Below, one piece after another: positions 1 to 64,000 of a DNA stretch of 64,000 bases. A program made the position numbers and the translations under genes. The notes below the pieces were generated by a model, which saw only the letters and a program-made list of their open reading frames with translations, was not told the origin of the DNA and searched no databases. The stretch comes from Chloroflexus aurantiacus J-10-fl (GTDB lineage: Bacteria > Chloroflexota > Chloroflexia > Chloroflexales > Chloroflexaceae): NCBI RefSeq assembly GCF_000018865.1, contig NC_010175.1:3844001-3908000 (forward strand), given 5' to 3'. Positions within the stretch are counted from its first letter, which is position 1. Every line of letters begins with the position of its first letter.

Positions 1-846
1 TGTGTAGGCAATGAAGAACTCGACCTCGAAGTTGATCGCTATCCGATCACCGGGCCTTGGCAGGTGCGGATTGTTCGCAACAAGTATCCGGCGCTGCACG
101 GTGATAGGCCGCTTGTACGTCACTTCGAGGGTGTACGGCGTAACATAAGTGGTTATGGTTACCACGAGGTATTGGTCGAGCATCCACACCACAATACCAC
201 GCTTGGTCTGATGACCCATGCTGAGGTGCGGCTGGTGCTGGCAACCTATCTTAGCCGGGGACTGGCGATGAGCAGTGATCCCCGGATTGAGCAGGTGGTG
301 ATCTTCAAAAACCACGGTGAACGGGCTGGGGCCTCGTTGCCACATCCGCACAGCCAGCTCATGGCCGTTCCGGTTGTGCCTGCTGATGTGCGCCACCGGA
401 TCGAAGAGGCACGTCGTTTCTTCGACGATACCGGACAGTGTGTCTTCTGTACAATGCTGGCCGACGAACTGGCGCAGCGGGAACGGATCGTCTACGCCAA
501 TGATGATTTTGTGGCTTTTGTTCTCTACGCTGCTTCGTCACCATTTCATATCTGGGTCTTGCCGCGAAAACATCGTGCCAGCTTTTTTCACATTGCCGAG
601 GCGGAGCTTGATGGTCTGGCTGATGTTGTCCGTGAGGTGTTTCATCGCCTCTACTATCGGCTCAACGATCCCGATTTTAATCTGGTATTGCGCTCAACTC
701 CGGCCAAAGAAGCAGAGAACGGCTACTTTCACTGGTACCTGGCAATTGTTCCCCGCCTTTCGTATATGGCCGGCTTTGAGCTGGGCAGCGGCATCTTTAT
801 CAACCCCAGCATTCCCGAAGCCTGTGCTGCATTTCTGCGTGAGTAG
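1..846 (+). CDS. galT: Galactose-1-phosphate uridylyltransferase, 5' truncated by window edge
   Basis: The reading frame is open from base 1, so the start lies outside the window; the first in-frame ATG at 64 is internal. GalT exchanges UMP between UDP-glucose and galactose-1-phosphate in the Leloir pathway, in the cytoplasm. Visible signatures are the 'VRNKYPAL' strand near the left edge and the active-site H-P-H-S-Q at 343-357, whose second His (349-351) is the residue uridylylated in this family. A Cys pair (CVFC, about 439-450) fits a structural metal site, and the end resembles other bacterial GalT proteins (HWYLAIVPRL). Family assignment is firm; the N-terminal part cannot be judged. 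Confidence 0.9.
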   Translation, partial: CVGNEELDLEVDRYPITGPWQVRIVRNKYPALHGDRPLVRHFEGVRRNISGYGYHEVLVEHPHHNTTLGLMTHAEVRLVLATYLSRGLAMSSDPRIEQVVIFKNHGERAGASLPHPHSQLMAVPVVPADVRHRIEEARRFFDDTGQCVFCTMLADELAQRERIVYANDDFVAFVLYAASSPFHIWVLPRKHRASFFHIAEAELDGLADVVREVFHRLYYRLNDPDFNLVLRSTPAKEAENGYFHWYLAIVPRLSYMAGFELGSGIFINPSIPEACAAFLRE

Positions 847-866
847 CTGTGCCTGATAAATCTTCG

Positions 867-895
867 TCAACATCGTTAGTAAAATCGAGTACAAT
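867..895 (+). promoter_or_regulatory. Candidate sigma-70 promoter for the kinase-like gene
   Basis: TCAACA (867-872), a 17-nt spacer and TACAAT (890-895) lie in the galT-kinase gap, about 50 bases before the ATG at 948. The -35 matches consensus at four of six positions. Seen by eye only. Confidence 0.35.
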
Positions 896-947
896 GACGT
901 TTAACTATATGGAATATTGATTGATCTGATTTGGAAGGGTTTCAATC

Positions 948-1961
948 ATGGCTGGCGCATTTCCCCTCAGTGATGATACCGTCAAAGCACTTGCGCCGTG
1001 CAATTTGCCTTTTCTCCGTCGTGATCCATTTGTCCGCAGTAGTAGTAGCCTGAGTATTTCTGAACTACCGCCGTCGCTGCAAGACCTGGTACGACGTTTA
1101 TACGACACCTTGCTGAGGATTTACAGCAGTTTTGTTCAGAAGCGCCACGTTGATCACAGTCATTTGCTTCATTTGCTTGGCGAAACCGGCTGGCACGATT
1201 TGCTCAACGAATTGCGCAATATTTCGCTTGAACAACGCGACTCAACATTGAGCCAGGTTATCCACGATGTGCGTGGTGGATCGTTGCAGGCACTTGTATT
1301 GCAGTTGCAATTGCTCGAACTGGCGCAACACCAGCCAGTTGATACCGAGCGTATCTACCTCTTAACACGTGATCACCTCAAGATTATGCGCAATTGCCTT
1401 CCCGACCTCGACCCGGTACGCACTGCTCGTGACATCGAATTACGTGAGCACGGGGTTGATCTGTTGCTTGAGAAGTGGCAACAGGCAGACTATCGCCTGC
1501 CTGATGGGACGGCGAGTGTGATCGTTGATGCCCGCTACAATGGGGTGGTAGCCGACCGCTGTGTTGAGTTCTCTGCACTTGATCGGGTGCTGTACAATCT
1601 TGTGAACAATGCGACACGCCATAGTGCCGATCAGCGGGTGATGATTGGCATCTTTCCCATTTTAGAGTGCGAGTCGCCATCGTTGCGGCTAGTGGTTGCC
1701 AATCGCATTGATCCTGTGCAGCATTCAGCCCTCGTGCAGCGCTTCGGGCAGCAATGGAGTGATCTCTTCCGCGGCGGTTTCACATTTAGCAGCGGTGGTC
1801 AGGAAGGTCATGGCTTCGGTCTGGCCATTTGCGCCGAGCTGGTTGCCAATGCCTATGGCCTTAGTAACGGAGCTGCTGCGATCAATGGTGGTTACGTCGG
1901 CGCTCGTCCACACGGTGATCTTTTCGTTGCCTGGGCACACTGGCCAATTGCAGCGCCCTAA
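948..1961 (+). CDS. Histidine-kinase-like protein with HATPase domain, no visible sensor
   Basis: A 337-residue soluble protein. A good ribosome site (GGAAGGG, 933-939) precedes the ATG. The middle holds an H-box-like segment 'VIHDVRGG' with His106 as possible phospho-acceptor. The C-terminal half carries an ATPase fold: an N-box 'NLVNNATRHS' (Asn220/221) and a glycine-rich 'GHGFGLAI' G2 box. No transmembrane helix, PAS or HAMP region is visible, so any input would come through the first 90 residues or a partner. No response regulator is adjacent. It may be a cytoplasmic sensor kinase or an anti-sigma-type ATPase. A dyad and a new promoter directly behind it suggest it is transcribed apart from the next pair. 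Confidence 0.6.
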   Translation: MAGAFPLSDDTVKALAPCNLPFLRRDPFVRSSSSLSISELPPSLQDLVRRLYDTLLRIYSSFVQKRHVDHSHLLHLLGETGWHDLLNELRNISLEQRDSTLSQVIHDVRGGSLQALVLQLQLLELAQHQPVDTERIYLLTRDHLKIMRNCLPDLDPVRTARDIELREHGVDLLLEKWQQADYRLPDGTASVIVDARYNGVVADRCVEFSALDRVLYNLVNNATRHSADQRVMIGIFPILECESPSLRLVVANRIDPVQHSALVQRFGQQWSDLFRGGFTFSSGGQEGHGFGLAICAELVANAYGLSNGAAAINGGYVGARPHGDLFVAWAHWPIAAP

Positions 1962-1965
1962 ATCC

Positions 1966-2020
1966 TTGCAGGAGGGGAAACTACCTGCTATACTGATAGC
2001 CAGGTAGTTTCCCTTTCCTG
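1966..2020 (+). promoter_or_regulatory. Promoter overlapped by a large dyad, upstream of CHAT-SIR2/STAND pair
   Basis: TTGCAG (1966-1971), a 17-nt spacer and TATACT (1989-1994) form a good promoter immediately after the kinase stop codon. An inverted repeat with 13-bp perfect arms (1975-1987 and 2001-2013), extendable outward to about 1969 and 2020 with one bulge, is centred on the -10 hexamer. It could be an operator, a terminator of the upstream gene (only a short TTT follows it), or both. Confidence 0.5.
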
Positions 2021-2038
2021 GACAGAAATCTATTCCTC

Positions 2039-4138
2039 ATGGACGAGATCATTGACCTCGAATTCAGTCTGCGGAGCATTGGCAATGCAGGCTACGCGGT
2101 GACACTCTCATACGCTGATCCTGACAGTGATGCTGATGTACGCATTGAACGGGGCAATGTTGATCGTCCAATCCAGTTTGATTTCAACCGTCTGCGTGAA
2201 CTAAATACCGACCCGGTGGCATACGGCACTGCGTTGGGCACAATGCTGTTGAGCGATCCCGATCTACTTGCTCAATTTCAGGCCGCCCGTGCAATTGCGC
2301 GCCGTGGCCGGCGTCCGCTCCCCATCCGTTTTCGCCTCTTCATCGCGCCAAGCGCTGCCGAACTCCATGCGTTGCGGTGGGAAACGCTCTGTATGCCTGA
2401 TGGTGAGCCGTTGCTGATGGGGGAAGAGGTCTATTTTTCGCGTTACCTGACCAGCAACGATGTGCAGCCGATTCGTGCTCGTTCGCGCAATGCGCTGCGG
2501 GTATTGATCGCCATTGCTAATCCCCATGGCATCGAGCGCTTTGGTCTGGCACCGGTTGACGTTGCGGGTGAACTCGCTCGGGCACGTGCCGGCTTTGCCC
2601 ATTTTGACATTGTTGAATTGGTTGAACCCGGTGCTGCAACACTTGAACAGATCATCTCTACCCTACGCACTTCTGCTCGTAAAGGGCAGCCGTTTGATGT
2701 GCTCTACGTCGTGGCACACGGAAGTTTTGTCGAGGGAAATACGTACCTCTGGCTGGTGAAACCGGACAATACCTTTGATCGGGTTGATGGTTCGTCGTTC
2801 TGTCAGCGGTTGCGCGAACTTGCCGAACGTCCGCGCCTGGTGATGCTGATTGCCTGTCAAAGTGGTGGTGGCATGACGACCGACAATGGTGCGCTGGCAG
2901 CAATTGGGCCGCGTCTGGCCGAAGCCGGTGTACCTGCGGTGGTCGCGATGCAGGGCAATGTCTCGATGCGTTTAATCGAGCGTTTTATACCGGCATTCTG
3001 CCAGGAATTGCAGCATCACGGGATGATCGATGCGGCGATGGCTGTAGCCAGGGGCACTGTCCGTGATCTCCCTGATTTTTGGATGCCGGCTCTCTACTCG
3101 CGCTTGAAGAGCGGTCGTATCTGGTATGTGCCCGGTTTTGCCGATGAACATGAAACGGCAGAGAAGATCGAAGCTCTCGCCAGTTATATGGCCGATGGGC
3201 TGTGTACGCCGATTATCGGCCCGGAACTGGCCGAGACCCGTTTGGGTACCAGTCGGGCCATTGCCCGCATGTGGGCTGAACGGTATCGCTATCCAATGGA
3301 GAGCTACGAAGGCGAGCAGTTGGCGTATGTCGCGCAATTTCTCTCGATCAAACACGACTACCGCTTCCCCCGCCGCTCGTTGGTTGAAACATTGCGCCAG
3401 TTGTTACTTGATACGTATGGCGACACGCTGCCCGATCTCGCTCAGCTCGATCTTCAGCAGATGTATAGCCTGATCGGTCGCCACGAGCGGGAACGCGATC
3501 CGCACGATCCGTACCGTGTGCTGGCGGCACAACCGTTGCCTGTGTACATCACGGCCAATGCCTCGAATATGCTGAGTGATGCGTTGATCGAAGCCGGCAA
3601 GCAGCCGGTTATCGAACTGTGTCGTTGGAACGAAGACCTGGATCACTTGCCGTCAATCTTCGAGCGCGAGCCGGATTATCGGCCATCAGCCGAACGCCCG
3701 CTGGTCTTTCATTTGTTTGGTAATTTTGATCAGCTCGAAACGCTGGTGTTAACCGAAGATGATTACTTCGATTTTCTCATCAACATTTCGGCAGAACGCG
3801 AGCGCATCCCTGCGATTGTCCGTGATGCGCTGGCCGATAGCGCACTCCTCTTCTTGGGCTTTGAGCTAGAGGATATAGGCTTTCGTACCCTGTTTCATAG
3901 TTTGATTAAACCATTACGCGGTGGATCGCGGCGACGGCGCTACGTGCAAATCGCCGGACAGCTTTTGCCACGCGAAGATCAGGTCTTGCAGCCTGATCGG
4001 GCGATTCGTTATCTGGAAGCCTATTTTCAAGATACCGCAGCGATCAGTATTTTCTGGGGTAGTCCACGCGATTTCTGTACAGCGCTGGCCCTGCACCTTG
4101 TTGAGAGTGACCGACCTCGTCGTCGGCGTGGGTTCTAG
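2039..4138 (+). CDS. CHAT-domain protease-like protein fused to a SIR2-like domain
   Basis: A 699-residue cytoplasmic protein. Residues about 150-370 form a CHAT (caspase-HetF-associated) domain: the His of 'VVAHGSF' (His227) and the Cys of 'LIACQSGG' (Cys273) match the family's catalytic dyad. Residues about 385-690 resemble the SIR2_2 family: 'PIIGPELAE', 'VYITANASN' (Asn507), 'VFHLFGNFD' and 'LFLGFELEDIGFR'. In related SIR2 domains the 'LHG' motif supplies a catalytic His; here that position is Phe560, so NAD hydrolysis is uncertain. The ribosome site is weak. The stop is three bases before the STAND NTPase start, so the two are surely co-transcribed. CHAT proteases and SIR2-like domains are both known effector modules in bacterial conflict systems; a defence role here is inference. 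Confidence 0.75.
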   Translation: MDEIIDLEFSLRSIGNAGYAVTLSYADPDSDADVRIERGNVDRPIQFDFNRLRELNTDPVAYGTALGTMLLSDPDLLAQFQAARAIARRGRRPLPIRFRLFIAPSAAELHALRWETLCMPDGEPLLMGEEVYFSRYLTSNDVQPIRARSRNALRVLIAIANPHGIERFGLAPVDVAGELARARAGFAHFDIVELVEPGAATLEQIISTLRTSARKGQPFDVLYVVAHGSFVEGNTYLWLVKPDNTFDRVDGSSFCQRLRELAERPRLVMLIACQSGGGMTTDNGALAAIGPRLAEAGVPAVVAMQGNVSMRLIERFIPAFCQELQHHGMIDAAMAVARGTVRDLPDFWMPALYSRLKSGRIWYVPGFADEHETAEKIEALASYMADGLCTPIIGPELAETRLGTSRAIARMWAERYRYPMESYEGEQLAYVAQFLSIKHDYRFPRRSLVETLRQLLLDTYGDTLPDLAQLDLQQMYSLIGRHERERDPHDPYRVLAAQPLPVYITANASNMLSDALIEAGKQPVIELCRWNEDLDHLPSIFEREPDYRPSAERPLVFHLFGNFDQLETLVLTEDDYFDFLINISAERERIPAIVRDALADSALLFLGFELEDIGFRTLFHSLIKPLRGGSRRRRYVQIAGQLLPREDQVLQPDRAIRYLEAYFQDTAAISIFWGSPRDFCTALALHLVESDRPRRRRGF

Positions 4139-4141
4139 GAT

Positions 4142-7100
4142 ATGTTACAGCAAAACCCCTATCTTGGGCCACGGGCTTTTACCCGCGAACATCGGTTGTA
4201 CGGTCGCGATCGCGAGGTGCGTGACCTGACCAGCCTGCTTGTCGCTGAACGAATTGTCTTGCTCTATTCACCGTCAGGTGCCGGCAAGAGTTCGCTGATC
4301 CAGGCTGCACTGATTCCAGCACTGGAAGCACGTCAGTTTCGGGTCCTGCCGATTGTACGGGTTGGTCTGGCATTGCCGGACGATATACCCCCCGGTGTTA
4401 ATCGCTATCTGGCGGCTGCTGCACTCTCAATTGGTGGCGACGAAGCTATCGACCGGTCGCTGGCCGATCTGATCGTGCCGTCCGATCAATCGGAGATGGA
4501 CGATACCGTCATCATTTTCGATCAATTTGAAGAACTGCTCACCGTCGATCCGCTTGATCGGGCAGCGAAGGTAGCATTTTGCCAGACAATTGGTGATCTG
4601 TTGCGCAAGCACCGGAATGTGTGGGCGCTCTTCGCAATCCGCGAAGACTACCTGGCACCGTTAATGGAATATGCCTACTTGCTGCCGTCGCGGTTTCGCA
4701 CAACCTTCCGGCTCGATCTGCTTGGCCCGGAAGCGGCACTGGCTGCCATTCGTCAGCCGGCCCTGGCGTTGGGGGTTGAATTCGATCAGGTGGCTGCTCA
4801 AACACTGGTTGATGATTTGCGCCGGTCGCGCGTTCAACTTGTCTCCGACCAGATTGGCACGATGCTGGGGAGTACGGTGGAACCGGTGCAGTTACAGGTG
4901 GTCTGTTATCGACTCTGGCAACGCCTGTTTCCCGATGGTGCGCCGACAGGAGCTGTTATCAATGCCGCTGCACTACGCACGGTGGGGTCAGTTGATGCTG
5001 CCCTGGCCGATTACTATGCCGAACGAGTAGCGGCGGCAGCGGCAACCAGTGGTGTGCGCGAGCGGGTGATTCGTGATTGGTTTGATCAACAGCTCATCAC
5101 TGCAACCGGCATTCGCAATCAGGTCTTGCGCGGCGAAGATACAACCGCCGGTTTACCCAATCAGGCATTGCTGCCCCTGATCGATGCCTATCTTATCCGG
5201 GCTGAGCAGCGACGCAATTTTATCTGGTATGAGCTGGCTCATGATCGGCTCATCGAACCGGTTCGCCAGAATAATGCGGCCTGGCGTGAGCAGTTGAGTC
5301 CGTTTCAACGTCAGGCTGCGCTGTGGGCAGCAACTGACCGTCCAGAAAGTCTGTTGCTCCACGATGATGATCTGGTGGCAGCCAGAAATTGGGTGGCGGC
5401 CCATCCTGAACTGGTCGAGCAGATTGATGAAGAGTTTCTTGCTGCCTGTCTGGCGCGGCAGGCTGAGATTGATACTGAACGTCGTCGTGAGCGTTTGATC
5501 AAACAATTAGGAGTTGTATCGGCAATCCTGGCAGTGGTTATGTTCATTGCAGCAGCCGCTGCTTTTTTTGCTTATCAGGAAGCTGAACGACTCTCGCGGT
5601 TGGCTCGTATCCGTGAATTGACGGCAGAGGCGGCTGTGAACCTGTCCGTTGATCCACAACTGTCATTGTTGCTGGCCCGGCAGGCAGTTTTGATACAACG
5701 AGAACGTGAAGAGCCGGTTGATCTCGGCGCAATGGCAATGCTCTACCGCGCACTGGCTACCTCACGGGTGCGAGCAACGTTTGATCTGGGCGCACCGGTG
5801 ACCGCGCTGGCAGTCAGTCAGAATGAGCGCTGGTGGGCGGCAGCGGTGTCGCCTGCTGATGATCTGGCTGAGGTTGTTCTGGTGGAACGGTCTACCGGTC
5901 AGATGCAACGTTTAGCGACCTTCGCAATCAATGTCTCGGCCATCGCCTTTAGCCCCGACGGCGCGAAACTCGCTGCGGTCACCTGGGATGGCACCATTCT
6001 GATTTGGAATACGCTCAGTCCTGATCAGCCAGAGCGGTTGTGGCATCCGCTGGCTACCCAGAGTATCCCACCGGATGATCCGCTGGCAGTGCGGTTCCTC
6101 GCGGTGGCATTCAGTCCTGATGGGCAGACGCTCTACACGACGGGCTACGATGGCTGGTTACGACGGTGGGACTTAGCAACCAGGCGGCAGATCGTGATGG
6201 GCGGAATCGAAGGTGTTCCACTGCGTAGCCTGACTATCGATCCGGCTGGTGTGCGGATCGCTGCTGCCAGTCAAGAGGGGCAGGTGCTGATCTGGCGCAT
6301 GCGCGATGGAGAACTGGTTGGACGCGCAGTACTCAGTGGGCAACCGATTGCGGCGCTGGCGTACACACCGGCAGGTACGCTGGCCCTCATTGAAGAGACA
6401 CGGCTGATCGAGACGAATGGTGAGGATAGCACGGTATTAACGACCTTCGGCACGCCCCTGAACGATCTCTACCTCAGCCCGGATGGTTTTCTGGCCCTGG
6501 TTGCGGCCAACGATGGCAACGAGTATGTGATCAGTTTAAGTAACGGCAAGATTATCACCGTTCTCCGTGGTCATACCGACCAGATCAGCCAGACCCGCTG
6601 GCTGCCCGGTGGGCAGGAGGTGGTGACGGCATCATTCGATGGGACGGTGCGTTTTTGGGATGTTAGTGATCTTCAGTGGTTTGCCCCAACTGCACTGGCC
6701 GCCGACCCTCAACGTGGATGGGTAGCCGTAGGCGGTGAGAATGGTCGGATCGCCCTCTTCACACGTCCCAACACCCCGGCTCGTCCACTCCTTCATCATA
6801 CCGCAGCTATCGAGATGCTGGCGTTTAGTCCCGATGGGCGCTGGCTGGCTGCTGCCGGTGCTGATGCACAGGTGAGTGTCTGGGACGTTGCGTCTGGTCG
6901 CCTGCAAGCCGTCATTGAACACCGGGCGCGCGTGCGCAATGTGGCTTTTAGTGCCGATGGCAGCCTCTTGTTAACCAGCAGCCGGACGCAGGCATTGCTC
7001 TGGCAGTGGCAACAGTCGGTAACCCGTCCGCTGACAATGCTCGATCTGAGCGATCGCTTTGAGACGGTGATCACCGGCGCTGCTCTACATCCAACCCAAC

Positions 7101-7627
7101 CCCTGCTGGCGATTGTTACCCGTGATGGGCTAGTGATGGTGTGGAACTATCGGACTGCCCAGACACTGGTTAAGACTGTCGATGAGCGGGCTAATGGCCA
7201 GGTTCGCTTTAATCCGCAGGGCACAGTTGTGGTTAGTGAGTCGAATGAGGGAATCATCCTCGTGCGTGACAGTGCCACGTTGAATCAGCGCGATTTTCCG
7301 GCGTCTCATCGCGGAGGAATTGCCGATTTTGCATTTGACCCCAGTGGTACACTGATTGCAACCGCAGGCTTTGATCAAACAGTGAAAATCTGGCAGTTTG
7401 CCGATGGGATTGAGCAGATGCGCATGGGGGTTGATGGCTTGCCGGTGGCAATCGGGTTTAGCGGCCCGCGTGAACTGGTCGCCGTCAGTGCGAATGGGAG
7501 TGTTATTCGGTTACCGCTCAATCTGGATACAGCGCTTGATCTGGCTGTAATGCGTAGTCGTCGTCCCACTGCCGATGAGTGTGTACGTTACCAGCTTGCG
7601 CGCGAAGACGCTTCGCTTTGTCAATGA
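4142..7627 (+). CDS. STAND NTPase (nSTAND1-type) with membrane helix and C-terminal WD40 propeller
   Basis: 1161 residues; the AGGA at 4136-4139, overlapping the previous stop, serves as ribosome site. The N-terminal NTPase has a Walker A 'SPSGAGKSS' (Lys49) and Walker B 'VIIFDQFEEL' (Asp127), typical of STAND ATPases next to CHAT or caspase-like genes. A helical stretch follows, then one hydrophobic segment at about residues 456-478 (VVSAILAVVMFIAAAAAFFA). From about residue 540 to 1130 come WD40-type repeats with recurring 'AFSPDG' and 'VxIW/VRFWD' strands, probably one or two propellers. STAND proteins work as ligand-triggered switches, and WD40 repeats usually sense the ligand. Its partner is the CHAT-SIR2 protein upstream. 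The trigger is unknown. Confidence 0.8.
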   Translation: MLQQNPYLGPRAFTREHRLYGRDREVRDLTSLLVAERIVLLYSPSGAGKSSLIQAALIPALEARQFRVLPIVRVGLALPDDIPPGVNRYLAAAALSIGGDEAIDRSLADLIVPSDQSEMDDTVIIFDQFEELLTVDPLDRAAKVAFCQTIGDLLRKHRNVWALFAIREDYLAPLMEYAYLLPSRFRTTFRLDLLGPEAALAAIRQPALALGVEFDQVAAQTLVDDLRRSRVQLVSDQIGTMLGSTVEPVQLQVVCYRLWQRLFPDGAPTGAVINAAALRTVGSVDAALADYYAERVAAAAATSGVRERVIRDWFDQQLITATGIRNQVLRGEDTTAGLPNQALLPLIDAYLIRAEQRRNFIWYELAHDRLIEPVRQNNAAWREQLSPFQRQAALWAATDRPESLLLHDDDLVAARNWVAAHPELVEQIDEEFLAACLARQAEIDTERRRERLIKQLGVVSAILAVVMFIAAAAAFFAYQEAERLSRLARIRELTAEAAVNLSVDPQLSLLLARQAVLIQREREEPVDLGAMAMLYRALATSRVRATFDLGAPVTALAVSQNERWWAAAVSPADDLAEVVLVERSTGQMQRLATFAINVSAIAFSPDGAKLAAVTWDGTILIWNTLSPDQPERLWHPLATQSIPPDDPLAVRFLAVAFSPDGQTLYTTGYDGWLRRWDLATRRQIVMGGIEGVPLRSLTIDPAGVRIAAASQEGQVLIWRMRDGELVGRAVLSGQPIAALAYTPAGTLALIEETRLIETNGEDSTVLTTFGTPLNDLYLSPDGFLALVAANDGNEYVISLSNGKIITVLRGHTDQISQTRWLPGGQEVVTASFDGTVRFWDVSDLQWFAPTALAADPQRGWVAVGGENGRIALFTRPNTPARPLLHHTAAIEMLAFSPDGRWLAAAGADAQVSVWDVASGRLQAVIEHRARVRNVAFSADGSLLLTSSRTQALLWQWQQSVTRPLTMLDLSDRFETVITGAALHPTQPLLAIVTRDGLVMVWNYRTAQTLVKTVDERANGQVRFNPQGTVVVSESNEGIILVRDSATLNQRDFPASHRGGIADFAFDPSGTLIATAGFDQTVKIWQFADGIEQMRMGVDGLPVAIGFSGPRELVAVSANGSVIRLPLNLDTALDLAVMRSRRPTADECVRYQLAREDASLCQ

Positions 7628-7794
7628 CCGTTATCTGATCTGGGCATTCACGTTTATCTGCTGTTGTTTCTGCCGGGTATGCACTGTGCTGACATCGTGA
7701 TTGGTCAGTGATGATCGAACCGACTGTCGTTCTTTGCAGCAACATACGTGTTACCGCAATCGGCAGTCGCCACCACAAAACCATAGGGGGGCCT

Positions 7795-10700
7795 ATGTCA
7801 CGAGCGTATATAATGCTATGCCTGTTGCTCATTGCCGGTATTGTCGGTAACACGCCGCTACCGGTTCGTGCTCAAACCGAAACCGGACCACTCCAACAGA
7901 TCTGGCAATCAGCGGCCAGTGATGAGTATACGAGTGTTGCTGCATTCGATATTGATAGCGATGGTGATGATGATCTGGCCGTTGGTCGGCGCAACTTACC
8001 GACTCAGATCTGGCGCAACGACGGATTGGACAGCACAGGTCAACTTATTCTAACACCGATCTGGACGTCGCCGAATGCTAATGAAACCGTTGATCTGGCC
8101 TGGGCTGTCACTGACAGTGGGACGATTCTGTTAGCAGAAGCGAATTACGATGACCCTCTATTCGTATATCGGGTAGATTTGGTTTCCAGTGGGGTGGCGG
8201 TCAATGTGCAATTTACCACCCCAAACCTGTTCTCACAGACGATCCTGTGGGGGTATCTCGACGGTGATAACGATCCAGACCTGCTGATTGGTACCGAAGC
8301 GGGTTCTATTTATTACTACCTCGACGATCAAATCCTGGCCGGTGTGCCGAATACGTTGCAGGAAGCTGTTCCGGCAGGGTTCACCACCGTCAGCATGGCC
8401 CTGGCCGATATGGATAGTGACAATATACCCGATTTAGTGGTTGGTTTACGAGGTGGGCCAACTCACATCTTTGGCGGCGTATCAGCCGCGCCCTTCTTCG
8501 GTTCGGCCCCAATTTGGGTCGATGATATAGTGAATACGAACACCCGTGCCGTCATTACCGGCGATTTTGACAACAACAGTAAACCCGATCTGTTCATCGC
8601 CGGCGTGCGTGAAAATGTGCGCCTCTATCTTCATCAGTCAGATATGCCGCTGACACTGGCTTTGTCATGGGTGACGAGTCAGCGGATCAATGCGGTTGCT
8701 GCTGTTGCAACTGATTACGATGGTGATGGTTTCATCGATGTTGCACTCAGTAGTGAACCACGAAGTGATGTAATACAGACGCTACCCATCGGTGAACATC
8801 TGCTGCGGAATAATGGCAGTGGTGGTTTTACCCTGGTCTCCACGCTTGCGAATCGGGCAACGAATCGTAGCCGACTGGCGTGGGGGCAGATGGCGGGGTC
8901 AAGTACTCCTGACCTGGTGGTCGTTCGGTTGAATGCGCCGGCCCGCGTCTATCGCAATCAGCTCAGTGGGGCAGTGCAGACAGTGGTTACCGGGGCTGGT
9001 GGGGCGCCGGCCCACGGTGCTCTCTTCTTCCGCCAGCCCGCCGGTAGTACTGCACTGGCCGAACCCGTTCTTGTTGATGATCGGCCATTACGAGCTGATG
9101 CGAGTGGCAATGCTACGTTGACCGGGTTGGTGAATGCGGGTGACGATGTGGCTGTTCTGCAGCCTATTGGTGAGTTGGTCTCCTATACCAGTACCCATGC
9201 TCCAATTCCAATTGCCTCTGATCGCACCGATCTGATCACAGCAACCCTGTCGATTACGCAGACCGGGATTATTCAGTTCATTGACTCGGTCATTATTACA
9301 GGCACGCACACCTATTTTAGCGATCTCTCAATGACCCTGATCAGTCCTTCAGGAACAGTCGTGCGTCTGGTTGATGGATCTTGTGGTGACAATAATGGTT
9401 TTGCGATTGCGGTCAGCGATACCATCGCCGGCAATAATTGTCCGCCTACTGGAGGCGCACAGTTTCAGGCCATTGACCCACTAGACGAACTGCGTGGTGA
9501 GCCGATTACCGGTGACTGGCGACTGGTTATTGCCGATAACTTTCCCTTCGATGGCGGTACACTCACCGCCTGGAGTCTTCGCCTTCTGGTCAACGATAGT
9601 CCGCTCTACTACACCAATATCGTTCCTGGCGACCCGCCAACACTGACCACCCTCAGCGATGCGGGTGTCAATGCGGTCAATGTCAGCCCTGATAACCCTC
9701 TTCTCCTCTTCGATATCGATGTCTCGCTTGAGTGGGATGCGCGCAATGATACCGGTTACATGGCCCAATTACGCACCGATCTCCGTCGTGCCTCGGAGCT
9801 GCTCTACGATTGGACAAATGGCCAGGTCGCGCTGGGGCGGGTCAGAATCTTTCACAACCGTGAACGCTGGAATCTGGCCGATGTGCGGATCTACGCGACG
9901 AATCGCTTGCGGCCGAACTCGGATCGAGGTGGCATTGTTCAACAGACCACAATTACTACCAATGCTCTGGGAGAAGAGGTGGTCTTTTATCCGGGACGGG
10001 TTCGCATTGGGGCAACCTGGAATCAGTACGGTGCCAGTCGCGGTGCTGTGGGTGAGGACTGGCCACGGGCATTGGCGCATGAATTGGGACACTATTTACT
10101 CTTCCTGTCTGACAACTATATCGGTTTTAGCGAGGTTGACGGTCGGCGCGTGCTGGTTGGGGTTGAGAGCTGTCCAGGCGCAATGAATAATCCCTACCGT
10201 GAAGAACAATCGGAATTTCATCCGCTTGCCGGGTGGACGACCAATTGTCAACAAACGCTTTCGCAGCTTGAAAATGGCCGTGCTGATTGGGAGACAATTG
10301 TTGCCTTTTACCCGGCGTTAGCCGCACATCGTCCGACAACCTTCAATGAGATAACCGGCCCTAACACGCTGCCGGCGCAGCTCACCGAAGTGATTGAAAT
10401 GCCACTAGCGGGTTCGCCGCGCACACTCCGCCAGTCTACGTTCAGTCTGCTGCAGGAAACTGACGAAGGTACAATCCGCCTTCAACCTGACCGCAGCGCA
10501 CGTGGTATCCTCTTTACCGATGATGATGGCAATGGGACAATTGATCGACTGATCGATCTCGGTGCTCCGGTGCGCGATCAGCTCGAAGCACGCGGTGCGC
10601 GAGCGGGTGATCGTCTCTGCCTGTTTGAGCTGGCGGTACGGCGGTTCGGCTGCGTCGAAGCGCTGGTGAGTGGTCAGACAGCGCTAACTGTTACCGAGCG

Positions 10701-12069
10701 ATCTGACTGGCAACCAGACATCCGGATCGAACCGATTGATGGTCAACGGATTCGGGTGATCGTGCGTGCAGAGGGTATTACTGCTCCCTTACGTGCTCGC
10801 CTGTTCCCACTTGATGCGCCGTCATCGGCTACCGTCACTCTAACTGCTAGCGCTGGAGTAGCACAGGCTGAGATAACTGCCCCGACATTTTTCGAGCAGG
10901 CGCTGCTCCACCTGTGGGTTGATGAGACGGCACCACGGCGCGAGGCCATCACCGATGTCAATCTCTACTTCTATCCAGCGGATACCCCGCGTCTGGCTGC
11001 CGATCAATCACCAGTCCCTCAGCAACGACGACCGTGCAATCCACGGCGGCAAACCTGTCCAAACGATGCTCCGGCGTCACTCGATGGCCAGGCGATGATA
11101 TACGACCTTGATGGTGTCTTTGGACCGGGTGATCTGCTCTCATTTCAAGCGGCTACTCGTGCACCGGCTACACCACCGCCGTGGAGCGAGCAGGTCGGAT
11201 CGGGCTACTGGCTGAATGGCGTAACTGCAACAGACCTGACCGGCTTCTCGATCAATTTGAGCTACGACGAAATCAGTTTGCCACCCGGAACGGCCGGTGG
11301 GTTGAGTATGTTCAAATATGATCCAACCAGCCAGGCATGGCGTGAAATTGTTGTCTATCGGCGCGATCTCGAACGGCGCGAGCTGGCCGGTGATGCGGCC
11401 GGGGCAGGACTGTACACCTTATTAACAACGCTGCGCCCGGCAGCCGGCTGGAACCTGCTGGCTTATCCGTGGTCGGGTGAAAGTGTGCCGGTTGCGTTCA
11501 GTCGTCTTCACGTCGATAGTCGTCATTATCGCATTGTATACGGTTATGACGAAGTGACCAATAGCTGGCGTCGGTACGACCCAACGGTTGCCCCTGCCTT
11601 TGATACTCTGGTGAACACACTCACCAGCCTGACCTACGGTCGCGGCTATTGGGTTTTTGTGACTGATGATGGGGCAACCGGAACCGCTTCATTGACAGGT
11701 GGTGCCACCCTGCAATCGGCACTGCCGCAGCCGCCAACAACCTACTACGGCTATATTGCACCATTGGGTACGACAACGTTTGCCCCCGGTCAGACCGTAG
11801 AAGCATTGATCAATGGTGTCGTCTGTGGCAGCGCCCAAACGCGATTAGTAAACAATCAAGTTGCCTACGTCATCGACGTGGCTGCGGCCCAACCCGGCAG
11901 CGAAGGGTGTGGGATGGCCGGTCGGCAGGTAACCTTCCGCGTCAACGGCATGACTGTGCGAGGTTCGGCATTGTGGGGCGCACCGGGAGCGCAGCGCCTC
12001 GATCTCAATCCGACAGTCTGGGTGCCACTCCTGCAACGTGAAGTAGTGTGCCTGGTAGCGTGTCGGTAG
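7795..12069 (+). CDS. Large secreted zinc metalloprotease with VCBS/FG-GAP propeller and P domain
   Basis: The frame opens at 7708, but the ATG at 7795 has a strong ribosome site (AGGGGGGCC) and begins a classic signal peptide (SRAYIMLCLLLIAGIVG, ending near 'VRAQT'), giving 1424 residues. The first third has calcium-loop repeats such as 'DIDSDGDDDLAVG', 'DMDSDNIPDLVVG' and 'DYDGDGFIDVAL', as in integrin-like propellers. Next is a proprotein-convertase P-like domain (FSDLSMTLISPSGTVVRLVD). A metalloprotease motif H-E-L-G-H at 10078-10092 (His762, Glu763, His766) follows; the third ligand was not identified. The C-terminus has beta-rich repeats ('PAAGWNLLAYPW'). It is probably an exported or surface enzyme. 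The substrate is unknown, and only 167 bases separate it from the STAND gene. Confidence 0.75.
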   Translation: MSRAYIMLCLLLIAGIVGNTPLPVRAQTETGPLQQIWQSAASDEYTSVAAFDIDSDGDDDLAVGRRNLPTQIWRNDGLDSTGQLILTPIWTSPNANETVDLAWAVTDSGTILLAEANYDDPLFVYRVDLVSSGVAVNVQFTTPNLFSQTILWGYLDGDNDPDLLIGTEAGSIYYYLDDQILAGVPNTLQEAVPAGFTTVSMALADMDSDNIPDLVVGLRGGPTHIFGGVSAAPFFGSAPIWVDDIVNTNTRAVITGDFDNNSKPDLFIAGVRENVRLYLHQSDMPLTLALSWVTSQRINAVAAVATDYDGDGFIDVALSSEPRSDVIQTLPIGEHLLRNNGSGGFTLVSTLANRATNRSRLAWGQMAGSSTPDLVVVRLNAPARVYRNQLSGAVQTVVTGAGGAPAHGALFFRQPAGSTALAEPVLVDDRPLRADASGNATLTGLVNAGDDVAVLQPIGELVSYTSTHAPIPIASDRTDLITATLSITQTGIIQFIDSVIITGTHTYFSDLSMTLISPSGTVVRLVDGSCGDNNGFAIAVSDTIAGNNCPPTGGAQFQAIDPLDELRGEPITGDWRLVIADNFPFDGGTLTAWSLRLLVNDSPLYYTNIVPGDPPTLTTLSDAGVNAVNVSPDNPLLLFDIDVSLEWDARNDTGYMAQLRTDLRRASELLYDWTNGQVALGRVRIFHNRERWNLADVRIYATNRLRPNSDRGGIVQQTTITTNALGEEVVFYPGRVRIGATWNQYGASRGAVGEDWPRALAHELGHYLLFLSDNYIGFSEVDGRRVLVGVESCPGAMNNPYREEQSEFHPLAGWTTNCQQTLSQLENGRADWETIVAFYPALAAHRPTTFNEITGPNTLPAQLTEVIEMPLAGSPRTLRQSTFSLLQETDEGTIRLQPDRSARGILFTDDDGNGTIDRLIDLGAPVRDQLEARGARAGDRLCLFELAVRRFGCVEALVSGQTALTVTERSDWQPDIRIEPIDGQRIRVIVRAEGITAPLRARLFPLDAPSSATVTLTASAGVAQAEITAPTFFEQALLHLWVDETAPRREAITDVNLYFYPADTPRLAADQSPVPQQRRPCNPRRQTCPNDAPASLDGQAMIYDLDGVFGPGDLLSFQAATRAPATPPPWSEQVGSGYWLNGVTATDLTGFSINLSYDEISLPPGTAGGLSMFKYDPTSQAWREIVVYRRDLERRELAGDAAGAGLYTLLTTLRPAAGWNLLAYPWSGESVPVAFSRLHVDSRHYRIVYGYDEVTNSWRRYDPTVAPAFDTLVNTLTSLTYGRGYWVFVTDDGATGTASLTGGATLQSALPQPPTTYYGYIAPLGTTTFAPGQTVEALINGVVCGSAQTRLVNNQVAYVIDVAAAQPGSEGCGMAGRQVTFRVNGMTVRGSALWGAPGAQRLDLNPTVWVPLLQREVVCLVACR

Positions 12070-12071
12070 TT

Positions 12072-12130
12072 GGTTGAGGAGATAGGAGAGAGAAGATAGT
12101 AGATAGGAGGTAGGAGAGAGAAGGTAGGAA
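12072..12130 (+). repeat. Purine-rich simple-sequence tract
   Basis: An imperfect reiteration of GATAGGAG, GTAGGAG and GAGAGAAG units directly behind the metalloprotease gene. No hairpin or reading frame; possibly slippage-derived. Confidence 0.6.
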
Positions 12131-12141
12131 AAGCATAATTT

Positions 12142-12457
12142 TAGAACTTATTTCGTAAAAGCTGTGCTGTGGTGCATCCAGACTGTCGCACAGACGCATA
12201 AACGCTTGCCAATCGTCAATGACAGCATATAGTCCAATCACGCGTTGGATTGGTTGCCTTGCCCGCTCGTCATGCGCGTGTTGCAGAGTTTGGAGTATGG
12301 CTGCCATGCTCCCGCAGCAGCCGTGTTCACGATCCGGCACGTGTCACGCTGGTGACCCTGCTGGTTACGGGGAGGCTGGGTGCGCTCGTCACAATTATGG
12401 GATCGGTCAGTAATGAATGATATAACTTCTAGTAGGTGTTTTTTGAAATAGGTTCTA
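12142..12457 (+). mobile_element. TIR-bounded non-autonomous element (MITE-like), copy 1
   Basis: A 316-bp element whose left end reads TAGAACTTATTTCGTAAAA and whose right end, on the other strand, reads TAGAACCTATTTCAAAAAA: imperfect terminal inverted repeats of about 19 bp with TA at both outer edges. The interior aligns by eye with 57033-57424 and, reversed, with about 38595-38835. It carries a decayed copy of the REP hairpin near 12293-12318. It encodes nothing convincing. Flanking TA would fit a TA-targeting (IS630/Tc1-like) transposase, but no such gene is in the window. Confidence 0.65.
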
Positions 12458-12771
12458 GTCCCTTCGTGGGTGTAGTTCTCGCTCAGGATTGTCTGTGTCG
12501 TGTCGTTTGGAGTTCGACAGCCACGCTGCCACGTCTGGCGTGCTCTATGCCGGGTGCGTATCACCCTGGTTTCCGGCATATCTGATAGCATAGAAAATCC
12601 GCTACGATGCCAACACCTTACTCTCATATTGCGACCACCTACCTGCGGCTCGTCGGTGTCACTCCTGATAGTCCTCCAGTACGGGGATGACACTGTTTAT
12701 TCGATCACCCCACGTCCATCAGGGTCGTACCATTGATCTGTATAGACAGATCGTTGCGGAGGTGACGGATT

Positions 12772-12830
12772 GTAGGGGTGGGTTCCGAACCCGTCCCTAC
12801 GCCATATCCGGTGCCGGACAGTGATGCACT
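12772..12830. repeat. Hairpin repeat GTAGGGG...CCCTAC with conserved tail, copy 1
   Basis: GTAGGGGTGGGTTC, a CG turn and GAACCCGTCCCTAC form a long imperfect hairpin at 12772-12800. The roughly 29 bases after it recur after the second hairpin at 13019-13064 with only a few changes. Confidence 0.6.
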
Positions 12831-13018
12831 GGATCACTCAAGATGATATAAGAGCGTATGAGGGGGATAGAGTTTAGAGACGTCTTGAACGCCCTTACCC
12901 TCATACTGCCGCCCCGACCGTGCTCACGCGCAGGTGCGTGGTGGAGTGGTGTCACTGCTGGTGATGACGATAACGTGCGGTTGTGTTGTGCGCAACGGGT
13001 CTGACAATCCGTGAACCA

Positions 13019-13092
13019 GTAGGGGCGGGTGCCAAACCCGCCCCAGGTGCCAACCCGCCCCTACGCCATATCTGGTACCGGGCAGTGATGTA
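13019..13092. repeat. Hairpin repeat GTAGGGG...CCCTAC with conserved tail, copy 2
   Basis: Same family as 12772-12830, with the GGCGGGTGCC/GGTGCCAACCCGCC interior partly duplicated, so two alternative hairpins are possible. It ends 52 bases before the MarR promoter. Confidence 0.6.
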
Positions 13093-13144
13093 TTTGTCGT
13101 AGACATTGCGCTGACTCATATCGCCCCCAAAGGTCGTGATCCTC

Positions 13145-13185
13145 TTTACAAGGATGCTTGCTTCTGATATACTTAACATTGTTAA
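13145..13185 (+). promoter_or_regulatory. Promoter and candidate operator for marR-ABC operon
   Basis: TTTACA (13145-13150), an exact 17-nt spacer and TATACT (13168-13173) make a strong sigma-70-type promoter. A 13-nt perfect palindrome TTAACATTGTTAA (13173-13185) begins at the last base of the -10 and covers the likely transcription start. MarR-family dimers bind such short palindromes, so autorepression is a sound inference. Confidence 0.65.
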
Positions 13186-13216
13186 ATATCTACACGCGCT
13201 AGGAATAGGGTAACGC

Positions 13217-13717
13217 ATGACCGAATCAGAACTGGCCAATGCCACGAATAACCCGTCAACCCTCGATGCCATCGAGCAAATGATTTTACGCATAAGCTGG
13301 CTGGCGCAGCGCCAGTTTGTGCAGTTGCTCGATGATGAGCGGTTTAACCTGACATTGACCCAGTTCTACACCCTGCTTCATCTGGCGCAAACGAACGGCG
13401 AGTGCAAGATGTCAGATCTGGCCGAAGCGACGCAGCAGTCGGCAGCGGCGCTCACCGGTGTAGTTGATCGTTTGCTTGATAAACAGTTGGTAGAGCGCAC
13501 ACGGCACGAGCGGGATCGTCGTCAGGTGATGGTGCAGGTCACGCCGCGGGGACTAGCCTTGATTGCTGCGATTCGTCAGGCCCGGCGCGAGCAAATCCAT
13601 GCCGCACTTGGACATCTGCCGGCGGCTGATGCCGAACGCTTGCTCGAACTTCTGGAAGGGGTATTAACCGGGATGTCGCGCGTGCTCGAACGGAGTGAGA
13701 CAGGACGATTGGCATAA
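13217..13717 (+). CDS. MarR-family transcriptional regulator
   Basis: 166 residues, with a purine-rich ribosome site (AGGAATAGGG) before the ATG. The winged-helix core is clear: 'LTLTQFYTLLHLAQ' (helix 2), 'CKMSDLAEATQQSAAALTGVVDRL' (helix-turn-helix), then the wing 'ERTRHERDRRQVMVQVTPRG', which carries the family's Asp-Arg-Arg. Long terminal helices would form the dimer. MarR proteins usually release DNA on binding small phenolic or lipophilic compounds or on Cys oxidation. The gene lies 14 bases before an ABC exporter, and a palindrome overlaps their shared promoter, so it most likely represses its own operon. The ligand is unknown. Confidence 0.9.
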   Translation: MTESELANATNNPSTLDAIEQMILRISWLAQRQFVQLLDDERFNLTLTQFYTLLHLAQTNGECKMSDLAEATQQSAAALTGVVDRLLDKQLVERTRHERDRRQVMVQVTPRGLALIAAIRQARREQIHAALGHLPAADAERLLELLEGVLTGMSRVLERSETGRLA

Positions 13718-13731
13718 AGGATGACATTATC

Positions 13732-15591
13732 GTGGTGAACGATAAGCAGGTTCGCCTGCTTGCGTTCAAGGAGCGTACTTTGTTACGGTTACCGTTTCAA
13801 TTGATACCGCCACCACAAGCTGCCAGTAATGTAAGCTGGTCCCGGCTACTTTCCTATCTGCGTCCTTACCGTGGTTGGATCGTAGTAGCGCTGATCGCCA
13901 TGGTCATCAGTGCCGGTTTGGGTCTGGTAATTCCGTTAGCGATTGGTCAGGTTGTTAATCTGATAACCGGCGACCAGGCATTACCGGTCGTCCAGATTGC
14001 CCAACTTCTGGGTATTGTGATGATTGGGCAACTTCTGACCGGTGTTATTCAGACCTACTGTCTAAGCTTCGTTGGTGAGCGTGTTGTCAGCGATCTACGC
14101 ATTGCAGCGTATGAACATCTGCAAAAGCTCGATCTCGCCTTTTTCGAGCAGCGTCGAACAGGTGAAATCACGTCGCGCATTACCAACGACGTGACCCTTA
14201 TCCAGACAACGGTGACCAATAGTCTGCCAACGCTACTGGGAGGTGTCATTCAGTTAGTTGGGGCTGTTGCTCTGATGCTCGTTGTCTCGTGGCAGCTCAG
14301 TGGTCTGGCGTTGATCCTGGTGCCGACGCTGGTGTTGATTGGGGTTTTCTTCGGTCGCTGGCTACGCCAGATTTCGACCGCCGTGCAAGACCGGCTGGCC
14401 GATGCAACCAGCATTCTGGAAGAGACGGTTGCCGGTGTGCGGGTCGTTCGCTCGTTCAGACGTGAGGACTACGAAATTACCCGTTTTCGGGCAGCGGTCG
14501 AAGCAACCTTTGCGACAGCGTTGAAGCTTGCCCGGATTCGCGCGATCTTTCAGCCGGCAATGTCGCTGGCGGTGTGGATGGCGTTGATCGGCATTCTGGC
14601 TATCGGCGGCTATCTGGTGAGCACCGGTGTGCTGACGACGGGCAGCCTGATCTCGTTTCTGTTCTACGCAGTGATGGCTGCCGGGTCAATGGGTGTGTTT
14701 GCAAGCCTGTTTGCTCAGTTGCAAGAGGCACTTGGGGCAACCACCCGGGTCTTCGAGCTGCTCGATCAGCAACCATTGGTGGCCGATGCGCCTGATGCCA
14801 TTCCCTTACCGCCTGTCGAGGGGCGGATTGAGTTCCGCGAGGTGTCGTTTGCCTATCAATCGGCAACCAGCAATGGCTCGCCTGCACCGGTAGTCCTGCG
14901 CGACTTTTCGCTCACCATTGAAGCAGGGGAAATGGTAGCCCTGGTTGGGCCTAGCGGTGCCGGCAAGAGTACGATTGCCAGCCTGATCCCACGGTTCTAC
15001 GACGTGAGTGCCGGTAGCGTGCTCATCGATGGTTATGATGTGCGGCGGGTCCAGATACAGTCGCTCCGGGATCAGATCGGAATCGTGTTGCAGGAAACCC
15101 AACTCTTCAGCGGCAGTGTTCGCGATAACATCCGCTATGGCCGTCTCGAAGCCACTGATGAAGAGATTGAAGCGGCTGCCCGGATGGCGAATGCGCACGA
15201 GTTCATCTGTCAATTGCCAGATGGGTACGATACACCGGTCGGCGAGCGTGGGGTGCGCTTGAGTGGCGGTCAGCGCCAGCGGATTGCCATTGCCCGGGCG
15301 ATTCTGAAAAATCCGCGCATCCTGATTTTGGACGAGGCCACCAGTTCGCTCGACAGCGAGAGCGAGCGGTTGGTGCAAGAGGCCCTGGAACGGCTCATGG
15401 CCGGACGTACCAGTATCGTCATTGCCCATCGCCTGAGCACAGTGCAGCGCGCTGATCGCATTGCGGTGATCGTAGCGGGTGAGCTGGTTGAAATTGGTAC
15501 TCATCACGAGCTGCTTGCCCGTGATGGTGTCTATGCCCGGTTGTACGAACGACAATTTTTGCAGCCAATACCGGCAACGGCTGCTGTGTAA
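13732..15591 (+). CDS. ABC transporter, fused permease and ATPase (multidrug/lipid exporter type)
   Basis: 619 residues starting at one of two adjacent GTG codons (13732 or 13735). A six-helix exporter membrane domain covers about residues 45-330, including 'LDLAFFEQRRTGEITSRITNDV', a conserved coupling region of type I exporters. The ATPase domain has Walker A 'GPSGAGKS', a Q-loop 'VLQETQLFSGSVRDNI', signature 'LSGGQRQR', Walker B 'ILILDEATSSLDSES' and the switch His in 'IVIAHRLS'. It would work as a homodimer exporting hydrophobic compounds or lipids. The MarR gene in front suggests drug- or stress-inducible export; the substrate cannot be read from sequence. Confidence 0.92.
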   Translation: MVNDKQVRLLAFKERTLLRLPFQLIPPPQAASNVSWSRLLSYLRPYRGWIVVALIAMVISAGLGLVIPLAIGQVVNLITGDQALPVVQIAQLLGIVMIGQLLTGVIQTYCLSFVGERVVSDLRIAAYEHLQKLDLAFFEQRRTGEITSRITNDVTLIQTTVTNSLPTLLGGVIQLVGAVALMLVVSWQLSGLALILVPTLVLIGVFFGRWLRQISTAVQDRLADATSILEETVAGVRVVRSFRREDYEITRFRAAVEATFATALKLARIRAIFQPAMSLAVWMALIGILAIGGYLVSTGVLTTGSLISFLFYAVMAAGSMGVFASLFAQLQEALGATTRVFELLDQQPLVADAPDAIPLPPVEGRIEFREVSFAYQSATSNGSPAPVVLRDFSLTIEAGEMVALVGPSGAGKSTIASLIPRFYDVSAGSVLIDGYDVRRVQIQSLRDQIGIVLQETQLFSGSVRDNIRYGRLEATDEEIEAAARMANAHEFICQLPDGYDTPVGERGVRLSGGQRQRIAIARAILKNPRILILDEATSSLDSESERLVQEALERLMAGRTSIVIAHRLSTVQRADRIAVIVAGELVEIGTHHELLARDGVYARLYERQFLQPIPATAAV

Positions 15592-15637
15592 ATAGTGTGA
15601 GTAACGTTCCTCATAGAACGTAGGAGATAAAACTACT

Positions 15638-18115
15638 ATGAATGAACCAATGTCTCTCTTTGACGATCTGCCTGAAGAGCAGGATGACCTGCACGAAGAG
15701 CCAGAACGCCGTCTCCCGATGGTGGTGCTCGGCGAAATGGTCATCATGCCCCATATGACCATCCCGCTCCAGGTACCGCAGGGGAAGTCGTACCGTGCGA
15801 TGGAGCGAGCGTGGGAAGAAGATCGTGATGTTTTGTTGATCTTTGTGCGCGAGAATCAGCTCGAAGGATACAAGAGCAACCAGCCGCAGAATCTACCGCC
15901 GATTGGGGTTATTGCGCAGTTGCAGGAGTTTGCCAAGTTGCCCGATGGCACAGCCCGTGTAATCCTTGAAGGCCAGCAGCGGGCACAGATTATCGAAGCG
16001 ATCCAGATTACACCCTTCTATCGGGTGCGTTGCCGACCAATCTTTGATCCACCGGTCGGGGGGATCGAGGTCGAAGCCCTGATGGAGACGGTGAAGCAGC
16101 AGGTTGATGAATTCGTCGAGCATCTCGGTGAGGTGCCCCAGGAGGCGGTGCAGTTTGTGCATCGCATTGATCGCGCCGGTCATCTGGCCGATATTGTGAC
16201 CTGGGGGCCGGCATTCGATTTCAAGGACCGGCTTGAGATCCTCAATACGCTTGATCCGGTCGAGCGCCTGCGCAAGGCTTACCTGGTGCTGGCACGACAG
16301 TTGGAGCTGCTGAAGCTGCGCGTCAAGATTCAGTAGGATACCCGCGAGGTACTCGACCAGAGTCAGCGTGAGTATTTCCTGCGCGAGCAGTTGCGGGTTA
16401 TTCGCCGTGAGTTGGGTGAAGATGAAGATGGCGATGATCCGATTGACGAGCTGCGGCGCAGGATTCACGAGATGAACGCTCCAGAGTATGTGAAGAATCA
16501 GGCGCTGCACGAGTTGAAGCGGCTGTCCCAGCAGGGGATGCACAGCCCTGAAGCAGGCGTGATTCGGACCTACCTCGACTGGATTCTCTCGCTGCCCTGG
16601 GCTGATGAGGAGTTGCCAGAGATCAGCATTACTGAGGCCAAAAAGGTGCTCGACGAAGATCACTATGGCCTCGAAAAGGTCAAAGAGCGTATTCTTGAAT
16701 ACCTGGCTGTGCTTAAACTGGCCGGTAATAAGATGCGCGGTCCCATCCTCTGCTTTGTCGGCCCGCCCGGTGTAGGTAAGACCAGCCTGGGGCGCAGCAT
16801 TGCCCGTGCGTTGGGCCGCAAATTTGTCCGTACCAGCCTCGGTGGCGTGCGCGATGAGGCTGAGATCCGCGGTCATCGCCGCACCTATATCGGCGCGTTG
16901 CCCGGTCGGATCATCCAGGCCATGAAGACGGCTAAATCGCGGAGTCCGGTCTACATTCTTGATGAAGTTGACAAGATTGGTATCGATTTCCGCGGCGATC
17001 CAACCTCGGCATTGTTAGAGGTACTCGATCCAGAGCAGAACAACGCATTTAGCGATCATTACCTTGAATTGCCGTTCGATCTCAGTAAGGTTATCTTCAT
17101 TGCCACGGCGAACCAGCTTGAACCAATCCCGCTGCCGCTCCGTGATCGCATGGAGATCATCGAGATCAGTGGCTACACCGAAGACGAGAAGATGGAGATC
17201 GCACGCGGTTTCCTGATTCCCAAGCAGCGCGAGTTCCATGGGCTGCGTGAGGATCAGATCGAGTTTACCGATGGCGCCATCATCAAGCTGATTCGCGAAT
17301 ACACCCGCGAGGCTGGTGTGCGTGGCCTTGAGCGCGAGATCGCCAGTCTGTGCCGTAAAGTGGCGCGTAAGGTGGCCGAACAAAGCGAAGCAACCGATGG
17401 CTCGGTGCAGAAGTTTGTGATTGATGAGGCTGCCGTGCTGGAATATCTTGGTCCCGAGCGCTTCACCTTCGGTCTGGTCGAGGAGAAAGACGAGGTTGGG
17501 GTCGCGACCGGTGTGGCCTGGACGAGCGCCGGTGGTGATATTCTCAATATCGAGGTGTTGCCGTTCAAGGGCAAGGGCCAGCTTCAACTCACCGGTCAGC
17601 TCGGTGAGGTTATGAAGGAGAGCGCGCAGGCTGCGGTGAGCTACGTTCGCTCACGTGCTGCCGACTTCGGGATTGATCCGGCGATCTTTGAAGAAACCAA
17701 TATTCACATTCACATCCCAGAGGGTTCAGTCCCGAAGGATGGTCCATCCGCCGGTATTACGCTGACCACCGCGCTGATCAGTGCGCTGACCGGCACCCCC
17801 GTGCGCCGCGATGTGGCGATGACCGGTGAGGTCACTCTGCGCGGAAAGGTCTTGCCTATCGGTGGACTGAAAGAGGAGACGCTGGCCGCGCATCGGGCCG
17901 GTATTCGTACCTTTATCTTGCCGAAGGAAAACGCGAAGGATATTAGTGAACTGCCAGAAAAGGTGCGGCGGGAACTGAATCTAATCCCGGTCTCCTCGAT
18001 GGACGAGGTGCTGCAAATTGCGCTGAGTCGGATGCCGACTGCAAACAATCAGGTCAGCGGGCCGCATCATCAAAATAATCGCGGTCAACCCTCGCCAACC
18101 CCAGCCGGTGCATAG
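15638..18115 (+). pseudogene. lon: ATP-dependent protease Lon, interrupted by one in-frame TAG
   Basis: One frame of 826 codons including the final stop, typical Lon length, is interrupted by TAG at 16334-16336 (codon 233). Upstream is the substrate-binding LON domain ('LPMVVLGEMVIMPHMTIPL'). Downstream, with no frame change, are the coiled linker '[19 protein letters not shown]', an AAA+ domain (Walker A 'GPPGVGKTS', Lys381) and the protease domain with the Ser704-Lys745 dyad ('DGPSAG', 'GGLKEE'). Everything except the TAG looks intact, so the change is recent, suppressed or a sequencing error. A TTG at 16391 could restart translation, giving an ATPase-protease of 574 residues without the LON domain. 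The readable pieces are 15638-16336 and 16391-18115. Confidence 0.75.
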
Positions 18116-18126
18116 GTAAAGCGTTG

Positions 18127-18161
18127 ATGGTTCTGCGGTGACAATACAACCGCAGAACCAT
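18127..18161 (+). terminator. Hairpin after lon, possible terminator
   Basis: A 12-bp perfect stem, ATGGTTCTGCGG (18127-18138) with CCGCAGAACCAT (18150-18161), and an 11-nt loop. No U-tract follows, so intrinsic termination is uncertain. Confidence 0.45.
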
Positions 18162-18255
18162 ACTCTATTCATACCCAGGCTTTGCATATGATATTCACAC
18201 CGCAGCAGTGGCAAGGCCTCAGCATGTACCCGTGATTGCCTGACCCGGTGTCGTC

Positions 18256-19068
18256 ATGAATGCAATCCTCTGCTACGGCTCTCTTTGTGCTGACTTGCGC
18301 ATCTGGTTACCCCATTGGCCGCGACAAGGCAGCGGTATCCATGCCGTGCGTACACGCTGGTTGGCCGGCGGCAATGCGTTGAACGAAGCCCGCGCACTGG
18401 TGAGCTGGGGTGTCAAGCCGCTCCTGTACGGAGACCGGTTAGGTTACGATGCCGGCGGTGATCTGGTTGCGGCTGAGTTAACCGCGTTGGGCCTGATGAC
18501 CCACATCGAAAGAAGTGCGAACGTCGCAACGCCGGTATGCCATATCCTGATTACCCCCGATGGTGAACGCACGATCATTGCTTTGCGTCAACAGACGGCG
18601 GCTTCGCCACCATCAGCAGAAGTCTTAGCAACCTGCCAGATCGTTAGTGTCAGTCGCTACGGCCTCTACACCACGGAAGTCGCTACCACTGCACGACAGC
18701 TCAATCGGCTGGTGGTGGTCGGTGATGTGAGCGATCCTGCCGATCCCCTGGCTCAGGCCGCCGATGTGATTGTTACGTCGGTTGATCTGTTGGGTACCGC
18801 ACCGTTTCAACGGGCAGCTGCTTTGCAACAGGTGCGTGGCGCCCCCGTCTTCATCACCGACGGCCCTCGTCCGGCTTGGGTTTTGGTTGCCGGTAGCTGG
18901 TACGAAGCAGCACCGCCTTCAACGGAGAGCAGTGATCTCACCGGAGCCGGTGATGTCTTTCGGGCGGGTGTGGTGTACGGTATCTGGAAAGGATGGGACT
19001 GGCAGGAAATCCTTCTGTTTGCTACAAATGCTGCCACGACGTTTGTCATCGAACAATCGACAGCGTGA
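18256..19068 (+). CDS. PfkB/ribokinase-family carbohydrate kinase
   Basis: 270 residues, slightly shorter than the usual 290-330. The N-terminal PfkB signature is partly seen as 'GGNALNEARALVSWG' (sugar-binding glycine motif). The C-terminal 'DLTGAGDVFRAGV' contains the Gly-Ala-Gly-Asp anion hole and catalytic Asp. The enzyme should phosphorylate a sugar or nucleoside hydroxyl with ATP; the substrate is not readable. The ribosome site is poor. The next gene, 93 bases on, is a GH13-like protein, so a carbohydrate role for the pair is plausible. Confidence 0.8.
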   Translation: MNAILCYGSLCADLRIWLPHWPRQGSGIHAVRTRWLAGGNALNEARALVSWGVKPLLYGDRLGYDAGGDLVAAELTALGLMTHIERSANVATPVCHILITPDGERTIIALRQQTAASPPSAEVLATCQIVSVSRYGLYTTEVATTARQLNRLVVVGDVSDPADPLAQAADVIVTSVDLLGTAPFQRAAALQQVRGAPVFITDGPRPAWVLVAGSWYEAAPPSTESSDLTGAGDVFRAGVVYGIWKGWDWQEILLFATNAATTFVIEQSTA

Positions 19069-19161
19069 CCTTGCCTTATGAAGCGGCCATACTTCGTGTT
19101 ATAATCTCTACAACCTGACAGGTAGTATCTACTACCTCTCCTGACACTCGCCAATTGCTCA

Positions 19162-21222
19162 ATGAGTTACGAACTCTACGAACAGACTGACCAGATCATT
19201 TTACGCACCGCTCGTTATGAACTCGGCTGGTCAACGGATAGTGGCGCTCTGATCGTCTTTCGTCGTGATAATGGCCCAAATATTCTCGGTTTTGGCCCTC
19301 CGGTTGCCGGGGTTGATGTTGCTATCGGTTCGCCGACCAATTGGATTACCGCGCAGACGTTCGCGCGCTACATCTGGCATCGTTTGCAGATTCTGCCAGA
19401 TGGTTACCTGCAGATGACAATTATTGTCGGTCTTGGCCCGTTCAAGGTGTTTGATCATTACCTGTTGTCTGACGAGGTGATCGAGCGCTGGATTGAGATC
19501 GAAAATGTCAGCGGTGATGAACTCCGCATGTACGGTGTACGGTTGATCATTCCTCATGTCCAGATTGGCTCGCCAGATCGCTGTACCTTTGAGGCGCCGG
19601 GCAACAGTGTTCGGCCACGTGCACCGTATACCATCGCCTGCACCCAGGATCGTAACATTCTGCCCCGTCGTTTCTTTGCGCCCGGCTTACGTGGTGGCAG
19701 TGCCTTTGAGCCGGCACCAACCCAGGGTGCCGGGGTGATGGCTCTTGTCAATTCTGATCTCGCACTGACCTTCCTCTGCTGGTACGCCGGTGATGATGAG
19801 GCGGCACTTCCATACGTGCAGGGCAGCCACACAGCAGTCTCTTTGGCCTATGAGATTGCTGTTGCCGGCTGGCTGCCCTCAGATTGGCGGTTTGCGCTGG
19901 GACGGCAGTTTTTTACTCTTACCCCCGAACCCTGGCCGGCGGCATTGGCAATCTATCGGGCATTGACGCCATTCCCCCGTCCGCCAATGCCATGGCTGCG
20001 TGATGCAATCATCTATGTCGCCGATCTGCGACAGCACGGTGGTGCTGATGGGTTGCGCCACCGTTTACCTGAACTGACAACGCTTGGGGTCGATACGCTA
20101 TGTTTGTTACCGTGGCATACGGTTGGTGATCGCCCGCATCTAATCGGCGATCTCGAACAGATCGATCCGGCGTGTGGTGATCACGAGACGATCCAACAGC
20201 TTGTTGCAGCAGCTCACCAGCACGGCATGCGGGTCTTGGTAGATGTTGCCATGCAGGGTTGTGCTCCCGATTCTCGTTACCTTAACGAACACCCGGAATG
20301 GTTTGTCCGTGATGAGTCAGGGGCATTTGTGATTGGGACACCGGCAGATGTACCGGCAGTGGCGCGCCATCCCGGTGTTGCTCTTGCTACCGGTGGCTAC
20401 CATTTCGACTGGCTACGCAGCGACTGGCGTCTGTACTGGCAACAATGGGTGATTGGCCAGGTTGATCACTTTGCCCTGGATGGGATACGGGCAGTGGCCC
20501 CATACAGCGCAGCGCCGGCCTGGATACGGCGGGCATCGCTACGGGCGAGTACCGGTTCTGCTTTGATGGTGCAGACCCTACAAGAGATTGCGACAGCCCG
20601 GCCAGAGCTTGCCATGATCTCTACTCTCTCCGGGCCACGGTCTGCCCAATTTGCCGGGGGATGGTTCGATTATCCCAGCCACCATATGCTCGTCCATCTG
20701 GCGATGCGCCGGATTACCCCTGCTGAGTGGTCGGCATATCAGAGAGATTATGCCGAACTCTATCCTGATACCTATCGGATTGGGTTTCTTGAATCTTTCG
20801 ATACTGCCGATTGCAATCCGTTAGCCGATGGCTTACGCGGTTCACGGCTTGGTCAGACGCTCTGGGCAGTGATGCTGTTTAGTGGTCTGACACCGGCGAT
20901 CTGGAATGGTCAGGAGATCGCAGATCGCACTGTCTTACCGCGCCTGTTGGCTTTATGGCGTAAAGAGCCGGCGCTTCGCTATGGGACAGTGGCTTACCAG
21001 GACCTTACGGCCGCTACTGGCGACATTATGATTATCTATCGTGAGTTTGAACAACGGCGCTTGATCGGCGTGATCAATCTGGGCGCGTTACCGGGCCGAT
21101 TCATTGCCCCCCAGCCTATTGGGCGTGATCTGCTCGAAATTTCACCGTTGAGTCGGGAACGGCGCGGTATCGGTGAAGAATTGCGTCTGGCACCGTTCGG
21201 TATCTACTGCTTCGAGGGTTGA
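19162..21222 (+). CDS. GH13 (alpha-amylase-like) protein lacking recognisable catalytic residues
   Basis: 686 residues with no signal peptide. About residues 1-270 are a beta-rich domain without a family I can name. From about 280 a GH13-like barrel is visible: 'RDAIIYVADLR', 'GVDTLCLLPWHTVGD', 'HQHGMRVLVDVAMQG', 'EHPEWFVRDESG', 'HFALDGIRAVAPYS'. In active GH13 enzymes the strand-4 motif ends Arg-x-Asp, the nucleophile; here it reads I-R-A-V. The strand-5 Glu ('LAMISTLSG') and the usual 'NHD' motif ('FDTADCN') are also not obvious. It may be a binding or regulatory paralogue. A TATAAT at 19100-19105 lies upstream without a well-placed -35. Confidence 0.65.
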   Translation: MSYELYEQTDQIILRTARYELGWSTDSGALIVFRRDNGPNILGFGPPVAGVDVAIGSPTNWITAQTFARYIWHRLQILPDGYLQMTIIVGLGPFKVFDHYLLSDEVIERWIEIENVSGDELRMYGVRLIIPHVQIGSPDRCTFEAPGNSVRPRAPYTIACTQDRNILPRRFFAPGLRGGSAFEPAPTQGAGVMALVNSDLALTFLCWYAGDDEAALPYVQGSHTAVSLAYEIAVAGWLPSDWRFALGRQFFTLTPEPWPAALAIYRALTPFPRPPMPWLRDAIIYVADLRQHGGADGLRHRLPELTTLGVDTLCLLPWHTVGDRPHLIGDLEQIDPACGDHETIQQLVAAAHQHGMRVLVDVAMQGCAPDSRYLNEHPEWFVRDESGAFVIGTPADVPAVARHPGVALATGGYHFDWLRSDWRLYWQQWVIGQVDHFALDGIRAVAPYSAAPAWIRRASLRASTGSALMVQTLQEIATARPELAMISTLSGPRSAQFAGGWFDYPSHHMLVHLAMRRITPAEWSAYQRDYAELYPDTYRIGFLESFDTADCNPLADGLRGSRLGQTLWAVMLFSGLTPAIWNGQEIADRTVLPRLLALWRKEPALRYGTVAYQDLTAATGDIMIIYREFEQRRLIGVINLGALPGRFIAPQPIGRDLLEISPLSRERRGIGEELRLAPFGIYCFEG

Positions 21223-21413
21223 CATGGTAACAAGCACGTGACCCCCAGGTGTCGCGTCCATCTTTTTCCCGCTCCCGTCACGTAACACGCGAGGATTGAC
21301 TATTACCCAAACCTGCCGAACGCCTCTTGCGTGAGACCATTCATAGAAAAATTCGCTGTCAATGTCATAATAAGTTCACCCGCGTTTGATCACTCACAAC
21401 ATAGATGAGCGTG

Positions 21414-22094
21414 TTATGCCGCCTGCCTCTCTATGACCAGGATTTGATCTGCAACCGCGGCCAGATCATGTCCTACCACATCCGGCGGTGGAGCCAATGG
21501 GTCGAGTACCATACCTGGACGGGCGACAAAAGCAGCGGCACAACCGGCACGCAAGGCTCCTGCTACGTCCCAGGCATGGGCGGCAATCAACCGTACCTGA
21601 TCCATTGCCACACCCAGCCGATGAGCCGCCATCTGATACACCTCCGGCGCCGGTTTCAAACGGCGAACTTCCTCGACCGACAGACGCACCTCAAAGAAGT
21701 CACGCAGGCCGGCAAAAGCAAGTTGAGCCTCGGCCAGTTCGACATTTGAATTCGTGAGTGTTGCCAGCCTGATCCCGTTGGCCTGCAAGCGTTCGAGTGC
21801 CGGTTGTACATCGGGATGCGGAGGCAGTTGCCGCATACCAGCCAGAATCTGTTGCCGACCGCTACTGCTCAGCTTTACACCACGGCGTGCGGCTGTCATT
21901 GTCAGTGCGGCATCGCCAATCTGCGCGAATGGAACATAGCTTCCCGTAATGGTGACCACCATTGCCAGGTGAATCACCTGCTGAAACCACTCGTGCCGCA
22001 CGCCAGGGTCGCCAAACGCCTGCTCAAACATAGGATCGAGGGCACGCAGGTCGAGCAAGGTCTCATTCACGTCGAAGACACAAACACGTGGCAT
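21414..22094 (-). CDS. Haloacid dehalogenase, type II (HAD superfamily)
   Basis: The open frame extends to 22412, but the ATG at 22094 has a GGAG ribosome site and begins right at the HAD motif, giving 226 residues, the usual size of L-2-haloacid dehalogenases. Motif I 'FDVNETLLDL' has the nucleophile Asp8; motif II is 'ATLTNSN'; a Lys lies in 'RRLKPAPEVY'; and 'AAHAWDVAGALRAG' matches motif IV of the type II subfamily, which replaces the usual GDxxxD. The family hydrolyses carbon-halogen bonds of short 2-haloacids, though many members are general phosphatase-like enzymes. It is divergent from the lipoprotein gene at 22224. Confidence 0.88.
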   Translation of the reverse strand: MPRVCVFDVNETLLDLRALDPMFEQAFGDPGVRHEWFQQVIHLAMVVTITGSYVPFAQIGDAALTMTAARRGVKLSSSGRQQILAGMRQLPPHPDVQPALERLQANGIRLATLTNSNVELAEAQLAFAGLRDFFEVRLSVEEVRRLKPAPEVYQMAAHRLGVAMDQVRLIAAHAWDVAGALRAGCAAAFVARPGMVLDPLAPPPDVVGHDLAAVADQILVIERQAA

Positions 22095-22223
22095 AGCAGT
22101 TCTCCTGTTTGATAGTAGATGCATATTATACAGCCTCGGATACGGCTGCCCTGAATGGAACGAATTGCTGTGGGTGTGCGTCATACCAGTAAAGCACCAC
22201 GTCTGAACTGCAAAGGACTGCTT

Positions 22224-22889
22224 ATGCGAGCATTGCTTGTCATCTTGATCGGAGTGTTTCTTTTGGTAGCCTGTGGGACGGCAACCGGCTCTCTGCCTGC
22301 GCAGCCCTTGCCGCCGCCCGGTCAGCCATTTCGCACGCAGCCGCCGGCGGCGACGCGCGATGCATCCCTGCCAGCACCGACAGCAACCATATTGTCGGAA
22401 GAAACTGCTCAACCACCACCGGCCCCAGTTGTGCTACCAACCGTTGGGGCAACGGTTGTATTACCACCAACGGTGGCAACACCACTGCCTGCCGTACCAC
22501 CAGTAAAGGAGACCCCTATGCCGCCGTCAGATCAGGGTGGAACATCACCGATGCCGGCCAATGCCCAACCACTGACACCCCCCTACGATCCGAACCTGGC
22601 CCGCCTCATTGATCAGGCAAAACAAGACCTGGCCCAGCGCCTGGGGGTGGATGTGTCTGTGATCGAGGTGGCCCAGGTTGCCGCTGTCACCTGGCCGGAT
22701 GGCTCACTCGGATGTCCGCGACCGGGCATGGCGTACATCCAGGTGCTCATTGATGGCGTGTTCGTGCAGCTTCGGGTTGGCGATCAACTCTACAACTACC
22801 ACGGTGATGGCCGCCAACCACTCTTCCTGTGCGATGCGCAGTTCGGCCCGCAGTCGCAGCGGCCATTGCCGCCACGGCAGGCGCCGTAG
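22224..22889 (+). CDS. Lipoprotein of unknown function, proline/threonine-rich linker
   Basis: The frame opens at 22155, but the ATG at 22224 starts a lipoprotein signal (RALLVILIGVFLLVAC) whose lipobox L-V-A-C sets the mature Cys at residue 17. Residues about 20-130 are a Pro/Thr/Gln-rich spacer, likely extended outside the membrane. The C-terminal 90 residues are a compact domain ('LARLIDQAKQDLAQRLGVD', 'VTWPDGSLGCPRPGMAYIQV', 'GDQLYNYHGDGRQPLFLC') with a Cys in 'GSLGCP' and another near the end that could pair. This domain recurs in many Chloroflexota lipoproteins without known function. Function not assigned. Confidence 0.7.
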   Translation: MRALLVILIGVFLLVACGTATGSLPAQPLPPPGQPFRTQPPAATRDASLPAPTATILSEETAQPPPAPVVLPTVGATVVLPPTVATPLPAVPPVKETPMPPSDQGGTSPMPANAQPLTPPYDPNLARLIDQAKQDLAQRLGVDVSVIEVAQVAAVTWPDGSLGCPRPGMAYIQVLIDGVFVQLRVGDQLYNYHGDGRQPLFLCDAQFGPQSQRPLPPRQAP

Positions 22890-22984
22890 ATATTGATACG
22901 TGTATGTGTGCTCGCTTGCTGATCCGGGGCGGGACGTTGCGAGGGTTTGAGTTGAGTGGTTGAATACGACTGTACTTCGTAACA

Positions 22985-23020
22985 TAAGGATGGGGCGATA
23001 TCGATGTCGCCCCATCCTTA
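22985..23020. terminator. Bidirectional terminator between lipoprotein and subtilisin genes
   Basis: A 14-bp perfect stem (22985-22998 with 23007-23020; arms TAAGGATGGGGCGA / TCGCCCCATCCTTA) and an 8-nt loop between two converging genes. The AT pairs at the stem base can supply a short U-run in both directions. Confidence 0.7.
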
Positions 23021-23042
23021 AGCTATCGCGCAATGATTGCCG

Positions 23043-26000
23043 CTACGGTCGGACAACCTCACCACTGAACGGATCAATGTACGTGCCGAAGAAGGATGGA
23101 CTGGTCAGTTCGGCGTAGTTCGTCCAGCGTCCGAGGCGTACACCCTGGGCGCGGAAGCCAATGGTGATGGTCTGTCCCGGTGTGCCGGGGGTGGTTGCGA
23201 TGTAAACATCGTTCGAGTTCGCGGTTGGTATAGTACCCACAATCGGGCCGAAGCCGTCGTTGCTGTAGATATTCGCCCCGCGATTACCGAACGCATTCTC
23301 GGCGCCGACGGTGACATAGCCGCTATCGCCATCAGAGAGGGTCGGACCGTAGGAGTAGGTAATGTCTTCGACGCCGTTCAATCCGATCCAGATCTGGAAG
23401 GTGTTCAATTCACCGTCACCCCAGTTCGGTGCGTTTTCCCACTCCAGAATCAGCCAGCAGGCATTCGCCGGATTGCTGCATGGTCCAAATCCAACAAGGT
23501 AAGCGTAGTAGCCACCTCCAGCGCTACCGTCGAGGTCGGTCCAGAACGCACCCAGCGTATTGTTCGGGCGGGCAGGGTTGGGGAAGGTACGGTTGATATA
23601 TTGCACATCTGCCGCCGTACCGCCACCGATCACAGCATACCCGTTGCTGACCATGCCGATAGTGTTGTACGTTTGCCCACCGAAGACAAACGGGCGACTC
23701 AGGGTGAAGTTGGCAATCGTCTCGTCACCGAGGCTCACATTCGGGGACGCACCGAGGCTGGCAAGCGACAGATATCCGTTGAAGGTCAAACGACCCGCGC
23801 TAATGTTGGGTGGCGATGCGCCGGTGAGGGTTCCACTGAAGGTCAGGCCGTTGCTCGTTTCGGTGGCACCACCGGTGACACTCCCGCTCACCAGTTTCAA
23901 CTGTTTCGGCATGGTATCGTTGAGCGTCACTGTGACGTCGTTGAAGGTGGTATTGGTGATCGAGATGGTGCAGTCGGTTGTCCCGCGCAAGGCCAGGGTC
24001 GCCGGATCGCACTGCTTCTCCATCCGAATATCAGGCTCGCCACGTACAATCGTGACAGGGAAACGAACCTGACAGCCGTTCCGTTCGGTGAAGATGACCA
24101 CGGCATGCCGTACCTGTCCTAACGGCACATCACGGGCATCAACCGTGATATTGAAGGTGTACGTACCGTTTGCCGGAACGAAGAACTCCTTCGGTACAAT
24201 GACCTTGAAGTCGCGTGGTTGGCCGGCCTGGTACGAAATGGTGCTCTTGTAGAAGCTGTTGTACCCCGACACTTCACGTACCGTGCGGCTGACGGTGATC
24301 AATCCCGGCATTCTCGGTACGTACAGGCTGGGATAATTGGCCTTCCACAGTTCATTCTGCAATGCCAGATAATTGGCACCGGTCTCGTCGAATGTCAGGC
24401 CGGGGTCCCAGGCTTTGCGCAAATCAATGCGGCCTGAACCGGCATCGAATGGCGTAAAGCGAGTAACACCGTCCTCTTTATAGACACCGGCAGCTTTCGC
24501 ACTGGTCATCAGCGCTGATTTGATCTGACCGGGCGTCCAGGTTGGGTTGAGCCACTTGAGCAGGATTGCAGCACCGGCATTGTGCGGGCTGGACATCGAC
24601 GTACCGCTCAGGAAGGCGAACTGTGGTACCGCCTGCCCGTATTCAATTGCTGTATAGCCGGCCAGAATGTTGACACCGGGTGCAGTCACGTCAGGCTTGC
24701 TGATACCGAGGGTCTGACCAGGACCACCGCGCGAACTGAAGCCGGCCATCACATCTCCCTGGATCGGGCCGGGTGCGCCAGGGGTGAAGGTCGCCGTGGC
24801 ACCGGGGTTGGCAGTCAGGAAGGCCAGCAATGCGCTGCCATCGGTGTTCTGGATGTGTACTGTCGGAATTGAGTGGAAGTCGGCGTCAAGGCTGCTCGGT
24901 GTTGGATTGTAGAGGATCATACCGATAGCGCCACCGGCTGCCACATTCGCGCTCTTCGCAACGCGGGCAATGATTCCTCGTTCGCACACAACGATCTGGC
25001 CGGTGAAAGTGCCGGCTGCTGCTGGGTTGAGACACAGCGGGTCGGTGGTGTTGACGACAACCGGCGCAGGCGTCGAAATGCCGGCGCCACTCGAAGCGCC
25101 AACCGCAGTGAAGGTTCCGCTGCTGCCCTGTACCGTCAATGTACTGAGGTACGACCGATCTGAGGTGCTGGCACCAACCGTCGCTACCCACGGTTCGCGG
25201 TGGTTGACCGTATCGGGTGCCGGGCCGGAGTTGCCTGCCGATGCCGACACCAGAATCCCGGCATTGTAGGCGTCAAGAAATGCAAGTGAGGCGATGTCGC
25301 TGTACGGATTGGTACCACCGCTGATCGAGAAGTTGATCACGTGTACACCATCGCGGATTGCCTGCTGAACAGCGGCTGCCGAGTCGGTCGTAAAGCATCC
25401 CAGCTCACCACACACTTTGTAGTTTACGATGTATGCCCGTGGCGCGATGCCGGAGATGGTTCCGAATACCCGGCTGCCATCACTGGCCGGAACGCCACGG
25501 TTACCGGCTGCCGTTGAAGCAGTATGGGTACCGTGTCCATCATCATCGCGACCAGAGCGGAACTCGTATGGTTGAGTGCCGACAAAGAAATCGTAGGCAC
25601 TCATAAAGCGGTACGAACCGATCAGCTTGTTATTGCAGGTGAACGGCGCATCACCGGGTGTCGCACTGCCGAAATTACAGGCGCGGAGACCACCAGGATT
25701 ACCCGGCGCGGGTGGTGGGGGAGCGTAGGGTTTGCCGAGCGGATCGGGGTCGGAGAATGACGGATGTTCGGGCCAGACACCACTGTCGAGGACGCCAAAG
25801 ATCACGCCTTCACCGGCAAATGCCGAACCACCGCCACGATTCCATGCCGTGGTTGCCCCAATGAACGCAGGGGTGCGGTAGGTCTCGATGCGCTCAATCC
25901 GGTCGTTAATCACCTCAACCACATTAGGTAACCGACGCAATTGGTCGAGATGACTGACCGGAGCGGCCACCGAAACACCGCCGATGATCAGATCAAAACG

Positions 26001-26390
26001 GTGCGTGACAATCAGACCGGGGATGCGCTGTTGCGCCTGGGCGATCAGCGCATCAAGTTCGGCGTTCAGTTGACGCAGATAGTCCTGGGCTGCGGGGGCG
26101 TTGATGTCAGTGATACCATTCTGCGCCATAAACGAGGCGAGTGATGGTGAGTCGATCTTGAGGAAGACGCTGGCGAGGGTGCCGTCGCGTGAAAGGGCTA
26201 GATTTTTGTTGACAGCCACATCTTCACGGCTACTTGCAGTGAGGGGTTCGATGGTTAACGGCGTTCCGGGCGTTGGGCGATCAGGGCGCGGTTGCGCTTC
26301 TACAGGACGTAACGGTAAAATTCCAGCCAGTACGAGCGACAGTAGCAACGTCAATGCAACCAGATAGTTGCGTGAAAATAGACGACTCAT
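23043..26390 (-). CDS. Secreted subtilisin-like serine protease (S8) with PA and C-terminal beta domains
   Basis: The ATG at 26390 follows an AAGGGGGGCAC ribosome site and begins a signal peptide (SRLFSRNYLVALTLLLSLVL, cut near 'VEAQ'), giving 1115 residues. An inhibitor_I9-like propeptide covers about 60-165. The catalytic triad is Asp202 ('GVLDSGVWPEH'), His286 ('DGHGTHTA') and Ser598 ('SGTSMSSPH'). A PA domain is inserted at about 440-540. The C-terminal half has beta-sandwich domains, including a DUF11-like part ('DCTISITNTTFNDVTVTLND'). It is an extracellular endopeptidase, probably for nutrient proteins or surface turnover. With the metalloprotease at 7795 it shares an unusual G-run ribosome site. 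Confidence 0.92.
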   Translation of the reverse strand: MSRLFSRNYLVALTLLLSLVLAGILPLRPVEAQPRPDRPTPGTPLTIEPLTASSREDVAVNKNLALSRDGTLASVFLKIDSPSLASFMAQNGITDINAPAAQDYLRQLNAELDALIAQAQQRIPGLIVTHRFDLIIGGVSVAAPVSHLDQLRRLPNVVEVINDRIERIETYRTPAFIGATTAWNRGGGSAFAGEGVIFGVLDSGVWPEHPSFSDPDPLGKPYAPPPPAPGNPGGLRACNFGSATPGDAPFTCNNKLIGSYRFMSAYDFFVGTQPYEFRSGRDDDGHGTHTASTAAGNRGVPASDGSRVFGTISGIAPRAYIVNYKVCGELGCFTTDSAAAVQQAIRDGVHVINFSISGGTNPYSDIASLAFLDAYNAGILVSASAGNSGPAPDTVNHREPWVATVGASTSDRSYLSTLTVQGSSGTFTAVGASSGAGISTPAPVVVNTTDPLCLNPAAAGTFTGQIVVCERGIIARVAKSANVAAGGAIGMILYNPTPSSLDADFHSIPTVHIQNTDGSALLAFLTANPGATATFTPGAPGPIQGDVMAGFSSRGGPGQTLGISKPDVTAPGVNILAGYTAIEYGQAVPQFAFLSGTSMSSPHNAGAAILLKWLNPTWTPGQIKSALMTSAKAAGVYKEDGVTRFTPFDAGSGRIDLRKAWDPGLTFDETGANYLALQNELWKANYPSLYVPRMPGLITVSRTVREVSGYNSFYKSTISYQAGQPRDFKVIVPKEFFVPANGTYTFNITVDARDVPLGQVRHAVVIFTERNGCQVRFPVTIVRGEPDIRMEKQCDPATLALRGTTDCTISITNTTFNDVTVTLNDTMPKQLKLVSGSVTGGATETSNGLTFSGTLTGASPPNISAGRLTFNGYLSLASLGASPNVSLGDETIANFTLSRPFVFGGQTYNTIGMVSNGYAVIGGGTAADVQYINRTFPNPARPNNTLGAFWTDLDGSAGGGYYAYLVGFGPCSNPANACWLILEWENAPNWGDGELNTFQIWIGLNGVEDITYSYGPTLSDGDSGYVTVGAENAFGNRGANIYSNDGFGPIVGTIPTANSNDVYIATTPGTPGQTITIGFRAQGVRLGRWTNYAELTSPSFFGTYIDPFSGEVVRP

Positions 26391-27439
26391 GTGCCCCCCT
26401 TGATTACACAAAAACGAGACAGCGGCATACTCCCTTGTATGGCGTCATGACAGTACGATCTCACCTCCTTACCCGGAAAACAGAACAGAAATCCCCCAGG
26501 TACAGGCTATGCCGTGTACCCTGAATATTTGTTCTTTGCTGACCTACCACGAACGATGTTTATTGTAATAGAAACTCCGTAAAGTTTCAAGAGGTTAACG
26601 GTTGGCTAATCAAATTGTTGAGATCAATAGATGAAAAATTATTTATTCGTTTAATGAAAAGTTTGTCATAAACCGTTTTGAGCTTAACGTAATCGTAGGC
26701 TTTCATTTCTACCGGTATCCACGTATTGGGTTGGCTGCTACGCGGTGATCCTGTTTCGCGGTTGGCAATCTCACATAATGGTACGTTGTCTATACGCATG
26801 ATCTACGCCGGCAATATTGGGTGTGTAGAATTGATCTCATTGACCCCGGGAACGTGCACCGCCGGCTCGCCTTGCTATGCATTACCCACATGTCACCAGG
26901 CAGTCGGTATGCCCCCTCATAGCACATCGTGCTGGAAACGGCGCATCGTTCATCACGCACACCAGGCAGTCATGGGTTCCGCAACGTCCTGCTCCCCGCC
27001 GGCAGGTCAGCCCTGCGGTCGTGCGGGCTGATGCCCTCCCTCACGACGTGGTGGCCCCGCTGCGGCTACTCATGTGTGCGCATGGCACCTGCTCCCCGCG
27101 GGCAGGCCAACCCCGCAGGGGCTTCAAGGAAGTGAGGCAGGGTTGTAACCCGCCGACTCGCCGGCGATCACCCCCACTCCCGCATGCGAGCTATGCAGTA
27201 TTCGAGTTATGGGTAATGCATAGGCCTCGCCTTGACCCTGGGAGCGCGCGTCGCCGGCTCGCCGACTTCGTCGGTATCTCTCCTTCACACTTCTAATATA
27301 TTGCTAACACAGCGCTGATGACTATCTAACATCGGTTTTTTATCTACAAAGACGTACACCTTTTGCATCATCATCGCTGCATCGGCCCGACGCAGAGCGC
27401 TGCGCCGATGTACGTTGACGATCAAGGAGGTGGTGTGCC
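26391..27439. other. Gap: AT-rich leader, then GC-rich repeat debris
   Basis: No supported gene. 26540-26720 is AT-rich and likely holds the subtilisin promoter on the minus strand. 26840-27263 is bounded by direct repeats of about 32 bp (26840-26872 and 27232-27263, TGACCCYGGGA...GCCGGCTCGCC) and by inverted copies of CTATGCATTACCC (26875-26887 and, reversed, 27211-27223). This looks like the remains of a repetitive element. 27380-27425 contains CATCGGC/GCCGATG arms of a possible leader hairpin before doxX. Confidence 0.5.
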
Positions 27440-27973
27440 ATGACGATGGATCTGGGTCTGCTCATCCTGCAACTGGTTGTTGGGCTGCTCATGATGGGGC
27501 ACGGTGCCCAGAAGCTGTTCGGCTGGTTCGGTGGTCATGGCCTGCGGGCAACCGCCGATTGGCTGGCAGGTATGGGAATACGTGCACCACGTTTCTGGGC
27601 ACTAATGGCCGGTCTGGCTGAGTTTGGCGGCGGTCTTCTCTTTGCCCTCGGCCTCTTCCATCCGCTTGGCTCACTGGCAATCATTGCCGTTATGATCGCG
27701 GCAATCGCTCTCGTCCACTGGTCACACGGACTGTGGATTAGCAATGGGGGCAGTGAATACAATATCGTTCTCCTTGTCCTGGCCGCGGTAATGGGGCTGT
27801 GGGAACCCGGTGCCTACACGCTCGACCGTGCTCTCGGTATCGCCCTTCCGCAGCCACAAACCTTCTGGATTGGCCTGATCCTCGTGTTGGCCGGTCTGGC
27901 CTTCGCCCTCCTGCGCCGGCAGTCGCGCACGACGATGGCTGCGGCGAGTGGTGCTGGTCAGGCCGCTCATTAG
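27440..27973 (+). CDS. DoxX-family membrane protein
   Basis: 177 residues, with an excellent ribosome site (AAGGAGGTG) eight bases before the ATG. The family's first helix is clear: 'LLILQLVVGLLMMGHGAQKLFGWFGGHG', followed by 'FWALMAGLAEFGGGLLFALGLFHPLGSLAIIAVMIAAIA' and two further helices, four in all. DoxX proteins sit in the cytoplasmic membrane; in other bacteria they take part in thiol/redox stress complexes or quinone-linked reactions. The gene is 58 bases upstream of groES, and a G/C-rich hairpin lies between them. Precise role unknown. Confidence 0.85.
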   Translation: MTMDLGLLILQLVVGLLMMGHGAQKLFGWFGGHGLRATADWLAGMGIRAPRFWALMAGLAEFGGGLLFALGLFHPLGSLAIIAVMIAAIALVHWSHGLWISNGGSEYNIVLLVLAAVMGLWEPGAYTLDRALGIALPQPQTFWIGLILVLAGLAFALLRRQSRTTMAAASGAGQAAH

Positions 27974-27980
27974 GCAAGGT

Positions 27981-28004
27981 GGGGTAGTGCCTGGACACTA
28001 CCCC
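27981..28004 (+). terminator. Hairpin between doxX and groES, attenuator or terminator
   Basis: GGGGTAGTG (27981-27989), a 6-nt loop and CACTACCCC (27996-28004). No U-tract. It may partly terminate doxX transcription or shape the groES leader. No CIRCE repeat was found in this gap. Confidence 0.4.
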
Positions 28005-28031
28005 CAACCCTGAATAATGAGGAGGTCGTCT

Positions 28032-28328
28032 GTGCACGTCAAACCGTTGAATGATCGGGTTGTAGTCAAACCAAAGCCGCGTGAAGAGAAGACGAAAGGC
28101 GGCATTTTCCTGCCCGATACCGCAAGCAAAGAGCGCCCGATGGAGGGTGAAGTGATTGCGGTGGGTCCAGGTCGCCGTGCTGATGACGGCAAACTGATCC
28201 CGATGAGTGTTAAGGTCGGTCAGCACGTGCTCTACGCCAAATATGCCGGTACGGAATTTAAGATTGACGATGAGGAATACCTGATTCTCCAGGAGAAGGA
28301 TATTCTCGGTATCATTGAAGGGGAGTAA
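28032..28328 (+). CDS. groES: Co-chaperonin GroES
   Basis: The frame opens at 28017, but the GTG at 28032, six bases after GGAGG, gives the standard GroES N-terminus ([13 protein letters not shown]) and a normal length of 98 residues. The mobile loop is '[21 protein letters not shown]', which contacts GroEL through its Ile-Phe-Leu. The heptamer caps GroEL during ATP-driven protein folding in the cytoplasm. The gene is five bases upstream of groEL. Confidence 0.97.
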
Positions 28329-28333
28329 GCAGT

Positions 28334-29971
28334 ATGGCGAAGCAACTGATCTTTGATCAGCAAGCTCGTACAGCGCTGAAACACGGTATTGATACGCTGG
28401 CTCTGGCTGTCAAGACGACCCTTGGCCCACGTGGCCGCAATGTTGCGCTCGACAAGAAGTGGGGTGCCCCGACGGTAACCCACGATGGTGTGAGCGTTGC
28501 CAAAGAGATTGAACTGAAAGATCCGTTTGCCAACCTCGGCGTGCAGTTGCTCAAGCAGGCCGCAGTCAAGACGAATGATGTTGCTGGTGACGGTACGACG
28601 ACGGCAACCGTTCTGGCCCAGGCCATCATCAACGAAGGCTTGAAGCTGGTTGCAGCCGGTGCCAATCCGATGCTGCTCAAACGCGGCCTCGATAAGGGTG
28701 GTCAGGCGCTGGTGGCTCGTATCAAAGAGCAGGCGATTACGCTCAAAACCCGTGATGAGATTCGGAATGTCGCTACCATCTCGGCCCAGGATGCCGAAGT
28801 CGGTGAACTGCTGGCTACGGTGATGGACAAGATTGGCCGCGATGGTGTCGTAACGGTTGAAGAAGGGAAGAGCACGCATCTCGAGCACGAGCTGGTCGAA
28901 GGTATGCAATTCGACCGCGGCTATATCTCGCCCTACTTCATCACCGACTCTGCCCGCATGGAGGCAGTGCTCGATGAGCCATACATTCTGATCACCGACA
29001 AGAAGATCAGCGCGATCAAAGATCTGTTGCCGATCCTCGAGGCAGTGCTGAGCAGCGGGAAGAAGGATCTGCTGGTCATCGCCGAGGATGTTGATGGTGA
29101 AGCGCTGGCGACCCTGGTCGTTAACAAGCTGCGTGGCACGCTCAATGCCCTGGCCGTGAAAGCGCCCGGCTTCGGTGATCGGCGCAAAGCCATGCTCCAG
29201 GACATTGCTATCCTCACCGGTGGTACCGTCATCTCGGAGGAGATCGGTCGCAAGCTCGAAAGCGCGACCCTGCAAGACCTTGGTCGTGCCCGCCGGGTCA
29301 AGGCCGACAAAGATAACACCGTTATCGTTGAAGGTCACGGCGACAAGCAGGCCATTCAGGCCCGGATTGCCCAGCTCAAGCAGCAGATTGAAACCACAAC
29401 CTCCGATTACGACCGCGAGAAGCTGCAAGAGCGGGTGGCGAAGTTGTCGGGTGGTGTCGCCGTCATTAAGGTTGGCGCACCGACCGAACCGGCCATGAAA
29501 GAGCGCAAAGCTCGCGTTGAAGATGCGCTCAACGCAACCAGGGCTGCGGTCGAAGAGGGCATCGTGCCCGGTGGTGGTGTTGCCCTGCTGAATGCGATCC
29601 CGGCGCTTGATAATGTCACGACCCAGTTTGAAGAAGAGCGGATGGCGCTCAATGTCTTGCGGCGGGCGCTCGAAGAGCCACTGCGCCAGCTCGCCACCAA
29701 TGCCGGTGAAGATGGTTCAGTGGTGGTCGAGAATGTTCGCAACGAGCAGCGGAAGCATAACAACAACCACTACGGCTACGATGTGATGACCGGTACCTAC
29801 GTCGATCTGATGCAGGCCGGCATTATCGACCCGGCGAAGGTAGTGCGCTCCGCTCTCGAAAATGCGATCAGCGTTGCCGGGATGGTGCTGACCACCGAGG
29901 CCCTGATCGTCGATGCACCCGAACCGAAGAAGAAGAACGGTACGCCACCGATGCCGGACGATGACTTCTAA
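28334..29971 (+). CDS. groEL: Chaperonin GroEL (Cpn60)
   Basis: 545 residues, standard family length. Equatorial ATP-site motifs are visible: '[21 protein letters not shown]' near the start, '[16 protein letters not shown]' and '[11 protein letters not shown]'. The apical hinge region '[13 protein letters not shown]' is present. The tail is 'PMPDDDF' rather than the Gly-Gly-Met repeats of Enterobacteria. It forms the double-ring folding chamber with GroES. The operon ends at a 14-bp hairpin. Confidence 0.98.
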
Positions 29972-29994
29972 TCCAATCCGGTAGGCACAATGAC

Positions 29995-30030
29995 ACGTGC
30001 GCATGTCGCAAATCCCCGACATGCGCACGT
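29995..30030 (+). terminator. groESL terminator
   Basis: A perfect 14-bp stem, ACGTGCGCATGTCG (29995-30008) with CGACATGCGCACGT (30017-30030), and an 8-nt loop, followed by TTTGCGTT. The U-run is short but the stem is very stable. Confidence 0.75.
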
Positions 30031-30462
30031 TTTGCGTTCGTACTGACCTTTATGATCTGCTGAGTCACGCTGTGCAAGGGGTGTTGTGCCCCTGCACAGC
30101 ATATCACATCAAGTCTGGTCTAGTAGAAGTTATTGCACGCTACCAGTCATCTCCCTCACGTTGCACCCTTGAGCGCTACACCGTAGTGCGTACGTGTTGG
30201 TATTCCCCTAAAGGAGCGTGCCTCCGAATCACTTCCAATAGACACAGCCCATCGTGTCTGCTTCCAGCAGGCTATTGCAATCCTGAACAAACTCGTGACA
30301 GTGGGAGCCATCTGCACTGGAGTTCCCGCCCCCAGCGGGGGCGGGTTAGGGTGGGGGCGTGTCGCTCGCCTGGCCGCACTCCTGTACGGCTCTGATAACC
30401 CGCAAGAGGTGCAGTGTCAGGCAGATTTGATCTCAGACAGATCGCCCCCCCTGCTTACCGCA
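30031..30462. other. Gap with one G/C palindrome
   Basis: No gene seen. CCCGCCCCC (30325-30333) and GGGGGCGGG (30337-30345) form a tight hairpin with a 3-nt loop, followed by TTAGGGTGGGGG, a G-rich repeat-like segment. The rest shows nothing recognisable. Confidence 0.5.
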
Positions 30463-31032
30463 CTACACCCGCGTAATATACTCACCGGTGCGGGTGTCGA
30501 TCTTCAACACATCACCTTCGTTAATAAATGCCGGCACTTCAATCACGGCACCGGTCTCCAGGGTCGCCGGCTTGGTCACATTGGTCGCAGTGTCGCCGCG
30601 CACGGCAACGGTCGTCTCGACGACCTTCAGGTTGACGAAAATCGGCAATTCGACGCCAATAATCGTATCTTTCTCCGCGTCGTAGACCAGATCGACCGTC
30701 TCGTTCTCCTTCATAAAGCGCACCGCGTCACCAACCAGATCCGCCGAAACCGGAATCTGGTCGAAGGTGTCGTTATCCATGAAGATGAAGCTATCACCCT
30801 CGCGGTAGAGATACTGCATCGGTCGTCGCTCGATCCGCACGATGTCGATTTCCGCGCCGGCGCGTACCCGATCTTCAATCACTTTCCCGGTCGTCAGGCT
30901 CTTAAGCTTCATGCGGACAAACGCCCGCCAGTTACCCGGCGCCACGTGCTGAAATTCAACCACCTGGTACAGGTCGTTGTTGTAACGAATCACAATTCCG
31001 TTGCGCAAATCAGAGGTTGTTCCGGCAGCCAT
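30463..31032 (-). CDS. efp: Translation elongation factor P
   Basis: The open frame extends to 31068, but the ATG at 31032 follows AAGGAG at 9-nt spacing and gives 189 residues, standard for EF-P. The KOW-like N-terminal domain (GTTSDLRNGIVIRYNNDLYQV) and the OB domains with 'VRFMKENETVDLVYD' and 'LKVVETTVAVRGDT' are clear. EF-P binds ribosomes stalled at polyproline and stimulates peptide bond formation. The tip of the first domain reads 'HVAPGNWRAF': position 34, the Lys or Arg modified in E. coli or Pseudomonas, is Asn. No modification enzyme (EpmA/B/C, EarP) is nearby. Proline-rich proteins such as those at 22224 and 62038 would be typical clients. Confidence 0.96.
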   Translation of the reverse strand: MAAGTTSDLRNGIVIRYNNDLYQVVEFQHVAPGNWRAFVRMKLKSLTTGKVIEDRVRAGAEIDIVRIERRPMQYLYREGDSFIFMDNDTFDQIPVSADLVGDAVRFMKENETVDLVYDAEKDTIIGVELPIFVNLKVVETTVAVRGDTATNVTKPATLETGAVIEVPAFINEGDVLKIDTRTGEYITRV

Positions 31033-31279
31033 CTCAATATACTCCTTGTTTTGTTTACATAACAACACACAAGCCGGGAAACCACCGTTGCCCGGCGAAT
31101 GCTACCACTATAGGCTGATTCGGGATTCTGCGCAAGTTGGGTGGCGAAGAAACCCCTCTGCGACCGCTGCGTGCTCTTCCATACCCATCTTTTGACTGAT
31201 CAGGTAATAACCGGTCTCAGGTACAATAGCAACTAAATCGATCCCGTTTAAGGCTTCATCCATACAGGAGCACATTCTT

Positions 31280-32236
31280 ATGAAGCTTGTCTTGCCGGGC
31301 CTGCTACGTGATGAACTTCTCCCGCGCATTGCTGCGGTTGCCCCCGATGCCACAATCGTCTGGTACGACCGTGATGGTCAACCAGAAGCCCCTATCGACG
31401 ATGCCGAGGTCCTTCTACGCTGGTTTTTTACCAGTGAACAACTGGCACGTCTGGTGCGACAGATGCCGGCGTTGCGCTGGCTGCACATTCCCCGTGCCGG
31501 CGTAGACGGCTCGCTCATTCCCGAAGTGCTGGAACGTGATATTATCGTGACCAATTCAGCCGGCGTGCATGCCATCCCGATCAGCGAGTTTGTCATGCTC
31601 TTTGCCCTGAGTCATGTCAAACAGGCCCTTCATCTGCACCAGTTGCAGGCTGCCCATCGCTGGCGCGACCAGGACCTGCAATTGCGAGAGCTGGCCGGCA
31701 GCACGATGCTGATCATCGGCCTGGGCCAGATCGGACAGGCCATTGCCGAACGTGCCAGTGCCTTCGGGATGCGGGTATGGGGATCGCGCCGCACCCCACG
31801 CCCAACCCCAGGCGTCGAGCGCGTTGTTGGTGAGGGTGAATGGCGATCATTACTTCCGGCAGCCGATTTTGTTGTCATTGCCACCCCGCTCACACCGGCA
31901 ACACGCCACATGTTTGGCAGAGCAGAGCTGGCGCTGATGAAGCCTGATGCCTATCTGATCAACATTGCCCGCGGTGAAATCATCGACGAAGCAGCATTGA
32001 TTGAGGCGCTGCGCGAACGGCGGATTGCCGGTGCCGGCCTCGATGTGTTTGCGCAGGAACCACTACCCCCGGATAGCCCGTTCTGGACGCTACCGAACGT
32101 CTTTGTTACTCCTCACGTATCCTGGAGTTCGCCGCACATCCGGTCGCGTACCCTTGATCTCTTCGCTACCAATCTACGAGCGTTTCTCCAACAACAGCCA
32201 ATGATCAATGTTGTGGACAAACAGGCCGGGTATTAG
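31280..32236 (+). CDS. D-isomer-specific 2-hydroxyacid dehydrogenase
   Basis: 318 residues. The NAD(P)-binding fold has 'IGLGQIGQAIAERASAFGMRVWG' (Gly-x-Gly-x-x-Gly). Catalytic Arg and Glu lie in 'LINIARGEIIDEAALIEAL' and 'GLDVFAQEPLPPDSPFW', and the catalytic His in 'VFVTPHVSW'. Family members reduce 2-keto acids to D-2-hydroxyacids (glyoxylate/hydroxypyruvate, phenylpyruvate and others); the substrate is not readable here. The sequence resembles the shorter GhrA-like branch with an acidic N-terminal domain. It is followed, 87 bases on, by a PLP aminotransferase, and a keto-acid link between the two is possible. Confidence 0.9.
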   Translation: MKLVLPGLLRDELLPRIAAVAPDATIVWYDRDGQPEAPIDDAEVLLRWFFTSEQLARLVRQMPALRWLHIPRAGVDGSLIPEVLERDIIVTNSAGVHAIPISEFVMLFALSHVKQALHLHQLQAAHRWRDQDLQLRELAGSTMLIIGLGQIGQAIAERASAFGMRVWGSRRTPRPTPGVERVVGEGEWRSLLPAADFVVIATPLTPATRHMFGRAELALMKPDAYLINIARGEIIDEAALIEALRERRIAGAGLDVFAQEPLPPDSPFWTLPNVFVTPHVSWSSPHIRSRTLDLFATNLRAFLQQQPMINVVDKQAGY

Positions 32237-32323
32237 TCCAGTACACACTATCCATGTTATTCTGAAAACAACGAGCAGATACCTGTTGTACCAATCGCTA
32301 TAGTTAAAGAGGAGAACGCCTGC

Positions 32324-33520
32324 ATGACCTCAACGACCGACCGCCTCGAAGCACTCTTCGCCAGCCGGGTGCGCGATGTAGTGCCGCCCCTGTTTGGTGC
32401 TGCCGGTGAACCGGTGCGTCCCCTGATCAGCCTGTCGTATGGGCTGGCCGATCCGATACTCTTTCCCCGTGCCGAGCTGATGGCTGCCGCAGCCGAAGTA
32501 CTGGCTTACGAAGCTGCCGAGTCACTGAACTATGCGATGTCTTATCCTGGTCTGACCGATCAGATTGTGGCTCGCTTACAGGCTGAAGGTGTGGCCGCCC
32601 AACCCGAACATGTCCTGGTTGGCTACGGCTCCGGGCAGATTCTGGCGCTTCTGCCGGAGATATTCGTAGAGCCGGGTGACATCGTAATCATTGAAGCACC
32701 CAGCTTTCTCGGTGCAGTGCGGCGTTTTGTTCAGTCGGGTGCGCGTCTGATCAGCATCCCGGTCGATGAGGAAGGTATGAACGTTGAGATGCTGGCCGAC
32801 ACCTTGCGCGACCTGGCGGCAAATGGTCAGCGACCGAAATTTATCTACACCATTCCCACCTTCCACAACCCAACCGGCGTGACCATGACTCTGCCCCGTC
32901 GTCGGCAATTGGTTGATCTGGCAGCGGAATACGGGGTACCGGTCGTTGAAGACGATGCCTACATTGATCTCCGCTTCGCTGGCGAACCATTGCCTTCACT
33001 GGCTGCCCTTGATCAAGATGGTTGGGTCATTCGGGTGGGTACCTACTCCAAAATCCTGGCTCCTGGTTTACGGATTGGGTGGGTGCATGCCCGCCGCGAG
33101 ATCATCGACCGCCTGCTGATGGTGAAGGCCGAAGGCACCACCGGCCCCTTCATCACCCGGCTTGTTGCCCGCTTCTGTGCCGATGGTCGCCTCGAACGGC
33201 ACATCGCCACCCTTCGCCAGCACTACGCAGTCAAGTGTGCAACAATGGCAGCGGCCATTCGGCGCCATTTTCCGGCAGAAGCCAGCTTCGTCATGCCCGC
33301 TGGTGGCTTCTTCATCTGGGTCCAGTTGCCAAAGGGGGTAAGTGCCCGTGCCTTACTCGAAGCCTCGCGGGCCCGTGGAGCAGAATTTCTGGCCGGCACC
33401 GCCTGCTTCGTCGAACGAGAGCGTGGCGATAATGCAATGCGCCTCGCCTTCAGCTTCCAGAGCAGCGAGCGGATCGAAGAAGCAATCGCGATTATTGGCT
33501 CGGCCTTTGCCGATCTCTAG
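32324..33520 (+). CDS. PLP-dependent aminotransferase, class I/II (LysN/MocR-like branch)
   Basis: 398 residues. Motifs of fold-type I aminotransferases: 'NYAMSYPGLTDQIVARL', 'GYGSGQILALLPEIFVEPGD', 'YTIPTFHNPTGVTM' (cofactor-ring Asn), 'VVEDDAYIDLRF' (Asp and Tyr contacting PLP), 'GTYSKILAPGLRIGW' (Schiff-base Lys in S-K) and 'RLAFSF' (carboxylate Arg). The pattern is closest to 2-aminoadipate/aromatic aminotransferases, but substrate specificity cannot be fixed. AAAGAGGAGAA lies before the ATG, and a strong terminator follows. Confidence 0.88.
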   Translation: MTSTTDRLEALFASRVRDVVPPLFGAAGEPVRPLISLSYGLADPILFPRAELMAAAAEVLAYEAAESLNYAMSYPGLTDQIVARLQAEGVAAQPEHVLVGYGSGQILALLPEIFVEPGDIVIIEAPSFLGAVRRFVQSGARLISIPVDEEGMNVEMLADTLRDLAANGQRPKFIYTIPTFHNPTGVTMTLPRRRQLVDLAAEYGVPVVEDDAYIDLRFAGEPLPSLAALDQDGWVIRVGTYSKILAPGLRIGWVHARREIIDRLLMVKAEGTTGPFITRLVARFCADGRLERHIATLRQHYAVKCATMAAAIRRHFPAEASFVMPAGGFFIWVQLPKGVSARALLEASRARGAEFLAGTACFVERERGDNAMRLAFSFQSSERIEEAIAIIGSAFADL

Positions 33521-33551
33521 GAGTTCAAAAAAAATCGTACTCATCTCTTCG

Positions 33552-33592
33552 TGCATCGAGCACACCACATAAAGTGCTCGATGCCCTTTCTT
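33552..33592 (+). terminator. Terminator after the aminotransferase gene
   Basis: GCATCGAGCAC (33552-33562) pairs with GTGCTCGATGC (33573-33583); 10-nt loop, followed by a pyrimidine run CCTTTCTTTC. Confidence 0.8.
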
Positions 33593-33616
33593 TCCCCCGT
33601 GCCCACCCGGCAATGC

Positions 33617-34220
33617 GGTTGGCCCAATATGGCGTGCGGCAGCCATGCTGCCGCGAGTGCTCCTCCGCCAGGCCGGTCAGTGCAGGATGGCCTGTGCTAG
33701 CCACCTTGCTGTACCCACCTCCTCACCGCCGAACGCATCTCACACCGGCCACGCGAACAACGTGTACGCCAAAAATGCCCTGGCAGCGAAATGATTGCCG
33801 TTTTTGGAGTGCGGCAGCCATGCTGCCGCGAGTGCTCGTCCGGCAGGCGGGTCAGCGCAGGATGGCGTGTACCGGCCACCCTGCCGCCCCCCCTCCTCAC
33901 CGCCGAACGCATCTCACACCGGCCACGCGAACAACGTGTACGCCAAAAATGCCCTGGCAGCGAAATGATTGCCGTTTTTGGAGTGCGGCAGCCATGCTGC
34001 CGCGAGTGCTCGTCCGGCAATGCGGTCAGCGCAAGTATGGCGTGCGGCAGCCATGCTGCCGCGAATGCTCGTCCGGCAATGCGGTCAGCGCAAGTATGGC
34101 GTGCGGCAGCCATGCTGCTGCACCCACCGTCCTCCGTCCACACAAACAACCTGCCCGCCATGCACCACCTGCCACGCCGTGATTGCCGTCTTTGGCGTGT
34201 GGCAGCCATGCTGCTGCACG
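33617..34220 (+). repeat. REP hairpin array 1 (left of RAYT)
   Basis: Six copies of the hairpin GCGGCAGCCATGCTGCCGC begin at 33636, 33811, 33985, 34044, 34103 and about 34199; the last two are imperfect. Spacing is about 174 bp for the long unit (C-run, 'CCTCCTCACCGCCGAACGC', 'CGTGTACGCCAAAAATGCCC', 'GATTGCCGTTTTTGGAGT', then hairpin) or 59 bp for the short unit (CAAGTATGGCGT before the hairpin). Open frames across it are repeat artefacts. Confidence 0.9.
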
Positions 34221-34419
34221 CCAAACTGGCGCTACGTGCATTCGTGAGGCAGCACGGGTGCCCTGCAGCGATGCCCACCGTCTCAGACATCGGGGCCGAC
34301 GACGCAGATGTGCTACTTGGCACGGTGGATGCAGCAGCGATGCTGAGATAGGCAACGATACCGTTCAAGGACCAACGTCCATATCAGGCTTTGGCTGAGA
34401 CTATTTCTCCTGGATCACA

Positions 34420-34974
34420 TCAACAACAATGTACCTCTGGTACATCGATGTTGTCATACGGTATCGTTGCTAGTTTCCTTCGCAATGCATCTGGAGCACG
34501 TTCGTTAAACCATGTAGCTGAACAGAAGGGATACTGCTCGGCACTCGCGACTAGCCCGTGTTTGACAGGGTTGTTGTGAACATAATTCAGGCGTGCCAGG
34601 TAACTTTGTTCATAGGTTAGACAAGTATCCCAGTATTGAAACCAGACCTTGCGACCTTTACTCCCATCCAAAACATTAATCGCTCGTGCAGTTTGAGAAT
34701 GAAACCGTTGGATAAGGGGCTTTAACGAGCTGCTATCTTCAGGCGACTGAGCAATAAAGTGGTAGTGATTGGAGAATACAGCCCATGCTTGTAATCGCCA
34801 ATTGTATGCTTGCATAATCTCGAAGAGAGTACTTTGCAGGATATGCAATTTCTGTGGTGAGTTGAACAAGGGCTGATGGCATAGCGTAGAAGCCGTGACG
34901 ATGTAAAACGCATTTGGCACAAAGAGGTGTGCTGGACTGTGATGCCACGTGATCATGCTGGTATCTTGTTCCAT
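34420..34974 (-). CDS. REP-associated tyrosine transposase (RAYT, Y1/HUH, IS200-like fold)
   Basis: 184 residues from the ATG at 34974; a second in-frame ATG lies six codons on. The HUH motif is visible as 'VFSNHYHFIAQ' (His-Tyr-His), and the family's C-terminal 'LNYVHNNPVKHGLV' holds the likely nucleophilic Tyr. RAYTs nick single-stranded hairpins of REP repeats and are usually single-copy genes flanked by their REPs, as here: hairpin arrays lie on both sides. The coding stretch is noticeably more AT-rich than the arrays. The frame is intact, so it may be active. It has no mobile-element ends of its own that I can see. Confidence 0.88.
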   Translation of the reverse strand: MEQDTSMITWHHSPAHLFVPNAFYIVTASTLCHQPLFNSPQKLHILQSTLFEIMQAYNWRLQAWAVFSNHYHFIAQSPEDSSSLKPLIQRFHSQTARAINVLDGSKGRKVWFQYWDTCLTYEQSYLARLNYVHNNPVKHGLVASAEQYPFCSATWFNERAPDALRRKLATIPYDNIDVPEVHCC

Positions 34975-35094
34975 AACATCGGCTTGTCAACCTGCACAGT
35001 TCAGGGGTGCATACTTGTTCGACAATCAGAGTATATCACCTGACTCCTGATGCACGAACACTATCTTACCACCCGTGACAGCCAGATAGCCGGT

Positions 35095-37566
35095 CAGTAG
35101 AGTATGGCGTGTGCCGCCCCCCTCCTCACCGCCGAACGCATCTCACACCGGCCACGCGAACAACGTGTACGCCAAAAATGCCCTGGCAGCGAAATGATTG
35201 CCGTTTTTGGAGTGCGGCAGCCATGCTGCCGCGAGTGCTCGTCCGGCAGGCGGGTCAGCGCAGGATGGCGTGTACCGGCCACCCTGCCGCCCCCCCTCCT
35301 CACCGCCGAACGCATCTCACACCGGCCACGCGAACAACGTGTACGCCAAAAATGCCCTGGCAGCGAAATGATTGCCGTTTTTGGAGTGCGGCAGCCATGC
35401 TGCCGCGAATGCTCGTCCGGCAATGCGGTCAGCGCAAGTATGGCGTGCGGCAGCCATGCTGCCGCGAGTGCTCGTCCGGCAATGCGGTCAGCGCAGGATG
35501 GCGTGTACCGGCCACCCTGCCGCCCCCCTCCTCACCGCCGAACGCATCTCACACCGGCCACGCGAACAACGTGTACGCCAAAAATGCCCTGGCAGCGAAA
35601 TGATTGCCGTTTTTGGAGTGCGGCAGCCATGCTGCCGCGAATGCTCGTCCGGCAATGCGGTCAGCGCAGGATGGCGTGTACCGGCCACCCTGCCGCCCCC
35701 CCTCCTCACCGCCGAACGCATCTCACACCGGCCACGCGAACAACGTGTACGCCAAAAATACCCTGGCAGCGAAATGATTGCCGTTTTTGGAGTGCGGCAG
35801 CCATGCTGCCGCGAATGCTCGTCCGGCAATGCGGTCAGCGCAAGTATGGCGTGCGGCAGCCATGCTGCCGCGAGTGCTCGTCCGGCAATGCGGTCAGCGC
35901 AGGATGGCGTGTACCGGCCACCCTGCCGCCCCCCCTCCTCACCGCCGAACGCATCTCACACCGGCCACGCGAACAACGTGTACGCCAAAAATGCCCTGGC
36001 AGCGAAATGATTGCCGTTTTTGGAGTGCGGCAGCCATGCTGCCGCGAGTGCTCGTCCGGCAGGCGGGTCAGCGCAGGATGGCGTGTACCGGCCACCCTGC
36101 CGCCCCCCCCCTCCTCACCGCCGAACGCATCTCACACCGGCCACGCGAACAACGTGTACGCCAAAAATGCCCTGGCAGCGAAATGATTGCCGTTTTTGGA
36201 GTGCGGCAGCCATGCTGCCGCGAGTGCTCGTCCGGCAATGCGGTCAGCGCAGGATGGCGTGTACCGGCCACCCTGCCGCCCCCCCTCCTCACCGCCGAAC
36301 GCATCTCACACCGGCCACGCGAACAACGTGTACGCCAAAAATGCCCTGGCAGCGAAATGATTGCCGTTTTTGGAGCGCGGCAGCCATGCTGCCGCGAATG
36401 CTCGTCCGGCAATGCGGTCAGCGCAAGTATGGCGTGCGGCAGCCATGCTGCCGCGAGTGCTCGTCCGGCAATGCGGTCAGCGCAGGATGGCGTGTACCGG
36501 CCACCCTGCCGCCCCCCCCCTCCTCACCGCCGAACGCATCTCACACCGGCCACGCGAACAACGTGTACGCCAAAAATGCCCTGGCAGCGAAATGATTGCC
36601 GTTTTTGGAGTGCGGCAGCCATGCTGCCGCGAGTGCTCGTCCGGCAATGCGGTCAGCGCAGGATGGCGTGTACCGGCCACCCTGCCGCCCCCCCCTCCTC
36701 ACCGCCGAACGCATCTCACACCGGCCACGCGAACAACGTGTACGCCAAAAATGCCCTGGCAGCGAAATGATTGCCGTTTTTGGAGTGCGGCAGCCATGCT
36801 GCCGCGAATGCTCGTCCGGCAATGCGGTCAGCGCAAGTATGGCGTGCGGCAGCCATGCTGCCGCGAGTGCTCGTCCGGCAATGCGGTCAGCGCAGGATGG
36901 CGTGTACCGGCCACCCTGCCGCCCCCCTCCTCACCGCCGAACGCATCTCACACCGGCCACGCGAACAACGTGTACGCCAAAAATGCCCTGGCAGCGAAAT
37001 GATTGCCGTTTTTGGAGTGCGGCAGCCATGCTGCCGCGAGTGCTCGTCCGGCAGGCGGGTCAGCGCAGGATGGCGTGTACCGGCCACCCTGCCGCCCCCC
37101 CCTCCTCACCGCCGAACGCATCTCACACCGGCCACGCGAACAACGTGTACGCCAAAAATGCCCTGGCAGCGAAATGATTGCCGTTTTTGGAGTGCGGCAG
37201 CCATGCTGCCGCGAATGCTCGTCCGGCAATGCGGTCAGCGCAGGATGGCGTGTACCGGCCACCCTGCCGCCCCCCCCTCCTCACCGCCGAACGCATCTCA
37301 CACCGGCCACGCGAACAACGTGTACGCCAAAAATGCCCTGGCAGCGAAATGATTGCCGTTTTTGGAGTGCGGCAGCCATGCTGCCGCGAATGCTCGTCCG
37401 GCAATGCGGTCAGCGCAAGTATGGCGTGCGGCAGCCATGCTGCCGCGAGTGCTCGTCCGGCAATGCGGTCAGCGCAAGTATGGCGTGCGGCAGCCATGCT
37501 GCCGCGAGTGCTCGTCCGGCAATGCGGTCAGCGCAAGTATGGCGTGCGGCAGCCATGCTGCCGCAC
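35095..37566 (+). repeat. REP hairpin array 2 (right of RAYT), 19 hairpins
   Basis: The hairpin GCGGCAGCCATGCTGCCGC begins at 35214, 35388, 35447, 35620, 35794, 35853, 36027, 36203, 36377, 36436, 36612, 36787, 36846, 37019, 37194, 37369, 37428, 37487 and 37546, all in one orientation. Intervals are 173-176 bp (11 times) or 59 bp (7 times). The 1-3 bp variation in the long interval comes mainly from a C-run of changing length. Copies are nearly identical, with recurrent single-base variants (GAGTGCTCG/GAATGCTCG; CAATGCGG/CAGGCGGG). Frames of up to 360 codons through it are artefacts. Confidence 0.95.
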
Positions 37567-37668
37567 TGGACTTTGGCCCTTTCTGGGAGGGACGTGCCAT
37601 GCGGGTACCAGCATGGTATATGGTATCGTACAAGGTTATGACCACGACTAGCAGCCAGGAGGCACGCG

Positions 37669-38250
37669 ATGCCCAGGAAGCAGTCCCCCACCCCCACGGC
37701 CATGGTTCCGGTGGTACTCGCCACCCTGATGCAGATCATCGCGGCCCACCGCCCGGCATGTCGCCAGGAGCGGACATTCCGGCGGGCGGTGGCGCTGCTG
37801 GTTGGCGAGCTGGTTGCGTTTGCCAGGCACACCGTCACCCAGGTGCTGCTCGCGCTCGGCAAGCCCGACACGGACGGGACGGCGTGCTCCCGCCTGGTCA
37901 GTCGGTCACGGTTCGACGAAGCGACCCTGACCGCGGGTCTCGTTCGTGAGACGCTGAAGCGGAGTTCCAACTACGACCCCGCTGTGGTCGGGATCGACAG
38001 CACGCAGACTCCGCGACGCAGGCTGACCCTTCCCGGCACGAGGTGGGTGCACGCACGCCGCACGTGGGGATGGATCCGTGGGCCCACCCGACCAGAACGC
38101 TGGTGGCGGGGCGCACAGCGGTGGCGTTTCACCACGTTGTGGCGCAGCTACCGGGCCGCCCTGTGGGGCACGGCGGAATGTCGGTCGCTTTGGACGACGT
38201 CCACGGACGATTGGCTGAAAAAAAGAGCACACGATCATCGCCCTGACCAA
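37669..38250 (+). pseudogene. Degenerate DDE-type transposase remnant
   Basis: The frame begins well (CAGGAGGCACGCG ribosome site, ATG at 37669), with a helical N-terminus 'TFRRAVALLVGELVAFARHTVTQVLLALG' and then 'YDPAVVGIDSTQTPRRR', 'LPGTRWVHARRT', resembling the first catalytic-Asp strand of IS4/IS701-like transposases. After about residue 130 it decays into low-complexity Arg/Trp-rich sequence, while another frame (38043-38246) carries transposase-like 'MGARTPHVGM', which implies a frameshift. The sequence is GC-richer than its surroundings. It abuts hairpin array 2. Family placement is tentative. Confidence 0.5.
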
Positions 38251-38400
38251 CGCCGCACGCGCGGCGGCCAGGGCGTAGGGGGGCCAGCGGCCTTCTCACC
38301 CCCCAAACGACCCATCCACCAGCACGCAACCGAGAGTCACCAGCATCTGCTCCCGACTCTCGTCATCCCTCCTGCGTCCACGAAACAGCCAACCTCCAGT

Positions 38401-38419
38401 GCGGCAGCATGGCTGCCGC
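38401..38419 (-). repeat. Isolated REP hairpin, reverse orientation
   Basis: GCGGCAGCATGGCTGCCGC is the reverse complement of the array hairpin, followed by ACTCCAAAC, the reverse of the TTTGGAGT lead seen in the arrays. Confidence 0.85.
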
Positions 38420-38445
38420 ACTCCAAACTGCGCGACACGGCATGA

Positions 38446-38918
38446 CGAGCGGGTACGGCAATCCATCCAGCACGTGCTGGCACGGCTGGAGCGGTGCACT
38501 GCCACCGGGCTAGTCGCCCACAACAGCACCCCTAGCGATCATACCCGCTGATACGCACGTGGTTGACACCAGTCATGGGTAATGCATAGCCGCGACCGCG
38601 ACAATGAGGGTCAACGGCGTACCACGCGCAGGATCGTAAGCACGGCTGCTGCGGCAGCATGGCTGCCGCACTCCAAACGTTGCGACAAGCGCGTGACGAG
38701 CGGGCAAGGCAACCCTCCAGTGCGTGATGTCACGACTGGAGCTGCTCTCTGCCAACAGGACAGGGGTGATTGCCAAGCGTTCATGCACTTGGGCGACAGT
38801 AGCACGATAGCACAGCTTTTATGAAATGAGTTCTACTTACATCTTACCCACGAGTTCTGCCCGGCAACGTATGCACTGACATACCTGCTACAAGCACATC
38901 TGTAGAGAAAAGGAAGGA
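38446..38918. other. Gap holding truncated repeat elements
   Basis: No gene. It contains CTATGCATTACCC in reverse (38577-38589), a truncated TIR element (about 38595-38835) and a partial similarity to the same element at 38440-38500 (GACGAGCGGG...CCAGCACGTG). Confidence 0.55.
38595..38835 (-). mobile_element. TIR element, copy 2, truncated at its inner end
   Basis: In reverse orientation, 38835 downward begins TAGAACTCATTTCATAAAAG, the same terminus as the elements at 12142 and 57033. It contains a perfect REP hairpin (38651-38669). The opposite terminus is missing; similarity fades near 38595 next to the CTATGCATTACCC motif. Confidence 0.6.
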
Positions 38919-38949
38919 GGGTAGGTGAAGCTATTGCCTTCACCTACCC
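38919..38949 (-). terminator. Terminator of icd
   Basis: A 12-bp perfect stem (38919-38930 with 38938-38949; GGGTAGGTGAAG/CTTCACCTACCC) and a 7-nt loop. On the minus strand it is followed by a pyrimidine run CTCCTTCCTTTTCTC, consistent with intrinsic termination of the gene ending at 39023. Confidence 0.75.
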
Positions 38950-39022
38950 CGCCTGTCAGAATACTGCGGATGCGCTCTAATGACATCCAGGCTGCCCGAA
39001 CATTACCCCTGTTATATCCGGC

Positions 39023-40825
39023 CTACTCCGCCACGTGGCTGAAGATGTCAGTCTCAGAGATAATCCCAACCGGCTCGCCATTCTCAAATACCGCCAGCCG
39101 GCGAATATTGCGCTCGACCATCAACGCTGCGCATTCGGTAATCGGCGTATCCGGGCTAACACTCAGCAATGGCCGGCTCGTCAGATCACCGACGGTCAAA
39201 CCATCGATGGCCCGGCCCTCGCGCACGACCTTCTTCAACACGTCACGCATAGTCATAATGCCCCATTCGCCGCTGGCGTCGGGTTTGACAATCACCGAAT
39301 GGATGCCACGTCCACGCATATAGATCGATGTCTCGCGGAGCGAGGCTTCCGCCGGTACCGCCACCACCGCCCGTGTCATCACCGCACCAACACTGCCGTG
39401 CGGGTAAACACGGCCATCGGCACGGCGCAGAATCTCCGGGCCGAAGGTCGGGGTGGGATGCGGCACATCGCCGGCAACGATCTTCTCCATGTTGGCAATG
39501 ATCAGGCTGGCAAACTCCGAGGTCTTCACCTCGCGCGCGCCCTCCATCAGACGGGCAAAGTCGTATGTCACCGTCTTGTCGGCAATGGTGCGCTCGAGGC
39601 CGGCAATAATCAGATCGGCGGCTTCCGTCCAGCCCATATAGCGCAGCATCATCTCACCCGACAGAATGACTGAGCCGGGGTTGACCTTGTCAAGATCGGC
39701 ATATTTTGGTGCCGTACCGTGGGTAGCCTCGAAGATAGCGTGACCGGTGACGTAATTGATGTTACCGCCAGGGGCGATCCCGATGCCACCGACCTGGGCC
39801 GCGAGGGCGTCAGAGAGGTAGTCGCCGTTGAGGTTCGGCGCAACAATCACATCAAACTCATCGGGGCGGGTCAGAACCTGCTGGAAGATAATGTCGGCAA
39901 TTGCGTCCTTGACCAGAATCTTACCGGCGGCCAGCGCCTCTTTCTGCTCGGCATTCGCCGCTGCTTCACCCCGCGCAGCCTTCGTGCGCTCCCATTGTGC
40001 CCACGTATAGACATAATCACCAAAGGCCCGCTCAGCATATTCATAGGCCCAATCGCGGAAAGCGCCCTCGGTGAATTTCTGGATGTTACCCTTGTGCATC
40101 AGGGTGATGCTCTTGCGCTTGTAGGTAATGGCGTACTGAATAGCCGCTGCCATGATGCGCTCGGTACCAATGCGGCTGATTGGCTTGATACCGATGCCAA
40201 CCTCAATCTTTCCTTCCGGTTCTTCGCCGATCAGTTGGCGGAATTCATCAGTCTTTTCAGGCGTGCCGAAGCGAATCTTGTCGAAATCCTTCGGGAATTC
40301 ACGCTGCAAAAATGCGATGATCTTCGCCGCTTCTTCGCTACCGCCGCGATACTCGATGCCGGTGTAAACATCCTCCGTGTTCTCACGGAAGATAACCATA
40401 TCAACCTTCTCCGGGTGCTTGACCGGCGAAGGAACACCGGCAAAATGGCGAACCGGCCGCTGACAGACGTAGAGATCGAGATGCTTGCGCAAGGCAACGT
40501 TCAACGAGCGAATGCCACCGCCGACCGGGGTTGTCAATGGGCCTTTGATCCCGACCAGGTACTTCTGAAACGTCTCAATTGTCTCGTCGGGGAGCCAGTT
40601 ACCCGTCTCGTGGAAGGCTTTTTCGCCTGCCAACACCTCAAGCCACTCGATCTTACGCTTTCCGCCGTAAGCCAGTGCAACCGCCGCGTCGAAGACACGT
40701 ACACTTGCCCGCCAGATGTCACGTCCGGTACCGTCACCTTCTACGAATGGAATAATTGGATGATCGGGTACTTGCAAGCGCCCGTTGCTGATTTGAATGG
40801 CTTCGCCTGCTGGCGTCGGTTTCAT
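39023..40825 (-). CDS. icd: NADP-type isocitrate dehydrogenase fused to a C-terminal CBS-domain pair
   Basis: The ATG at 40825 follows AAGGAG; the product has 600 residues, about 170-180 more than E. coli Icd. Residues about 1-470 are the dehydrogenase: '[13 protein letters not shown]', '[18 protein letters not shown]' (substrate Ser and Arg; the Ser is the AceK phosphorylation site in E. coli), '[15 protein letters not shown]' and '[19 protein letters not shown]' (metal Asp). From about 485 two CBS motifs follow: '[19 protein letters not shown]' and '[20 protein letters not shown]', ending '[14 protein letters not shown]'. CBS pairs bind adenine nucleotides, so allosteric control of this TCA-cycle step by energy charge is a reasonable inference. 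A TATAAT on the minus strand (40874-40869) is the likely -10. Confidence 0.92.
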
Positions 40826-40874
40826 GGTTACTCTCCTTAAACATGCCTTACAATAGATTGCGGCCTGTATTATA

Positions 40875-41072
40875 GCCGACAATCGCTGTCTTGACCACTA
40901 TTACCATGCGATATAATCCCGTTCTGCTGCCCAACATCTGCCCACCTCCTGCACTGAATTCATGCATATCTGGCATCATGATTATTGCCGGTCGATCTGC
41001 ATCCATCTCATGTCATTACTTGCAAAGGTTTTTGCGATTTGTTGCACGAAGAATTTTCATAGTTCGTGCTGA
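40875..41072. other. Divergent intergenic region between icd and nuoA
   Basis: Promoter-bearing AT-rich spacer. The icd -10 lies at 40869-40874 on the minus strand and the nuo promoter at 41073-41100 on the plus strand. Nothing else recognisable. Confidence 0.5.
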
Positions 41073-41100
41073 TTGACACAACCTTGAAGACAGGTATAAT
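41073..41100 (+). promoter_or_regulatory. Consensus sigma-70 promoter of the nuo operon
   Basis: Perfect TTGACA (41073-41078), a 16-nt spacer and perfect TATAAT (41095-41100). It gives a leader of about 50 bases before the nuoA ATG. No operator-like palindrome was noticed. Confidence 0.8.
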
Positions 41101-41159
41101 TCCTTTGACACCGCCATCCGCGTCGGTAGGTTCTGCGATTGCACGCTGAGAGGCCGTCT

Positions 41160-41516
41160 ATGCTTGAGTCATATGTTCCGGTACTGATCTTGTTTCTCAT
41201 CGCTGTTTTCATTGCTGCGTTCGTGATCACGTTGTCTGCCCTGCTCGGCCCGCGTCGCAGCACGCCACGCAAGCTGGCGCCCTACGAGTCGGGTATGGAT
41301 CCGGTTGGGCCGGCAATCCGACGCATTCCGGTGAAATTTTATGTGGTAGCGATGCTCTTCATCGTCTTCGATATTGAAGTGGTGTTCTTTTACCCGTTCG
41401 CACTGGTGTTTCGTCAGCTCGGCCCTGCCGGTCTTGCCGCCATGGGAGTCTTTTTCCTGGTGCTGCTCGTCGGCTTTGTCTATGAATGGAAGAAAGGGGC
41501 GTTGCGATGGGAATAG
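41160..41516 (+). CDS. nuoA: NADH-quinone oxidoreductase subunit A
   Basis: 118 residues from the ATG at 41160 (frame opens at 41139; GAGAGG site just upstream). Three membrane helices; the conserved loop '[13 protein letters not shown]' carries the acidic residues typical of NuoA, followed by '[20 protein letters not shown]'. It belongs to the membrane arm of complex I, near the quinone entry. First gene of the operon; its end overlaps the nuoB start by about 10 bases, indicating translational coupling. Confidence 0.95.
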
Positions 41517-42031
41517 AGGAGAAGGCTGGTAATCTTGGGATTGTGACTACAACGCTCGAGACGGTTGTTAATTGGGGCCGGACAAATGCGATGTGGCCCT
41601 TGCTTTTTGGTCTAGCTTGCTGTGCCATCGAGATGATGGGCGCGCAGGCGAGCAATTACGACCTCTCGCGCTTTGGCATGGAATTGAACCGCGCTTCGCC
41701 CCGCCAGGCCGATCTGATGATTGTTGCCGGGCGTGTGTCGCGGAAGATGGCGCCGGTTGTGCGTCGCCTGTACGATCAGATGCCCGAACCCAAGTGGGTG
41801 ATTGCGATGGGTGATTGCGCCGCCTGTGGTGGTATCTTTAACAACTACGCCATCGTTCAGGGGGTTGATGAGGTGGTTCCGGTTGATGTCTATGTCGCCG
41901 GTTGTCCGCCCCGCCCTGAAGCGTTGATCGACGGCATTATGATGCTGCATCAAAAGGTGATGCGCGAGAAGATCAGTGGCAAGAAGGAATCTCCCATCCG
42001 CATTGATCAGCCGCTTGTGCAGGTGAAGTAG
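41507..42031 (+). CDS. nuoB: NADH-quinone oxidoreductase subunit B
   Basis: 174 residues from the ATG at 41507; an alternative in-frame ATG at 41486 lies further into nuoA. It holds cluster N2, the last iron-sulfur centre before quinone: the tandem Cys in '[10 protein letters not shown]', the Cys of 'GDCAACGG' and that of '[11 protein letters not shown]'. Peripheral arm, at the junction with NuoD. Confidence 0.97.
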
Positions 42032-42032
42032 T

Positions 42033-42551
42033 ATGGATAATCAAACGGTGCTTGCTGCATTACGTGAACGGTTTGCGGCCGAGATTCTGGCTGTCAATGA
42101 GTTTCGCGGCGATCTGAGTCTGACCTTCACGCCCAAGGGCTATCTGGCTGCGGCTCAGTTTTTGCGCGATGACCCTGATCTTGCCTATACGTTCCTGGAA
42201 AATCTTTGCGGGGTTGATTACCTCGGACGCAAGCCGCGCTTTGAAGTGGTCGCGCATCTGACCAGTATGCGCCATCGTCATCGTGTGTGTTTGAAAGTCG
42301 GTTGTGATGAGCCTGAACCAACGGTGCCGTCGCTGACGCCACTCTTCCCGACGGCCAATTATCAGGAACGCGAGACGTTCGATCTGCTTGGCATCCGGTT
42401 TGACGGCCATCCGTCGCTGACCCGCATTTTGTTGCCGGACGATTGGGTCGGCCATCCGCTCCGCAAGGATCATCCGCTTGGCGATGAAGAGATTGCGTTT
42501 ACGTTCAATCAGGAACGTATTTACGCTCGTAAGCCGTTCGTGAGGGAGTAG
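42033..42551 (+). CDS. nuoC: NADH-quinone oxidoreductase subunit C
   Basis: 172 residues, one base after the nuoB stop. The 30-kDa subunit signature 'ERETFDLLGIRFDGHPSLTRILLPDDW' and the following 'GHPLRKDHPLGDE' are present. It packs against NuoD in the peripheral arm. nuoC and nuoD are separate genes here, unlike the fused nuoCD of E. coli. Confidence 0.96.
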   Translation: MDNQTVLAALRERFAAEILAVNEFRGDLSLTFTPKGYLAAAQFLRDDPDLAYTFLENLCGVDYLGRKPRFEVVAHLTSMRHRHRVCLKVGCDEPEPTVPSLTPLFPTANYQERETFDLLGIRFDGHPSLTRILLPDDWVGHPLRKDHPLGDEEIAFTFNQERIYARKPFVRE

Positions 42552-42557
42552 CCGCGT

Positions 42558-43793
42558 ATGACCGAACCGATCACTGTACCCACACCGCAGCAGATCATTG
42601 AGCCGGCTGTGGCTGGACGCACCGAGACGATGGTGCTGAATATGGGGCCGCATCATCCCAGTACCCACGGTGTGCTGCGGCTTGTGCTGGAACTTGACGG
42701 TGAGGTGGTGGTGAATGTCGCGCCTGACGTTGGCTACCTCCATACCGGCATTGAAAAGACGATGGAGAGCAAGACCTACCAGAAGGCGGTTGTGTTGACC
42801 GACCGGATGGACTATCTGGCTCCGCTTTCCAATAATCTGTGTTATGCTCTGGCAGTTGAAAAGCTGCTCGATGTTGAGATTCCAGAGCGTGCTCAGATTG
42901 CACGGGTCTTGCTCACCGAGTTGCAACGTATTTCATCGCACCTGGTCTGGCTCGGCACTCACGCCCTCGATCTGGCGGCGATGAGTGTCTTCCTTTACGC
43001 TTTCCGCGAGCGCGAGCAGATTCTCGATATTTTTGAGCTGGTCTCTGGGGCGCGCATGATGACCAGCTATTTTCGGATCGGTGGCCTGGCCTACGATCTG
43101 CCATCCGATTTTATCCCGACGGTCGAGCAGTTCCTCGCTGTTATGCCATCACGGATTGATGAGTACGAGGATTTGCTCACTGCCAACCCGCTCTGGCTCG
43201 AACGAACCGTTGGTGTTGGTGTCATTGATGCGCAATCGGCGATTGCGCTGGGCCTGACCGGTGCCAATCTACGGGCTACCGGCGTTGCGTATGATGTGCG
43301 CAAGGCGATGCCCTACAGCGGCTATGAGACCTACTCGTTTGAGATACCGGTTGGCAAGAATGGCGATATTTACGACCGCTATCGAGTGCGTATCGCCGAG
43401 ATGCGCCAGAGTGTGAAGATTGTGCAGCAGGCGACCGAGCGTTTGCGTGAGTTGGGGCCTGGCCCGGTTGTGACCTCGAATCGAAAGGTTGCCCCACCGC
43501 CAAAGCGCGAGATTACCGAGAGCATGGAGTCGCTTATCCATCACTTCAAGTTGTGGACAGAAGGTTTCAAGCCGCCACGGGGTGATGCCTACGTGAGCAT
43601 CGAGTCGCCGCGTGGTATTCTGGGCTGTTATGTGGTGAGTGATGGTAGCCCGAAACCGTGGCGTGTTCACTTCCGGGCGCCGTCGTTTATCAATTTGCAG
43701 AGTCTGGCTCATATGGCGAAGGGCCGGATGGTTGCCGATCTGGTCGCGTTAATTGCCAGCCTCGATCCGGTGTTGGGCGAGGTTGATCGCTAA
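42558..43793 (+). CDS. nuoD: NADH-quinone oxidoreductase subunit D
   Basis: 411 residues. The 49-kDa subunit with 'MGPHHPSTHGVLRL' near the N-terminus (quinone-site His), 'YLHTGIEKTMESKTY' and 'DRMDYLAPLSNNL'. With NuoB it forms the quinone pocket; the fold derives from the NiFe-hydrogenase large subunit, whose metal Cys are absent. The end 'ASLDPVLGEVDR' is standard. Six bases after nuoC. Confidence 0.97.
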   Translation: MTEPITVPTPQQIIEPAVAGRTETMVLNMGPHHPSTHGVLRLVLELDGEVVVNVAPDVGYLHTGIEKTMESKTYQKAVVLTDRMDYLAPLSNNLCYALAVEKLLDVEIPERAQIARVLLTELQRISSHLVWLGTHALDLAAMSVFLYAFREREQILDIFELVSGARMMTSYFRIGGLAYDLPSDFIPTVEQFLAVMPSRIDEYEDLLTANPLWLERTVGVGVIDAQSAIALGLTGANLRATGVAYDVRKAMPYSGYETYSFEIPVGKNGDIYDRYRVRIAEMRQSVKIVQQATERLRELGPGPVVTSNRKVAPPPKREITESMESLIHHFKLWTEGFKPPRGDAYVSIESPRGILGCYVVSDGSPKPWRVHFRAPSFINLQSLAHMAKGRMVADLVALIASLDPVLGEVDR

Positions 43794-43819
43794 CCGACTA
43801 TCATACTGCGGAGGAAAAC

Positions 43820-44512
43820 GTGACTCTGCTCGAAACACATCAGGCTGAGATTGAGGCAATCGTGGCGCGCTACGCCAGTAAGCGTAGTGCAGTGTTGCCG
43901 TTGCTGTATCTCGCTCAGGATACCTACGGCTATCTGACCGATGAGGCAATTCGGGAAGTGGCGACCATCCTTGATCTGCCGCCAACCGATGTCTACGAGG
44001 TGGTTGGCTTTTATACCCTCTTCTATGATCGCCCGGTGGGTACCTGGGTGTTGCAGGTCTGTGATGACGTTCCCTGTTGTTTCTGTGGTGCCGAGGAGTT
44101 GATTTCCGCCTTGAAACAGGCGCTCGGCATTCGTGAGGAAGAGACGACTGCCGATGGGATGTTTACCCTCCAGCGCGTCAAGTGTCTGGCGGCATGTGAT
44201 CGGGCACCGGTGTTGCAGGCCAATCTTGATTATGTGTACGATGTCACTCCCGAACGGGTCGAAGTGTTGCTCAACAACCTGCGCGCACGTGCCGCCGAAG
44301 CACGCAAGCGGGGGGTGAGTGGTCGTTTCGCTGAAGATTATGAATTTACCCGTGATGGTCGTCTGGTTCAGATTGAACGGTTTTCACCTTACCGGCCACG
44401 TGAGTTTGTGACCGAACCACCGGTCACTGAGGTTACGCCACCGCCGGCGGTGGTACCAGAGGCTGAGTCTGGTATTGATCGCCCGGAAACCCGGAAGGCC
44501 TCGCCGCTGTGA
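43820..44512 (+). CDS. nuoE: NADH-quinone oxidoreductase subunit E, C-terminally extended
   Basis: 230 residues from GTG 43820 (GGAGG site). The [2Fe-2S] N1a ligands are in 'QVCDDVPCCFCG' and 'KCLAACDRAP'. The thioredoxin-like core ends near residue 160; a further 70 residues, ending in a Pro/Val/Glu-rich tail, exceed the usual 160-180-residue NuoE and may be flexible. Partner of NuoF in the NADH-oxidising module. Confidence 0.95.
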   Translation: MTLLETHQAEIEAIVARYASKRSAVLPLLYLAQDTYGYLTDEAIREVATILDLPPTDVYEVVGFYTLFYDRPVGTWVLQVCDDVPCCFCGAEELISALKQALGIREEETTADGMFTLQRVKCLAACDRAPVLQANLDYVYDVTPERVEVLLNNLRARAAEARKRGVSGRFAEDYEFTRDGRLVQIERFSPYRPREFVTEPPVTEVTPPPAVVPEAESGIDRPETRKASPL

Positions 44513-44524
44513 TGATGCGCCGGG

Positions 44525-45865
44525 ATGTTCGCCATTTGGTGCGCTAGAAAGTTGGGTTCGATGGGGCTGAGTGAACATATTGTGATGCGGGAACTCGATA
44601 TTCCCGACATTTCCGACTTTGCCGTTTATCGCCGTCATGGTGGGTGGGAAGCTTATCGCTACGCTCTGACCGAGAAGACTCCAGCCGATATTGTACAGAT
44701 GGTGAAGGACTCCGGTCTGCGTGGTCGCGGTGGGGCCGGCTTTCCCACCGGGATAAAGTGGGGTTTCCTGCCCAAAGGTGTCTACCCGCGTTATCTGCTC
44801 TGCAATTGCGATGAGTCTGAACCAGGGACGTTCAACAATCATCAGATTATTGATAAAAATCCCCATCAATTAATTGAAGGGGTAGCATTGTCGGCCTATG
44901 CGATTGAGGCTAACACTGCCTATATCTACATGCGCGGTGAATTTGCCGCTGCTGCCCGCACCCTGGAACGGGCCATTGCCCAGGCCTACGAAGCCGGTTT
45001 TCTAGGCAAAAATATCTTTGGCACGGGGTTTGATCTCGATATTTACGTGCATCGCGGTGCCGGCGCCTACATCTGTGGCGAAGAGACGGCTCTGATGGAG
45101 TCGCTGGAGGGCAAGATTGGTCAGCCGCGTCTGAAACCGCCCTTCCCAGCGGTTGCCGGTCTGTATGGCAAACCGACGATTATCAACAATGTTGAGACGC
45201 TGGCCAATGTGCCGCGGATCGTCGAGAAGGGGGTGGCCTGGTACCGTTCGCATGGCACCGAAAAGAGTCCCGGTACCAAGTGCTTCTCACTCAGCGGCCA
45301 TGTCAACCGCCCGGGAAACTATGAATTACCGTTTGGCGTTCCGCTCCGCGAGCTGATCGAGTCGCCGGAGTACGGCGGTGGGATGAAGGGCGGCCGTCCG
45401 GTAAAGATTATCATTCCCGGTGGTGCTTCTGCGCCATGGTTGACCGCCGATCATCTCGATGTGCCGCTCGATTACGAAAGTGTCGCGGCTGCCGGTTCGA
45501 TGCTCGGTTCAGGTGCTGTGATCGTCCTGAACGATACCGTTTCGGCACCGCATGTCGCGTATAAAATGGACGAGTTCTTCAAGCACGAGAGCTGCGGCAA
45601 GTGTACGCCGTGCCGTGAAGGTACCCATTGGCTGGTCCGCACGCTCCACCGTATGGTCGAAGAGGGGCATGCCACCGCTGCCGATATTGATACCCTGCAC
45701 AGCATTTATCGCCAGATGGCCGGTAATTGCTTCTGCCTGCTCGGCGAGAGTGCAGTTATGCCGATCAAGAGTGCATTGCAGCTCTTCCCCCACGAGTTTG
45801 AAGCACTGGTCAAGCGGAGTAGCAGCCGTAACGGTCATCATATTCCGCTCGCCGTCCATCGCTAG
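44525..45865 (+). CDS. nuoF: NADH-quinone oxidoreductase subunit F
   Basis: 446 residues from the ATG at 44525; an ATG at 44561 would give 434 and is equally plausible because neither has a clear ribosome site. The NADH/FMN site shows 'GLRGRGGAGFPTGIKW', 'CNCDESEPGTFNNHQI' and 'GAYICGEETALMESLEG'. The N3 [4Fe-4S] ligands are 'ESCGKCTPCREGT' with the later Cys in 'AGNCFCLLGE'. This subunit takes hydride from NADH. Confidence 0.96.
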   Translation: MFAIWCARKLGSMGLSEHIVMRELDIPDISDFAVYRRHGGWEAYRYALTEKTPADIVQMVKDSGLRGRGGAGFPTGIKWGFLPKGVYPRYLLCNCDESEPGTFNNHQIIDKNPHQLIEGVALSAYAIEANTAYIYMRGEFAAAARTLERAIAQAYEAGFLGKNIFGTGFDLDIYVHRGAGAYICGEETALMESLEGKIGQPRLKPPFPAVAGLYGKPTIINNVETLANVPRIVEKGVAWYRSHGTEKSPGTKCFSLSGHVNRPGNYELPFGVPLRELIESPEYGGGMKGGRPVKIIIPGGASAPWLTADHLDVPLDYESVAAAGSMLGSGAVIVLNDTVSAPHVAYKMDEFFKHESCGKCTPCREGTHWLVRTLHRMVEEGHATAADIDTLHSIYRQMAGNCFCLLGESAVMPIKSALQLFPHEFEALVKRSSSRNGHHIPLAVHR

Positions 45866-45923
45866 ACAGATCGTCAGTACGCCGCAGTGTGTCGGTGTGC
45901 GTCGTAGAACAGGGTAACGTGCA

Positions 45924-48635
45924 ATGCCAGATGTGACGCTTACCATTGATGGAGTGCAGGTAACTGTACCTGCTGGTACCAATATTGTTGATGCTGCCCG
46001 TCAGGCAGGGATTGCCATCCCGGTCTTTTGTTACCATCCCCGCCTGAAGCCGGTAGGCATGTGTCGTATGTGTCTGGTGCAGGTTGGGACGCCGAAGGTT
46101 GATCCGGCTACCCGTCAGCCGGTGGTCGATGCCAATGGCCAGCCGGTGATCGCGATGATGCCAAAGTTGCAGACCGCCTGCACAACACCGGTCAGTCCGG
46201 GGATGGTCGTCAAGACCACCACCGAAGAGGTGAAATTTGCCCAGCGTGGCATTCTTGAGTTCCTCCTCACCTCTCACCCGCTCGATTGTCCGGTCTGTGA
46301 TAAGGGTGGCGAATGCCCGTTGCAGAATCTGACGATGGGCTGGGGTCCGGCCGTCTCGCGCTTCGACTACAACGATAAAGTGCATTTCGAGAAGCCGGTC
46401 AAGCTGGGCGATCTCATCTATCTCGACCGTGAACGCTGTATTCTCTGCGGTCGTTGTGTGCGTTTCCAGGATGAAATTGCCGACGATCCGGTGCTTGGCT
46501 TCGATAACCGTGGCCGCAACTGGATGATTATCTCGAAGTCGGATCCGCCGTTCAATAGTAAGTTTTCCGGTAATACGACCGATATTTGTCCGGTCGGCGC
46601 TCTGACCAGCAGCGATTTCCGGTTTAAAGCTCGCGTGTGGGAATTGCAAAGCAAGCCGGTGGTCTGTACGCTGTGCCCGGTTGGTTGTAACCTGAGCCTT
46701 GATATGCGTCACGACCGGCTGATGCGGGTGATGCCGCGCGAAAATGTGGCGGTAAACGATATCTGGATCTGTGATAAGGGTCGTTACGGTCATCGCTTTA
46801 TTGAGTCGCCTGATCGGCTTACCACACCGCTGGTGCGCCGCAATGGTACGCTGGTGCCGGTAAGCTGGGACGAAGCGCTTGAGTTTGTGGCCGATCAGTT
46901 GACAATCATTCGAGCGCGTCACGGTGGGCAGGCGCTGGCTGGTCTGGCCGGGCCACAGCTTAGCAACGAAGATTTGTATCTCTTCCAAAAACTGCTCCGT
47001 GAGCTGGGAAGCGAGAATATTGATACCGGCATTGGTGGGCCGACTGCCCTGCCGCCTGATGAGATTGGTGGCTGGCTTGCTCCTGGTCCGGCAACCGATC
47101 TGAGTCAGTTGGGTGCCGGAACGATGGTGCTGGTAGTTGGTGCTGATCCCGAAGAAGAAGCACCACTCTATATGCTTCGCCTGCGGGGAATTGCCCAACG
47201 CGGTGGTAAGCTGGTCGTGGCCGGTCTGCGACCAACGAAACTTGAGCGCTCGGCGAGCCGGGTGGTGCGCTACGCGCCAGAGGGAGAACTGGCCTTCGCT
47301 CAGGGGTTGCTCAAGGCTGCGCTTGCCCAGGGGGCGCACTCACCGCTGCTCGAACGCTTACCGGGTTGGGATAAGGTGCGTTCAATGCTGGATCGAGTTT
47401 CGCTTGGCGATCTGGCAGCAGCCTGCAATCTGACCGGCGATGAGTTGACGCAGTTGGCTAAAGATTTTCTGTCCGCTGGCCAGAGCCTGATTGTCTACGG
47501 ATGGGAAGCGCGTAGTGCTGGCTCGGCTCTCACCGAAATGCTGGCTGCGCTGATGCTGCTGAGCGGGCGTGCCGGCACGGCCAATAACGGCATCATCGCC
47601 CTGCTGCCGGGTGGTAACAGCCGTGGTGCCATCGAGATGGGTGTCCGCCCTGATGCCGGTCCCGGCTACACTCCGCGTAAACAGCGTGGCCTTGATGCCA
47701 CCGGTATCTGGAACGCAGCTCAAGAGGGGAAGGTACGGGCAATCTGGCTGGCCGGGGTCGATCCGGCAGCGAAGCTACCTGCGGCGCGGGCAGCGCTCGA
47801 AGCGGCTGAATTTGTGGTTGTGCAAGACCTGTTCCTGACGGCCAGTGCTGAATTTGCCGATGTTGTCTTGCCGGCAGCCAGCGTGGCTGAACGGGAAGGA
47901 ACCTATACCAATGCCGAACGGCGAGTACAACGTTCGCGGCAGGCCTGTGCACCGGTTGGTGAAGCTCGACCTGACTGGCAGATCGTCGCTGCCGTGGCGC
48001 AGGCACTGGCGATGGTACCGATTGGTGGCGGGCGAAATGGACCGATTCCGGTTACAACCGAGTCCTGGTCATATATCGTAGCCGCTGATGTCGCTGCTGA
48101 AATTGCCGCTCAGGTGCCCGGTTATACCGGTGTTACCCATGCTGCGTTGGCTGCGACCGGTACCGGTGGTACCTGGGGTCGCCAGTTCGACGATGCCTTC
48201 TACTATGATGGGACGAGCTACACCAATACCGAGGGTGTTGGTCTGGTATTGCCTGCACTGGTAGGGAAAGGACAACTCCATCTGACATTCACCGGTGCCG
48301 TGACACGCTTTGCCGATGATCGGCCATTACTGCTGCTCGAACAGGTACTGGCCTATGACGGTGATCGCCATCTCCGTGGCTCGAAGCTACAGAGTTTGAT
48401 TCCGCCCGGCTATGCTGCGATCAGCAGCGTGGATGCCGCAAAGCTGAATATTCACAGCGGTGATCGGGTACGTCTGATTTCGGCAGCGGGTGAACTGGTG
48501 ATACCGGCGCGGGTATTGGCAGACTTGCCGGCAGGTATCGTTCTGTTGCCGGCTGGTCTGGCCGACGTCATGGCTGCTGACATTGAGACCGGGCCACGGA
48601 CACGGGTTAGTCTGGCTAAGGTGGTGATGGAATAA
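45924..48635 (+). CDS. nuoG: NADH-quinone oxidoreductase subunit G
   Basis: 903 residues. The N-terminal ferredoxin domain holds N1b ('CYHPRLKPVGMCRMC'), N5 ('HPLDCPVCDKGGECPLQ') and N4 ('CILCGRCVRFQDE') ligands. 'CTLCPVGCNL', followed about 45 residues later by 'ICDKGRYG', is the extra N7 [4Fe-4S] motif found in E. coli and Thermus but missing from mitochondria. The rest is a molybdopterin-oxidoreductase-like domain that binds no molybdenum in complex I. The large size reflects that domain. Confidence 0.96.
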   Translation: MPDVTLTIDGVQVTVPAGTNIVDAARQAGIAIPVFCYHPRLKPVGMCRMCLVQVGTPKVDPATRQPVVDANGQPVIAMMPKLQTACTTPVSPGMVVKTTTEEVKFAQRGILEFLLTSHPLDCPVCDKGGECPLQNLTMGWGPAVSRFDYNDKVHFEKPVKLGDLIYLDRERCILCGRCVRFQDEIADDPVLGFDNRGRNWMIISKSDPPFNSKFSGNTTDICPVGALTSSDFRFKARVWELQSKPVVCTLCPVGCNLSLDMRHDRLMRVMPRENVAVNDIWICDKGRYGHRFIESPDRLTTPLVRRNGTLVPVSWDEALEFVADQLTIIRARHGGQALAGLAGPQLSNEDLYLFQKLLRELGSENIDTGIGGPTALPPDEIGGWLAPGPATDLSQLGAGTMVLVVGADPEEEAPLYMLRLRGIAQRGGKLVVAGLRPTKLERSASRVVRYAPEGELAFAQGLLKAALAQGAHSPLLERLPGWDKVRSMLDRVSLGDLAAACNLTGDELTQLAKDFLSAGQSLIVYGWEARSAGSALTEMLAALMLLSGRAGTANNGIIALLPGGNSRGAIEMGVRPDAGPGYTPRKQRGLDATGIWNAAQEGKVRAIWLAGVDPAAKLPAARAALEAAEFVVVQDLFLTASAEFADVVLPAASVAEREGTYTNAERRVQRSRQACAPVGEARPDWQIVAAVAQALAMVPIGGGRNGPIPVTTESWSYIVAADVAAEIAAQVPGYTGVTHAALAATGTGGTWGRQFDDAFYYDGTSYTNTEGVGLVLPALVGKGQLHLTFTGAVTRFADDRPLLLLEQVLAYDGDRHLRGSKLQSLIPPGYAAISSVDAAKLNIHSGDRVRLISAAGELVIPARVLADLPAGIVLLPAGLADVMAADIETGPRTRVSLAKVVME

Positions 48636-48695
48636 CTGCACAGGCGTATCCGCCCGAAACATCCTGTTCGGCGGATACGCACACAGGGAGCGCTT

Positions 48696-49919
48696 ATGGA
48701 TTGGCTCACCATTCTGATTATCGTTATCCAATGTTTTATTATCACGCTGGCTGTAACCACTGCCTTTGCCTATCTGACACTTTTTGAGCGGCGGATTCTG
48801 GCGCGCCTGCAAAATCGTGTTGGACCGAACCGGGCCGGGCCGGCCGGATTTCTGCAACCGGCTGCCGATGCGGTCAAACTCTTCTTCAAAGAGGATATTG
48901 TGCCGGCAATGGCCGACAAGCCGGTTTATCTGCTCGCGCCAGCACTGGCGGTTATTCCGGCGCTGATTATCTGGGCTGTCATCCCGTTTGGGTGTCTAAA
49001 TCTGAACTGGGATTATCAGGCGTGTTACGATCCGGCACGTACCAATCTGTGGAATATCCTGCAAATTACCGATCTGAATATCGGTGTCCTGTATGTGTTG
49101 GCCGTGACCAGTATCGGCGTTTACGGCATTACCCTGGCAGGTTGGGCTTCAAACAATAAATATTCAATGCTCGGCGGGATCCGCTCGTCGGCGCAACTTA
49201 TTTCATACGAACTGGCGTTGGGATGTGCTGTGCTCAGCGTAGTCATGACGTATGGCACCTTCTCGACCCACGAGATCGTCGCTCAACAGCAGGGCTGGTT
49301 GTGGGGGATCATTCCGCAGTTGCTCGGCTTTGTACTGTATATGGTTGCGGCTACAGCGGAAGTAGTACGGGCTCCGTTTGATCTGGTTGAAGCAGAGCAA
49401 GAGCTAACCGGTGGTTACAACACCGAGTATGGTTCGATGAAGTTTGCGCTCTTCTTCATGGCCGAATATATCAAGTTGATCGCCGTTTCTGCCCTGGCCG
49501 TCACCTTCTTCTTTGGCGGCTGGCACTTCCCCGGACTCGACATTCTTGGTCGTGGAGTGACGGCACTGGCCGGGCCGGTGGCGGGCAGCATCGTGTTTGG
49601 GATCGTCTCGCTCGGTGCTTTCCTGCTCAAAGTGGTCATCTTCCTGTTCATCTCGGTTTGGATACGTGCGTCCTGGCCGCGCCTGCGTTACGACCGCTTG
49701 ATGGATTTGGGCTGGAAGTGGCTCCTACCGGTTGGTTTGCTCAATCTGGTCTACACTGCTGTGGTTATTGTGCTGATCCCGGATCGCGTTGTCCATTCGT
49801 GGGTACTGTTTGGGTTAGGTGCATTGACAATTGCCATCGCCATTGGCTTCAATCGGACACCCAAGCCGGTTGATAATGTTACACTAGTCAACGACATTCA
49901 GATACCACAGGGGAATTGA
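48696..49919 (+). CDS. nuoH: NADH-quinone oxidoreductase subunit H
   Basis: 407 residues with about eight or nine membrane helices. Hallmarks: '[21 protein letters not shown]', '[20 protein letters not shown]', '[14 protein letters not shown]' and '[21 protein letters not shown]', whose acidic residues line the quinone tunnel. It links the peripheral and membrane arms. About 60 residues longer than the E. coli protein. Confidence 0.96.
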
Positions 49920-50119
49920 TCACAGCAATCGAATGAGCCTGCTATGCTGTAGTACCGTTTGCCGGCAGCGATAGACAGGCACGATGGCTGCAAAGCAATC
50001 TCACAATAGCAACTGTTCGTTCCCGGTATCATCCTTGTGGCGATAAGGGTACGTTGCTTGCATTGACGCGAAACCGTTACGGCAGTCGAACAGGTTTGCC
50101 TGCTGAAAGGGAATGGCTC

Positions 50120-50617
50120 ATGATCAAAGAACTGGTCAAAGGTTTAGGAACGACGCTGCGCTACATGTTCAAGCGGCCGGTGACGGTACAATACCCGGAA
50201 GTAAAACGCCCGGTACGCGAGCGCTTTCGCGGCCGTCACGAACTGAAGCGCTTCGCCAACGGTCAGGAGCGTTGTATTGGATGTGCGCTCTGCGCCGCAG
50301 CTTGCCCGGCTGACGCAATTCTGGTGATACCGGCGGAAAACGATCCGCAGAATCCGCGTTCACCCGGTGAGCGATATGCGGCCGTCTACGAGATCAATAT
50401 GTTGCGCTGTATCTTCTGTGGCTACTGCGAGGATGCCTGCCCGACCAATGCCATTGTGTTGGAGCATCAATACGAGTTGAGCTTCTACGACCGTCGGGCT
50501 GCCATCTATACAAAAGAGATGCTGCTGGTGCCACCAGATAAGGGACACGGCGATCCACCACCGATTCTGGCTCAACTCAATCGCCAGCCAAGTCCACCGG
50601 CAAAGATTGATCTGTAA
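50120..50617 (+). CDS. nuoI: NADH-quinone oxidoreductase subunit I
   Basis: The frame opens at 50054, but the ATG at 50120 (GAAAGGGAA upstream) matches the family N-terminus and gives 165 residues. Two ferredoxin motifs, 'CIGCALCAAACP' and 'CIFCGYCEDACP', bind N6a and N6b, which pass electrons from NuoG to N2. A 200-bp spacer without recognisable features separates it from nuoH. Confidence 0.96.
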   Translation: MIKELVKGLGTTLRYMFKRPVTVQYPEVKRPVRERFRGRHELKRFANGQERCIGCALCAAACPADAILVIPAENDPQNPRSPGERYAAVYEINMLRCIFCGYCEDACPTNAIVLEHQYELSFYDRRAAIYTKEMLLVPPDKGHGDPPPILAQLNRQPSPPAKIDL

Positions 50618-50676
50618 ATGCTGGTCGATACGGTTCTGATACTGTTCGACGCCTACGGGCAAGCGGAGCGTAGCGT

Positions 50677-51183
50677 ATGGAATTGATCCTGTTTTTGATA
50701 ACCGCGCTGATCGCCATTATTGGTGCAGTTGCGATGCTGGTCTCACGCAACGCGGTACATAGCGCATTGTTCTTACTGTTAAACTTTGCAGCAATTGCCG
50801 TACTCTTTTTGTTATTAAACGCACCGTTTCTTTTTGCTATTCAGCTCACCGTCTATGCCGGCGCGATTATGGTGTTGTTCCTCTTCGTCGTGATGCTGTT
50901 AGGCGCTGAAAAAGTTGAAGATACACCTGATCAGATTCCCTGGCAGCAGCCGTTGGCATTGTTATTGGGTCTGGCTCTCCTGGTTATCTCGGTGGTGGTG
51001 GGCTTAGGCGGTGCGACAAACCCGCCGCCGGAGAGTGAAGCTCTGGCGCAGTTCAGTGATCCGCAGACGCTCGGCGCACTGCTGTTCACCGACTACCTGC
51101 TTCCGTTTGAGGTGACCGGCTTCATTTTGCTGATTGCCGTGATTGGTGTGGTGGTATTGAATCAGCGCGGGAGGAAGATCTGA
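50677..51183 (+). CDS. nuoJ: NADH-quinone oxidoreductase subunit J
   Basis: 168 residues with five membrane helices. '[48 protein letters not shown]' is the conserved TM2-TM3 region with the pi-bulge Tyr. Membrane arm. Its TGA overlaps the nuoK ATG (TGATG), so the two are translationally coupled. Confidence 0.95.
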
Positions 51184-51485
51184 TGGTACCCACCTCGTAT
51201 TACGTGTTGCTTAGCGCGATCTTATTTACGATTGGTGTGTTGGGTGTACTCCTGCGGCGCAATGCGATTGTCGTTTTTATGGCCGTTGAATTAATGCTGA
51301 ACGCTGCCAATCTGGCCTTAGTGGCGTTTGCCCGCGAACGGTTAGGCGTGGAAGCACAGGTGATCGTCTTCTTTGTGATCACAGTTGCTGCTGCTGAGGT
51401 GGCGGTTGGTCTGGCGTTGCTGGTATCCATCTTCCGCACCAAACGCACGGCAGACGTGGATGAAGTCAGTACATTGAAGGGCTAG
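51183..51485 (+). CDS. nuoK: NADH-quinone oxidoreductase subunit K
   Basis: 100 residues, three helices, with the two buried Glu of the proton path ('[12 protein letters not shown]', '[13 protein letters not shown]'). It starts inside the nuoJ stop. Confidence 0.95.
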
Positions 51486-51491
51486 CCAACC

Positions 51492-53417
51492 ATGGAACTG
51501 TTGATCTGGCTTATTCCGCTGTTACCATTTATTGGTTTTCTGCTCAATGTCTTTGTTATTCGTCAGGAACGACAGGCCGGACTGGTAGCGAGTGGCATGG
51601 TGGCGGCAGCCTTCGTGATCACGTTGATCGCGGTGGGATTTCTGGCCGGTATGCCACCAGAAGAGCGCCGGATTGTCAGCACTGCCTGGGAGTGGATCAA
51701 TACCGGCAGCTTTCGGGTGCCGTTTGCAATCATGTTTGATCCGCTGACGGCGGTGATGGCGTTGCTGATTACCGGTGTCGGAGCGCTCATTCATGTTTAT
51801 TCAATCGGCTATATGCATGGTGATCCGCGGGTGGTGCGCTATTTTGCGTACCTCAATCTGTTTGTCACCATGATGCTTTTCCTGGTGATGGCGAACAACC
51901 TCCTGCTGCTCTTCCTCGGTTGGGAGGGAGTCGGTCTCTGTTCGTTCCTCTTGATCGGGTTCTGGTTCGAGCGCAAGACGTCCGGTGAGGCAGCGGTGAA
52001 GGCATTTGTCGTTAACCGCATTGGCGATGCTGCCTTCATTCTGGCGATGCTGGCAATCTTTACATACTTCGGCACACTCAACTTCTACAGTGACGAAGGT
52101 GGGGGGCTGGGTTTTCTCGAACGGGTTGGCGACATTGCCGGTTTGCGGATTGGCCCCGACTGGCAACCGATCTTTGTCAGTACGGCCATCTCATTCCTGC
52201 TCCTGATCGGCGCGACCGGTAAGAGTGCGCAGTTTCCCCTCTTTGTCTGGTTGCCTGATGCGATGGCTGGCCCAACGCCGGTATCGGCCCTGATCCACGC
52301 TGCCACTATGGTGACCGGCGGTGTCTATCTAATGGCGCGTACCGAGCCACTCTTCGTCGCTTCCTTTACGACGCAAGGTTGGGTGGCCTGGATCGGTGCG
52401 CTGACGGCATTGATTGCCGGTACAGCAGCTATGGCGCAGTGGGATATTAAGCGCGTTCTGGCTTACAGCACAGTCTCGCAATTGGGGTTTATGGTGGCTG
52501 CCTGCGGCATGGGTGCCTATGTCGCCGCTATTTTTCACCTGTTGACCCACGGCATCTTCAAGGCCCTGCTCTTCCTGGCAGCCGGTTCGGTTATTCACGG
52601 CACGCACGACACTCAGGATATGCGACGCATGGGTGGTTTGAAGGATGCCATGCCGACCACCTTCCGCACCTATCTGATTGGTGCGCTGGCGCTGGCCGGT
52701 ATCTTCCCGTTGGCCGGCTTCTGGAGTAAAGATGAGATTCTGGCCCACGCAGTTGCCCACGGTCATACGCCGATCTTTATCATCCTGTTTATCACCTCGC
52801 TGCTCACCGCTTTCTATATGGGGCGTCAGGTTGCGCTCATCTTCTTCGGCAAACAGCGTGATCCCGGCTACCACCCACACGAGAGTCCCCAGGTGATGAC
52901 GGTGCCCCTGATTGTACTGGCGGTAGGTGCTGTTATCGGTGGGGCAATGAACCTGCCGGTCTTGCACTGGCTCACCGACTGGCTCGAACCGGTGTTGCAC
53001 GAGGAGGCCGGTGAATTCAATCTCTGGCTGGCGTTGATCGCGACGCTGGGAGCAGTCGGGATGGGCTATCTGGGCTGGTGGATTTACACGACCAATGCAG
53101 CCAAAATCAAGATTGGTGGCAAAGACCCGGCGTATCGCTACAGTGGCGATATTTGGGAAGGCATGGAAGAGGCGTGGTACCTCGACCGGCTGTACCAGCG
53201 CACAGTGGTTGCCGGTTTTGAGCGATTGGCCGATTTTCTGGCCCGTGTGTTTGATCCCCAGGGTGTTGATGGTCTGGTGATGGGAGTTGGACGCTTCTTT
53301 GGTGGCCTGGCCAATGCGATGCGTACCTTCCAAACCGGCTATGTTCGCACCTATGCACTGGTCTTTACGGTTGGTGTGCTGATCGTGCTTGGATTTATGC
53401 TCTGGATTGCTCGCTAG
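51492..53417 (+). CDS. nuoL: NADH-quinone oxidoreductase subunit L (antiporter-like)
   Basis: 641 residues. The antiporter-like core carries the TM5 Glu in 'LFLGWEGVGLCSFLLIGFW', the TM7 Lys in 'GATGKSAQFPLFVWLPDAM' and 'GPTPVSALIHAATMVTGGVYL'. The long C-terminus fits the lateral helix and final TM that brace the membrane arm. Proton pumping subunit. Followed by a 222-bp gap with nothing recognisable. Confidence 0.96.
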   Translation: MELLIWLIPLLPFIGFLLNVFVIRQERQAGLVASGMVAAAFVITLIAVGFLAGMPPEERRIVSTAWEWINTGSFRVPFAIMFDPLTAVMALLITGVGALIHVYSIGYMHGDPRVVRYFAYLNLFVTMMLFLVMANNLLLLFLGWEGVGLCSFLLIGFWFERKTSGEAAVKAFVVNRIGDAAFILAMLAIFTYFGTLNFYSDEGGGLGFLERVGDIAGLRIGPDWQPIFVSTAISFLLLIGATGKSAQFPLFVWLPDAMAGPTPVSALIHAATMVTGGVYLMARTEPLFVASFTTQGWVAWIGALTALIAGTAAMAQWDIKRVLAYSTVSQLGFMVAACGMGAYVAAIFHLLTHGIFKALLFLAAGSVIHGTHDTQDMRRMGGLKDAMPTTFRTYLIGALALAGIFPLAGFWSKDEILAHAVAHGHTPIFIILFITSLLTAFYMGRQVALIFFGKQRDPGYHPHESPQVMTVPLIVLAVGAVIGGAMNLPVLHWLTDWLEPVLHEEAGEFNLWLALIATLGAVGMGYLGWWIYTTNAAKIKIGGKDPAYRYSGDIWEGMEEAWYLDRLYQRTVVAGFERLADFLARVFDPQGVDGLVMGVGRFFGGLANAMRTFQTGYVRTYALVFTVGVLIVLGFMLWIAR

Positions 53418-53639
53418 GGACGCGGGGCAGGCTGAAGTCGGGGATAGTGTGGAATCCGGTATCGGTGTGATCGCCTGGTGCCGGTACACAATGCAGAGTA
53501 ACGGTGGGTTGTGAACTGTCGATGAGTCATATCTGATGGGCAGTGATGGTTATCGGCGGCACTGTGTATCCATAGTTGTCGCCGATAGCAGCACTCAGCT
53601 AACGCCAGCTCTGCGATATGACTCGATTGAGGGAGGATT

Positions 53640-55217
53640 ATGAATCAGCTAGGCTTTCCACTCCTCTCGCTCATTTTGTGGCTACCGACCGTCGGCGCGT
53701 TGGTGCTCTTGTTTGTACCACGCACGAATGACGAGCTGGCCCGCCGGGTATCACTGGTAACAATGATCATCGGTTTCTTGCTCTCGTTGCTGCTGCCGTT
53801 GCGCTTCGAGACAAATCCCATGCAGATTGCGGCCGTTGGTGCGCCACCGGTGATGCAATTTGTCGAAGAACTTCCCTGGCTCCCGATTGTTGGCGCGACG
53901 TACAGCCTGGGGATTGATGGCATTAGCCTCTGGCTGGTGATGCTGACCACCTTCCTCGGCCCGATTGTAGTGCTCTCGACCTGGGACTCGGTGCATAAAG
54001 ATGTGCGTAACTTCCAGATTCTGCTGCTCGTTCTCCAGACGGCCATGATCGGCGTCTTTATTGCTCAGGATCTGTTGTTGTTCTACCTCTTCTGGGAGTT
54101 TACGCTCATTCCGATGACGTTCCTCATCGGTATCTGGGGAAGCCAGAATCGCATTTATGCCGCACGCAAATTCTTTCTCTACACGTTTGCCGGCTCGGTG
54201 CTCATGCTGCTGGCTTTAATCGCATTGCACATTCTCCATCGTGATGCGATTGCGGCAAGCGATCCCAATTTCCGCGGTACATTCAGTTTCAGTCAGTTTG
54301 TGAGCGACATGCGGGCCGGTCGGTTTACCCTCGATACCGTTACAGAGCGACTGTTATTTGGTGCTTTCTTCCTGGCCTTTGCGGTAAAAGTGCCGCTCTG
54401 GCCATTCCATACCTGGCTACCTGATGCACACGTCGAGGCGCCAACGGCCGGTTCGGTGGTGCTGGCCGGTGTTCTGCTCAAGCTGGGTGGCTACGGTATA
54501 ATTCGTTACAACCTGACCCTCTTCCCGGCAGCGGCGCAGTGGGCCGCGCCGGCACTGGCGATCCTGGCCGTTATTGGCATTATTTACGGGGCCGCGGTCG
54601 CCTTTGCGCAATCGGACATGAAAAGGCTGGTCGCTTACTCTTCGGTCAGTCATATGGGTTTTGTGGTGCTGGGCATCTTTGCACTGAACGCAGAAGGCAT
54701 AAGCGGCGCAGTATTGCAGATGGTTAACCATGGCCTCAGCACCAGTGCCCTCTTCTTGATGGTTGGTGTGCTCTACGAGCGCCGACACACCCGTGACCTG
54801 GCCGAATTTGGTGGATTGTGGAAGGTGATGCCGGTCTATGCAGCGTTTAGCTTGCTGGTTGCGCTTTCATCGGCCGGCTTGCCGGGATTAAACGGTTTTG
54901 TTGGCGAATTTACGATTATTACCGGTGCCTTCCGGTCGCCACTGCTGGGATGGGTCTACGTTGCCTTCGCGGTAGGCGGTGTGGTGCTGGCCGCAGCCTA
55001 TCTGCTCAAACTCTTTCGGTCTGTCTTTATGGGTGAAGTCTCGCAGCCGGCTAATGCCAGCCTGCCTGACCTGAATCGCCGCGAGTTAACGGCCTTTGCT
55101 CTGTTGAGTATTCCGATTGTGGTGATCGGAATCTATCCGGCGCTCTTCTTTGCAGGAATGCAGCACAGTGTAGCAGCGCTGGTAGCCGATTTAATGGCGC
55201 AGGTGGCCGGGCGATAA
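53640..55217 (+). CDS. nuoM: NADH-quinone oxidoreductase subunit M (antiporter-like)
   Basis: 525 residues, GGGAGGA before the ATG. 'LFYLFWEFTLIPMTFLIGIWG' holds the TM5 Glu; 'AVKVPLWPFHTWLPDAHVEAPTAGSV' holds the TM7 Lys; 'AYSSVSHMGFVVLGIF' follows. Proton-pumping subunit of the membrane arm. Confidence 0.97.
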   Translation: MNQLGFPLLSLILWLPTVGALVLLFVPRTNDELARRVSLVTMIIGFLLSLLLPLRFETNPMQIAAVGAPPVMQFVEELPWLPIVGATYSLGIDGISLWLVMLTTFLGPIVVLSTWDSVHKDVRNFQILLLVLQTAMIGVFIAQDLLLFYLFWEFTLIPMTFLIGIWGSQNRIYAARKFFLYTFAGSVLMLLALIALHILHRDAIAASDPNFRGTFSFSQFVSDMRAGRFTLDTVTERLLFGAFFLAFAVKVPLWPFHTWLPDAHVEAPTAGSVVLAGVLLKLGGYGIIRYNLTLFPAAAQWAAPALAILAVIGIIYGAAVAFAQSDMKRLVAYSSVSHMGFVVLGIFALNAEGISGAVLQMVNHGLSTSALFLMVGVLYERRHTRDLAEFGGLWKVMPVYAAFSLLVALSSAGLPGLNGFVGEFTIITGAFRSPLLGWVYVAFAVGGVVLAAAYLLKLFRSVFMGEVSQPANASLPDLNRRELTAFALLSIPIVVIGIYPALFFAGMQHSVAALVADLMAQVAGR

Positions 55218-55263
55218 GGCTGGCAGGTGTTCATGTCAGTAGCCCAGGCGAGGAGGAGAAAGA

Positions 55264-56733
55264 ATGGATTCATTGACGATCCCGCCGGTGGATCTTACAT
55301 TGATGGCGCCGCTCTTGATTGTAGTGACGTGGGCGACCGCTTTATTGCTGGTTGATGTGTTTTTTATCCCAACCGGGCGCAAGAAGCTAACCGGCTATCT
55401 GGCTATTGCCGGGTTGATTGTCGCGGGTCTGGCAGGATTACCGCTCTGGGGAGTAACGGGCAATACATTCGGGGGAATGCTGCGGCTCGACCCCTTCGCC
55501 CTGACACTGACCTGGATCTTTTTGCTGATCGGTATCCTCAGTATCGCGATGTCGCTCGAATACCTGCCGCGCCAGGATATTGAGCAGGGTGAATACTATC
55601 CATTGATCATGTTTGCGGTCAGTGGCATGATTCTCCTGGCCCAGGGTACCGATCTGATAGTACTCTTTTTGGGGATCGAGACGCTCTCGATCACGCTCTA
55701 CATTCTGACCGGTTTTGCCTACCCGCGCCTGACCTCGGAAGAGGCGGCGATGAAGTACCTGGTGCTGGGTGCGTTCGCTGCCGGTTTTTTTGTGTACGGG
55801 ATTGCCCTGATTTTTGGCGCTACCGGTTCAACTCGCCTGAGCGAGATTGGTGCCTACGCAGCCTCACGAGGGTTGGGTGATCTGAATTTGACCCTGCTCC
55901 TGGGTGGAGCAGCAATGGTGCTGATTGCCTTCTCGTTCAAAGTGGCATTGGCGCCGTTTCACATGTGGACACCGGATGTGTATCAGGGTTCACCAACGCC
56001 GGTGGCGGCATTTATGAGCGTGGGCACGAAAGGTGGTGCGCTGGCAGCGCTGGTACGTCTGTTGTTCGAGGGCTTACCGACGCTGAACGAATACTGGCTA
56101 CCGGTACTGGCCGGTCTGACTGCGCTGACGATGGTGGTGGGTAACCTGGGAGCAGTTGCCCAGACCAACGTCAAGCGCATGCTGGCCTACTCCAGCATCG
56201 GGCATGCCGGCTACGTCATGCTCGGTGTGATGGTTGCCGGCGAACAGCGCGGACCAGAAGCCTTCATCTTCTACATTCTCGTGTATGCATTGAGTAATTT
56301 GGGCGCGTTCGCTGTACTGGTCGCACTTGAGCACCAGGGTGAAGAGGCGTGGCGGCTTGACGATTTTGCCGGTCTCTATCAACGGCAGCCGCTGCTGGCA
56401 GTTGCCATGGCCATCTTTATGTTCTCGCTGGCCGGTGTACCACCGACTGCCGGCTTCATGGCAAAATTCTATGCCCTTACCGCAGCCTGGGAAGGTGGCC
56501 TGCCCTGGCTGGCTCTGGTCGGTGTCTTGACAAGTGCGATTGCGGCGTTCTTCTATCTGCGGGTCATTATTCGCATGTTCATGACCGAGCCAGAGGGTGA
56601 GCCGGCTCCCGAACTCAACCGTGGTCTAACCATTGATATTGTAGTGGCAGCAATTGGCACAATTGCGATTGGTCTCATCCCGGCACCGGTGTTTGCCCTG
56701 GTCGAGCAATCAATGGTTGCACTTGGGGGATAA
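55264..56733 (+). CDS. nuoN: NADH-quinone oxidoreductase subunit N (antiporter-like)
   Basis: 489 residues, GAGGAGAAAG before the ATG. 'LIVLFLGIETLSITLYILTGF' carries the TM5 Glu, 'FKVALAPFHMWTPDVYQGSPTPV' the TM7 Lys, and 'AYSSIGHAGYVMLGVM' follows. Last gene of the operon, closed by a strong terminator at 56756. Confidence 0.97.
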   Translation: MDSLTIPPVDLTLMAPLLIVVTWATALLLVDVFFIPTGRKKLTGYLAIAGLIVAGLAGLPLWGVTGNTFGGMLRLDPFALTLTWIFLLIGILSIAMSLEYLPRQDIEQGEYYPLIMFAVSGMILLAQGTDLIVLFLGIETLSITLYILTGFAYPRLTSEEAAMKYLVLGAFAAGFFVYGIALIFGATGSTRLSEIGAYAASRGLGDLNLTLLLGGAAMVLIAFSFKVALAPFHMWTPDVYQGSPTPVAAFMSVGTKGGALAALVRLLFEGLPTLNEYWLPVLAGLTALTMVVGNLGAVAQTNVKRMLAYSSIGHAGYVMLGVMVAGEQRGPEAFIFYILVYALSNLGAFAVLVALEHQGEEAWRLDDFAGLYQRQPLLAVAMAIFMFSLAGVPPTAGFMAKFYALTAAWEGGLPWLALVGVLTSAIAAFFYLRVIIRMFMTEPEGEPAPELNRGLTIDIVVAAIGTIAIGLIPAPVFALVEQSMVALGG

Positions 56734-56755
56734 CGCAAAGGACAGTGATAGCAGC

Positions 56756-56790
56756 GAGGGGCAACCGCAGTGGTTGCCCCTCTTTACTTA
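56756..56790 (+). terminator. nuo operon terminator
   Basis: Perfect 11-bp stem GAGGGGCAACC/GGTTGCCCCTC (56756-56766, 56772-56782), 5-nt loop, followed by TTTACTTA. Confidence 0.88.
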
Positions 56791-57032
56791 TGTCGTTACT
56801 TTACATAAATCAGGTTGCTGCCCTTGTCACCACAGAGACGCGGAGGACACAGAGGATGGGCATAACCTGAGTTGCTACCGTGAAGCGTAACATAGCGCGT
56901 CCGTGAAAACCGGCTGCTCCCCAAACCGTTCATGCGGTTACGCCACACAGTGTTACATGCAACATCGTGCTGTTCATCCTGTCAGTCAACCGCCGTGGCC
57001 TGCTCACAGCATAGATGGCAACGTGAGTTACT
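56791..57032. other. Gap after nuo terminator, nothing recognised
   Basis: About 240 bases between the nuo terminator and the TIR element; a fragment 'CACCACAGAGACGCGGAGGAC' resembles common dispersed repeats, but no second copy lies in the window. Confidence 0.4.
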
Positions 57033-57424
57033 TAGAACTCATTTCATAAAACGCTGTACTGTCATGCTCTAACAACCATCTCCGGTGCCATCATGCGCTG
57101 GATTGGTTGCCTTGCTCGCTCATCATGCGCGTGCCGCGAAGTTTGGAGTGCGGCAGCCATGCTGCCGCGCCAACCATGCTCCCGATCTGGCACGTGTCAG
57201 GTCGTTGACCCGGCTGGTCACGCGAATGCCAGGTGTGCTCGTCTCGATCATGCATGGAATCGGTCGGCAATGAATGAGATACCTTTATAGTAAATGTTTT
57301 GGCTCATGTTCAAAAGTGGTGCAAACGGTCAATCATCGGGGTTTATTGCGGCACAAGGACAAGTATGAGTGTACCCTATTGCACCGAGTTTGAACATGAG
57401 CCAATGTTTTTGAAACAGGTTCTA
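57033..57424 (+). mobile_element. TIR element, copy 3, containing REP hairpin and a nested insertion
   Basis: The left end TAGAACTCATTTCATAAAA and right end (minus strand) TAGAACCTGTTTCAAAAAC match the element at 12142. A perfect REP hairpin with its TTTGGAGT lead lies at 57150-57168. Without the nested 102-bp insertion and its 8-bp duplication, the element is 282 bp. Its last three bases form the stop codon of the pseudo-receiver gene on the minus strand. Confidence 0.65.
57301..57402 (+). mobile_element. 102-bp MITE with 14-bp TIRs and 8-bp target duplication (ISL3-like)
   Basis: GGCTCATGTTCAAA (57301-57314) is repeated exactly inverted at 57389-57402, with a further GGTGCAA match inside. 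AATGTTTT flanks it on both sides (57293-57300 and 57403-57410). GGCTC... termini and 8-bp AT-rich duplications are hallmarks of the ISL3 family. No coding capacity, so it would be mobilised in trans. It is inserted in the TIR element 57033-57424. Confidence 0.85.
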
Positions 57425-57781
57425 CTGTCCCTGCCCCAACAAGAAATTAATCGTATCGATTAAAACCGGTGCCTCTACCGGCTCAGGAACGATGGCAATC
57501 GTCCAATCACTGGCGTAAGGTACCGACTGCAACTCATTCATCGGCAAGCCACTGACAATCACAATCGGCACATTTGCGGTTGTTTCATCTGCCCGCAGGC
57601 GTTCAATCACCTGTTCTTCGGGTGAGGCCAATGCTGGCATTGCAACAACAAACAGCGCCGGCAGCGCTGCGGGCAGCGTATCTGGGGTACAAATCGTCAC
57701 GCGGAAGTCGTGCGCCGAGATCAGATCGGCCAACCGGCTAGCGGTCGTATTATCGGACGATACCACTGCAACCTCAACCAT
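57422..57781 (-). CDS. Pseudo-receiver (CheY-like) domain protein
   Basis: 119 residues, one receiver-like domain: 'VEVAVVSSDNTTASRLADLIS' as strand 1/helix 1, 'ALFVVAMPALAS' as strand 3, 'NVPIVIVSGLP' as strand 4 (the switch Ser kept), 'TIAIVPEPVEAPVLIDTI' as strand 5. The phospho-acceptor Asp position is Ala47 and the conserved Lys before Pro is Glu, so ordinary phosphotransfer is unlikely. It may be a protein-protein adaptor. The stop codon lies in the end of a TIR element, so the original C-terminus may have been changed by a few residues. fabI lies upstream on the same strand, 61 bases away. Confidence 0.65.
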   Translation of the reverse strand: MVEVAVVSSDNTTASRLADLISAHDFRVTICTPDTLPAALPALFVVAMPALASPEEQVIERLRADETTANVPIVIVSGLPMNELQSVPYASDWTIAIVPEPVEAPVLIDTINFLLGQGQ

Positions 57782-57842
57782 GCTCTCCTCCGCATTGTCG
57801 TGCGCGCATTGCGTTCATTGTAGCATACCGGCGGGTGATCTG

Positions 57843-58625
57843 CTACTCTTCACCGCTACCGGGCACGACCACATTAAAGCCGGCATCAACATAATGGATT
57901 TCGCCGGTTACGCCGGCTGCGAGCGGTGAGCAGAGATACAGGGCGGCATTTCCTACATCTTCAATCGTGACATTGCGCCGCAGGGGAGCATATTCGGCGA
58001 AATGTTTGTGCAGGCTGCGGAAATTGGCAATGCCACTGGCAGCCAGGGTGCGAATCGGGCCGGCGCTGATCGCGTTGACTCTGATCCCACGGGGGCCAAG
58101 ACCGGCAGCGAGATAGCGCACGCTGGCTTCCAGCGCAGCTTTGGCGACACCCATCACATTGTAGCTGCCGATCACCTGGCGTGCACCGTGGTAGGTTAAT
58201 GTCAGGACGCTGGCGTCAGGGGCAAAGATCGGTTCGGCGGCCTTGACCAGCGCGATCAGTGAGTATGCGCTGATCTCAAGGGCGATGCGGAATCCTTCGC
58301 GGGTTGTGTTCAGGATTGTGCCACTCAGCTCTTCTTTGTTGGCGAAGGCAATAGCGTGGACGAGAAAATCAATCTGTCCGAATGTTTCACGTGCCTGTTC
58401 GATCAAGGCGGTAATGTCTTCATCTTTGGACACGTCACAGGGCACGATCAACGGCGAGTTGAGGCTTTCCGCCAGCGGACGGACCCGCCGTTCAAGTGCT
58501 TCACCAAGGTACGTGAAACCGATAGTAGCTCCCTCGCGGTGTAGTGCCTGCGCAATCCCCCAGGCAATCGAGCGATCATTGGCTACGCCAAGGATCAGGC
58601 CCTTTTTTCCCTCCATCAGGCCCAT
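57843..58625 (-). CDS. fabI: Enoyl-[acyl-carrier-protein] reductase (NADH)
   Basis: The frame opens at 58691, but the ATG at 58625 follows GGAGG and gives 260 residues starting '[24 protein letters not shown]', the FabI cofactor motif (G-x5-S-I-A-W). The active-site Tyr-x6-Lys is visible in '[21 protein letters not shown]'; '[14 protein letters not shown]' is the substrate loop. FabI carries out the last reduction in each round of type II fatty acid elongation in the cytoplasm and is the triclosan target in other bacteria. The gene is single, followed on its strand by the pseudo-receiver gene. Confidence 0.96.
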
Positions 58626-58994
58626 GGTACATCCTCCATTATTGTGCTGTCTGGCAGCATGCTTTCCTGAGCAAACGTTGCGTTGCCTCACTAGCGCGCC
58701 ATCTTACCATACTTTGGCGGATAGCACTGTGGCGGGGTGAGGGGAATGGGTGAGATGTTTTGGTTGGCCTGTCCTTCGCCATCCCTCACCCGAAACCCCG
58801 GTCACGGTTAGCACCATCTGGCAGGTGCGAGTGTGGCTTTTGCGCCAGGCCGGTTCGGTGCTGTGTGGGTGAGGGTACGATGATCAACCTATCGCCGATA
58901 CATAGCAGGTAATATCAAATCTGGCAAAAGTCATGACACACCGGCCAGTATGCCCTGACTCTGCACCTGAACGATACACTGCCGGACGCCAGTT

Positions 58995-59016
58995 GGGGCG
59001 ACGCATGCGTCGCCCC
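58995..59016. repeat. Perfect 22-nt palindrome of the GGGGC...GCCCC hairpin family
   Basis: GGGGCGACGC followed by its exact inverted complement, then TACGCC. A near copy lies at 60355-60376 (one mismatch). Confidence 0.7.
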
Positions 59017-59201
59017 TACGCCGATGACCACATGCGTGGGGTACACCTCCACACGCACGCCGACACGCCATGCCGTGCCCTGCGCCGATGACAACCCACT
59101 AGCGACTCGCCCGTGGCACACCCGCCAACGTTTCAGCAGGAGGATCATACCGGAACAATGCACATTCCCGCTATACCCAGATGCTGCACCGTAGGACGCC
59201 A

Positions 59202-59229
59202 GTAGGGGCATGGCATGCCGTGCCCCTAC
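59202..59229. repeat. Hairpin repeat GTAGGGGCA...TGCCCCTAC
   Basis: A near-perfect 28-nt palindrome with a GGCATGCC centre; same outer edges as the hairpins at 12772 and 13019. Confidence 0.65.
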
Positions 59230-60159
59230 GCCGACGGCAACTCGTCAGCGACGCGCTGGTGGCATACCTGAACAATGGCTACGTGTGTTGTTGCGTCATC
59301 CCTGCCCATAACTGCTATACATTACCCACATGTCGCGTTGCGTTAGGCTGGGCTACAAGTGCTCCTCGTGTCGGTACCCCGTGGCGCAGGCTTCCAGCCT
59401 GCGTGGAGGCATCCTCTCCACCGCCGTCAAGTGCTGGCTGTGGCCGTTGGTGTACAGGCACGAATCTGGTGCAACAACACGTCTACGCGCAGGTATCGCA
59501 TTCACACCTGACCGACTCGATGGTCGTCACGAACACATCCAGCATCCCCGTGACCAGGATGGGGAACGGCGTACCACGCGCCGGATCGTGAGCACGGCTG
59601 GCGCGGCAGCATGGCTGCCGCACGCCAAACCCTGCGACACGCACATGATGTGCGCGTAAGGCAACCCATCCAGCACGTGATAGCACGGCGCCCCTACGCC
59701 GACGGCAACTCGTCAGCGACTCGCTGGTGGCATACCTGAACAATGGCTACGTGTGTTGTTGCGTCATCCCTGCCCATAACTGCTATACATTACCCACATA
59801 TCGCGTTGCGTTAGGCTGGGCTACAAGTGCTCCTCGTGTCGGCACCCCGTGGCGCAGGCTTCCAGCCTGCGTGGAGGCATCCTCTCCACCGCCGTCAAGT
59901 GCTGGCCGGTGGTTGGTGTACAGGCACGAATCTGGTGCAACAACACGTCTACGCGCAGGTATCGCATTCACACCTGACCGACTCGATGGTCGTCACGAAC
60001 ACATCCAGCATCCCCGTGACCAGGATGGGGAACGCCGTACCACGCGCCGGATCGTGTGTACGGCTGGCGCGGCAGCATGGCTGCCACAATCCAAACCCTG
60101 CGACACCCACATGATGCGCACGTAAGGCAACCCATCCAGCACGTGATAGCACGGCTGGA
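59222..60159 (+). repeat. Two tandem copies of a ~468-bp unit
   Basis: The segment starting GCCGACGGCAACTCGTCAG at 59230 restarts at 59698, and both copies run in parallel through CTATACATTACCC (59315, 59783), GGCGCAGGCTTCCAGCC, 'GTACCACGCGCCGGATCGTG' and a reverse REP hairpin (59603-59621 perfect; 60069-60087 imperfect) to 'CCCATCCAGCACGTGATAGC'. They differ by scattered substitutions and a small deletion, so the duplication is not very recent. Confidence 0.8.
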
Positions 60160-60354
60160 GCTGCGCACTTAATAAAGTTGCAAAAATACGCAGGTGGGTC
60201 TAAGGCATTACGCCACATTCGCGCTGCCATCGTGGTCGGGTTGTAACAACTGTCGTGAGGGAAGGAGGTTGACGTCTGGGTTCATTATTTGCGACACCAT
60301 TCGTCTATCAACGGTACCGATCTTTGCGAATAGCGTACACGCCGCCGGGTTGCA

Positions 60355-60376
60355 GGGGTGACGCATGCGTCGCCCC
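60355..60376. repeat. Near-palindrome, copy of the 58995 hairpin
   Basis: GGGGTGACGC then GCGTCGCCCC around ATGCAT-like centre; differs from the 58995 copy at one base and is likewise followed by TACGC. Confidence 0.6.
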
Positions 60377-60777
60377 TACGCTACCGCAGGGGTTATCAAA
60401 GGCATAGGTGCGGAGGGTGTAGAAGCTGGAATGTCACTGCGCAGGCTGGCAGGGTATATCTGCGGTTGATCAATGCCTGCCGTTTGTTATTTCCGCTTTG
60501 CCCGTACGAATCTGTTCTAACGTCTGGAGATGACTTCCCGCAAGGCCGGGTACGGGTGGATGCAGCAATGCGCCAGGCCACTCTCGCCATATGACAGGGC
60601 TGGCTGTTGTGGCTGCCTGGATTCAAGCGGGATTATTGTGGTGTGGTCCGCAAAACCGATCTGAGACAGTTACCAAAGCGTGAATATGCTCATCGTGCAG
60701 GCGTCTCTCGTTCCGCAGTCGATTGACGGTGTGGATTTCTACTGTTGACAGTTCTTCATATACCCTCTCCCAAAATA

Positions 60778-60786
60778 TGGTACGAT
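60778..60786 (+). promoter_or_regulatory. Candidate extended -10 promoter for the foldase gene
   Basis: TGG followed by TACGAT (60781-60786) fits an extended -10 (TGnTAnnnT). No good -35 at 17 bp. It lies about 60 bases before the GTG start. Confidence 0.35.
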
Positions 60787-60848
60787 GACCGTATGACGGC
60801 ATATCAATTGTGATGTGCCAGATACCCGGTGTGGAGAGGAGTCTATTT

Positions 60849-61814
60849 GTGAGTGTTGATGCGTTTTTTCGTCGGCTGGTGTGGTTGGGGTTGGTTGCCA
60901 GTCTGCTGTTAACCGCCTGTGGTGCGCCATCTGGGCCGACTGTTGCCGGTTCGCCGACGACGGGTAATCCCCAAACGCCGCCGTCGCCGGAAGCTGGAGG
61001 TACGAGTGGTACTGTGCCGGCACCCGACGATGCAATTGCCCGAGTCGGTGAGGAGTTTATCTTGCGGCGCGATTTTGACCGGCTCTATTTGCCCGGTGCT
61101 GACCCACAGAACCTGATCGACCAAATGATCGATGTCGAGCTGGTTGTGCAGGCAGCCCTGGCCGAAGGGGCAACGGTTGATGAGGCGACTATTGACAGTC
61201 AGGTTGAGCAGTTGCGTCTCGCCCAGGCTGGAGGTGATGAAGCGCAATTTCTGACCTTTCTCCAGGATAACAATATCGCTGACGAAGAGGAATTGCGTCG
61301 GCTGCTGCGCCGTGATTATCTGATCGAGCAGATGTTGCTCAAGCACACTACGGCTGAGCAGGTGCGCGCCCGTCATATTCTGGTAGCGGCGACTCCGGAG
61401 GAGGCCGAGAGCCGGAAGGCAACTGCCGAGGCGATCCTGGCCGAATTGCAGGGTGGCGCTGATTTCGCCGCGTTGGCCCGGGCACGTTCTGATGATCCGG
61501 GATCGGCAGCGCAGGGTGGTGATCTGGGATGGGCACCGCGGGGTGTCTACGTGGAACCGTTTGAAGAAGCGGTGTTCAGCATGCAGCCCGGTGAATTGCG
61601 CCTCGTGCAAACCGATTTTGGCTGGCATATCATTGAAGTAACCGAAGGCCCGGAAGTGCGCTCGTTTACTGATCGGGCGCTCCTGGAGACCCAGGCCGGT
61701 CAGGAGGCATTTAGCGCGACCTTCCTGCCCTGGGTGGCAGAGCTGCGCAGTTCGGCTGAGGCGGCAGGCAAGATTGAGATTCTGGTTGATGTCGCCACGT
61801 TGACGCAACAGTAG
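60849..61814 (+). CDS. Lipoprotein peptidyl-prolyl isomerase (parvulin; PrsA/SurA-like foldase)
   Basis: The frame opens at 60810, but GTG 60849, preceded by GGAGAGGAG (60832-60840), begins a lipoprotein signal ('RRLVWLGLVASLLLTACG', lipobox L-T-A-C), giving 321 residues. A chaperone-like helical domain ('EEFILRRDFDRLYLPG', 'QMIDVELVVQAALAEGA') comes first, then a rotamase domain from about residue 175: 'RARHILVAATPEEAE', 'FAALARARSDDPGSAAQGGDLGWAPRG' and 'VQTDFGWHIIEV'. It would help fold exported proteins at the outer face of the membrane, possibly the large secreted proteases in this window. Confidence 0.9.
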   Translation: MSVDAFFRRLVWLGLVASLLLTACGAPSGPTVAGSPTTGNPQTPPSPEAGGTSGTVPAPDDAIARVGEEFILRRDFDRLYLPGADPQNLIDQMIDVELVVQAALAEGATVDEATIDSQVEQLRLAQAGGDEAQFLTFLQDNNIADEEELRRLLRRDYLIEQMLLKHTTAEQVRARHILVAATPEEAESRKATAEAILAELQGGADFAALARARSDDPGSAAQGGDLGWAPRGVYVEPFEEAVFSMQPGELRLVQTDFGWHIIEVTEGPEVRSFTDRALLETQAGQEAFSATFLPWVAELRSSAEAAGKIEILVDVATLTQQ

Positions 61815-62037
61815 CTGCTGGGGCTTGACACTGAAGACCTGGGGTATCGCGATGCAGTCATCTCGCGATACCCTTTGTTGTTGTGGGAACTGCTGCGCAT
61901 TCTCGTTCATCATGATAAGTGAAGACATATCTGCTCCCGATGCAGGATAGCAGAAGAACTCCTGATGGCTGTCTGCTGATCGGGATGGATGATGATAGAC
62001 ACGTTGCGTATTCTGCAGGGTAGAAGGGAGATCGCTC

Positions 62038-63765
62038 ATGCAGCACCGTCTCTGGTTGTTGTGCTTGTTTATCCTGGCCGGATGTGCAGCGGCGACGGTG
62101 CCACCTTCGCCAGAGTCATCACCGCTGCCATCCGCGTCACCAACTATTGTTGTAACCACGCCAACCAATAGTCTGCCCACCGCTGTACCAACCCTCACCC
62201 CAACGGTAGCGGCTGCCTCGCCGGTTGCGACGGCTGTTCCGCCAACGCCAACGACAATTGCGCAACCGGATGTGGTCGTGCCGGCCTATCCCGCCGAAAT
62301 CATGTTTCTGCGTAACGGCTCGCTGGTTGCGCTTGACCCGGCGAGTGGTCAGGAGCGAGTTCTGGCAAGCGGGGTGCGTGATTGGGCGGTTGATGCATCT
62401 GGTCGGCAGATTGCCATCGCCAATGATCAGGGTATCAGTATTGTGGATCGGGCGAGTGGTGTCGTGCGCAGTGTCGTGAATAACCGCACTGCCTACGGGC
62501 TGAGCTGGACATCTGATGGGTTGTCGTTTGCTTATGCGGCAGCATCTGAAGCACCGGTGTTACCGTTTGATTGGGAGCGTTGGAGTCGCTGGTGCGCAGC
62601 CGCTACGGTGTACATCGTTGATCTTCCTTCCGCAACCGAGCGCACGATTGGCCCTGGCTGTGATCCTGTCTTTGCCTCGGATGGCCGGCGGCTGGCGTAT
62701 GCAACGCCGCCAACGATGCAACCTGCCTTCCTTCCCTTCCCCGGTCAGACGAACGCGATTCAGTTGGTGAACCGGGCCGGTGCTAACGCATGGAATCCGG
62801 CGACGGCAGACGGATCGCCCGATCAGGGCTATCTCGTCTACGCGCCGGCCTGGTCACCCGATGCACGAGAGTTGGCTTATCAGCGGTTTCTCGGTTATCA
62901 GGCTCTGGTTGACATAAATCTGACAATGATTGCCGATAGTAGCGCAGGTGGGGGTGAGCCGGTTCTGGCCGGGGCGGGCTGGCATCGGCCACCGGCATTT
63001 GCGCCTGATGGAGAACGGGTAGCAATTATCGAGTACAACTTTAGTGATGCGCGCGGATTCACCGGGTACGACATCTGGAAGCTGTATCTGGTTGAACTGC
63101 GTGGTGAGCGCACTGAGTTTTTGCCGGGTGGTGATCTGACGTTGCGCGGTCAGTTGATCGCCCGGATTCCGCGGATTGTCGCCGCAGCCTGGTCGCCTGA
63201 CGGCAGTTCGCTGGCGGTACTGGCACCGGCAGCCTGGAATCCAACCGCCGATGCCAACAATCCCCTGTATGCGAACGAGGGAATGGGAGAGATCTGGCAG
63301 CTCTTGCCCCAGGGTACCCCGCAACGGCGTCTGACGACCGCGGTGGATTATGCCAGTTCGTTGGTATGGGCACCGGCCGATCTGGTGACCGCGCAGACGG
63401 CAAGCGGGACGATCCGGTTTCCGGCTGATTGGGAACTGTTGCCGCTGGCGCAGGAATCTGATCTGATGGCGACGGCCAACGGGCGATTTATTGGGCGGCG
63501 AACCGTTGCCGATGCCTCGTTGCTGAGTGCGGCGGGTTGGGCGCAGACGGTTGCCGATTGGGTGACGGTGGTTGATGCCGAGTCGCCTTATCAGCTTCCC
63601 GATGGGAGTCAGCTTATTGCCTTTAGCGGTCAACGTTCTGATGGCAGCGCGATTGCCGGGGTTGTGCGGCTGACATCCACTGCGATTATTGTCAGCTTCG
63701 CACCGCAGGCGGAATGGCCGGACTATCGGGCGAGTGGGATTGCACTGGTCGTAGCAGCACGATAA
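62038..63765 (+). CDS. PD40/TolB-like beta-propeller lipoprotein
   Basis: 575 residues; the signal 'QHRLWLLCLFILAGC' has lipobox L-A-G-C. A Pro/Thr/Ser-rich linker (about 25-80) is followed by propeller blades with 'SWTSDGLSFAYAAASEAP', 'VFASDGRRLAYATPP', 'AWSPDARELAYQRFL', 'AFAPDGERVAIIEYN' and 'AWSPDGSSLAVLAPA', the PD40 pattern of TolB-like proteins. The last 130 residues form a separate domain ('GTIRFPADWELLPLAQESDL'). It is probably surface-anchored and binds a protein or glycan; no catalytic motif. 223 bases after the foldase gene, same strand. Confidence 0.75.
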   Translation: MQHRLWLLCLFILAGCAAATVPPSPESSPLPSASPTIVVTTPTNSLPTAVPTLTPTVAAASPVATAVPPTPTTIAQPDVVVPAYPAEIMFLRNGSLVALDPASGQERVLASGVRDWAVDASGRQIAIANDQGISIVDRASGVVRSVVNNRTAYGLSWTSDGLSFAYAAASEAPVLPFDWERWSRWCAAATVYIVDLPSATERTIGPGCDPVFASDGRRLAYATPPTMQPAFLPFPGQTNAIQLVNRAGANAWNPATADGSPDQGYLVYAPAWSPDARELAYQRFLGYQALVDINLTMIADSSAGGGEPVLAGAGWHRPPAFAPDGERVAIIEYNFSDARGFTGYDIWKLYLVELRGERTEFLPGGDLTLRGQLIARIPRIVAAAWSPDGSSLAVLAPAAWNPTADANNPLYANEGMGEIWQLLPQGTPQRRLTTAVDYASSLVWAPADLVTAQTASGTIRFPADWELLPLAQESDLMATANGRFIGRRTVADASLLSAAGWAQTVADWVTVVDAESPYQLPDGSQLIAFSGQRSDGSAIAGVVRLTSTAIIVSFAPQAEWPDYRASGIALVVAAR

Positions 63766-63793
63766 GTTGGAGTGGGGAGTGGGGAGTGGGGAT

Positions 63794-63946
63794 GGGCGTG
63801 CTCCATACTGGTTGTCGCGCACCGCAATTCCGGTCCCCCCTCACCTCACCCCCCTGCCCCCGCTCCTCTCCCTCGTGGGAGAGGAGCGAGGGAGGATGGT
63901 GGGCGTGTTCCATACTGGTTGTCGCGCACCGCAATTCCGGCCCCCC
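63794..63946 (+). repeat. Direct repeat pair of ~46 bp
   Basis: GGGCGTGYTCCATACTGGTT followed by GTCGCGCACCGCAATTCCGG occurs at 63794-63840 and 63901-63946 with one or two differences. Between them is a C-rich stretch with a hairpin-like CTCCTCTCCCTCGTGGGAGAGGAG. The window ends soon after with CTATGCATTACCC (63969-63981). Confidence 0.7.
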
Positions 63947-64000
63947 TCCCGGCCTCCCCCCGCTGGGGCTATGCATTACCCATACCTCGCATACTGCCTT

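Follow-up and report, generated by a model that had tools for sequence, protein, structure and literature searches.

The hairpin arrays and the tyrosine transposase gene that lie together in Chloroflexus aurantiacus J-10-fl are best explained, with a probability that we put at about 75%, as a REPtron whose REP bears a GGAG tag and is also carried as cargo by a MITE-like element with terminal inverted repeats (TIRs), the array itself having arisen by local tandem growth. The window, i.e. the whole stretch of 64,000 nucleotides that was analysed, covers positions 3,844,001-3,908,000 of the genome of this photosynthetic hot-spring bacterium, which has 5,258,541 bases in one contig (the same size is given for C. 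aurantiacus J-10-fl in PMC3150298). The proposed REPtron would consist of one REP-associated tyrosine transposase (RAYT) and its REP, made up of TTTGGAGT and the 19-nt hairpin GCGGCAGCCATGCTGCCGC.

From its sequence, the gene at 34420-34974 (minus strand, 184 aa) can be firmly assigned to the RAYTs, i.e. to the Y1 HUH transposases that resemble TnpA_REP. Its product scores 110.8 bits with the curated NCBIfam model NF047646 (‘REP-associated tyrosine transposase’; cut-off 80) and 23 bits with the Pfam family Y1_Tnp, and it contains both the HUH motif H70-Y-H72 and the catalytic tyrosine motif Y131-V-H-N-N135. The nearest solved structure is 4ER8, the E. coli TnpA_REP (phmmer, E 7e-7), with which the HxH and Y-xxx-N motifs align and by which the predicted fold is fixed. 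The original prediction of an intact tyrosine transposase proved correct, as the reading frame has no internal stop; it is also the sole RAYT match in the genome. The intact frame, together with the relatives in other Chloroflexus genomes (60% identical), argues for a working protein as the predicted product, and the dN/dS of 0.55 between two of these other Chloroflexus RAYTs corresponds to weak constraint. No close relative was found when plasmids and viral contigs were searched. A perfect 12-bp inverted repeat, CAACGATACCGT/ACGGTATCGTTG, is present around the 3′ end of the gene (34353-34364 and 34458-34469), and the stretch GGTATCGT near 37620 resembles it.

Scanning of the window located 25 copies of the hairpin at 33636-37564, 23 exact and two degenerate, while 0.08 matches with up to three mismatches would be expected by chance in the whole window. 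All of them are on the plus strand, six on one side of the RAYT gene and 19 on the other, in agreement with the number, the single orientation and the near identity described originally. The left array (33636-34217, plus strand) contains exact hairpins starting at 33636, 33811, 33985 and 34044, and degenerate ones starting at 34103 (one mismatch) and 34199 (two mismatches); the right array (35089-37564, plus strand) contains 19 exact hairpins, from 35214 to 37564. Counted over the whole genome, as had been proposed, GCGGCAGCCATGCTGCCGC occurs in 309 exact copies versus none for the reversed control. With this number of 19-nt copies and a conserved module of 28 nt, the repeat falls within the usual description of REPs (palindromic, 20-40 bp, more than 100 copies). 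Its foot is not the catalogued GT[AG]G; it is GGAG in most copies, and GGCG in nine of the 25 hairpins of the array. A comparison with Rfam gave no match, and a plasmid search found no array DNA. A replication-strand bias of hairpin orientation was considered and rejected, being weak (30 plus and 38 minus on the left, 38 plus and 25 minus on the right; Fisher p 0.08).

Sequence comparison makes it likely that the hairpin is the REP of the adjacent RAYT, as had been presumed. In bacterium HR30, a RAYT whose protein is 60% identical is flanked by the identical hairpin, so that a REP-RAYT pairing is likely, and this RAYT also lies beside a tandem array, with units of about 197 bp. When tagged hairpins were counted with the pattern GGAGTGCGGCAG-n-CTGCCGC, in which palindromic sites can be counted on both strands, four Chloroflexus genomes with this RAYT contained 292, 271, 190 and 43, and four genomes of the genus without it contained 4, 0, 0 and 20. 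In the sister species the loop and the middle of the stem differ, and each RAYT is tightly flanked by its own version of the hairpin. A RAYT would be expected to lie between inverted REPs; in C. aurantiacus the gene has hairpins on both sides, but in one orientation only, and in contrast to the sister species the closest ones, which are degenerate, are separated from it by at least some 200 bp.

Exact hairpins, mostly tagged, are also present in two Sumerlaeota drafts (at least 59 in DG2.163 and at least 38 in SKW40), and no RAYT of the clade discussed below was found in either; the hairpin can therefore exist without a RAYT of that clade. Such an occurrence in genomes lacking this RAYT had been named beforehand as a refuting observation, and these drafts, with their dozens of tagged copies, do point that way in part. 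Position-by-position conservation in the Sumerlaeota sequences extends little beyond CTTTGGA-T, the hairpin and TTT, as in a plain REP. The tag in these drafts (loci L001-L118) is GGAGT or GGACT, and the dozens of copies often form inverted pairs about 70-105 bp apart.

About 1,190 genomes of Chloroflexota, Planctomycetota and the phylum to which bacterium HR30 belongs, together with a single genome of Lysobacterales, supplied relatives of the RAYT, for which the adjacent hairpins were read and a tree was built. The clade containing the C. aurantiacus RAYT (17 sequences) mixes Chloroflexota, Planctomycetota, the phylum of HR30 and the Lysobacterales genome. Flanking hairpins tagged GGA(G/A/C)T were read in 16 of these 17 members, the remaining one being ambiguous. 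Outside the clade, GT[AG]G was read at nine loci, and GGA also occurs at others. The HR30 RAYT is nested among the sequences from Chloroflexus (support 100/96), and from this position the RAYT gene of the GGA clade appears to move between phyla.

Catalogued REP tags are GT[AG]G, near variants of it, and CGTC (PMC3733652, PMC6006769). No GGAG tag was found in the REP literature searched, including the catalogue of PMC3733652, which names T. roseum and in which Chloroflexus appears only through the phylum name. By analogy with E. coli TnpA_REP, the C. aurantiacus RAYT would bind the single-stranded hairpin and read the tag as a guide, and the guide of this clade would be GGAG. In E. coli, R104 is reported to contact GTAG, and it is conserved in the GTAG-type subclasses. 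The equivalent residue is Arg in all nine GT-flanked relatives and Thr in C. aurantiacus, and is Thr throughout the clade with one Lys. Replacement of Arg by Thr as the sole determinant of GGAG was nevertheless rejected, because Arg is kept at the GGA-tagged loci L333, L341, L347, L349, L359, L360 and L364; this residue is at most part of the tag switch. At locus L185 of a Lysobacterales genome (G088), another RAYT-like gene lies between arrays of GGTACGCGGACCCATGGTCCGC, many of them at 37-bp steps.

The flanks of the hairpin in C. aurantiacus are conserved far past the length of a REP. Elements were mapped in 2.45 Mb of sequence, corresponding to 47% of the genome. Alignment of the copies yielded a consensus of 465 bp whose 14-bp ends, CTATGCATTACCCA, are perfect, and inside which the hairpin is fixed at offset 171. 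The consensus folds into one long stem; as only perfect hairpins had been selected by the search, compensatory changes in the hairpin stem were given no weight. The features by which MITEs are recognized are present: exact TIR ends number 127 in the 2.45 Mb, against 0.02 expected, and a 9-bp target site duplication (TSD) is exact in 6 of 29 cases (0.2 expected) and agrees at seven or more of the nine positions in 10 of 29 (about 1 expected). In the same sample, 30 of the 89 declustered hairpin loci have both TIR ends and 48 have at least one. A further 21 contain the core of the element without TIRs and 17 the hairpin alone, three of the latter belonging to the array of the window; these two groups imply that other modes of spread exist. 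It is well supported that the dispersal of the hairpin in C. aurantiacus has occurred mostly through the MITE-like TIR element rather than by movement of solo REPs. On this view, the REP would have been taken up into the element and dispersed along with it by a transposase that recognizes the element ends.

Several pieces of the element are found in the window. Its 5′ part (consensus 1-190) lies at 38401-38589 on the minus strand with 90.5% identity, bearing the hairpin at one end and the TIR TGGGTAATGCATAG at the other. Core pieces with the hairpin occur at 38596-38763 (minus strand, consensus 77-245) and 57085-57284 (plus strand, consensus 107-302), and two tandem copies with a period of 466 (consensus 90-465) occupy 59315-60169 on the minus strand; the tandem pair with this period at 59222-60155 has the variant end CTATACATTACCCA. 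The ends CTATGCATTACCCA also bound elements that have unrelated interiors and no hairpin, such as an element of 349 bp at 26875-27223, in which the 14-bp TIRs are those of the 465-bp element. The interior of this 349-bp element is matched by a diverged copy near 2.539 Mb and by an internal tandem array near 1.193-1.195 Mb. The 47% of the genome that was sampled yielded no autonomous element bounded by the 14-bp TIRs. An ORF of 258 aa at 37669-38445 looks like a relic of a DDE transposase, with related fragments at about 2.048, 0.235 and 3.552 Mb; it was rejected as a candidate for the element's autonomous transposase, having no Pfam or NCBIfam match and no TIR on its other side.

A different element has apparently been involved in another Chloroflexales genome (G028), where most of the 20 hairpin copies adjoin the ends of an element of about 180 bp, TTAGAGGCTGTCTGAAAAG...CTTTTCAGACAGCTTC, both ends being exact in six hairpin copies. 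On balance we are inclined, if only slightly, to the more general view that REPs of the GGAG-guided RAYT clade have been captured repeatedly as cargo by unrelated TIR elements, so that two transposition systems would serve the hairpin, and REP copy number would be uncoupled from RAYT activity.

As regards the array, its hairpins start two kinds of tandem unit, namely 13 units A, each about 175 bp long and on average 97.1% identical, and nine units B of 59 bp (99.2%), in the order A A B B [96] [RAYT] A B A A B A A A B A A B A A A B B B. Since the hairpins are the start points of tandem units, the array is a composite satellite and not a set of 25 independent hairpins. A genome search found the 96-nt spacer of unit A in 14 copies at this locus and elsewhere only as a diverged partial match at 3.609 Mb. 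Array and 465-bp element share exactly 28 nt at 100% identity, i.e. TTTGGAGT, the hairpin and G (consensus 164-191; for example at 33803-33830, plus strand), and this restriction to tag and hairpin marks the REP as a discrete module. Other arrays in the genome, none of them next to a RAYT because the genome has a single one, are built from other units, comprising bases 1-239 (12 units), 1-373 (nine units) and 1-243 plus flank (four units) of the element; each starts at base 1 of an element end and is closed by a full copy. The tandem arrays at 2.112, 3.002 and 3.832 Mb have units that start exactly with base 1 of the TIR element, as might be expected if these arrays had been seeded by nested or one-ended insertions. 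The presence of arrays with other units elsewhere indicates that tandem growth is a general habit of these repeats, and local tandem amplification is a well-supported origin for the 25-copy array. It would have grown by unequal recombination, the simplest cause, or by slippage between REPs in direct repeat, rather than by 25 insertions.

An explanation that we regard as unlikely is that the RAYT mobilizes single hairpins and has in this way directly given rise to both the array and the 309 copies. Such mobilization would account for the adjacency of gene and hairpin, for their correlation across the genus, for the sister species, in which the hairpins beside the RAYT vary in their loops and no TIR element accompanies them, and for the roughly 14 hairpin-only loci outside the array of the window. 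However, 48 of the 89 sampled loci sit in the element with its TIRs and 9-bp TSD, the array spacer is unique to its locus, and arrays with other units are found far from the RAYT. These same facts tell against the original suggestion that the array and the copy number reflect amplification driven by the RAYT.

Rather improbable, in our opinion, is that the hairpin is solely a part of the TIR element, its position near the RAYT being due to coincidental debris and the two forming no functional pair. Most hairpins are indeed within the element, element debris adjoins the locus (38401-38763), and the decay of the tag to GGCG in part of the array would be understandable. Yet, beyond the 28 nt of tag and hairpin, the array has none of the other 437 bases of the element, and GGA-tagged hairpins have been kept beside the gene in other phyla, with an identical one in HR30. 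It is very improbable that the array is a satellite with a function of its own (as a transcription terminator, or as a site for gyrase or the nucleoid), maintained by selection in the interval that separates the aminotransferase gene from its neighbour. Although its hairpins are strong and intergenic, its units are homogenized and such roles have been described for BIMEs (PMC2817692), similar arrays occur at unrelated loci with unrelated units, and there is no Rfam match.

Read as a REPtron whose REP also travels in a TIR element, the locus resembles the REPtrons of E. coli, Pseudomonas and Stenotrophomonas (PMC2817692, PMC8266576, PMC6006769) in having a single Y1 HUH gene flanked by abundant tagged hairpins; in Stenotrophomonas, the RAYT Smal4 also abuts a BIME array. 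RAYT-REP pairs were known beforehand, as the original prediction stated, and so were clusters next to RAYTs (PMC2817692, PMC3733652). That of C. aurantiacus differs from those REPtrons in that GGA(G) replaces GT[AG]G as the tag, the R104-equivalent is Thr, and most of the REP copies are inside a TIR element. The short tagged palindromes recall the GTAG and CGTC REP families (Di Nocera et al. 2013, PMC3733652), from which the GGAG tag sets them apart. The 465-bp element is similar to bacterial MITEs such as RUP, NEMIS, Nezha and ERIC, being non-coding, bounded by TIRs, associated with target duplications, present in high copy number and folded into one long stem. It differs from them in that its interior includes, always at one place, a whole REP of the RAYT type, which is absent from other C. 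aurantiacus elements with the same TIRs.

The number of REPs in a genome is often read as a record of RAYT activity. Most copies in C. aurantiacus bear the marks of a different transposition system, and REP number can therefore mislead as a measure of that activity. The GGA clade, for its part, would represent a natural change of guide from GTAG to GGAG, accompanied by candidate changes in the protein, and makes guide recognition by RAYTs testable.
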